From Actinomycetota bacterium (lineage in GTDB: Bacteria; Actinomycetota; CADDZG01; WHSQ01), in NCBI GenBank assembly GCA_016649855.1, contig JAENWQ010000003.1, positions 1 to 37,137 on the forward strand: a DNA stretch of 37,137 nt, written 5' to 3'. How positions within the stretch are numbered: position 1 is the first letter of the stretch; each line of letters opens with the position of its first letter. Both the position numbers and the translations under genes were made by a program. Shown in pieces: positions 1-37,137 of this stretch. Under the pieces are notes generated by a model that did no database searches, was not told where the DNA came from, and worked only from the letters and a program-made list of their open reading frames with translations.

Positions 1-865
1 ACCCGAGCCCGATCCCGAGGGCCGCAGGCCCGTGGGCGTCGAGATCGACGGCGCGATCAAGCGCGGGTTCCCGACCCCGTCGGGACGGCTCGAGTTCTAC
101 TCGCGCACCCTTGCCGAGTGGGGATGGCGCGAGCACGTGCTTCCCGGCTACATCCGCAGTCACGTGCATCCGGCGGTCCTGGCCGAGGACGAGATGACTT
201 TGATCTCGACGTTTCGCCTCCCCGTACAGGTCCACACGCGCAGCGCGAACTCGAAGTGGCTGGACGAGATCGCCCACACCAACCCACTGTGGCTCCACCC
301 GACGGACGCTGCGTCGTTGGGCATCGGTCCGAACGACCTCGTGAGGGTGACGACCGAGATCGGCTACTTCGTCGTCAAGCCGTGGATCACCGAGGGGATC
401 CGTCCCGGGGTCGTCGCGTGCAGCCACCACATGGGCAGGTGGAAGCTAACCGACGAGGGCCAGCGCCAGATGATGGCGACCGTTGCGCTCGGCCACGAAG
501 GCGATGAGTGGGACATGTCCCGCAAGAAGGGCGGGGCCCCGTACGAGAGTCCCGACCCCGACACCATGAGGATCTGGTGGACCGACATCGGCGTGCATCA
601 GAACCTGACCTTCTCGGTCCACCCCGATCCGATCTCGGGCCAGCACTGCTGGCACCAGGCGGTCAGGGTCACCAAGGGCGAGCCCGGCGATTCCTACGGT
701 GACATCCACGTCGATACCGCGAAGAGCCGAGAGGTCTATCAGCGGTGGCTCGAGTTGACCCGCAACGCGCAACTTCACTCTCCCGATGGGACGCGGCGCC
801 CGTACTGGTTCATGCGGCCGCTCAAGCCCCCGAAGGAAGTCTTCGTCCTGCCGGAGGAGAGATGA
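1..865 (+). CDS. Molybdopterin-dependent oxidoreductase, DMSO-reductase family, C-terminal part (5' end outside window)
   Basis: The frame is open from the first bases of the window, so this is the C-terminal ~287 residues of a larger protein (family members are usually 700-1000 residues). The visible part carries the late catalytic region and the molydopterin-dinucleotide-binding domain typical of the DMSO reductase family: a TPSGRLEFYS stretch, then HTRSANSKWLDEI, NPLWLHPTDA, DLVRVTTEIGYF and GVVACSHHMGRW. The last motifs remind me of quinone-linked sulfite dehydrogenase SoeA and the polysulfide/thiosulfate reductase group, but the iron-sulfur and cofactor regions that would decide this lie upstream. 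The TorD-like chaperone gene starts in its stop codon (ATGA), and sulfur-carrier genes follow, so a sulfur oxyanion substrate is likely. Family call is firm; substrate is inference. Confidence 0.85.
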   Translation, partial: PEPDPEGRRPVGVEIDGAIKRGFPTPSGRLEFYSRTLAEWGWREHVLPGYIRSHVHPAVLAEDEMTLISTFRLPVQVHTRSANSKWLDEIAHTNPLWLHPTDAASLGIGPNDLVRVTTEIGYFVVKPWITEGIRPGVVACSHHMGRWKLTDEGQRQMMATVALGHEGDEWDMSRKKGGAPYESPDPDTMRIWWTDIGVHQNLTFSVHPDPISGQHCWHQAVRVTKGEPGDSYGDIHVDTAKSREVYQRWLELTRNAQLHSPDGTRRPYWFMRPLKPPKEVFVLPEER

Positions 866-1752
866 ACCTCACCGCCGAGCTGTTCAGGGCGCTCGGTTCT
901 CTGGCTGAGCCGCCGCGCGACGAACACCGGGCGATCGCGCGTGCGCTCGAACTCGACGGGGTCCCCGAGGCCCACGACTACACGGGCGTGTTCCTCTTCC
1001 AGCTCTATCCCTACGCCTCGGTCTACCTCTCGGTCGAGGGGATGCTCGGCGGCGACGCGAGGGATCGGGTTGCCGGTTTCCATCGAGCGCTCGGGCTGAC
1101 CCCGCCGCCGGAACCGGATCACATCGCCTCGGTCCTGTCTCTGTATGCGTCGCTTATCGACGCCGAGGCCGCTGAGGAGGATGCTGCAGGGCGGACCGCG
1201 TGGGGACACGCCAGAGCGGCGTTCCTGTGGGAGCACATCCTGACCTGGCTCCCGGTCTATCTCGTGAAGGTGAGCGAGGTCGCGCCCAGGTTCTACCGAG
1301 GTTGGGCAGAGCTGTTGCTGGACGCGCTGCTCTCCGAAGCCCGCACGATCTCGCACGACGGCCCGCCCGCGCTTCATCTCAGGGACGTTCCCGAGCTCGC
1401 GCATCCCGAGGCGGATCCGAAGGGCTTCATCGGGGGCCTGCTCGCGCCGGCGGTAAGCGGGATGATCGTCACCCGCTCGGACCTCGCCCGAGCCGCGCGG
1501 AACGCGGAGCTCGGCCTTCGGATCGGCGAGCGCGCGTTCATCCTGCGTTCCCTGTTCGAGCAAGACGCAGAAGCAACCCTGTCGTGGTTGGAGGACGAGG
1601 CCCTCGGATGGGTCCCGAGGCATCAGCGACTGGCCCCCGAACTCGGGGACGTCGCGCGGCACTGGAAGGAGCGAGCCGAGGCTGCCGTGGCCCGCATCCG
1701 GGAGGTTCGGACGGCGGCTGGAGAGGTGGTGGCACATGCTTCAGGAGACTGA
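862..1752 (+). CDS. TorD/DmsD-family molybdoenzyme maturation chaperone
   Basis: All-helical cytoplasmic chaperones of this family bind the apo-form of DMSO-reductase-type enzymes and help cofactor insertion or export. The diagnostic motifs are present: PPPEPDHIA at residues 81-89 (family pattern E/PxDH) and WEHILTWLPVYL at 123-134. I chose ATG 862 because it overlaps the stop of the preceding molybdoenzyme gene, its presumed client. The frame extends further upstream, but only through the coding region of that gene. At 296 residues it is longer than the usual ~200. The extra C-terminal ~90 residues, with a Trp-rich segment near 250-280, have no motif I recognise. It overlaps the next gene by 17 bases. 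Confidence 0.85.
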   Translation: MNLTAELFRALGSLAEPPRDEHRAIARALELDGVPEAHDYTGVFLFQLYPYASVYLSVEGMLGGDARDRVAGFHRALGLTPPPEPDHIASVLSLYASLIDAEAAEEDAAGRTAWGHARAAFLWEHILTWLPVYLVKVSEVAPRFYRGWAELLLDALLSEARTISHDGPPALHLRDVPELAHPEADPKGFIGGLLAPAVSGMIVTRSDLARAARNAELGLRIGERAFILRSLFEQDAEATLSWLEDEALGWVPRHQRLAPELGDVARHWKERAEAAVARIREVRTAAGEVVAHASGD

Positions 1753-2317
1753 GGCCGGACTGGTCTCGGCGGAAGGGCAGGTCACCGAAGAGGCGGTTCG
1801 GCGGATCGTCCGTGAGGAGGTCGAGGCGGCCTTCAAGAAGGATCCGGCGAAGAACAAGGCCGCGATCATCGCATCGAAGGGCACGCTCGACTGGGCGTAC
1901 CCTCCGTTGATCCTCGCCGCGACGTCGGCCGCTCTCGGGATGGAGACGGTCGTGTTCTTCACGTTCTACGGGCTGAACATCATCACCAAGGACTTCGAGA
2001 AGAAGCTCAAGATCGGCCCGACCGGGAACCCGGCGATGCCGATGCCCATGCCCATGCCGCAGCTGTTGACCGTGATGCCGGGCATGGTTCCGATGGCGAC
2101 CTCGATGATGAAGTCGAAGTTCAAGAAGAAGAACGTCGCCACCATCAGAGAGCTCATCGAGGCCGCGCAGGAGTCCGACGTCCGGTTGATCGCGTGCCAG
2201 ATGACGATGGATGTCTTCGGTTACGAGCAGTCCGATTTCCTGGACGGCGTCGAGTTCGGCGGAGCCGCCATGTTCATGTCCGAAGCGCGCAAGGCGCACA
2301 CGACGATCTTCATTTGA
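1736..2317 (+). CDS. DsrE/DsrF/DrsH-like (DsrE2-type) sulfurtransferase-associated protein
   Basis: 193 residues. After a charged N-terminal helix comes a DsrE-like core with hydrophobic stretches (near residues 57-80), consistent with the membrane-associated DsrE2 group found next to TusA and rhodanese genes in sulfur oxidisers. One conserved cysteine sits in the motif ACQMTMDVFG near residue 155, the place where this family carries persulfide sulfur. A run of alternating Met-Pro (MPMPMPMP) lies near residue 102, in the linker before a Met-rich helix. ATG 1736 has a purine-rich GGAGAGGTGG just upstream and lies inside the end of the chaperone gene, so the two are probably coupled. TusA follows 20 bases later. 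The role in moving sulfane sulfur is inferred from family and context. Confidence 0.85.
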   Translation: MLQETEAGLVSAEGQVTEEAVRRIVREEVEAAFKKDPAKNKAAIIASKGTLDWAYPPLILAATSAALGMETVVFFTFYGLNIITKDFEKKLKIGPTGNPAMPMPMPMPQLLTVMPGMVPMATSMMKSKFKKKNVATIRELIEAAQESDVRLIACQMTMDVFGYEQSDFLDGVEFGGAAMFMSEARKAHTTIFI

Positions 2318-2337
2318 TCAGGAGAGGGGGGTAAACG

Positions 2338-2580
2338 ATGTCGGATATCAAGGAAGACAGGGTCTTCGATGCAACCGGTCTTCTGTGCCCGATGCCGGTG
2401 GTCAAGGCGGCAAAGGAGATGAAGACCCTCGAGGGCGGTCAGATCCTCAAGCTTGTCTCGACCGATCGAGGGTCCTTAGCGGACGTCCCCGCGTGGGCCG
2501 AGGACACCGGGAACCAACTGCTCGAGCACAGCGAGGGCAACGGGGTCTTCACGTTCTTCGTGAAGAAAGGCGAGGGATGA
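2338..2580 (+). CDS. tusA: TusA-family sulfurtransferase (sulfur carrier)
   Basis: 80 residues, the usual size for TusA/SirA proteins. The active-site motif CPMPVVKAAKEM begins at Cys 17, preceded by DATGLL; this cysteine carries sulfur as a persulfide. The second half has the expected LVSTDRGSLADVPAW segment. In sulfur oxidisers TusA passes sulfur between rhodaneses, DsrE proteins and oxidising complexes; in other bacteria it serves tRNA thiolation and Mo-cofactor synthesis. Sitting between a DsrE2-like gene and a rhodanese-containing gene, the sulfur-trafficking role is favoured. A strong GGAGAGGGGGG lies upstream of the ATG. Its stop overlaps the next start (ATGA). Confidence 0.9.
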   Translation: MSDIKEDRVFDATGLLCPMPVVKAAKEMKTLEGGQILKLVSTDRGSLADVPAWAEDTGNQLLEHSEGNGVFTFFVKKGEG

Positions 2581-4013
2581 TCTTCAAGCAGTTCCGCTAC
2601 GAACCACTCGGACAGGCCTCGTACATCCTCGGATGCATGAGGTCGAAGAGGGGTTTCGTGGTGGATCCCACCGAGGACCTCGGTGTCGACCACTACGTGC
2701 TCGAAGCGGCGGACCTCGGGCTGACGATCGCAGGGGTGCTCGAGACCCACGTGCACGCAGACTTCATCTCGTGCGCGCGCGAACTGGCCGCGGAGACATC
2801 GTCGCCTCACTACATGCACGAGTCGCTCGAGGGCATCGCGCGCTTCGACTTCACCCCGGTGAAGGGCGGTCAGGTCCTCGAGCTCGGCCGGGTGCGCGTC
2901 GAGGTCATCCATACGCCCGGCCACACCCCGGAGCACTGTTGCTACCTCGTGATCGACGCGGCGCGCTCGGATGAGCCGTGGGCGGTGCTCACCGGCGACT
3001 CCCTGTTCGTGGGGGATGTGGGGCGTCCCGATCTCCTGCTCGAGGACCAGACCCTCAACGTCCTCGACGAATCGCAGCGAGCGGAAGCCCTGTTCGCGTC
3101 CATAACCGAGAAGCTGTTCACGCTTCCCGATCACGTCGAGGTGTGGCCCGGCCACTACGGCGGCTCGACCTGCGGCGGGATCAACATGTCAGGGAAGGCG
3201 AGCTCGACGATCTATTTCGAGAAGAGCTTCAACCTCGCCCTCAAGCAGCCGGACGTAGCCGCGTTCGCGACGTTCGTGAAGTCGTCCGCTCGCCCATTCC
3301 CCGACGACTACGTACGTATCAAGTCGACGAACCTCGGTCTCGTGGACAAGGAGGAACGCTCGAAGACGTCGGTTCCCGGGATCCTCGTTTCTGAGGTCGA
3401 ACCGATGGTCTCGGACGGCGCGGTGGTGATCGACCTCCGGGCCCCGCTGATCTTCGCCCGCGGACATGTATCGGGGGCGGTCAACCTTCAGTTCAACCGC
3501 GCCGATCTGGCCGACCGGGCCGAGATGGTCATCCCGGAGGACGAGCGGCTGATCCTCTACGCGGAGTCGGATCAGGTTGCCGAGGCGTCGTCGGAGATCC
3601 TGACCGGAGCCGGATACGCGGTCCTCGGGATCATCGAAGGGGGGCTCGCGAGCTGGGACCGGGCCGGGGGCGAGGTCGCCTCCTTACCCGTTGTGAGCGT
3701 GGACGACCTAAAGAGCTCGGAAGGGGAGTTCTCGGTCATCGACGCGCGCGAGGGCTACGAGTATCGCTACGGCCACATCGAAGGGGCCCGACTGCTGTCG
3801 TCGATGGGCGCATGGGATGAGGTCGAGCACGTTCCGGAGGACGAGAGCTACGCGGTCGTCTGCGGGGACCTGGTCAGGAGCTCGCTGGTGGCGTCGCTGC
3901 TGTTGCGGGCGGGGCGCACGGCCCACCTCGTCACCGGTGGGATGACCGATTGGTTCGATCGCGGCCTGCCGGTGGTGAAAGAGGAGAAGAAGAAGGAGAC
4001 CTCCGCTAAGTGA
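2577..4013 (+). CDS. Metallo-beta-lactamase fold protein with two C-terminal rhodanese domains (persulfide dioxygenase-like)
   Basis: 478 residues. Residues 1-215 are an MBL fold close to ETHE1/Blh persulfide dioxygenases: THVHADF at 57-63, HTPGHT at 112-117, TGDSLF at 139-144 and PGH at 191-193. The usual final His of HxHxDH is Phe 63; the mononuclear iron ligands of ETHE1-type enzymes (His 58, His 116, Asp 141 here) are kept. A first rhodanese domain (about 276-365) has LILYAESDQ where the catalytic Cys should be, so it looks catalytically dead. The second (about 375-468) has AVVCGDLVRSS with Cys 429, so it looks active. ATG 2577 overlaps the tusA stop. It probably oxidises glutathione or other low-molecular persulfides to sulfite, or passes sulfur to TusA; substrate unknown. 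Confidence 0.88.
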   Translation: MIFKQFRYEPLGQASYILGCMRSKRGFVVDPTEDLGVDHYVLEAADLGLTIAGVLETHVHADFISCARELAAETSSPHYMHESLEGIARFDFTPVKGGQVLELGRVRVEVIHTPGHTPEHCCYLVIDAARSDEPWAVLTGDSLFVGDVGRPDLLLEDQTLNVLDESQRAEALFASITEKLFTLPDHVEVWPGHYGGSTCGGINMSGKASSTIYFEKSFNLALKQPDVAAFATFVKSSARPFPDDYVRIKSTNLGLVDKEERSKTSVPGILVSEVEPMVSDGAVVIDLRAPLIFARGHVSGAVNLQFNRADLADRAEMVIPEDERLILYAESDQVAEASSEILTGAGYAVLGIIEGGLASWDRAGGEVASLPVVSVDDLKSSEGEFSVIDAREGYEYRYGHIEGARLLSSMGAWDEVEHVPEDESYAVVCGDLVRSSLVASLLLRAGRTAHLVTGGMTDWFDRGLPVVKEEKKKETSAK

Positions 4014-5533
4014 GCGGGAAGCGGGCGACGGCCCCCGCCAAGGGCGCGGCCGCGTGGGGCGATGTCATCGGGGGAGTGAGTGCCGCGCTGGTGCTGGTGC
4101 CCCAGGCACTCGCCTACGCGACCCTGGCCGGGCTCCCTCCCGAACGTGGCCTCTACGTCGCGGTGCTCGCTCCGTTGGCGGCGGCGTTCTTCGCGTCGTC
4201 GCCCTATCTCGGGACCGGCCCGACCGCGGTCACCTCGCTCCTCACGTTCGGGGCACTGAGCGCGATCGCGATGCCCGGCACGCCGGATTACATCGCGCTG
4301 GCGGGACTACTGGCCGTGATGGTCGGGGCGATCAGGGTGCTCCTCGGTCTCGCCAGAGGGGGGATCCTTGCCTACCTGATGTCGCAGCCGGTCGTGCTCG
4401 GGTTCACTACCGGAGCGGGGGTGGTCATCCTCGCCTTGCAGGTTCCGACCGTCCTGGGGCTGAGCGCGGAGAGCGACAACCCGTTCGTGGCCGCGGCCAA
4501 GGCACTGATGAAGCCGGGGGACTGGGATCTCGGGGCGATCGTGGTCGCGGTCCTCGCGGCCGTCGCCATCATCGGGGGTCGGAGGATCCATCGCCTCTTC
4601 CCCGGGGTGCTGGCCGCGGTCGTGATCGGGATCGCTGTCAGCGATGCCTGGTCCTTCGGCGGCCCGGTCGTGGGGGACATCGCGCACGGTTTCCCGCCGT
4701 TCACGTTCGACCTCCCGTGGTCCAGCACGCTTGATCTCCTGACCCCAGCCCTGGTGATCGCGGTGATCGGCTTCTCCGAGCCGGCCTCGATCGCACGGCA
4801 GTACGCGACCCTCGAGCGGCAGCGATGGGACCCTCACCGCGAGCTGATCAGCCAGGGCGTCGCCAACCTGGCGGCGGGCTTCGGCGGTGGCTTCCCCGCG
4901 GGCGGTTCGTTCACGAGGAGTGCCCTGGTGCGCGACTCGGGGGCCAGGACGAGGTTGAGTGGCGGCATCACCGGAGTGGTCGTGCTCCTGCTGCTTCCCG
5001 CCATGGGGCTGCTGGCGGAGCTTCCCACAGCGGTCCTGGGAGCGACGATCATGGTGGCGGTTCGCGAGCTGGTCAGCCCCGGGCCCTTCATCAGGTATCG
5101 GCGCTACGCGCGTCTGCAGTTCTCGATCGCGGCGGTGACGTTCCTGCTCACGGTTCTGTTGGCCCCGCATGTCGAGTGGGCCGTCGTCGTCGGTGTCGTG
5201 ATGGCGATCTTGGCGCACCTGTGGCGGGAGCTCAGGATCTCGATCCCGACGTGGACCTCGAACGGGAGCCTCCACCTCGCTCCCAAGGGGGTCCTCTACT
5301 TCGCCTCGGCGCCGGGGTTGGAGGAAGCCTTCTCGAACCTCTTGAGTGAGCACCCCGAGGCGGATCACCTGGTGGTGCACCTCGACGGCCTCGGCCGGGT
5401 CGACCTCACGGGGGCACTGGTTCTGGCATCGCTGCTGGAAGACGCGAAGGGGGCCGGTCTGACCACTGAGATCGTCGATGTCCCTCCCCAGGCGGAAAAG
5501 ATCATCCGGCGCGTGATCGGGGGCCTGAGCTAG
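4010..5533 (+). CDS. SulP family inorganic anion transporter with C-terminal STAS domain
   Basis: 507 residues. The N-terminal part shows many hydrophobic segments and the SulP signature region: SAALVLVPQALAYATLAGLPP (near residue 25-45), then a LGTGPTAVTS-like segment near 68-76. A FGGGFPAGGSFTRSALV stretch near 290-306 is typical of the family core. The last ~100 residues form a STAS domain (HLVVHLDGLGRVDLTGALVL). SulP proteins carry sulfate, bicarbonate or other anions. GTG 4010 overlaps the stop of the preceding gene (GTGA). Following five sulfur-metabolism genes, a sulfate role (export of the end product, or uptake) is the natural guess, but bicarbonate is possible. Confidence 0.9.
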   Translation: MSGKRATAPAKGAAAWGDVIGGVSAALVLVPQALAYATLAGLPPERGLYVAVLAPLAAAFFASSPYLGTGPTAVTSLLTFGALSAIAMPGTPDYIALAGLLAVMVGAIRVLLGLARGGILAYLMSQPVVLGFTTGAGVVILALQVPTVLGLSAESDNPFVAAAKALMKPGDWDLGAIVVAVLAAVAIIGGRRIHRLFPGVLAAVVIGIAVSDAWSFGGPVVGDIAHGFPPFTFDLPWSSTLDLLTPALVIAVIGFSEPASIARQYATLERQRWDPHRELISQGVANLAAGFGGGFPAGGSFTRSALVRDSGARTRLSGGITGVVVLLLLPAMGLLAELPTAVLGATIMVAVRELVSPGPFIRYRRYARLQFSIAAVTFLLTVLLAPHVEWAVVVGVVMAILAHLWRELRISIPTWTSNGSLHLAPKGVLYFASAPGLEEAFSNLLSEHPEADHLVVHLDGLGRVDLTGALVLASLLEDAKGAGLTTEIVDVPPQAEKIIRRVIGGLS

Positions 5534-5624
5534 GCGCCCGCAGACATTCTCATGTCGCACCCCCTTCCTAAGTTCCTCGTGTAGCTCCCCAGCGGGGGAC
5601 TCGGAGGAAAGGGAGGCGGTTGCG

Positions 5625-7148
5625 GTGCTCGCGAAGACGGAATCGGTGGCGCTGGTGGGAACCTCGGGCCACCTCGTTTCGGTAGAGGTCTACGTCGCCG
5701 GCGGGGGGATCCCGACCTTTCGCATCGTCGGCCTCCCGGCGGCATCGGTCCGGGAAGCCGACCAGAGGATCAAGTCCGCCCTCGAAGCCAGCGACCTGCA
5801 CTGGCCGGGCAGCCGGATCATCGCCAACCTCGCCCCCGGGAACCTGCGTAAGGAAGGCTCGCACTTCGATCTGGCGCTCGCTCTCGGGATCCTTGCCGGC
5901 GCGGAAAAGATCGAGGCGGAACGTCTCGAGGGATGGATGATCGTAGGCGAGCTTGCGCTCGATGGTTCGGTCCGGCCGGTGCGCGGGGTCTTGGCGGCAG
6001 CGATGGCCGCCAAGAAGCACGGCCGGAAGGGGATCATCTGTCCCGGGGACAACGCCCCTGAGGCAGCCATCGTCGAGGGTTTGAAGGTCGTTCCGGTCGA
6101 CAACCTGCGCCGGGCGATCACCTTCCTCGAGGGTGGCTGGGATCCCCCAGCCGTCTTGCCCGCTCCCGAACCTCCTCTCGTCACGGAGGACATGGCGGAG
6201 GTCAAGGGTCACCCCGAAGCCAAGAAGGCCGCCGAGATCGCCTGCGCCGGCGGACACAACCTGTTGATGATCGGTCCTCCGGGTTCGGGGAAATCGATGA
6301 TCGCGCGGCGTCTTCCGGGGATCCTGCCCGCGATGTCCATGCAGGAGTCTCTCGATGTAACCAGCGTCTACTCCGTAGCCGGGCTCCTTGGCAACAAGGC
6401 GGGTCTCACGAGAAGACGCCCGTTCCGATCTCCGCATCAGGGCGTTTCGCTTGCCGGATTGATCGGCGGCGGGAGCGGTCTCCCTCGGCCGGGAGAGGTC
6501 AGCCTGTCTCACTACGGGGTCCTCTTCCTGGACGAGATCAGTCTCTTCCGCAGCGATGTGCTCGACAGTCTCAGAGGTCCTCTTGAGGAGGGCAGGGTGC
6601 GCATCGCGCGCAGCGGGGCCATGGTGGAGTATCCGTGCAGGTTCTCCCTCGTGGCGGCGATGAATCCGTGCCCGTGCGGATACTTCGGTGACCCGGTAAG
6701 AGAGTGCCGGTGCTCCGCCGCCAGGCTCCGGTACTACAACGACAAGCTTTCCGGGCCCTTGATCGATCGGTTCGACATCCAGGCCATGATGGCGAGACCG
6801 ACGCGCGCCGAGCTCATGAGCCGGGAACCGTCGGAGCCATCGTCTGCCATCCGGAGTCGTGTGGAGGCGGCACGGGAGGTGCAGAGCGAGCGGTATGGAT
6901 CGCCCCTGATCTCGAATTCCTCCTGCTCGAAGGCAGAGCTCGAGCGACACGTTCGGCTGACGCAGGAAGCTGGATCGTTACTGGGAGCGTTGATCGACGC
7001 CCTCGGGCTAACGGGGCGAGGGGTCGACCGCATAAAGCGTCTCGCGAGGACGGTCGCCGATCTGGATGGGTCTTCTTCCGTGGAAGAGGATCACGTAGGT
7101 ATCGCATCCGGACACAGGTATCTCGAGGCCGAGGCCGTGCCGGCATGA
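5625..7148 (+). CDS. comM: YifB/ComM-family Mg chelatase-like AAA+ ATPase
   Basis: 507 residues, the normal family length. It has an N-terminal Lon-like (ChlI) fold with IVGLPAASVREADQRIKSAL, a Walker A GPPGSGKS at 217-224, a Walker B region GVLFLDEIS near 300 and a C-terminal Mg-chelatase-type lid with a CPCGYFGDP cysteine motif. In naturally transformable Proteobacteria ComM is a hexameric helicase that promotes branch migration during recombination of incoming DNA; in actinobacteria the role is not settled. The GTG start has GGAGGAAAGGGAGG just upstream. dprA follows with an ATGA overlap, the usual pairing in actinobacteria. Confidence 0.93.
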   Translation: MLAKTESVALVGTSGHLVSVEVYVAGGGIPTFRIVGLPAASVREADQRIKSALEASDLHWPGSRIIANLAPGNLRKEGSHFDLALALGILAGAEKIEAERLEGWMIVGELALDGSVRPVRGVLAAAMAAKKHGRKGIICPGDNAPEAAIVEGLKVVPVDNLRRAITFLEGGWDPPAVLPAPEPPLVTEDMAEVKGHPEAKKAAEIACAGGHNLLMIGPPGSGKSMIARRLPGILPAMSMQESLDVTSVYSVAGLLGNKAGLTRRRPFRSPHQGVSLAGLIGGGSGLPRPGEVSLSHYGVLFLDEISLFRSDVLDSLRGPLEEGRVRIARSGAMVEYPCRFSLVAAMNPCPCGYFGDPVRECRCSAARLRYYNDKLSGPLIDRFDIQAMMARPTRAELMSREPSEPSSAIRSRVEAAREVQSERYGSPLISNSSCSKAELERHVRLTQEAGSLLGALIDALGLTGRGVDRIKRLARTVADLDGSSSVEEDHVGIASGHRYLEAEAVPA

Positions 7149-8071
7149 TCGATGCCCCGCGCATCCTGACGCCCTCCGATCCAGAATGGCCCCAAAGGCT
7201 GAACGAGCTGGGAGGCGATCTTCCGCCCGAGAAACTGCGCGTGAGTGGCCGGATCCTCGATCCGGACAAGATCTTCATCGCCGTGGTCGGTACCAGGCGT
7301 CCGACCGTTTCGGGGGTCGAGATCGCAACGACGATGGCCCGCTCCTTCGCCGAGGCGGGGTTCGTGGTCGTCTCCGGGCTCGCCATGGGGATCGACGCCG
7401 CCGCGCACCGCGCCTGCATCGAGGCGGGTGGCCACACGGTGGCCATTCTCGGTTGTGGGCTCGATGTCGACTATCCGAAATCGAACTCGAAGCTCCGCAC
7501 TGCGATCGCAGCGCTCGGAACCCTCGTGACGGAGTACGACGCCGGCACGCCACCGCACGCTTACAACTTCCCAAAAAGGAATCGGATCGTTGCCGGTTTG
7601 GCACATGCAGTTGTCGTGGTGGAGGGGGGGACGAAGAGTGGTTCCCTCATCACGGCCCGGCTCGGCATCGAATACGGGAGAGAAGTCTTCGCCGTCCCGG
7701 GAAACCCGCGGAACTTGATGTCGCTGGCTCCGAATGAGCTCATCCGTACCTCGCAGGCCGCCCTCGCAACCTGTCCGGAACACGTGTTCGAAGTGCTTGC
7801 CCCGCAGCAGGCGTGGTCGGGACCTTGCGACGCGAGGGCTATGCGACCGGCGCCGCAGGTCGACGACGAGGAGCTCACGGCGCTGTTCGCACTGGACGAG
7901 ATCCCGACCACACCCGACCGGATCGCGGGCGCGGCGAACCTTGCCCCCGGTCGCGTTCTGATGGTGCTGGCGAAGCTGGAGGTCAGGGGCCTCGTCCGGA
8001 AGCGACGGATGGGTTACGAGATCACTATCACCGGCGCACACGCCCGAGCGTCCGCCGACGACGGGTCTTAA
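7145..8071 (+). CDS. dprA: DNA-processing protein DprA
   Basis: 308 residues. A Rossmann-like DprA domain is clear: AVVGTRRPT, GLAMGIDAAAHRACIEAGG, TVAILGCGLDVDYP, NFPKRNRIVAGL and EGGTKSGSLITARL. A C-terminal winged-helix domain (from about residue 235: LTALFALDEIPTTPDRIAG...) ends the protein. DprA binds single-stranded DNA and loads RecA during transformation; many non-competent bacteria keep it. I chose ATG 7145, which overlaps the comM stop; the frame is open further upstream but only inside comM. The canonical Rossmann G-S-R position reads GTRRP. 110-134 bases follow before the recombinase gene. Confidence 0.93.
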   Translation: MIDAPRILTPSDPEWPQRLNELGGDLPPEKLRVSGRILDPDKIFIAVVGTRRPTVSGVEIATTMARSFAEAGFVVVSGLAMGIDAAAHRACIEAGGHTVAILGCGLDVDYPKSNSKLRTAIAALGTLVTEYDAGTPPHAYNFPKRNRIVAGLAHAVVVVEGGTKSGSLITARLGIEYGREVFAVPGNPRNLMSLAPNELIRTSQAALATCPEHVFEVLAPQQAWSGPCDARAMRPAPQVDDEELTALFALDEIPTTPDRIAGAANLAPGRVLMVLAKLEVRGLVRKRRMGYEITITGAHARASADDGS

Positions 8072-8205
8072 CGCACCTCGAGGATCACGGACGGGGATCT
8101 GCCGCGAAGACTTCTCCTCGTATTCGGCGAAGCCAAGCGGTGATGAGTCTTCCCTCCGCTCCGTCCAGAATCTCCCAGTAGTTGACAGGAGTAACAGGCC
8201 GCCCC

Positions 8206-9165
8206 ATGCTTCGAACGGCGATGCGTGGTGATCCGGGGACGGCGGCGACACTCGAGGAAACGGCGGAAGCGTTCCTTCGGGCAGCGCGCGCCGAGCGCGA
8301 CCTGTCTCCTCACACGCTCGCCGCCTATCGGGGGGATCTGGTCCAGGCGGCCGACTGGCTCGGTCGGGGTGGGATCACCGAACTCGATCAGGTCGACCGC
8401 CGGCACCTCCGGCGTTATGTGGCGTTCCTCGGGACGAGGGGGTTCTCGCGCCGGTCGATCGCACGCAAGGTGTCCTCGCTTCGTTCGATGCTCAACTGGG
8501 CGGTGATCCAGGGCTTACTGGGGGCGAACCCGGCCGATGGTTTGGAGTCCCCGAAGCTCGACCGTCCTCTCCCGAGGGTCCTGAATGAAGACGACGCCGC
8601 GTCCTTGTGCGAGCTTCCGCCGGATGACGATGCGGTGGGGCAGAGGGACCGAGCGGTCCTGGAGCTGCTCTATGGCTCCGGCCTGCGCGTTAGCGAACTA
8701 TGCGGGCTCGACCTCGACGACGTCGATCTGGATTCGGGGATGGTCAACGTGGTCGGCAAGGGCAGGAAGGAGCGACGGGTCCCGATGACGCCGAGGGCAG
8801 CCGAGACGCTTCTCAGGTACCGGGACGACGGCCGGAAGTGGTTCCTCGAGAAGCGCCCGAAGGAGCGGCCTTCCGGGGGAATGGCCGATGCACACGCGGT
8901 GTTCCTGAACGCGCGAGGGATGCGGCTGAACCCCCGAACCGTGAGGACTCAGATGACCCGTTATCTATCAGCCGAAGGTCGTAGTGGGGCGGGACCTCAC
9001 GACCTACGTCATTCTTTCGCTACACATCTGCTCGATAACGGTGCAGACTTACGCGTAGTACAAGAGCTTCTAGGCCATGAGAGCCTCGCTACAACGCAGA
9101 TCTACACACACGTTTCCAACGAGCGGTTGAGGTCAGTTTATGAGCAGAGCCACCCCAGAGCCTAA
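8206..9165 (+). CDS. xerC: Tyrosine recombinase XerC/XerD
   Basis: 319 residues from ATG 8206. The N-terminal SAM-like core-binding domain includes [16 protein letters not shown]. The catalytic set R-K-H-R-H-Y is complete: Arg 161 (GLRVSEL), Lys 185 (VGKGRKER), His 265 and Arg 268 (PHDLRHS), His 291 ([10 protein letters not shown]) and Tyr 300 (IYTHV). Xer enzymes resolve chromosome dimers at dif; XerC versus XerD cannot be told from this sequence alone. Start is uncertain: an AGGAG at 8187-8191 lies 14 bases before ATG 8206; ATG 8221 and TTG 8182 are in frame. The sigma factor gene begins 26 bases before its stop. Confidence 0.9.
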
Positions 9166-9967
9166 ATCGGACGAGCGGCCCACCCTGCAGGTGGACCTGA
9201 GTGCCGACCCCGTCCAAGAGGCGTGGGAAGAGTACAAGTCGACCGGGTCGGAGCAGGCGCGGGACGGTCTGATCCTCCACTATTCGCCGCTCGTCAAGTA
9301 CGTCGCGGGCCGGGTCGGGATCGGATTGCCGGCCAATGTCGAGCAAACCGATCTCATCTCGTACGGGATCTTTGGGCTTATCGACGCGATCGAGAAGTAT
9401 GAGTTGACCCGGGGCATCAAGTTCGAGACCTACGCGATCAGCCGTATCCGCGGGGCGATCATCGACGAGCTCAGGGCCATCGACTGGGTTCCCCGGTCGG
9501 TTCGGTTCAAAGCGAGAGAGGTCGAGAAGGCCTACAACGCGCTGGAGAACAAGCTCAAGAGGCCCCCGTCCGACGAGGAGATCGCCAAGGAGATGGACAT
9601 CTCCGTCGCCGACCTCACCAACATCTACACGCAGCTCTCCACCGTGTCGCTGGTGGCGCTCGACGAGCTGATGTCGGTCGAGGGCGGTTCCGGGGACAAG
9701 ATCTCACTGGTCGACACCCTCGAGGACACCAAGACGGTGAGCCCCGCCGACGCCTTCGAGGTCGACGAGATGAAGGGGATCCTGGCGGGGGCGATCAGCC
9801 GCCTTCCGGAGCGCGAGAAGATCGTGGTCACCCTCTATTACTACGAGGGCCTGACCCTGGCCCAGATCGGCGAGGTCCTCGGAGTCACCGAGTCCCGTAT
9901 CTGCCAGATGCACACGAAGGCGGTCCTGGCGCTCAAGGGCAAGATGAACGAGGCCATCACCTCCTGA
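9140..9967 (+). CDS. whiG: FliA/WhiG-type RNA polymerase sigma factor (group 3, sigma-28)
   Basis: 275 residues. Region 2 is clear ([59 protein letters not shown]), then region 3 ([20 protein letters not shown]) and region 4 ([41 protein letters not shown]). The sequence is closer to Streptomyces WhiG, which governs sporulation genes, than to most FliA, and the location just before rpsB matches whiG in Streptomyces. In other actinobacteria the same protein drives motility genes. No flagellar or spore gene is in this window, so the regulon is unknown. GAGGT at 9129-9133 precedes ATG 9140, which lies inside the end of xerC. Confidence 0.9.
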
Positions 9968-10025
9968 TCTTCCCGGTCCGCCCAACTGGTAACCTCTCCA
10001 CGTTCCACATCACACACGTCCGCTT

Positions 10026-10119
10026 CCCTCGGCGCGCCCTAGGCGCTCGGGGGCTTTCGGTCCCGGTTGCTCGGCGAGAGCTGAAGCGTCCGGGTTTCGG
10101 CGGGCGGAGGAGTCCGGAC
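10026..10119 (+). promoter_or_regulatory. rpsB leader with possible RNA hairpins
   Basis: The 189-base gap before rpsB can form at least two hairpins: 10026-10035 with 10043-10052 (GC-rich, one mismatch and two G-U pairs), and GTCCGG 10088-10093 with CCGGAC 10114-10119. No T-run follows either, so they are not obvious terminators. S2 is known to repress its own operon through the leader in some bacteria; whether this leader does so is a guess. I see no convincing promoter in it. Confidence 0.3.
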
Positions 10120-10156
10120 CTGTAAGGCCGGCACAACCGAAGGAGGTAGCACCACC

Positions 10157-11218
10157 ATGCCCGTCGTCACGATGAGGCAGTTGCTGGAGGCCGGGGTTCA
10201 CTTCGGCCATCAAACGCGCCGTTGGAACCCGAAGATGAAGCGGTTCATCTTCGCGGAGAGGAACGGTATCTACATCCTCGATCTGCAACAGACCATGTCT
10301 GGGATCGAGAAGTCCTACACGTTCACCCGCGATCTCGTCGCCAAGGGCGGTTCCGTGTTGTTCGTTGCTACCAAGAAGCAACTCCAGGACATCGTTCAGG
10401 AGCAGGCGGACCGAGCGGGAATGCCGTACGTCAACTTCCGCTGGCTCGGCGGCATGCTGACGAACTTCCAGACGATCGCCGCCAGGATCAAGCGGATGAA
10501 CGAGCTCGCCGAAATGGAAGCGACCGGCGCGCTCGAGAGCTTCTCCAAGAAGGAGGCCCTCAAGCTCCGGCGCGAGCTCGAGAAGCTGCAGAGGAACCTT
10601 CACGGGATCAAAGATCTCCAGAAGCTTCCCCAAGCGATCTACATCCTCGACACCAAGAAGGAAGAGATCGCGGTGCGTGAGGCTCACAAGCTCGGCATCC
10701 CGATCATCGCGGTGCTCGATACCAACTGCGATCCCGACGACGTCGACTTCGGGATCCCCGGCAACGACGACGCGATCCGCGCCGGCCAGCTGTTGACCAG
10801 GGTGATCGCCGACGCAGTGATCGAGGGCAAGTCGATGCGGGAAGACGCTCCCGACCAGGAAGCGCAGGTAGCGGCGGCGACCCCCGCGGCCGGCGAACCC
10901 ACCCAGGTGTTGCCCGGAGCGGCGGCACAGCCGAAGGCCGAGTGGGAACTTCAGCTCGAGGCCGAGGAGGCTGCTCAGAAAGCACCCGAAACCGATGCGG
11001 AGGCGGCCGCGGTCGAAAAACACACCCCCGCTCAGCATGCACCCGAGACCGATGCGGATGCGGCCGCCGGCGATGAGGCCGAGATAGCGGACGCCGTCGC
11101 GGAGATTGCTCCCGCCGCCGAGTCCCAGACCGACGCTCCAACGACCGAGGGATCGGCCGACGAGCGCGGGGACGAGCCCGGCGATCTCGATCACCCGAGG
11201 CCCAAGACAGACGAGTAG
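10157..11218 (+). CDS. rpsB: 30S ribosomal protein S2 with long acidic C-terminal extension
   Basis: 353 residues. The first ~230 are a normal S2: [73 protein letters not shown]. After about residue 235 there is a ~115-residue tail rich in Ala, Glu, Asp and Pro, with an internal imperfect repeat ([10 protein letters not shown] and [10 protein letters not shown]). Actinobacterial S2 often has some acidic tail, but this one is long. A textbook AAGGAGGT at 10140-10147 precedes the ATG by about 9 bases. tsf follows after 32 bases, the conserved S2-EF-Ts pair. Confidence 0.97.
10973..11067 (+). repeat. Imperfect 38-base direct repeat in rpsB tail
   Basis: Copies at 10973-11010 and 11030-11067 (period 57) match at 34 of 38 positions by my alignment. 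Both encode AQ-x-APETDA-(E/D)-AAA in the same frame, so the tail has grown by in-frame duplication followed by divergence. Confidence 0.7.
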
Positions 11219-11250
11219 GACAAGACCAGTACAGGAAGGTTCCAAGAGAG

Positions 11251-11874
11251 ATGGCTGAGATCAACGCTAAGGACGTAGCGGCGCTTCGCAAGGCGACCGG
11301 CGCCGGGATGATGGACTGCAAGAAGGCGCTTGCCGAAGCGAACGGAGATCTCGGGGCCGCGAAGCGGCTCCTGAGGGAGAAGGGTCTCGCCGACGCCGCC
11401 AAGAAGAGCGAGCGCGCGGCGACCGAGGGTCTCGTGTACGCGTATATGCACCGCCCGCAGCCCGACTACCCGCCGAAGCTCGGCGTTCTGGTCGAGCTCA
11501 ACTGCGAGACGGACTTCGTCGCGAAGACCGAAGCGTTCGAGCGCCTGGCCAAGGACATCGCCATGCACATCTCGTTCGCGGACCCCGACTGGACCACCCG
11601 GGACCAGGTCCCTCAGGGCGTGATCGACGAAGAGTCCGCCATCTACGCGAAGCAGGCTATGGACTCGGGGAAGCCCGAGAACATCATCGAGAAGATCGTC
11701 GGGGGCAAGCTCGAGGGCTTCTACAAAGAGCGCGTCCTGATGGACCAGGAGTGGATCCAGGACAAGTCCAAGTCGATCTCCGATCTGGTCAGCGAGGCGA
11801 AGGCGTCCATGGGCGAGAACATCAACATCGGACGGTTCGCCAGGATCCGGGTCGGCGAGGGCCAGGGATCGTAG
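11251..11874 (+). CDS. tsf: Translation elongation factor Ts (short form)
   Basis: 207 residues. It begins with the UBA-like domain (AALRKATGAGMMDCKKALAEANGD) and has the EF-Tu nucleotide-exchange motif CETDFVA at 85-91, with the Asp-Phe pair that pushes into the EF-Tu G domain. A single core subdomain follows; E. coli and Streptomyces EF-Ts have about 280 residues with a duplicated core and coiled coil. This is therefore the short type known from Thermus and some other lineages, ending in NINIGRFARIRVGEG. AAGAGAG precedes the ATG. pyrH begins 6 bases after the stop. Confidence 0.96.
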   Translation: MAEINAKDVAALRKATGAGMMDCKKALAEANGDLGAAKRLLREKGLADAAKKSERAATEGLVYAYMHRPQPDYPPKLGVLVELNCETDFVAKTEAFERLAKDIAMHISFADPDWTTRDQVPQGVIDEESAIYAKQAMDSGKPENIIEKIVGGKLEGFYKERVLMDQEWIQDKSKSISDLVSEAKASMGENINIGRFARIRVGEGQGS

Positions 11875-11880
11875 GCCCAC

Positions 11881-12651
11881 GTGAGTGAAGTGACCGACAT
11901 GGCGGGCGCCCCTGGTGTCGCCGGGGCCGCGCCCAAGTACCGCCGGGTGTTGCTGAAGATTTCCGGAGAAGCGTTCGCCGATCCGTCGCACGGCTTCGGC
12001 ATCGATCCCCGGATCGTTGCATCGATCGCCAGACAGCTGGCCGACGCGCGGAACCTGGGCGTAGAGCTGGGCATCGTCGTCGGGGGCGGGAACATCATCC
12101 GCGGCTTGAGCGCATCGGCGCAGGGTACGGACCGGACGACGGCCGACTACATGGGGATGCTCGGTACGGTTATCAACGCACTCGCCCTTCAGGACGCGCT
12201 CGAGAAAGAAGGGGTTCAGACCCGGGTTCAAACCGCGATCTGGATGCAGGAGCTGGCTGAGCCCTTCATCCGGCGCCGCGCGATGCGTCACCTCGAGAAG
12301 GGCCGTGTGGTGATCTTCGCCGGCGGCACCGGGAACCCTTACTTCTCGACCGACACGACCGCGGCTCTCCGAGCACTCGAGATCAATGCCGAGGCGATCC
12401 TCAAGGGAACGCAGGTCGACGGTGTGTTCGATTCCGATCCGAAGGTGAATCCAGAAGCCAAGATGTTCACCTCGCTCGCGTATCTCGACGTCCTCAGCCG
12501 CGGCCTCAAGGTGATGGATTCGACCGCGGTGTCTCTGTGCATGGACAACCGGCTTCCGATCATCGTTTTCAACCTCAAGGCCGGCAACATCGTGCGGGTG
12601 CTGTCGGGTGAAGAAGTGGGGACCCTCGTGCATTCCGACGGAACCAGGTAG
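11881..12651 (+). CDS. pyrH: UMP kinase
   Basis: 256 residues of the amino-acid-kinase family, converting UMP to UDP with ATP. The motifs are [69 protein letters not shown], and [13 protein letters not shown] near the ATP site. The first ~19 residues before KYRRVLLK are extra and Ala/Gly-rich. Start is uncertain: GTG 11881 has no clear ribosome site, and in-frame GTG 11890 and ATG 11899 would still keep the whole kinase domain. The position between tsf and frr is conserved across bacteria. Confidence 0.95.
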
Positions 12652-12665
12652 GAGGATCAGGAACG

Positions 12666-13232
12666 ATGGCTGAGACCACGGCTGGCGTACTGCGAGAGGC
12701 CGAAGAGAAGATGAAGAGGGCCGTCTCGGTGAACCTGGAAGAGCTGTCCTCGATCCGTTCGGGACGCGCCACCCCCTCGCTCTTGAACCGGATCCACGTC
12801 GACTACTACGGCACGCAGGTTCCCATCAATCAGGTGGCGAACCTTTCGGTTCCCGAACCACGCCTCCTCGTCATCGCTCCTTACGATCCCAACTCGATCG
12901 CGGCGATCGAGAAGGCGATCCTTGCCTCCGACCTCGGCGTTATGCCGGCGAACGATGGTGCCGTGGTGCGACTCGCGTTCCCGCAGCTCACTGAGGACCG
13001 GCGCAAGGAGCTCATCAAGGTCGCTCACGTCCGCGCCGAAGAGGGCCGGGTTGCGGTCCGAGGTGTCCGGCGTCACGCGAAGCAAGAGCTGGAGCGGATG
13101 AAGAAGGACGGCACCTTGTCGGAAGACGCCGAGCGTGGGGCCGAAGGCGACCTTCAGAAGATCACCGACCGCTATGTCACAGAGGTCGACGAGAACCTGA
13201 AGCGCAAGGAACAAGAACTCTCCGAGGTCTGA
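12666..13232 (+). CDS. frr: Ribosome recycling factor
   Basis: 188 residues, normal length (about 185). RRF motifs: LSSIRSGRATPSLLNRIHVDYYG at the domain hinge, then VPEPRLLVIAPYDP, and the C-terminal helix region with LTEDRRKEL, RVAVRGVRRHAKQEL and GDLQKITDRYVTEVDE. RRF acts with EF-G to split post-termination ribosomes. AGGAGG at 12650-12655 precedes ATG 12666 by 10 bases. cdsA begins 5 bases after its stop. Confidence 0.97.
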   Translation: MAETTAGVLREAEEKMKRAVSVNLEELSSIRSGRATPSLLNRIHVDYYGTQVPINQVANLSVPEPRLLVIAPYDPNSIAAIEKAILASDLGVMPANDGAVVRLAFPQLTEDRRKELIKVAHVRAEEGRVAVRGVRRHAKQELERMKKDGTLSEDAERGAEGDLQKITDRYVTEVDENLKRKEQELSEV

Positions 13233-13237
13233 GGCGC

Positions 13238-14053
13238 GTGACAGCGTCGTCCCGCAACCTCCCTCAGGCGGTCGCGACCGCCCTGGTCCTTCTTGGGTTG
13301 ATGCTCGGCGCCATGGTGAGCGGGCCGACTGCGTTCTTCTGGCTGGCCGCAGCGGTCGTTTCTCTCGCGGCCCTCGAGCTGTTCATCGCGGTTCGAGGAA
13401 CCGGCCGCCGCATCGTCACGCTGATGGGTCCTGCGGGAGCGCTGGCCCTCATGGCCGCCGCTTACTTCCGGCCGCAAGAGTTGGGCTTCCTCGTGGCCGT
13501 GGGAGCGGTCGTCGTCGTGCTGACCTTCTCGATCACGCTCCGGCCCGACCGGGGAACGACCCCTGCGACCGACGTCGCCTGGACGGTCATGGGGATCTTC
13601 TGGATAGGAGGTGGGGGAGCGGGGGCAGTCTCGATGCTCACCGTGAGGTCGGGGGTGAGTGTCCTCCTGGCCCACGTTCTCATCACCGCAGCCGACGACA
13701 TCGGGGCTTTCTTCGCCGGCACGGCCTTCGGTCGCCACAAGATGGCGCCGTCGATCTCACCGGCCAAGTCGTGGGAAGGAGCCGCCGGAGGTTTCGTCGC
13801 CGCGCTTGCGGCGGGGGCGATGTTCGGAAGCATCATCGATGTGATCGGGGTGGGTCATGGGATCGTCATCGGAGCGATCATCGGGTTCCTTGCGCCCGCC
13901 GGGGACCTGGCCGAATCCCTCGTCAAGAGGGAGTTGGGGATCAAGGATTCCGGGAGGATGTTGCCCGGCCACGGGGGCATGCTCGACCGGCTCGACGCGA
14001 TCGTGTTCGGTGCGCCGACCGTGTTCCTTTACCTCCACTTCGCCGTTCTCTAG
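13238..14053 (+). CDS. cdsA: Phosphatidate cytidylyltransferase (CDP-diglyceride synthase)
   Basis: 271 residues with about seven hydrophobic segments. The CdsA signature is in the C-terminal half: SPAKSWEGAAGG, then GDLAESLVKRELGIKDSG and LPGHGGMLDRLDA, holding the acidic residues that bind metal and CTP. Upstream is ADDIGAFFAGTAFGRHK. The enzyme makes CDP-diacylglycerol from phosphatidic acid and CTP for phospholipid synthesis in the cytoplasmic membrane. Start GTG 13238 is 5 bases after frr. The order frr-cdsA-dxr-rseP is conserved in many bacteria; rlmN, which I recall between cdsA and dxr in Streptomyces, is absent here. Confidence 0.95.
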   Translation: MTASSRNLPQAVATALVLLGLMLGAMVSGPTAFFWLAAAVVSLAALELFIAVRGTGRRIVTLMGPAGALALMAAAYFRPQELGFLVAVGAVVVVLTFSITLRPDRGTTPATDVAWTVMGIFWIGGGGAGAVSMLTVRSGVSVLLAHVLITAADDIGAFFAGTAFGRHKMAPSISPAKSWEGAAGGFVAALAAGAMFGSIIDVIGVGHGIVIGAIIGFLAPAGDLAESLVKRELGIKDSGRMLPGHGGMLDRLDAIVFGAPTVFLYLHFAVL

Positions 14054-14083
14054 GCAAAACTCTCACCGTGTGACAATCGGGGA

Positions 14084-15196
14084 ATGACCGAGATCAAGAA
14101 CGTCGTCGTCCTGGGCTCTTCGGGCTCGATCGGATGCCAGGCTCTGGAGGTCATCCGGGCGCACGCCGACCGCTTCCGGGTCCTCGGGCTGTGTGTGGGG
14201 AGCGACTCCGATGCCCTCCAGGCGCAAGCCGGTGAGTTCGGCGCCACGCACACCGGCATCGGGGCGGATGCGGCGGCCGAGCTGGCCTCGCTAGAAGAGG
14301 CCGACATCGTCCTCAACGCGATCGTCGGAGCGGCAGGGCTGAAGGCGTCGCTGGCCGCCCTGACCGCGGGGAAGATCCTCGCGCTTGCTAACAAGGAGAG
14401 CCTCGTCGCCGGCGGAGAGTTGTGCCTCGCGGCGGCGGCCGCGGGGGGCGGCCGGGTCGAGGCCGTCGACTCCGAGCATGCCGCGATCGCGCAGTGCCTC
14501 GACGGGCGCGACCTCCGTACGGTCGAGCGGATCATCCTGACCGCGTCGGGAGGACCGTTCCGTACCAGGGCGTCGCTCGACGACGTGACCCCGGAGGAAG
14601 CCCTCAAACATCCGACGTGGGCGATGGGTCCGAAGATCACGATCGATTCGGCCACCTTGATGAACAAGGGCCTCGAGGTCATCGAAGCGCACTTCCTCTT
14701 CGGCTTCTCTTACGATCAGATCGACGTCGTCGTCCATCCGCAGTCGGTGGTTCACGGCATCGTGTGCTTCATCGACGGTTCGATCCTCCAGCAGGCGGGG
14801 CCGGCCGACATGCGCATCCCGATCCAGGCGGCGCTGTCGTATCCCGATCGCATCGCGTCGGAGGGCGCCCGACTGGATCTGGCGACGATCGGATCGCTCG
14901 AGTTCGAGGCCGTCGACCACCAGAGGTTCCCGGCCCTTGGTCTCGCCTACGAGGTCGGACGCAAGGGCGCGACCTTCCCCGCGGTCTTGAACGCGGCCAA
15001 CGAGGTCGCCGTCGAGGCGTTCCTCGCTGGGAGATTGGCGTTCACCGGGATCACGAGCGTGATCGAAGAAACCCTGTCGCTTCACGAACCACTCGATGCC
15101 ACCGAGCTCGACGCGGTGCTCGAGGCCGATGCATGGGCACGGTCGGAAGCGACCAGGTTGATGTCCGTTGCCACGGTAACGGGGGGCGCTCAGTGA
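14084..15196 (+). CDS. dxr: 1-deoxy-D-xylulose 5-phosphate reductoisomerase
   Basis: 370 residues. An NADPH-binding start (VVVLGSSGSIGCQALEVI) is followed by LALANKESLVAGGEL, VDSEHAAIAQCL, the catalytic region ILTASGGPFR with HPTWAMGPKITIDSATLMNKGLEVIEAHFLF, and the flexible-loop/fosmidomycin region VHPQSVVHGIV. This is the committed step of the MEP isoprenoid pathway, and ispG of the same pathway lies two genes downstream. The ribosome site is weak (GGGGA directly before the ATG). Its stop overlaps the rseP start (GTGA). Confidence 0.97.
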   Translation: MTEIKNVVVLGSSGSIGCQALEVIRAHADRFRVLGLCVGSDSDALQAQAGEFGATHTGIGADAAAELASLEEADIVLNAIVGAAGLKASLAALTAGKILALANKESLVAGGELCLAAAAAGGGRVEAVDSEHAAIAQCLDGRDLRTVERIILTASGGPFRTRASLDDVTPEEALKHPTWAMGPKITIDSATLMNKGLEVIEAHFLFGFSYDQIDVVVHPQSVVHGIVCFIDGSILQQAGPADMRIPIQAALSYPDRIASEGARLDLATIGSLEFEAVDHQRFPALGLAYEVGRKGATFPAVLNAANEVAVEAFLAGRLAFTGITSVIEETLSLHEPLDATELDAVLEADAWARSEATRLMSVATVTGGAQ

Positions 15197-16383
15197 CGTT
15201 CGGTGTTGTCATCTTCGCCCTCGCGATCCTCGTCGTGGTGATGATCCACGAATCGGGGCACTTCCTTACCGCCAAACTCTTCAACTTCAAGGCGACGAAG
15301 TACTTCATCGGCTTCGGCCCGACGCTCTGGTCGTTCCAGCGCGGCGAAACCGAATACGGCGTCAAGGCTCTTCCGCTCGGCGGCTTCGTGAAGATCGTGG
15401 GGATGAACCCATACGAGGAGATCCCACCCGAGGACCTTCCGCGTGCGTACCCGAACAAACCTGCGTGGCAGCGGGCGATCGTGTTGGTCGCGGGCTCTGC
15501 AACACACTGGGTCGTCGCGTTCCTCCTCCTCACGTTCGCGTTCCTCGCGATCGGCTATCCGACGGGCAACGCGACGACCACGGTTCTCGACATCACCGCT
15601 TCGATGGGCGGAGAGGACACGCCCGCGGCCGGTGCCGATCTCATCCCCGGGGACGAGATCGTGGGGATCGAAGGGGTTGCGGACGCTGCCGCCGACACCT
15701 GGCCCGAGATCCGCGCGTACATCAAGGAGCGTCCCGGCGAGCCGGTCACGTTCCTGATCGAGCGCGACGGCACCGTCAGGACCGAGACGATCCGGTTGGG
15801 CACGGGCTTGTTCGACGTCGATGGTGGGATCGTCGATTACGCTCCGCCGGGCGAAGAGGTCGGAACGCCGGGAGAAGGCGAAACGATCGGCGGGTTCCTC
15901 GGGGTCGCTCCCGAGCCGGAGTACAAGAGGGAGTCGCTCGGAGGGGCGATCGCCCGCGGCGGTAACGAGACCTGGCAGCTGACCTACCTGTCGTTCAAAG
16001 GGATCGGCACCGTGTTCGGCACCGTGTTCGATGGCGATTTCTGGGCTCAGGTGTCCGGTTCGGCGGAAAGGGATCCGCGGGGTGCCATCGGCCTCGTGGG
16101 TGCCGGCAAGATCGCGGGTCAGACGGTCGAGCGGGGTCAGTACCTCGATCTGATCGGCATGATCGCGGCGTTCACCGTCTTCATCGGGCTGCTGAACCTT
16201 CTGCCCCTTCCGCCTCTCGACGGTGGGCACCTGATCATCCTTCTGTACGAGAAGGTCACGGGCAGGCAGGTGGATGTCCGCAAGACGATCCCGGTGGCAG
16301 CCGCGGTCATCTCGTTCTTCGTCATCCTGTTCCTGGCCGTCCTGTATCTGGACATCGCCCACCCGATCCAAACGCCGTTCTAG
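15193..16383 (+). CDS. rseP: Site-2 zinc metalloprotease RseP (M50 family)
   Basis: 396 residues. The zinc motif HESGH is at residues 19-23 in the first membrane segment, followed by YFIGFGPTLWSF and GVKALPLGGFVKIVGM. A PDZ-like domain (about 120-230) includes AAGADLIPGDEIVGIEG. The second metal motif LLPLPPLDGGHL is near residue 340, followed by a final membrane helix. The family cuts membrane-bound anti-sigma factors and signal-peptide remnants inside the membrane. I chose GTG 15193, overlapping the dxr stop; the frame is open upstream only inside dxr. Confidence 0.95.
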   Translation: MTFGVVIFALAILVVVMIHESGHFLTAKLFNFKATKYFIGFGPTLWSFQRGETEYGVKALPLGGFVKIVGMNPYEEIPPEDLPRAYPNKPAWQRAIVLVAGSATHWVVAFLLLTFAFLAIGYPTGNATTTVLDITASMGGEDTPAAGADLIPGDEIVGIEGVADAAADTWPEIRAYIKERPGEPVTFLIERDGTVRTETIRLGTGLFDVDGGIVDYAPPGEEVGTPGEGETIGGFLGVAPEPEYKRESLGGAIARGGNETWQLTYLSFKGIGTVFGTVFDGDFWAQVSGSAERDPRGAIGLVGAGKIAGQTVERGQYLDLIGMIAAFTVFIGLLNLLPLPPLDGGHLIILLYEKVTGRQVDVRKTIPVAAAVISFFVILFLAVLYLDIAHPIQTPF

Positions 16384-16404
16384 GCCCCCTAGACTGGATG
16401 TGAC

Positions 16405-17592
16405 ATGTACGAGAGACGTAAGACCAGGCTGATCCACGTCGGTGGCGTGGCCGTCGGGGGCGGTTCTCCGATCTCGATCCAGTCGATGACGACGACCAAG
16501 ACCGACAATGTCGACGAGACCCTGATCCAGGTTCACGCGCTGGCGACGCAGGGCGCCGACATGGTGAGGGTCGCCGTGCCCCACGAGGGCGATGCCAAGG
16601 CGCTGCCGATCATCGCCCGGGAGGGCGGCGTCCCGATCATCGCCGACATCCATTTCTCGGTTCGTCTCGCGATGATGTCGATCGAGGCCGGTGTCCACGG
16701 ATTGCGTCTCAATCCCGGCAATATGAGGAATCCGAAGCACATCAAAGAGGTGGCCGACGCCGCGAAGGAACGGGGGATCCCGATCCGGATCGGGGTCAAC
16801 GCCGGGAGCCTCGACAAGAAGCTGGTCGAGAAGTACGGGCGGCCGACCGCTGAGGCGCTGGTGGAGAGTGCCCTCTACGAGATCTCTCTCCTCGAGGAAC
16901 ACGGGTTCAGGGACATCAAGGTCTCGGTCAAGCACCAGAACGTCCCGGAGATGATCAACGCCTACCGGCTCCTGGCGACGCAGACCGACGTCCCGTTGCA
17001 CCTCGGGGTGACCGAGGCGGGAACGCCCAAACAGGGGATCGTGAAGTCGGCGATCGGCCTCGGGACGCTTCTCGCCGAAGGGATCGGGGACACGATCCGC
17101 GTGTCGCTCACGGCCGATCCCGTCGAGGAGGTCAAGCTCGGCAAGCAGATCCTGAAATCACTCGGCTTGAAGGAAGACGGCTTTGACTTCGTCGCATGTC
17201 CGTCGTGCGGCCGGGCGGAGCTAGACGTCTTCGCGCTGGCGGGTGAGGTCGAGGCCCGGATCGAGAAGATGGATCTCCCACCGATGCAGATAGCGGTCAT
17301 GGGCTGCGAGGTCAACGGACCGGGGGAGGCCAGGGACGCAGATATCGGCATCGCCGCAGGTCCCGGGCGGGGACTGCTGTTCTCCAAAGGCAAGCAGATC
17401 GGCTGGGTGCCGCACGACCGGCTCGTCGATGCGCTGATCGAGGAGGCCGAGAAGGTCGCCGCCGAGATCCGGGCGGCGTCCGGGGATGGAGCCGTGACCA
17501 CCGGCGGGGTCACCGTGGTCAAGGGCGCGGGACGAGCGGGACGCAAGGTGGATCCGATCGTCCCGATCGGGATGGGGCCTCCGGCCGGCTAA
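16405..17592 (+). CDS. ispG: 4-hydroxy-3-methylbut-2-en-1-yl diphosphate synthase (IspG)
   Basis: 395 residues. The TIM-barrel half has PISIQSMTTTKTDN, DIHFSVRLAM and LRLNPGN; the C-terminal half has the [4Fe-4S] cysteines C265 and C268 (ACPSCGR) and C301 (MGCEVNGPGEA), with Glu 308 as the fourth ligand by family knowledge. It is the next-to-last enzyme of the MEP pathway. There is no strong ribosome site before ATG 16405. The C-terminal ~25 residues are Gly/Ala-rich and not conserved. Its TAA stop overlaps the stop codon of the bL37-like gene on the other strand. proS, which I recall downstream in Streptomyces, is absent. Confidence 0.97.
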   Translation: MYERRKTRLIHVGGVAVGGGSPISIQSMTTTKTDNVDETLIQVHALATQGADMVRVAVPHEGDAKALPIIAREGGVPIIADIHFSVRLAMMSIEAGVHGLRLNPGNMRNPKHIKEVADAAKERGIPIRIGVNAGSLDKKLVEKYGRPTAEALVESALYEISLLEEHGFRDIKVSVKHQNVPEMINAYRLLATQTDVPLHLGVTEAGTPKQGIVKSAIGLGTLLAEGIGDTIRVSLTADPVEEVKLGKQILKSLGLKEDGFDFVACPSCGRAELDVFALAGEVEARIEKMDLPPMQIAVMGCEVNGPGEARDADIGIAAGPGRGLLFSKGKQIGWVPHDRLVDALIEEAEKVAAEIRAASGDGAVTTGGVTVVKGAGRAGRKVDPIVPIGMGPPAG

Positions 17593-17675
17593 CCCTTGCG
17601 GCCGGCGTTGGGCCGCTTGCCGTGGTTCGCCTTGTTCTTTCGCCGGGACCGGCGCTTACGGCCCTTCTTCGCCAT
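17589..17675 (-). CDS. Small basic ribosomal protein, bL37-like (28 residues)
   Basis: A 28-codon minus-strand gene, ATG at 17675-17673 and TAG at 17591-17589. The peptide opens MAKKGRKRRSRRKN and ends with KANHGKRPNAGRKG; 13 of the 28 residues are Lys or Arg. The ANHGKRPN block matches what I recall of bL37, a ~24-residue large-subunit protein seen in mycobacterial ribosome structures and kept across actinobacteria. GGAGGAG at 17678-17684 lies just before the ATG. The gene is convergent with ispG, sharing the four bases CTAA where the two stops overlap. The 17691-17725 stretch upstream is unusually AT-rich and probably holds its promoter. The family match is from memory, not a search. Confidence 0.75.
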   Translation of the reverse strand: MAKKGRKRRSRRKNKANHGKRPNAGRKG

Positions 17676-17690
17676 ATCTCCTCCATCTGT

Positions 17691-17795
17691 TAGTCTTATT
17701 AATCATTGTGAGCAGGGATTTTTCGGTCTCCGCCAGGGGTGGAAACCGGTAACGCAAGTCGTAGTCTAGGCGCGAAGCCCAGGCGATTTGGAACG
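17691..17795. promoter_or_regulatory. AT-rich divergent promoter region between bL37-like gene and rimP
   Basis: The gap between the divergent bL37-like gene and rimP holds the most AT-rich stretch I noticed in the window (17691-17725, with TTATTAATCATT and GATTTTT). On the plus strand TAGTCT at 17762-17767 could be a -10 box for the rimP operon, but I find no convincing -35 for either direction. It is likely a two-way promoter region; exact elements are unresolved. Confidence 0.4.
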
Positions 17796-17819
17796 GAAGC
17801 CCCTCGAAGGAGGGGCTTC
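17796..17819 (+). terminator. Perfect 10-bp hairpin upstream of rimP (terminator or attenuator)
   Basis: GAAGCCCCTC (17796-17805), loop GAAG, then GAGGGGCTTC (17810-17819), followed by ATTTG. The stem is perfect and GC-rich, and only a short T tract follows, so termination would be partial. It lies 18 bases before the rimP ATG and downstream of any likely rimP promoter, which suits attenuation of the rimP-nusA-infB operon. In E. coli the equivalent operon is controlled by NusA in its leader; the same here is inference. Confidence 0.6.
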
Positions 17820-17837
17820 ATTTGTGAGGAGGACGAT

Positions 17838-18311
17838 ATGGGCGCTCTCGAGGAGGTCAGGGACCTCGCCGAGGCGGTTGCTCGCCGTCACTCCTTGCGG
17901 TTGTGGGATGTGGAGACCTCCGGCCGTCCCGGGTCCTCCGTCCTGAGGGTGTTCGTCGACGCGGACGGCGGTGTCGATCTGGACACCGTGGCCAAGGTCG
18001 CGGACGAACTCTCGAGGGCCCTGGATCTGAAAGATCCGATCGAGGGCCGGTACACGCTCGAGGTGTCTTCCCCGGGGCTGGAGCGCGCACTGAAGGCACC
18101 AGAGCATTACGTGTTGTCCAAAGGACTGGACGTCACCATCAAGACGAAGGAACCGGTGGTTGGGAATAGCCACCGGATCGACGGAGTGATCGACGGGATC
18201 GACGACTCCTCGGTGACGATCGAAACGGAGCAGGGCGCAGTCGCGGTGCCGTTCGGCTCGATCAAGTCGGCGCGAACGGTCTTCGAATGGAAGGGAAAGG
18301 ACAAGCGATGA
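17838..18311 (+). CDS. rimP: Ribosome maturation factor RimP
   Basis: 157 residues. N-terminal alpha/beta domain (LRLWDVETSGRPGSSVLRVFVDADGGVDLDTV), the family core YTLEVSSPGLERALK, and a C-terminal SH3-like beta barrel (GVIDGIDDSSVTIE, VPFGSIKSARTVFEW). RimP helps assemble the 30S subunit. ATG 17838 has GAGGAGGA at 17826-17833; an in-frame extension upstream exists but would run through the hairpin and lacks homology. nusA starts in its stop (ATGA), the conserved rimP-nusA pair. Confidence 0.95.
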   Translation: MGALEEVRDLAEAVARRHSLRLWDVETSGRPGSSVLRVFVDADGGVDLDTVAKVADELSRALDLKDPIEGRYTLEVSSPGLERALKAPEHYVLSKGLDVTIKTKEPVVGNSHRIDGVIDGIDDSSVTIETEQGAVAVPFGSIKSARTVFEWKGKDKR

Positions 18312-19399
18312 AGATCCCGATGGATTCTCTCAGGGAGCTCGAGCGCGAGCGTGGGATCTCGTTCGAAACGGTCGTCGAAGCGATCGAGAAGGCGCTCGCG
18401 TCCGCGTATCTTCGTACGACGAATGCTGACGAGACGCGCGGGGCACGCGCTGTGATCGACCGCGAAGAAGGGGAGGTCACGGTCTTCGCGCAGGACATCG
18501 AGGTCGACGAGGAGACCGAAGAGATCACCGTCCTCAAAGAGTGGGAGGACACCCCCGGTGACTTCGGTCGCATCGCTGCACAGACCGCCAAGCAAGTCAT
18601 CCTTCAGCGACTGCGCGAGGCAGAGCGAGACATCACCTTCGGCGAGTACTCGGGCCGCGAGGGTGACATCGTGACCGGGATCGTGCAGCAGCAAGATCAC
18701 CGCTACACGATCCTCGACCTCGGCAAGGTCGAGGCGCTCATGCCCCCATCCGAACAGATCCCGCACGAGAAGTACGAGCATGGAGCGCGCCTCAAGGCGT
18801 ACATCGTCGAGGTGCGGAAGTCCGCTCGCGGTCCGCAGATCATCGTGTCGCGGACCCACCCCGGGTTGATCAAGCGTCTGTTCGAGCTCGAGGTTCCCGA
18901 GATCCTCGACGGCATCGTCGAGATCAAAGGTGTAGCCCGCGAGCCGGGACACAGGTCCAAGGTCGCCGTCGTCTCGAACGACCGCAACGTCGACGCGGTC
19001 GGTGCATGTGTGGGCTCGAAAGGGTCGCGCGTCCGGATGGTTACCAACGAGCTCCACGGCGAGAAGATCGACATCATCCCGTGGACCGAAGACCCGGCCG
19101 AGTTCGTCAAGAACGCCCTTTCCCCGGCGAAAGCCAAGGAAGTACACCTCCAGGAGGACGGTCAGACCGCCCTGGTGGTCGTACCCGACCACCAGCTGTC
19201 TCTGGCGATCGGCAAGGAGGGGCAGAACGCCCGCCTCGCCGCGCGCCTTACCGGTCTCAGGGTCGACATCAAGTCCGAGGCGCAGATGCGCGAGGCGAGC
19301 GCCGCCGAGGCCCCACCCGAGGAAGACGCCGCGGGGACCGAGCCCGAAGCGGGGACTGAGCCCGAAGCTCCGGAAACACCAACGACAGAAGAGGTCTGA
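18308..19399 (+). CDS. nusA: Transcription termination/antitermination protein NusA
   Basis: 363 residues. N-terminal RNA polymerase-binding domain (about 1-125), S1 domain (about 126-200: [21 protein letters not shown]), KH1 ([18 protein letters not shown] then [18 protein letters not shown]) and KH2 ([25 protein letters not shown]). It ends with a short acidic tail (about 35 residues, [12 protein letters not shown]), lacking the C-terminal acidic repeats of E. coli NusA, as usual in actinobacteria. ATG 18308 overlaps the rimP stop and follows GGGAAAGG. The ylxR (DUF448) gene normally found between nusA and infB is absent. Confidence 0.96.
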
Positions 19400-19443
19400 A
19401 AGCAGGACGACTAGGATTTCGGGACGGAACATGAAAGGAACGC

Positions 19444-21663
19444 ATGGCTAAGCCCAGGGTCCACGAGGTAGCTAAAGAACTCGGGCTGTCATCCAAGGAG
19501 GTTCTCGCCCACCTCGAGAAGATCGGGGAGTCGGTGAAGAGCCACGCCTCCACGCTCGAGGAGGACGTGGCCGACAAGGTCAGGTCGGCACTCGGCAACG
19601 GCAGCCAGACGAAGAAGAAGGCAGCGCCCGCGGCAAAGAAAGCGCCCGCGCCCAAGAAAGCGCCCGCGCCCAAGAAGGCCGAGGCACCGGCGAAGCCAGC
19701 GCCCAAGAAAGCGCCTGCGCCCAAGAAAGCGCCCGCGCCCAAGAAGGCCGAGGCACCGGCGAAGCCAGCGCCCAAGAAGGCCGCCGCCGCTCCCGCTCCC
19801 AAGGCCGAGCCAACGCCTCCGGCTCGGGAGCCGGAGGCCGTCACCGCGCCGGCCGCGGTTGCCGAACCTGCTTCGGCGCCCGAACCGGAGACGCCGGCCG
19901 GGGACTCGCAGGTGCTCAGGGTGCACCGCGGCATCACCGTCAAGGACTTCGCCGATCGCGCCGGGGTCCCGGCTCCAGATGTCGTCAAGATCCTTATCGC
20001 CGCCGGCGAGATGATGACCGTTACGCAGTCGATGAGCGACGAGGCCGTTGCCCTCGCGGCCGAGGAGCTCGGCCGCCAGGCTGAGATCGTCGCGCCGGGT
20101 CAGGAAGAGGAGGTCGAAGACGAGACGCTCGCGGAGGAAGACGAGGGCGTCGAGTTCGTCGATCGGCCCCCGGTCGTGACGGTCATGGGCCACGTGGACC
20201 ATGGGAAGACCTCGATCCTCGACGTGATCCGGCGCACCAACGTCGTATCCGACGAGGCCGGCGGTATCACCCAGCACATCGGTGCCTACCAGGTGCACCA
20301 CGACGACCGTGAGATCACCTTCATCGACACTCCGGGCCACGAGGCGTTCACCGCGATGCGCGCCCGCGGTGCACAGGTGACCGACATAGCGCTCCTCGTG
20401 GTGGCTGCGGACGACGGCGTCAAGCCGCAGACCGTGGAAGCGATCGACCACATCAAAGCGGCTGGAGTGCCGATCGTCGTCGCCGTCAACAAGATCGACA
20501 AGGAGGGCGCCGACCCAACGCGCGTTCGCCAGCAGCTCTCCGACTACGGGCTCATGCCCGAAGAGTGGAGCGGCGACACGGTCTACGTAGACGTCTCGGC
20601 CAAGAAGTCACAGAACATCGATCAGTTGCTCGAGATGATCCTTCTGACTTCGGATGTCCATCTCGATCTGAAGGCGAACGCCGAGGCACTAGCGCGCGGC
20701 GTCGTGATCGAGGCCCATCTCGACAAGGGCCGTGGTCCGGTGGCGACCGTGCTCGTGAAGCGCGGGACGCTCTACGAGGGCGATCCGATCCTCGCAGGAG
20801 CCGCGTGGGGTCGCGTGCGTGCGATGCTCAACGAGAACGGCGAGCAGGTCGAGAAAGCAAGCCCCGGTCAGCCGGTGCAGGTACTCGGCTGGCAGTCGGT
20901 TCCCGGCGCCGGAGATGAGTTCCGCGCCTTAGAGGACGAGCGCGAGGCGCGTGACATCGCTGCGGAACGCGAGCACCACAAGCGTGAGGCCGAAAACGTC
21001 TCCCAGCGCGCAACCTCGCTTGCGGGATTGCTCGCGGCGACTCGAGAGGGCGAGATCCCCGAGCTCAACGTGTTGCTCAAGGCCGACATGCAGGGTTCGG
21101 TGGAGGCGCTCGACGGGCAGTTCAGTCAGCTCGACCAGGCGCTGGTGAAGATCAACGTGCTTCGCAAGGGCGTTGGTGCGATCACCGAGAACGATGTGAC
21201 GCTGGCCGAGGCATCCGATGCGATCGTGATCGGGTTCAACGTGGTCCCGACCGCGCAGGCTCGTCGTATGGCCGAAGAGGCCGGGGTGGACATCCGGACC
21301 TACCGGATCATCTACCAGGCTGTTCAGGACATCGAGAGTGCGGCGAAGGGTCTGCTGGGTCCCGAGCTCCGCGAGGTTCCGATCGGACAGGCCGAGGTGC
21401 GCGCGACGTTCAAGGTTCCGAAGGTCGGTATCGCGGCCGGTTGCATGGTCACCGAGGGAGTGATCAAGCGGAACTCGAAGGTCAGGCTGGTTCGCGACGG
21501 CACGGTCGTCTACGAATCGACCATCTCCACGCTTCGACGGTTCAAGGATGACGTGCGCGATGTCGCGGCCGGCTACGAGTGCGGGATCGGCATCGAGAAC
21601 TACCAGGACTACAAAGAGGGCGACACGATCCAGGCCTTCGAGATCCAGGAAGTCGCCCGTTAG
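19444..21663 (+). CDS. infB: Translation initiation factor IF-2
   Basis: 739 residues. It starts with an IF2_N helix bundle ([20 protein letters not shown]), then a Lys/Ala/Pro linker with a 23-residue perfect tandem repeat (residues 65-87 and 88-110), a second IF2_N-like unit ([22 protein letters not shown], near 165) and the GTPase: [35 protein letters not shown]. Domains II, III ([13 protein letters not shown]) and IV end the protein ([25 protein letters not shown]). IF-2 brings initiator tRNA to the 30S subunit and promotes subunit joining. AAAGGA precedes the ATG. The long flexible linker is typical of actinobacteria. Confidence 0.97.
19636..19773 (+). repeat. Tandem 69-base repeat in infB linker
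   Basis: Two units, 19636-19704 and 19705-19773, differ at one base (a silent C to T in a Pro codon). Each codes for 23 residues built from KKAPAP twice plus [11 protein letters not shown]; each unit contains an internal 18-base repeat. Such near-identity points to a recent duplication. The linker length likely varies between strains. Confidence 0.9.
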
Positions 21664-21672
21664 AGGCCGCAT

Positions 21673-21975
21673 ATGTTCATCGGCATAGGCCGGTACGAGT
21701 TCTTCCTTCCGTTGAGCGAGTCGTTGAAGGACAAGCGCCGGGTGCTGAGGTCGGTGACGATGGTTGTGAACAAGCGGTTCAACGTGTCGATCGCGGAGGT
21801 GGACCACCAGGACCTGTGGCAGCGCGCGTCCCTGGGGGTCACATGTGTGTCGGGCTCGATGGACCAATGCCATCAGGTGCTCGAAGAGGTCGAACGAACG
21901 ATGGAGAAGGTCGCCATCGAAGGGGCCGAGATCGTCGGCCGGGAGAGGCGATTCGTTTCCATGGAGGATCTGTGA
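21673..21975 (+). CDS. DUF503 / YlxP-like small protein
   Basis: 100 residues. It matches the YlxP/DUF503 family, found beside infB and rbfA in many Gram-positive and actinobacterial genomes: ESLKDKRRVLRSV, then NVSIAEVDHQDLWQRASLGVTCV and a C-terminal helix. The fold is a small ferredoxin-like alpha/beta. A role in ribosome assembly or RbfA function has been suggested from the neighbourhood; biochemical function is not established. AGAGG lies 6 bases before the ATG. rbfA begins in its stop (GTGA). Confidence 0.9.
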   Translation: MFIGIGRYEFFLPLSESLKDKRRVLRSVTMVVNKRFNVSIAEVDHQDLWQRASLGVTCVSGSMDQCHQVLEEVERTMEKVAIEGAEIVGRERRFVSMEDL

Positions 21976-22334
21976 GCCAGCGGACGGAGAAGCTCCAAAA
22001 GGTCGCCAGGGAGATCCTGGGTGAATCCATCCAACGGCTCAAGGACCCGCGCATCGGGTTCGTGACCGTGACCGCGGTCCGCGTCACGCCGGATCTGAGC
22101 AGCGCGCGCGTCTTCGTGTCGGTGCTCGGCTCCCCCGAGGAACAAGCAGAGACCATGGCGGGCCTCGAGAGTGCCAAGCCGTTCCTGCGCGCGGAGATCG
22201 GTCGGCAGGTCCGGCTCAGGTACCTCCCGGAGCTCGTCTTCCACCGCGACGAGGGCCCCGAGCTCGCCGAGCGCATCGAGCAGATCCTGCATGGGCTGAA
22301 TGACCCCCGCGACGAGCCGGAGGCGAGGGATTGA
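21972..22334 (+). CDS. rbfA: Ribosome-binding factor A
   Basis: 120 residues from GTG 21972, which overlaps the preceding stop. It has a KH-like fold with the family motifs RTEKLQKVAREILGESIQRLKDPRIG, VTPDLSSARVFVSVLG and LRAEIGRQVRLRYLPELVFHRDE. RbfA binds the 30S subunit during late maturation of 16S rRNA. The frame extends upstream into infB/ylxP sequence without homology. The next gene starts in its stop codon (TTGA). Confidence 0.95.
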   Translation: MSQRTEKLQKVAREILGESIQRLKDPRIGFVTVTAVRVTPDLSSARVFVSVLGSPEEQAETMAGLESAKPFLRAEIGRQVRLRYLPELVFHRDEGPELAERIEQILHGLNDPRDEPEARD

Positions 22335-23308
22335 ACAAGCCTGCCGACTGGAACGGCGCGCTCGAAGCGCTGAGGGAGGCGAAGGTCGTCGCTCTCGCGT
22401 GCCACGTGAACCCCGACGGGGATGCCCTCGGGGCGCTCCTGGGGATGTCACTTGCGCTGCGCAAGATGGGGAAGACAACGCATCCGACGTGGGGCACCCC
22501 AACTGCGACCGTCCCCTATAACTACGCGTTCTTGCCGGGAGCCGATTCGGTCGTCAAGCCGGGGAGCCTGGGTGAGGTCGATCTCTTCATAGCGGTCGAC
22601 TGCGGCGACGACAGCCGCCTCGGGTCGGTGAAAGACGCGTTCAAGAAGGCTCCCAGATCGATCAACATCGATCACCATCCGGGGAACGACGATTTCGCCA
22701 CGCTCAACATCGTGATCACCGACGCTTCTTCGACCGCCGAGATCGTCACCCGGATGCTCGAAGATCTGGGCACCCCGTTCGATCGCGATATCGCCACGTG
22801 CCTCTACACGGGGATCGTGACCGACACGGGGAGGTTCCAATACGCTAACTCCTCACCCGAGGTGCTCAGGCTCGCCGCCGATCTGCTGGCTCGGGGCGTG
22901 CCGGCGACCGCGATCGCTCAGGAGGTCTATGAGTCGGCTCCCTTCGGCTACCTGAAGCTCACCGGCCACGTGCTAGAGCGGGCGAAGCTGCTCGCCGATC
23001 ACGGCTTCGTGTACTCGTGGTTCACGAGGAAGGACCTCAAGGACACGAACGTCTCGAGCGAGGAGACCGAGAAGCTGATCGATCTCGTCCGCTCCACGCG
23101 CGATGCCGACATCGCGGCGATGTTCAAGGAGCAGAGCGACGGTACCTACCGCGTGAGCCTTCGCTCCAAGGGACCCCGAAGTGTCGGCACGATCGCCCGC
23201 GCCAACGGAGGCGGCGGCCACGAGCTCGCGGCCGGCTTCACCGCGAAGTCGGTCGAGGACGCGGTCAAGGCTGTGATCGAGGGTCTCTCCGCACAGGTCC
23301 AGGGCTGA
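22331..23308 (+). CDS. nrnA: DHH-family phosphoesterase, bifunctional oligoribonuclease/PAP phosphatase NrnA-like
   Basis: 325 residues. DHH domain: ACHVNPDGDALGALLGM, LFIAVDCGDDSR, INIDHHPGND and GIVTDTGRFQYANSSPEVL, which supply the metal ligands. DHHA1 domain at the C-terminus: GGGGHELAAGF. NrnA enzymes degrade short RNA (2-5 nt), pAp and in actinobacteria cyclic-dinucleotide products; which of these is used here cannot be seen. The TTG start at 22331 overlaps the rbfA stop (TTGA) and keeps the usual family N-terminus. The position between rbfA and truB is conserved in actinobacteria. Confidence 0.93.
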   Translation: MNKPADWNGALEALREAKVVALACHVNPDGDALGALLGMSLALRKMGKTTHPTWGTPTATVPYNYAFLPGADSVVKPGSLGEVDLFIAVDCGDDSRLGSVKDAFKKAPRSINIDHHPGNDDFATLNIVITDASSTAEIVTRMLEDLGTPFDRDIATCLYTGIVTDTGRFQYANSSPEVLRLAADLLARGVPATAIAQEVYESAPFGYLKLTGHVLERAKLLADHGFVYSWFTRKDLKDTNVSSEETEKLIDLVRSTRDADIAAMFKEQSDGTYRVSLRSKGPRSVGTIARANGGGGHELAAGFTAKSVEDAVKAVIEGLSAQVQG

Positions 23309-23318
23309 GCCGACGCTG

Positions 23319-24176
23319 ATGGACGGCGTGCTGGTGATAGATAAGCCTCCCGGCATGACCTCCCACGACGTCGTCGATCGGGTCAGGAAGACGTTCGGCA
23401 CCCGGAAGGTCGGTCACGGCGGAACGCTCGATCCCGATGCGACGGGCGTCCTCATCGTTGGCATCGGCCGCGCCACGAGGTTCCTTACCTACTCGCAGGG
23501 TGCGCCGAAGCGCTACAGAGCGGTCGCCCGTTTCGGCGTTTCGACCTCCACCCAGGACGCTTCCGGGGAGGTCATCCGCGAGTCGGACGCGAACATTTCC
23601 GAGGATCAGGTCCGCGACGCCCTCGGATCGTTCAAGGGCACCACCGAGCAGATACCTCCGATGGTGTCAGCGGTGAAGGTGGGCGGCGAAGCGCTCTACA
23701 AGAAGGCGCGGCGTGGTGAAGACATCGAACGGCCTGCACGCGCGGTCACGATCTATGCGCTCGAACTCCGTGAGTTCGTTCCCGGTGAGCGTCCGGAGGC
23801 AACCATCGACGTCACTTGCTCGGGCGGAACGTTCGTGAGAACGCTCGTGCACGACCTCGGGGAGCGCCTCGGCTGCGGCGCTCATCTGAAGACGCTAAGG
23901 CGGACCGAAGCCGGAGGATTCAGCACCGAGGATGCGATCCGCCTCGAGGACGTCACCCAGGATAGTTTGCGCCCGCTCGCCGATGCGGTACGTCAACTCG
24001 CGATCCGAGCGCCCGGGGACGAGGATGCCGAAAGCATCGCGCACGGACGTGCCCTCGAGGTCGACGATTCGATCGATGAGGGAGCGTTCGTTGCATTCGT
24101 CAGGGACGGTGATCTCCTCGCGGTCTACAAACGCGAGGGAGACCGCCTCAAGCCCGACCGCGTGGTGTCCTCTTGA
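23319..24176 (+). CDS. truB: tRNA pseudouridine(55) synthase TruB
   Basis: 285 residues. The family start VLVIDKPPGMTSHDVVDRVRK leads to the catalytic motif GGTLDPDATGVL with the nucleophilic Asp 38, then KRYRAVARFG, PPMVSAVKVGGEALYKKAR and CSGGTFVRTLVHDLGE. A short PUA-like C-terminal domain follows (residues about 235-285). It makes pseudouridine at position 55 in the T arm of tRNAs. The ATG is 10 bases after the nrnA stop. Its own stop overlaps the ribF start (TTGA). Confidence 0.96.
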   Translation: MDGVLVIDKPPGMTSHDVVDRVRKTFGTRKVGHGGTLDPDATGVLIVGIGRATRFLTYSQGAPKRYRAVARFGVSTSTQDASGEVIRESDANISEDQVRDALGSFKGTTEQIPPMVSAVKVGGEALYKKARRGEDIERPARAVTIYALELREFVPGERPEATIDVTCSGGTFVRTLVHDLGERLGCGAHLKTLRRTEAGGFSTEDAIRLEDVTQDSLRPLADAVRQLAIRAPGDEDAESIAHGRALEVDDSIDEGAFVAFVRDGDLLAVYKREGDRLKPDRVVSS

Positions 24177-25108
24177 GGACGATCGTGGGAGCGGACGCTC
24201 TTCTGGACACCGATCTCAGTTGTGCGGTCACGATCGGTGCGTTCGACGGCGTTCACCTCGGTCACCGGGCGCTGATAGCCCGCTGCATCGCGGCCGCCGA
24301 GCGGCTCGGGGTCGATCCCGCAGTGGTCACTTGGGATCGACACCCCCTGCAGACCCTGCGGCCCAAGCTGGCGCCACCGCTGCTGTCGTCACCCGAACGG
24401 AAGATCGAACTCCTCGGCGAGACCGGGGTCGAGGTCCTGTGCGTCTTGCCGTTCGATCGCGAGTTCTCGACGTGGTCCCCGGAGCGGTTCGTGCAGGACG
24501 TTCTCGTGACCGGCCTCGGAGCGGCCGCGGTCGTGGTGGGCGAGGGGTGGCGCTTCGGTCACAAGGCCGCAGGCAACATCGACCTCCTTCGGGAGTTAGG
24601 CGGCACCCACGGGTTCGAAGTCGAGGCCGTGGGCCTGGCGGGGGCCGATGGGGAGGTGATGTCGTCGAGCCGGACCCGCGCCCTGATCACCTCCGGTGAG
24701 ATGGAACAGGCCGCCCTTCTCCTCGGCCGGCCGTTCGACATCGACGGCGTCGTGGTCCACGGTGACGGCCGAGGTAAGGACCTCGGGTATCCCACCGCCA
24801 ACCTCGAGTGCGACCCACTCGTGGCGCGCCCCCCGCGCGGCGTGTACGCGGGCCGGCTGAGGGTGAGGGGGTCGTGGTTCCGCGCGGCGATCAGCGTCGG
24901 GGTGAACCTGACCTTCGGCGGCGAGCCCGGGGTCAGCCCGGTGCGGATCGAAGCCTTCGTCCTCGATATGGATCAGGAGATCTACGGTGACGAGGTGCGG
25001 CTCGAGTTCTGGAAGCGCCTGCGGGACGAACTCAAGTTCGATTCGATCGAGGGCCTGATCGAGCAGATGGGCCGGGATGTCGAGGACACCCGAGCCCTGG
25101 TGGGCTGA
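24173..25108 (+). CDS. ribF: Bifunctional riboflavin kinase / FAD synthetase
   Basis: 311 residues. N-terminal FAD synthetase (nucleotidyl-transferase) domain: TIGAFDGVHLGHRALI, VTWDRHP, VVVGEGWRFGHKAAGN and SSSRTRALI. C-terminal riboflavin kinase domain from about residue 185: GDGRGKDLGYPTANL, PPRGVYAGRL, SVGVNLTFGG. It converts riboflavin to FMN and FAD. The TTG start at 24173 overlaps the truB stop. The truB-ribF-rpsO-pnp order is typical. No riboswitch is expected, as this gene is embedded in an operon. Confidence 0.96.
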   Translation: MRTIVGADALLDTDLSCAVTIGAFDGVHLGHRALIARCIAAAERLGVDPAVVTWDRHPLQTLRPKLAPPLLSSPERKIELLGETGVEVLCVLPFDREFSTWSPERFVQDVLVTGLGAAAVVVGEGWRFGHKAAGNIDLLRELGGTHGFEVEAVGLAGADGEVMSSSRTRALITSGEMEQAALLLGRPFDIDGVVVHGDGRGKDLGYPTANLECDPLVARPPRGVYAGRLRVRGSWFRAAISVGVNLTFGGEPGVSPVRIEAFVLDMDQEIYGDEVRLEFWKRLRDELKFDSIEGLIEQMGRDVEDTRALVG

Positions 25109-25110
25109 GG

Positions 25111-25119
25111 TGCTACTAT
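25111..25119 (+). promoter_or_regulatory. rpsO: Probable extended -10 promoter for rpsO
   Basis: TGC-TACTAT: a TANNNT -10 box at 25114-25119 with the TGN extension. No good -35 is seen at 17-18 bases upstream, which an extended -10 can tolerate. It lies directly after the ribF stop and would give a leader of about 100 bases before rpsO. Confidence 0.5.
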
Positions 25120-25175
25120 GGCCACGCCTCCGGGCCCTACAGCCCGCGTCTGGCACCGAAAAACCCCTAACAGCA

Positions 25176-25198
25176 GCCGCTCGCCTCGGCGTAGCGGC
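25176..25198 (+). promoter_or_regulatory. Hairpin in rpsO leader (possible S15 autoregulatory RNA)
   Basis: GCCGCTCGC (25176-25184), loop CTCG, GCG, one bulged T, AGCGGC (to 25198): nine base pairs ending 26 bases before the rpsO ATG. Ribosomal protein S15 is known to repress its own mRNA through leader structures in several phyla. This structure is a candidate only. Confidence 0.4.
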
Positions 25199-25224
25199 CA
25201 GACAAGAAGGATCTGCATAACAGC

Positions 25225-25494
25225 ATGGCACTGCTCAAAGAAGAACGAACCGAGATCATCAAGGACAATGCCCGGAGCGAGGGCGACACCGGCTCACCCG
25301 AGGTCCAGGTAGCGGTGCTGACGCGTCGGATCACGGAGCTGACCGAACACCTCAAGACCCATCCGAAGGATCACCACTCCAGGCGCGGCCTGCTGTTGCT
25401 CGTTGGACGACGACGCCGCCTGCTCGAGTACCTCCGCCGCGAGGATGTCGAGCGCTACCGGAGCCTGATCGCGAAGCTTGGTCTGCGTCGATAA
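25225..25494 (+). CDS. rpsO: 30S ribosomal protein S15
   Basis: 89 residues, exactly the family length. The sequence holds the full S15 pattern: [61 protein letters not shown] and [12 protein letters not shown]. It binds 16S rRNA helix 22 at the central domain. AAGAAGGA lies about 12 bases before the ATG. It is followed by the structured gap before pnp, the conserved rpsO-pnp pair. Confidence 0.98.
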
Positions 25495-25581
25495 GCGACG
25501 GAGAGCAGCAGAACAGCGGACAAAGGAGGCCGGCGCCCACACGATCTCATTGATGTAAGGAGAGGGCCGGCTCGGCGGTCG

Positions 25582-25630
25582 GTTATCAGTTGCAAGCTCA
25601 CATCATCGATGTGGTCTTCCAACTGACAAT
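25582..25630 (+). promoter_or_regulatory. Long stem-loop in rpsO-pnp gap, probable RNase III / PNPase control site
   Basis: TCAGTTG (25586-25592) pairs with CAACTGA (25620-25626), AAG (25594-25596) with CTT (25616-25618), and CACATC (25599-25604) with GATGTG (25608-25613) around a 3-base loop. A few mismatches interrupt the arms; GTT/AAT extends the base. The result is about 20 pairs in one arm. In E. coli and Streptomyces an rpsO-pnp intergenic hairpin is cut by RNase III and used in PNPase control; the position matches. Confidence 0.65.
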
Positions 25631-25647
25631 CGACTCACAACCCAGCT

Positions 25648-25701
25648 AGCCCTTTCCTTGGAAACGAGCCCATCAAGGGCTCCACCGGCTCAAATTGAGC
25701 C
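25648..25701 (+). promoter_or_regulatory. Two further hairpins in the pnp leader
   Basis: AGCCCTT (25648-25654) pairs with AAGGGCT (25675-25681) across a 20-base loop, and GGCTC (25687-25691) with GAGCC (25697-25701) across a 5-base loop. They end 10 bases before the AAGGAGGAAG ribosome site of pnp, so they could affect its access. No T-run follows. Confidence 0.4.
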
Positions 25702-25724
25702 ATGTCTTCCAAGGAGGAAGCTAG

Positions 25725-28115
25725 ATGAACCCGGAACCATTTTCGGTAGAACGCAAGATAGGCGCAGACACCATGCGTCTCGAGAGCGGACGCTTCGCCG
25801 GCCAGGCCGGCGGCGCCGTCTTCGCTCAGATGGGCGAGACCTCCGTGCTCGCAACCGCAACATCCTCTGACCCGCGTGGCGACGGTGACTTCTTCCCGTT
25901 GACCGTGGACGTCGAGGAGCGCATGTACGCCGCCGGCAAGATCCCCGGTGGTTTCTTCCGTCGTGAAGGTCGCGCCAGCGAGAAGGCGATCCTTCTCTGC
26001 CGTCTGATCGACCGTCCGATGCGTCCGGCATTCCCGGATGGATTCAGGCACGAGGTCCACGTCGTCGTCACGATCCTGTCGGTCGACAACGAGGTTCCGC
26101 ACGACGTCCTGGCCGTGAACGCGGCTTCCGCTGCTCTCGCGTTGTCGGACATGCCCTTCGAGGGTCCGATCGGGTGCGTGCGCATGAGCCACATCGGCGG
26201 GGACTGGGTCGCCAACCCGACCTACGAAGAGCAGGACGAGGCAACCATCGAGCTGGTCGTCGCCGGGCGTCGCAACGACGCCGGCGAGGTCGACATCATG
26301 ATGATCGAGGCGGGCGGTTCCGACCGGCTCTTCGAGCTCGTGGAGGCCGGCGCAACGAGGCCCGACGAGGAACTACTCGCCGAGGGCATCGAAGCGTCCA
26401 AGATGTACATCGCCGAATCGATCGACGCGCAGATCGATCTCGTGGGCGACGCGGGCAAGCCGAAGGCCTCCTTCGGGGGACCTGAGACCGACTACCCACT
26501 GTTCGTCGACTACACGGACGAGATCTCGCAGCGCGTCCAGGCTGAAGCCGAGGCGGGTCTCAGGGAGGCCATCGCCCTCACGGTCAAGAAGGACCGTCGC
26601 TCTCGTATGGCCGCGGTCGAGGCAGAGGTGCAACAGAAGCTGGCCGACGAGTTCCCCGAGGAAGCGCGTTCGATCAAGAACGCGTTCCGCTCGTTCTATA
26701 AGAAGCTCGTCCGCAAGCGCGTGCTCGACGAAGGGGTGCGTCTCGACGGCCGTAAGGTCGACGAGGTGCGTCCGATCTGGACCCAGGTCGGGATCCTCCC
26801 GAGGGTGCACGGCACCGGACTGTTCACCCGCGGCGAGACCCAGGGGCTGTCGATCACGACGCTCGGGATGCAGCGGATGGAGCAGATGATCGACGACCTC
26901 TCGCCTGAAGAGCACAAGCGCTACATGCACAACTACAACTTTCCGCCCTACTCGACCGGTGAAGCCGGTTTCATGCGGGGACCGAAGCGACGTGAGATCG
27001 GCCACGGTGCGCTCGCCGAGAAGGCGATCCGGCCGGCCATCCCGTCGCGCGAGGACTTCCCGTACGCGATACGAGTTGTCTCCGAGATCATGAGCTCCAA
27101 CGGCTCGACCTCGATGGCGGCTGTGTGTGGCTCGTCACTCTCGCTGATGGATGCAGGCGTCCCGCTCCGCGGTGGCAAGCACATCGGTGGAGTTGCGATG
27201 GGTTTGATCGCGGATGACGGCAAGTTCCTCCCGCTGACGGACATCCTTGGTGACGAGGATGCGCTCGGCGACATGGACTTCAAGGTCGCAGGAACCGAGG
27301 ACATGGTCACCGCGATGCAGCTCGACACCAAGATCTCGGGCGTTCCTGCCAAGATTCTGACCGAGGCTCTGCGGGCGGCCAAGGTCGCGCGTCTGCACAT
27401 CATCGAACAGATGAACAAGTCCCTGAGCGCACCGCGTGATCATCTGGCCGACAACGCTCCGCGCGTCATGTCGATCCAGGTCCCGACCGACAAGATCGGC
27501 GAGGTCATCGGTCCCAAGGGCAAGAACATCCAGATGGTTCAGCAGATGACCGGAGCCGAGATCGACATCCGGGACGACGGAACCATCTTCATCGGCTCCG
27601 CCGATCAGGAGGGGGCCGAGGAGGCCGCCCGGATGATCGAAGAGACCGTGAACCCTCACCTCCCGGAGGTCGGTGAGCGCATCCTGGGCTCCGTGGTCAA
27701 CACCACAACCTTCGGAGCATTCGTGAACATCGCCCCGAACCGAGACGGGCTCGTCCACATCTCCAAGCTGGGCGAGGGCCGGATCGACCGGGTCGAGGAC
27801 GCGGTGAAGGTCGGCGACAGCCTCGAGGTCGAGGTCTCCGAGGTCGATTCCCAGGGCCGTATCAACCTGACCCCGGTCGCGTGGCTCGAGCGCCAGGTGG
27901 AGGGCGGCAAGACGATCGAAGAGGCTCGCGAGCAGGCCGTCTCCGGCGGCAAGCGTTCCGGCGGCGACCGCGGGGATCGCGGCGGCGATCGGGGCGGACG
28001 CGGAGGCGGCGGCGGACGTGACCGTGACCGCGGGGGTCGAGGCGGCGGCGGCGGTGGTGGCGGCGGAGACCGCGGCCCGCGTCGCGAGCGTGCCCCCCGG
28101 GTGGACGGCGAGTGA
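25725..28115 (+). CDS. pnp: Polyribonucleotide nucleotidyltransferase (PNPase) with Arg/Gly-rich tail
   Basis: 796 residues. Two RNase PH domains (first about 10-150, second about 345-560, the latter with LFTRGETQGLSITTLG and SSNGSTSMAAVCGSSLSLMDAGVP), a KH domain (IQVPTDKIGEVIGPKGKNI) and an S1 domain (GERILGSVVNTTTFGAFVNI...DGLVHISKLG). After S1 comes a 56-residue tail (741-796) made almost wholly of Gly, Arg and Asp, unlike the ~740-residue Streptomyces enzyme. PNPase degrades RNA from the 3' end with phosphate and, in actinobacteria, can add 3' tails. The start is certain: AAGGAGGAAG at 25711-25720, ATG 25725. RNase J is encoded 3.5 kb downstream. Confidence 0.97.
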   Translation: MNPEPFSVERKIGADTMRLESGRFAGQAGGAVFAQMGETSVLATATSSDPRGDGDFFPLTVDVEERMYAAGKIPGGFFRREGRASEKAILLCRLIDRPMRPAFPDGFRHEVHVVVTILSVDNEVPHDVLAVNAASAALALSDMPFEGPIGCVRMSHIGGDWVANPTYEEQDEATIELVVAGRRNDAGEVDIMMIEAGGSDRLFELVEAGATRPDEELLAEGIEASKMYIAESIDAQIDLVGDAGKPKASFGGPETDYPLFVDYTDEISQRVQAEAEAGLREAIALTVKKDRRSRMAAVEAEVQQKLADEFPEEARSIKNAFRSFYKKLVRKRVLDEGVRLDGRKVDEVRPIWTQVGILPRVHGTGLFTRGETQGLSITTLGMQRMEQMIDDLSPEEHKRYMHNYNFPPYSTGEAGFMRGPKRREIGHGALAEKAIRPAIPSREDFPYAIRVVSEIMSSNGSTSMAAVCGSSLSLMDAGVPLRGGKHIGGVAMGLIADDGKFLPLTDILGDEDALGDMDFKVAGTEDMVTAMQLDTKISGVPAKILTEALRAAKVARLHIIEQMNKSLSAPRDHLADNAPRVMSIQVPTDKIGEVIGPKGKNIQMVQQMTGAEIDIRDDGTIFIGSADQEGAEEAARMIEETVNPHLPEVGERILGSVVNTTTFGAFVNIAPNRDGLVHISKLGEGRIDRVEDAVKVGDSLEVEVSEVDSQGRINLTPVAWLERQVEGGKTIEEAREQAVSGGKRSGGDRGDRGGDRGGRGGGGGRDRDRGGRGGGGGGGGGDRGPRRERAPRVDGE

Positions 28116-28206
28116 GCACGCCCGCCGCGATCGGGCAAGCATGAGCGAGTCAGAGCTCACCCCCGTGAGTCGCACGCCCGCCGCGATCGGGCAAGCATGA
28201 GCGAGT
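28116..28206 (+). repeat. 35-base direct repeat across pnp/M16-peptidase junction
   Basis: Copies at 28116-28150 and 28172-28206 are identical, period 56. Each holds a small inverted repeat (GCCCG...CGGGC) and an ATGAGCGAGT. In the second copy that ATG is the start of the M16 peptidase; in the first, ATG 28141 opens a 19-codon frame that ends at 28200, inside the true start. It reads as a duplicated translation-start region. Confidence 0.9.
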
Positions 28207-29453
28207 TCGAGCGAACGACGCTCGACTCAGGCGTAACCATCGTTACCGAGCGGATGAACGAGGTTCGCTCGGTAACAGTGGGCCTGTGGTTCGACGTCGG
28301 CGCCCGTGACGAGCCCGAAGAGCTGGCGGGGACGTCGCACTTCCTCGAGCACCTGCTCTTCAAGGGCACCGAGACCCGCTCGGCCAAGGACATCGCCGAC
28401 GCCTTCGATGCGGTCGGGGGCGACATCAATGCGTTCACCGGTAAGGAGTACACGTGCTACTACTCCCGCGTCCTCGACGACGACCTTCCGATGGCGATGG
28501 AGATCCTGTCGGACATGGTTACGAAGTCGATGATCGCCCCCGATGAGTTCGAGTCCGAGCGCAAGGTCATCCTCGAGGAGATCGCGATGCACGAGGATGC
28601 TCCCGATGAGCTGGTCCACGATCTGTTCTACCGGAGCATGTGGGATGGCCATCCGCTCGGCCGTCCGGTCCTCGGCTACAACGCGTCGATCGGCGCGGTC
28701 ACACGCGACCAGGTCGCCGATTACTGGCAGGACCGGTACTCGGCTCCGAACCTGGTCGTCGCCGCGGCCGGACACGTCGACCATGACGACCTCGTCGCGC
28801 GGGTCGAGGCCCTGTTCTCTTCGAGTGAAGGACGTCGCAATCTGAGGGGCGGTAACCCTCCCGCGCCGAAGCCCGGCGTTTCCGTTCATCGTCGACCGAC
28901 CGAACAGGCACACATCGTGCTCGGGACCGAGGGACTGCCGCGGAACCATGAGGATCGCCACGCTCTCGCCGTGCTCGACACGATCCTCGGGGGCGGGATG
29001 TCCTCTCGTCTCTTCCAGGAGGTGCGCGAGAAGCGCGGGTTGGCCTACTCGGTGTTCTCGTACCGTTCGCTGTTCGCCGACGCCGGCACATTCGGTGTCT
29101 ACGCGGGAACGACCCCCCAGAACGCTGAGACCGTCATCGACATCATCCGGGCCGAGATCGACTCGATCCTTACCGACGGCGTGACGCCTGCGGAACTGGA
29201 ACGCGCCAAAGGACACGTGCGCGGCTCGATCGTGTTGTCTGCGGAGGACCCCGGTAGCAGGATGAACCGTCTTGGCAAGCAGCAGCTGACCACCGGTAAG
29301 ATCCTCTCGATCGACGAGACGATCGAAAAGTTCAACGCTATCCAGCTAGAGGACATCGAGCGCGTCACGCAGACGGTGCTCGGGTCGAACGCCTTCCGAG
29401 TGACGGTCGTCGGTCCGTTCGATGAGGACGCGTTCGACCGCTACGCAGCGTGA
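28197..29453 (+). CDS. M16 family zinc metallopeptidase (insulinase/processing-peptidase type)
   Basis: 418 residues. Inverted zinc motif HFLEH at 48-52 (GTSHFLEHLLFKGT) with the downstream Glu region SERKVILEEIAMHEDAPDEL; C-terminal inactive half with REKRGLAYSVFSYRS and EDPGSRMNRLGKQQLTTGK. It resembles the M16B single-chain peptidases found next to pnp in Streptomyces and Bacillus (YmxG/MlpA). Substrate not known. There is no leader peptide or membrane segment, so it is likely cytoplasmic. The start region lies in a 35-base duplication, and no classical ribosome site precedes ATG 28197. dapB overlaps its stop (GTGA). Confidence 0.93.
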   Translation: MSEFERTTLDSGVTIVTERMNEVRSVTVGLWFDVGARDEPEELAGTSHFLEHLLFKGTETRSAKDIADAFDAVGGDINAFTGKEYTCYYSRVLDDDLPMAMEILSDMVTKSMIAPDEFESERKVILEEIAMHEDAPDELVHDLFYRSMWDGHPLGRPVLGYNASIGAVTRDQVADYWQDRYSAPNLVVAAAGHVDHDDLVARVEALFSSSEGRRNLRGGNPPAPKPGVSVHRRPTEQAHIVLGTEGLPRNHEDRHALAVLDTILGGGMSSRLFQEVREKRGLAYSVFSYRSLFADAGTFGVYAGTTPQNAETVIDIIRAEIDSILTDGVTPAELERAKGHVRGSIVLSAEDPGSRMNRLGKQQLTTGKILSIDETIEKFNAIQLEDIERVTQTVLGSNAFRVTVVGPFDEDAFDRYAA

Positions 29454-30175
29454 TCAAGGTCGGTGTCATCGGCGCCGGGGGCCGCATGGGCTCTGCGTCC
29501 TGCACCGCGGTCGACGCGGCCGAAGACATGCAACTGGTCGCCCGCGTCGCAGGTAGGGACGCTCTCTCCGACCTGGTGACGGGTGGGGTCGAGGTCGCGA
29601 TCGAGTTCACGACCCCGGACTCGGTGATGGACAACGTCCGGTTCCTCACCTCCAACGGGGTCCACGCGGTCGTGGGGACGACCGGCCTCGACGATGAGCG
29701 TCTGGCAAGGATCGCGTCGTGGGCCGGCGAGTCGGGCTCGAACGTCTTCGTGGCGCCGAACTTCGCCCTGGGCGCGGTGCTGATGATGGTCTTCGCCGCT
29801 AAGGCGGCGGCGTACTACGACAACGCCGAGATCGTCGAACGTCATCACGAGAAGAAGCTCGACGCGCCTTCGGGCACGGCGCTCAGGACCGCCGAGCTGA
29901 TGGCCGAGTCTCACGGCGGTGGCTTCGCAACCACGGGAGTGAGTCCCGGCCCCTCACGCGGCGAGGCGCACCACGGCGTCAGGATCCACTCCCTTCGCCT
30001 GCCCGGATCGGTCGCCCACCAGGAGGTCGTCTTCGGCGGGGCCGGCGAGACGTTGTCGATCCGCCACGATTCGCTCGACAGGTCGTCGTTCATGCCGGGG
30101 GTCCTCATGGCGGTTCGCAAGGTTCCCGCGCTGCCGGGTCTCACGGTGGGACTGGAAAGACTGCTCGATCTGTGA
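29450..30175 (+). CDS. dapB: 4-hydroxy-tetrahydrodipicolinate reductase
   Basis: 241 residues. Nucleotide-binding start VGVIGAGGRMGS, then AIEFTTPDSVMDNV, VVGTTGLDDERL, VAPNFALGAVLMM, the catalytic/substrate motif EIVERHHEKKLDAPSGTALRTAE, and FGGAGETLSIRHDSLDRSSF near the end. It reduces the dapA product with NAD(P)H in lysine and diaminopimelate synthesis, feeding peptidoglycan. GTG 29450 overlaps the M16 peptidase stop. dapA lies two genes downstream. The C-terminus ends soon after the domain, typical length. Confidence 0.96.
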   Translation: MIKVGVIGAGGRMGSASCTAVDAAEDMQLVARVAGRDALSDLVTGGVEVAIEFTTPDSVMDNVRFLTSNGVHAVVGTTGLDDERLARIASWAGESGSNVFVAPNFALGAVLMMVFAAKAAAYYDNAEIVERHHEKKLDAPSGTALRTAELMAESHGGGFATTGVSPGPSRGEAHHGVRIHSLRLPGSVAHQEVVFGGAGETLSIRHDSLDRSSFMPGVLMAVRKVPALPGLTVGLERLLDL

Positions 30176-30666
30176 TCCGGACGTCTGTAACCCGATCCTT
30201 GTGCGCGGTCCTCGCCGGCGCGGCAGTCTTGTCGACCGCCTGCGTCGCCGACACCAACGTGACCGATTCGGGCAAGGGCTTGCCCAAGGTCACCGTCGAG
30301 TTCCCCGAGGAGGTATCCCCGGGCGATGTCGCGACCGCGACCTTCCGGATCACCAACCCTGGTCCCGAGGACATCGTCGGTCTTGCCATCACCTTCGCCC
30401 GGGTCGGTAACGACACTCCGATCGTCGATGGGGGGGCCAAGAACCAGAATCCGGCGGTCGAAGGGGTCGACCCCGAGCCCCTGGGCGTAGACCTGGCCGG
30501 CGTCGTGTACCGGTTCCCCGGCCTCGAGGAGGGTGAGTCGACGAGCATCTCCTTCGACCTCAGGATCCCCCAGACCACCGGCGTTGTGGCGAACTCCGTG
30601 ACCGTCGGCGCGGCCGAGGAGCAGGAGCGCCTGATCGGTATCCGTCTCGAAACGACGGTCGGATGA
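30172..30666 (+). CDS. Putative lipoprotein, unknown function
   Basis: 164 residues. An N-terminal signal segment (RTSVTRSLCAVLAGAAVLSTAC) ends at Cys 24 in a lipobox-like STAC; the -3 residue is Ser, so it is a slightly loose match. The rest (VTVEFPEEVSPGDVATATFRITNPGPEDIVGLAITFARVG) reads as one Ig-like, DUF11/CARDB-type beta sandwich. I do not recognise a family with a known job. GTG 30172 overlaps the dapB stop, so it is made with the lysine genes. It is likely anchored to the outer face of the membrane. Confidence 0.75.
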   Translation: MIRTSVTRSLCAVLAGAAVLSTACVADTNVTDSGKGLPKVTVEFPEEVSPGDVATATFRITNPGPEDIVGLAITFARVGNDTPIVDGGAKNQNPAVEGVDPEPLGVDLAGVVYRFPGLEEGESTSISFDLRIPQTTGVVANSVTVGAAEEQERLIGIRLETTVG

Positions 30667-30735
30667 CCATCCGGGACCCTCTGTCCGGCGGCGTCATACT
30701 GACGGATAGACAGGAAGTCGATGGAGGTGGTTCAG

Positions 30736-31641
30736 ATGGGCTCTAACGCCCGTTTCGGTGAATTGATCACCGCCATGGTGACGCCGTTCGCATCGGACGG
30801 GTCCCTTGATCTCGAGGGCGCTCGCTCGCTCGCCCGTTACTTGGCCGATCACGGCTCGGACGGCATCGTCGTCAGCGGGACCACCGGCGAATCGCCGACG
30901 CTATCCCGGGACGAGAAGATGGCGCTGTTCGAGGCCGTCCTGGACGCGGTCGGCGAGCGCGCGACGGTGATCGCGGGGACCGGGAGCTACAACACTGCCG
31001 AGACGATCGAGTTGACCCGCGCCGCGGGCGGGCTTGGGGTCGACGCCTGTCTGATCGTGACCCCTTACTACTCGAAGCCCCCCCAGAATGGACTGGTCGC
31101 GCACTTCACCGCAGTGGCGGACGCGGCGGAGGTTCCGCTCCTCATCTACGACATCCCCGGCAGGACGGGACGACGTGTCGAGCGACCCACGATGGTCGAA
31201 CTGGCGCGGCACGAAAGGATCGTCGGCGTGAAGGATGCTGTCGGGGACGTCGGCGAGACGGCCAACCTGCGCGCCGATCTGATCGGGGCGGGGCTCGAAA
31301 GCTTCGAGATCTATTCGGGCGACGATCCCATGCTCCTTCCTCATCTCGCCGCCGGGGCCGTCGGGATCATCTCGGTGTGCTCTCATCTCGTCGGGCCCCA
31401 GATCAAGCAGATCCTGACCGCGTGGCACGACGGCAAGAACGAGGAGGCCCAGCGCATCTACACCGAGTTGCTCCCGCTGTTCTCCGTGATCATGGGCGTC
31501 ACCGCCAGTCCGATCCCCGTGAAGCATGCGCTCGAGCTGATCGGCCAGAAGGTCGGAGAGCCAAGGCTCCCGCTGGTGCCGGTGACCGACGCTGAGTCGC
31601 AGACCATCCGTACAACCCTCGAGGGGGCCGGGCTGCTGTGA
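30736..31641 (+). CDS. dapA: 4-hydroxy-tetrahydrodipicolinate synthase
   Basis: 301 residues from ATG 30736. TIM-barrel aldolase motifs: ELITAMVTPF, GTTGESPTLSRDEKMALFEAV, YYSKPPQNGL with the catalytic Tyr, and Schiff-base Lys in IVGVKDAVGD. It condenses pyruvate with aspartate semialdehyde, the entry step of diaminopimelate/lysine synthesis. I prefer ATG 30736 because GGAGGTGG (30723-30730) sits the right distance before it; ATG 30721, five codons earlier, has only AGGAAG. Its stop overlaps the RNase J start (GTGA). Confidence 0.94.
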   Translation: MGSNARFGELITAMVTPFASDGSLDLEGARSLARYLADHGSDGIVVSGTTGESPTLSRDEKMALFEAVLDAVGERATVIAGTGSYNTAETIELTRAAGGLGVDACLIVTPYYSKPPQNGLVAHFTAVADAAEVPLLIYDIPGRTGRRVERPTMVELARHERIVGVKDAVGDVGETANLRADLIGAGLESFEIYSGDDPMLLPHLAAGAVGIISVCSHLVGPQIKQILTAWHDGKNEEAQRIYTELLPLFSVIMGVTASPIPVKHALELIGQKVGEPRLPLVPVTDAESQTIRTTLEGAGLL

Positions 31642-33293
31642 GCTCCGATGCCGTGAAGATCATCTTCCTGGGCGGAACCGGGGAGGTGGGCCGGAACATG
31701 CTCGCCATCGAGTCGATGGGCGAGATCCTCGTGATCGATTGTGGGCTCTCGTTCCCCACCGAGGAGATGCTCGGCGTCGACCTCGTGCTCCCGGACTTCA
31801 CGTATCTGAAGGAGCGGCGCGAGATGGTCCGCGGGATCGTACTCACGCACGGGCACGAGGATCACGTCGGCGCCCTGTCGTGGTTCCTGCGCGAGATCGA
31901 CGTCCCGGTCTATGGAACGCCGCTGACGCTCGGGATCGCGCGGCGGCGGCTGCAGGAGCACGGCGTCAAGTCGAACATGAACACGGTGTCCGCTCCCGGG
32001 TCGCAGAAGATCGGATCGTTCGAGTGCCGGTTCGTGGCGATGTCGCACTCGATCCCCGATGCGATGTCGGTGATCATCGAGACACCTCACGGGCGCATCC
32101 TCTACACCGGCGATTTCAAGCTCGACGCCAACCCGATCGACGGACGCCACACCGACCTCGAGACCTTGGGCAAGATCGGAGCCGAGGGCGTCGATCTGTT
32201 GCTGGGCGACTCCACGAATTCCGAGCGACCCGGGCGCACTCCGTCTGAGAGCATCGTCGGCGACGGACTCCGTGCCATCTTCAAGGACGCGTCGCGCCGG
32301 ATCGTGCTGGCGTGCTTCGCGTCCAACCTCCACCGGATCCAGCAGGTGGTCGAGATCGCCGAGGAGATGGGGAGGAAGGTGTCCTTCGTCGGCCGCTCGA
32401 TGGTGGCCAACGTCGAGGTCGGCCGGGAGCTCGGCTACCTCAAGGTGAAGGGCGACACGATCATCGACATCGACTCGCTCGACACGGTCCGTCCCGAGGA
32501 CTCCGTCGTCGTGTGCACCGGCTCTCAGGGCGAACCTCTGGCGGCTCTGTCGCTGGTCGCCGCGGGGGACCACAAGAAACTGAGGGTCGAGAAGAACGAC
32601 GTCGTGATCCTCTCCGCCAGTCCGATCCCCGGCAACGAATCCGCGGTCCACCGCGTCCTCAACGGCCTGTACCGGACGGGCGCGGAGGTCTTCCATTCCG
32701 GCAACGCGCCGGTGCACGTTTCGGGTCACGGAGCATCCGAAGAACTCGCCGAGCTCATCAGAACGGTCAAGCCGGCCAACTTCGTACCGGTTCACGGCGA
32801 ATACCGGCACCTCGCCCTCCACTCGCAGATCGCGATACGCAACGGCGTCCCGCCGGACCGGATCAAGATCTGCGAGGACGGCGACGTCATCGAGCTCAAG
32901 GACGGTCGCATCAAACGCGGCGACAAGGTTCGCCACGGCATGGTTTTCGTCGACGGCCTCGGGGTCGGAGACGTCGGGCCGGTCGTGTTGCGTGACCGCC
33001 AGGTCCTCGCCGGCGACGGCATCCTGATCTGCGTCGTGACGATCGATGCCCAGAACGGCGAGATCCTCGCCGGCCCCGACCTCATCTCCCGTGGGTTCGT
33101 ATACGAGGACGAGTCCCGGGACTTCCTCGAAGAGGCCGCCGACCGGGTTGCCGACGCCCTCGAGGTGCTCGAGCAGGAGGGGGTCACCGATTGGGCCACG
33201 ATCAAGAAGAAGTGCCGCCGGACCCTCGGCGAGTACGTCTGGCAGGAGACCCGGCGCCGCCCGATGATCATGCCGATCGTCATGGAGGTGTAG
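31638..33293 (+). CDS. rnj: Ribonuclease J
   Basis: 551 residues of the beta-CASP metallo-beta-lactamase family, normal length for RNase J. Motifs: FLGGTGEVGRNM, the zinc motif THGHEDHVGAL (His 71, His 73, Asp 75, His 76), AMSHSIPDAMSV, YTGDFKLD, LGDSTNSERPG, SFVGRSMV, VCTGSQGEPLAAL, FHSGNAPVHVSGHG, and FVPVHGEYRHL near the C-terminal domain. It has 5'-3' exonuclease and endonuclease activity in mRNA decay. GTG 31638 overlaps the dapA stop, the usual dapA-rnj arrangement of actinobacteria. Confidence 0.97.
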   Translation: MSSDAVKIIFLGGTGEVGRNMLAIESMGEILVIDCGLSFPTEEMLGVDLVLPDFTYLKERREMVRGIVLTHGHEDHVGALSWFLREIDVPVYGTPLTLGIARRRLQEHGVKSNMNTVSAPGSQKIGSFECRFVAMSHSIPDAMSVIIETPHGRILYTGDFKLDANPIDGRHTDLETLGKIGAEGVDLLLGDSTNSERPGRTPSESIVGDGLRAIFKDASRRIVLACFASNLHRIQQVVEIAEEMGRKVSFVGRSMVANVEVGRELGYLKVKGDTIIDIDSLDTVRPEDSVVVCTGSQGEPLAALSLVAAGDHKKLRVEKNDVVILSASPIPGNESAVHRVLNGLYRTGAEVFHSGNAPVHVSGHGASEELAELIRTVKPANFVPVHGEYRHLALHSQIAIRNGVPPDRIKICEDGDVIELKDGRIKRGDKVRHGMVFVDGLGVGDVGPVVLRDRQVLAGDGILICVVTIDAQNGEILAGPDLISRGFVYEDESRDFLEEAADRVADALEVLEQEGVTDWATIKKKCRRTLGEYVWQETRRRPMIMPIVMEV

Positions 33294-33300
33294 GAGCGGC

Positions 33301-33939
33301 TTGTTCTTGCCCCTCCTCGGAGCACAAAGCGCTCCTCCGATGACGACCCCTGGAGCCACCCCTCCACTTGTACGGCGAGCTCTGAAACTCGAATATTTCA
33401 CGATCACCTGGAACGCCGTTGAAGGCATGGTTGCAGTCGGAGCGGGCATCGCCGCGGGGTCGATCGCGCTCGTGGGCTTCGGATTCGATTCGTCGATCGA
33501 AGGCTTCGCCGCATCCGTTGTGGTGTGGCAACTCCGTGGCGCCCAGGATGGGGAACGCGAACAGCGGGCTCTGAGGCTCATTGCGGTGACCTTCTTCATC
33601 CTCGCCGGATACGTCATCTTCGAGTCGGTGCGTGACCTCGTCACCAACTCCGAGCCAGAGACCTCGACCGTTGGGATTGTCGTCGCGATCGTCTCGTTGA
33701 TCGTGATGCCGACCCTCGGCTTCGCCAAGAAGCGCTTGGCCGAGCAGATGGGTAGCCAGGTTCTGCGGGCGGATGCTGCTGAGACGTTCCTGTGTTCCTG
33801 GCTCTCGCTGATCCTCCTCGTCGGTCTTGCCCTCAACGCGACGGTTGGTTGGTGGTGGGCCGACCCGCTTGCAGCCCTCGGCATCGCCGCGCTCGCGGTC
33901 CGTGAAGGCAAAGAGGCCTGGGAGGCAAGAACAACTTGA
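33301..33939 (+). CDS. Cation-diffusion-facilitator-like membrane protein (TMEM163-like)
   Basis: 212 residues with about five hydrophobic segments. LVGFGFDSSIEGFAASVVVW in the second segment and LRADAAETFLCSWLS...NATVGWWWADPLAAL at the end carry the Asp residues expected for metal binding in CDF-type proteins. There is no C-terminal cytoplasmic domain. Homologues are common in actinobacteria and are annotated as cation transporters; the transported ion is unknown. TTG 33301 has GGAG four bases upstream; in-frame ATG 33340 is an alternative with a poor ribosome site. Lying between rnj and ftsK, it may be an insertion into a conserved block. Confidence 0.75.
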   Translation: MFLPLLGAQSAPPMTTPGATPPLVRRALKLEYFTITWNAVEGMVAVGAGIAAGSIALVGFGFDSSIEGFAASVVVWQLRGAQDGEREQRALRLIAVTFFILAGYVIFESVRDLVTNSEPETSTVGIVVAIVSLIVMPTLGFAKKRLAEQMGSQVLRADAAETFLCSWLSLILLVGLALNATVGWWWADPLAALGIAALAVREGKEAWEARTT

Positions 33940-34034
33940 AATCCTGTTGCTCATGAGGCTTACTGTTACTGTTGTGCATCGCTGGTACGAATTAGGCGAA
34001 TCCGGCGACGAGACCGTGAGAGTAAGGGGAGCAG

Positions 34035-36434
34035 GTGGCGACACGCACGCGGCGGAAGCCTTCTTCTTCGGGTGCCCGGCGGAGCCCGGCGCGCTCCACC
34101 TCGCGACGACCTCGCTCGACCACGCGGCGTAAGCCGCCCGCCCGGCGCCGGGCGAAGGGGCCGTCCGCGGTTCAGACCGTGAGCCGGGCGTCGGCGTCCG
34201 CCGCCCGCTGGGGGATCGTCCACGTCCGCAACGCTCCGGCCGAGGTCTGGGGTCTCCTGATCGCCTTCGGCGGGGTCCTTTCTGGCCTCGGGATCTACGC
34301 GGATTCGGCCGGCCCCGCGGGGCGCTCTATCGAATGGATATCCCGTCTCCTCGTCGGGCGCCTGGCCTGGACCGTCCCGGCGCTCCTGGTGGCGGTCGGG
34401 GCTGCGGTGCTCATCCCACCGCTGCGCACGCACGCCGCGCGGATCGGGACCGGGTCGCTGCTGTGCGCGTTGTCCCTCGCGGGCATGACTCACATGTGGC
34501 AAGGCAACAAGCCCGTGACCGCCTCGCTCGAGAAGCTTCAGGGCCTCGCCGGGGTGCTCGGCGCTCTCGTCGCCAGGCCGCTCTCCGGTCTGATCGGTGG
34601 GTGGGCGATGTGGATCGTCCTCGTCCTCATGCTCGGCGTCGGCGTGATGGTTCTCAGCCGGACGTCGGTCGGAGCTCTGGTCGGGGCCGGCCGGGCCACC
34701 GGCCTCTGGGTGGTCGGGTTCCTCCGTGGCCTGGCCGACAGGACCGACGCATACGACGACGAGGCCGGCGAAGAGCTCGATGACTACGATGCCCCCGGGT
34801 ACGAGGTCGAGGTCCCCTACGCCGAGACCTCCGCTCCGGTCCCCGAGCAGCTCTACGACTACGCCGATGAGGTCGGCGCGCCGGTCAAGCGCGCGCCGAG
34901 CCCCGCGGTGCCGGGAGCAACGGGTAAGCCCGCCCAGCTCGCGATGCGGATGGGGCACGCCGGCAACTACAAGCTGCCCCCATTGGATCTGCTCCACCTC
35001 GGTGGCGGGACACAGGTTTCCGCGCGTTCGATCGAGGCGACCCAGCGCGCGCTCGAGGACACGCTCGCCGAGTTCGGCGTCGATGCGCGCGTGACGGGCT
35101 TCACCGCGGGACCTGCGGTGACCCGGTTCGAGATCGAGCTGGGTGCCGGCGTCAAGGTGAACCGAGTCCTCTCCCTCGCGAACGAGATCAAGTATTCGCT
35201 CGCGTCGGGCGAGCTGAGGTTCTTGGCCCCCATCCCTGGTCGCTCCGCGATCGGTGTCGAGGTTCCCAACAACCGGACGAACATCGTGACGCTCGGAGAC
35301 GTCTTGACCTCGAAGAAGGCGATGTCGGATCGTCATCCGCTGGCCGTCGTCCTCGGGATGGATATCGAAGGTCACGCGATGCTGACCAACGTCACGCAGT
35401 TCCCCCACCTGCTGATCGCCGGTGCGACGAACTCGGGTAAGTCATCGTGCATCAACTCGATGCTGACCTCGGTTCTGATGCGGGCCCGGCCCGATCAGGT
35501 GCGGATGATCCTGATCGACCCCAAGCGCGTCGAGCTCACTCACTTCGCCGGCGTCCCTCACCTCATCACTCCGGTGGTGACGAACCCGAAGAAGGCCGCC
35601 AGCGCGCTTCAGTGGGTCGTGCGCGAGATGGAGATGCGCTACGAGATGCTGGCCCAGTTCGGGATGCGCAACCTGGAGTCGTACAACGAAGCCGTCGCGC
35701 GCAAGGCGATCGGATCGGACGAGGGGGACAAGCCTCAGCAGTTGCCGTACATCCTAGTGGTTGTCGACGAGCTCTCGGATCTGATGATGGTCGCTCCACG
35801 TGACGTCGAGACTGCGATCTGCCGCATCGCCCAGATGGCCCGCGCCGTCGGCATCCACCTCATTATCGCTACTCAGCGTCCTTCGGTCGACGTCGTCACC
35901 GGTGTGATCAAAGCGAACGTTCCCTCGAGGCTTGCGTTCGGCGTGGCATCGCAACAGGACTCGCGCGTGATCCTCGATCAGGGCGGCGCCGAGAAGCTGA
36001 TCGGCAAGGGGGACATGTTGTTCCTCCACGCGTCGGCTCCGAAACCGATCCGCATCCAGGGTGCCTACGTGACTGAGAAGGAGGTCGCCGCGGTCGCCGG
36101 CTTCTGCAAGCGCCAGCGTGATCCGGAGTACATCGAAGGCGTTGCGGTCGAGGACCCGAAGTCTTCCGGAGGCATCTACGGCGGCGCCGGTAAGGACGAC
36201 GAGCTTCTCCAGGAGGCCCTCGGACTTGTGGTTCGTTCGAAGCTCGGATCGACCTCGATGCTCCAGCGCAAGCTCAAGGTCGGGTTCGCTCGTGCCGGTC
36301 GTCTCATGGATCTTCTCGAGCAGCGCGGCGTCGTGGGCGGGTCCCAGGGCTCCAAACCGCGTGACGTATTCATGACGATCGAGGAACTCGACGATCTGGA
36401 CGCTCCGGTCGACGAAGCCGCCCCGGACTACTAG
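34035..36434 (+). CDS. ftsK: DNA translocase FtsK/SpoIIIE
   Basis: 799 residues. A very basic Arg/Ser/Pro N-terminus (1-45), about four membrane segments (70-210), an acidic linker (235-290), then the motor: alpha/beta domains from about 315, Walker A GATNSGKS at 463-470, Walker B YILVVVDELSDLMM near 570, and RPSVDVVTGVIKANVPSRLAFGV. The C-terminal gamma winged helix starts near 725 (LLQEALGLVV...STSMLQRKLKVGFARAGRLMDLLEQRGVVG), so it should read KOPS-like sites. It pumps chromosome DNA at the septum and activates Xer recombination; xer is 25 kb upstream. GTG 34035 has AAGGGGAG upstream. Confidence 0.95.
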   Translation: MATRTRRKPSSSGARRSPARSTSRRPRSTTRRKPPARRRAKGPSAVQTVSRASASAARWGIVHVRNAPAEVWGLLIAFGGVLSGLGIYADSAGPAGRSIEWISRLLVGRLAWTVPALLVAVGAAVLIPPLRTHAARIGTGSLLCALSLAGMTHMWQGNKPVTASLEKLQGLAGVLGALVARPLSGLIGGWAMWIVLVLMLGVGVMVLSRTSVGALVGAGRATGLWVVGFLRGLADRTDAYDDEAGEELDDYDAPGYEVEVPYAETSAPVPEQLYDYADEVGAPVKRAPSPAVPGATGKPAQLAMRMGHAGNYKLPPLDLLHLGGGTQVSARSIEATQRALEDTLAEFGVDARVTGFTAGPAVTRFEIELGAGVKVNRVLSLANEIKYSLASGELRFLAPIPGRSAIGVEVPNNRTNIVTLGDVLTSKKAMSDRHPLAVVLGMDIEGHAMLTNVTQFPHLLIAGATNSGKSSCINSMLTSVLMRARPDQVRMILIDPKRVELTHFAGVPHLITPVVTNPKKAASALQWVVREMEMRYEMLAQFGMRNLESYNEAVARKAIGSDEGDKPQQLPYILVVVDELSDLMMVAPRDVETAICRIAQMARAVGIHLIIATQRPSVDVVTGVIKANVPSRLAFGVASQQDSRVILDQGGAEKLIGKGDMLFLHASAPKPIRIQGAYVTEKEVAAVAGFCKRQRDPEYIEGVAVEDPKSSGGIYGGAGKDDELLQEALGLVVRSKLGSTSMLQRKLKVGFARAGRLMDLLEQRGVVGGSQGSKPRDVFMTIEELDDLDAPVDEAAPDY

Positions 36435-36451
36435 GCCGCACTCGGGCGGCC
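36434..36451 (+). terminator. Hairpin directly after ftsK stop
   Basis: GGCCGC (36434-36439), loop ACTCGG, GCGGCC (36446-36451). It starts on the last base of the ftsK stop codon. No T-run follows, so it would be a weak intrinsic terminator of the kind often seen in GC-rich genomes. Confidence 0.4.
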
Positions 36452-36466
36452 GAGCGTCCTCCGGAA

Positions 36467-36507
36467 GGGCAGAAGGACATCCCTATCTATAATGGATGGT
36501 CCTGCCC
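36467..36507 (+). promoter_or_regulatory. Promoter of the HTH/RodZ-like gene with flanking inverted repeat
   Basis: A perfect TATAAT at 36488-36493, striking in this GC-rich DNA, with no recognisable -35 at 16-18 bases. It is bracketed by an inverted repeat: GGGCA...GGAC (36467-36478) and GTCC-TGCCC (36499-36507). The repeat is the right size and place for an operator, or an RNA hairpin if transcription starts further upstream. Confidence 0.55.
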
Positions 36508-36553
36508 CGTTCCCGGCGGCGCGATGCCGGAAGGGCCTAGGTGACGGAGGGAT

Positions 36554-37137
36554 ATGAACGAACCCCAGACCATGGGCGCATACCTCCGTGGTGCGCGGCG
36601 TAGACGACGCATCTCGATCGAGCGGGCTTCGGAGGACACAAAGATCCGGGCGGACTTCCTCATGCGGATGGAGTCCGACGAGTTCGACTTCCTCGCGCCC
36701 GCGTACGTGCGCGGCTTCCTCAAATCGTACGCGTTGTACCTGAGGGCCGACCCGGATCCACTGCTGCGGGAATTCGAACGTCGTTACGCGGTGACCCGCG
36801 TCGATCCGACCGAGTATCTGGTCAGGGAGCGCAAGAAGATGCCGAAGGAACGGAATCCGAGGAGCCGGTGGATCGTTGCGGCATCATCGGCCGCAGCGGT
36901 GCTCGTGATCCTCGCCCTTGTCGGGATCTCCCAAGGCGGAGGGAACGATCCGGCCGGCGGCGTCGACGACAACCCCAGCCCTACCGCGAGCGCGACCCCG
37001 TCCCCGTCCCTGACCCCGACGCCAGATCCTTCGGAGAGCGTGTCGCCCGGGCCGGATGACGATGGCGAGGTCGTGGTGAACGACGGCCTGCAGGTGAAGC
37101 TGGTGGCCGCCCGGGCCGAGTGCTGGGTCGAGGTGAC
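36554..37137 (+). CDS. RodZ-like helix-turn-helix membrane protein (3' end outside window)
   Basis: The frame is open to the window end (194 residues visible). An N-terminal Xre-type HTH (MGAYLRGARRRRRISIERA, TKIRADFLMRMESDEFDFL, AYVRGFLKSYALYL) is followed by a basic linker, one membrane helix (WIVAASSAAAVLVILALVGI, about 116-135), a Ser/Pro/Thr-rich outer linker (TASATPSPSLTPTPDPSESV) and the start of a beta-rich DUF4115-type domain (LQVKLVAARAECWVEV). RodZ links the MreB cytoskeleton to wall synthesis; actinobacterial homologues beside ftsK are little studied. GGAGG at 36546-36550 is close (3 bases) to the ATG. Confidence 0.85.
   Translation, partial: MNEPQTMGAYLRGARRRRRISIERASEDTKIRADFLMRMESDEFDFLAPAYVRGFLKSYALYLRADPDPLLREFERRYAVTRVDPTEYLVRERKKMPKERNPRSRWIVAASSAAAVLVILALVGISQGGGNDPAGGVDDNPSPTASATPSPSLTPTPDPSESVSPGPDDDGEVVVNDGLQVKLVAARAECWVEV

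Follow-up and report, generated by a model that had tools for sequence, protein, structure and literature searches.

A 28-codon gene for ribosomal protein bL37 in a poorly known branch of the Actinomycetota

The minus-strand reading frame that ends against ispG in the window (the whole 37,137-nucleotide stretch of DNA analysed here) very probably encodes ribosomal protein bL37, a reading to which sequence comparison gives a probability of about 0.96. As a bL37 gene it is an ordinary one: it adds a member to a known family for which NCBI already has a model, and it leaves the picture of what bL37 is unaltered. Known above all from mycobacteria and C. acnes, this protein also has a gene in an uncultured and poorly known lineage of the Actinomycetota. 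The gene is easy to miss, because it has just 28 codons, and the variable length of the bL37 C-terminus is relevant both to gene calling and to comparisons of the rRNA pocket near H89. We infer that this bL37 is expressed, binds the ribosome and has the structural role described below.

The gene and its neighbors

The features considered are as follows.

16405..17592, plus strand: ispG, the convergent neighbor (from the open reading frame list; named from sequence and gene order)
17589..17592, unstranded: overlapping convergent stop codons, CTAA (from the sequence; the same four-base overlap is present as CTAG in the congener G001)
17589..17675, minus strand: bL37 gene, 28 codons plus a TAG stop (from its translation, the NF047428 match, bL37 chains in the PDB and purifying selection)
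17592..17603, minus strand: C-terminal extension G-R-K-G, past the 24-residue reference bL37 (from translation and sequence comparison)
17678..17684, minus strand: Shine-Dalgarno-like GGAGGAG (read directly from the sequence)
17838..18311, plus strand: rimP, the divergent neighbor, followed by nusA and infB (named from sequence and gene order)

The frame at 17589-17675 translates as MAKKGRKRRSRRKNKANHGKRPNAGRKG, followed by a stop. Its ATG comes two bases after the end of GGAGGAG (17678-17684), the strong ribosome site that a sequence-only reading had attributed to this small gene; GGAGGA or GAGGAG lies at a similar distance from just 19 of the 1884 ATG and GTG triplets on both strands of the whole window. 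The 17 bases ahead of the start codon, TAACAGATGGAGGAGAT, are unchanged in G001. The same reading had given the gene a span of 17589-17692, the lower limit of which is correct; the coding sequence reaches only to 17675, and the remainder includes the ribosome-binding region.

The tail-to-tail arrangement with ispG, also described in that reading, is confirmed at CTAA. The ispG stop (TAA) occupies 17590-17592 and the bL37 stop (CTA, which is TAG on the minus strand) 17589-17591, giving a four-base overlap of the reading frames in which two bases belong to both stop codons. On the other side, rimP is the divergent neighbor of bL37 in all 13 members of the window's taxonomic family that carry bL37. 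ispG flanks bL37 in nine of these 13 genomes, and was not present within the fetched flank in the other four. The overlap of the stops was found only in the two genomes of the window's genus examined (CTAA in the window, CTAG in G001); in the other family members, the gap between ispG and bL37 is 3, 13, 15, 21, 79, 97 or 718 bases.

The overlapping stops and the lack of a good terminator between the genes on either strand (a scan gave one weak terminator-like site) mean that the ispG and bL37 transcripts may well overlap. It could thus be proposed that the convergent overlap, besides coding for bL37, regulates ispG or bL37 by antisense transcription or polymerase collision. This seems improbable given that the overlap is limited to the genus, with spacings of 3 to 718 bases elsewhere in the family, that the fetched flank of four family members contained no ispG, and that convergent gene overlaps are common in compact genomes. 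RNA folding between the two genes was no better than that of shuffled sequences (z of -0.05 and 0.78 for the two strands), and neither the survey of gaps nor the scans and folding gave any sign of a conserved regulatory device. No sigma-70 promoter was found in a simple pattern scan, and Rfam had no match in 17500-17900.

A hairpin, GAAGCCCCTC-GAAG-GAGGGGCTTC followed by ATTT, is located at 17796-17819, just upstream of rimP. Similar hairpins of the GCCCCT...AGGGGC type precede rimP in most family members, even though the sequence around them diverges, and were not seen in G012 or G015. This hairpin, for which there is no Rfam match, might act as an attenuator in the leader of the rimP-nusA-infB operon.

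Identification as bL37

The product MAKKGRKRRSRRKNKANHGKRPNAGRKG matches NCBIfam NF047428 (ribo_Myco_bL37, an equivalog), the model curated by NCBI for 50S ribosomal protein bL37, over the full model length, with a score of 45.3 bits for a cut-off of 30 bits (E 7.1e-12). The match covers residues 1-24 of the 28-residue protein, residues 25-28 lying beyond the model. The gene was also recovered in a search of the whole genome with this model (E 1.7e-10), and these two E-values exclude a chance origin of the match. A phmmer search against the PDB matched five distinct bL37 sequences (5o60, 7kgb, 8crx, 6dzi and 7sfr; E 1.9e-6 to 6.1e-5), and nothing besides ribosomal bL37 chains was returned up to E 10. 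The planctomycete model NF047429 (ribo_Plancto_bL37) gave only 9.8 bits, for a cut-off of 40, and Pfam had no match for the 28-residue product. The bL37-like identity proposed from the letters is thus upheld by a curated equivalog model and by the bL37 chains of solved ribosomes. The genome contains a single above-cut-off bL37 match, according to both NF047428 and a broader bL37 alignment; there is, then, no second copy, and homologs are found at the same locus in relatives.

The sequence-only reading had also drawn attention to a GRKG addition. The four residues beyond the 24-residue bL37 are present, but they do not set this protein apart, such extensions being both common and variable. In the window's family, bL37 ends in AGRKG, AGRK, AGR, AGRR or AGRG, or in NA or NAS in a few members, and the Acidimicrobiia proteins end in GRG, GRR or GR. 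Basic C-terminal extensions are common in both groups, ruling out GRKG as a special feature. A longer extension is present in two proteins from a Mycobacterium-like genus (L032 and L033), which end in NAGSKSVR. The tail is probably translated and kept, because its codons differ only synonymously between the window's genome (G000) and G001.

The peptide might instead act mainly as a cationic antimicrobial outside the ribosome. This is very unlikely, because the sequence has no apparent signal peptide and the conserved residues agree with those of ribosome-bound chains. The antimicrobial reading draws its support from a disk assay, in which C. acnes bL37 was found to inhibit the growth of the Gram-positive S. 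epidermidis and S. aureus (PMC10085706). Growth inhibition by externally added peptide is, however, a property of many basic peptides, and such an assay is no demonstration of a natural role.

Conservation and selection

bL37 is detected above the cut-off in 13 of the 16 genomes of the window's taxonomic family. It is single-copy here, kept in related genomes and under selection at the protein level: pN/pS is 0.04-0.21 relative to 12 other family sequences, changes being mostly synonymous, and the two species of the genus (G000 and G001) differ by seven synonymous changes and one non-synonymous change (Fisher P = 2e-4). Across 24 diverse bL37 sequences, K3, A16, N17, H18, G19 and P22 are unchanged. 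An untranslated chance open frame past the end of ispG, as might be suspected of something so short, set against ispG and lacking a promoter in the sigma-70 scan, is barely credible given the curated NF047428 match, the strong ribosome site and the conserved position beside rimP, and is refuted in practice by the conservation of the frame across the family with mostly synonymous change. The short basic frame can thus be accepted as the real gene it was first taken for, on the strength of the family-model match, the conserved frame and the ribosome site.

In a sample of 397 Actinomycetota genomes, NF047428 matched at E <= 0.01 in 70 and the broader bL37 alignment in 81. Three genomes (G190, G334 and G377) have two bL37-like matches each, suggesting occasional paralogs. 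The closest named relatives are two Actinomycetota MAGs, Dino_bin32 and Dino_bin16, obtained in a study of Centrosaurus fossil bone and its mudstone and assigned by the authors to a novel Actinobacteria class or order (PMC8067395).

Genomes lacking bL37

The absence of bL37 from G002 and G009 is uninformative and was not scored as loss, because rimP is also missing from both assemblies. G011, a member of the window's family, has an intact ispG-rimP junction with no bL37 between the two genes, indicating that bL37 is not indispensable across the family. A weak match in this genome (L019) was rejected as a bL37 gene. In the sister families f2 and f3 (G016-G023), neither NF047428 nor the broader alignment gave a bL37 match in any of the eight genomes. 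Their uL30 is the short form in seven of the eight, as determined by tblastn, and none was recovered from G023. The missing bL37 of f2 and f3 suggests loss or replacement; divergence past recognition is possible for a 24-residue protein. It may be tentatively proposed, as a somewhat doubtful generalization, that bL37 has been lost or replaced within this deep actinobacterial class (in f2, f3 and G011, in which the uL30 recovered is short), with a pocket that is perhaps empty or occupied by an undescribed protein.

Predicted position in the ribosome and comparison with known systems

Similarity to solved bL37 proteins spans both the helix and the loop, and the same placement can therefore naturally be expected here. 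Judging from the homologous proteins in solved actinobacterial ribosomes, the N-terminal half, rich in arginine and lysine, would form a short helix. The ANHGKRPN block would form a loop that lies buried within a 23S rRNA pocket (H39, H40, H41/H42, H72 and H89), below the tip of the 5S rRNA. This loop would brace H89 near the peptidyl transferase center. The pocket and the H89 contacts are known from solved structures (PMC5876184, PMC10085706), and C. acnes bL37 also touches the 5S rRNA (PMC10085706). The additional GRKG might, as a guess, be a short basic tail making further contacts with rRNA. No 5S rRNA gene was found in the fragmented assembly (150 of 219 candidates scored).

The bL37 proteins of M. 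smegmatis and M. tuberculosis (5o60, 5xym, 7kgb) align without gaps over residues 1-24 and share the basic N-terminal half and the ANHGKRPN block, whereas the window's protein has four more C-terminal residues and other charged residues in the helix region. All 24 residues of C. acnes bL37 (8crx) align, with GRKRR, RRK and ANHGKRPNA common to both, but the C. acnes protein lacks the GRKG extension. The ribosomes of mycobacteria and C. acnes contain another extra small protein, bS22, and a bS22-like gene (L123, G000:C120:7994-8092; MPSLVKKRRKKMRKKKHRKMLKKTRWQRRQQGK) was observed in the window's genome.

Acidimicrobiia bL37 (e.g. L066, L075) resembles the window's protein in its KANHGKRPN core and GR-type tail (GRR, GRG, GR), but differs in its N-terminal half (SKKTKKRK) and, mostly, in having one extra residue in the middle. 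Two proteins of this type (L072 and L087) are on contigs labeled Deltaproteobacteria and Bifidobacterium breve, which look mislabeled or contaminated.

In Borrelia, uL30 is extended at its N-terminus by a helix that fills the same rRNA pocket (PMC10618245). This filler is part of a longer uL30, with no gene of its own, whereas the uL30 of the window's genome is the short form, thus leaving the pocket to a separate protein, as expected of a genome with a separate bL37.
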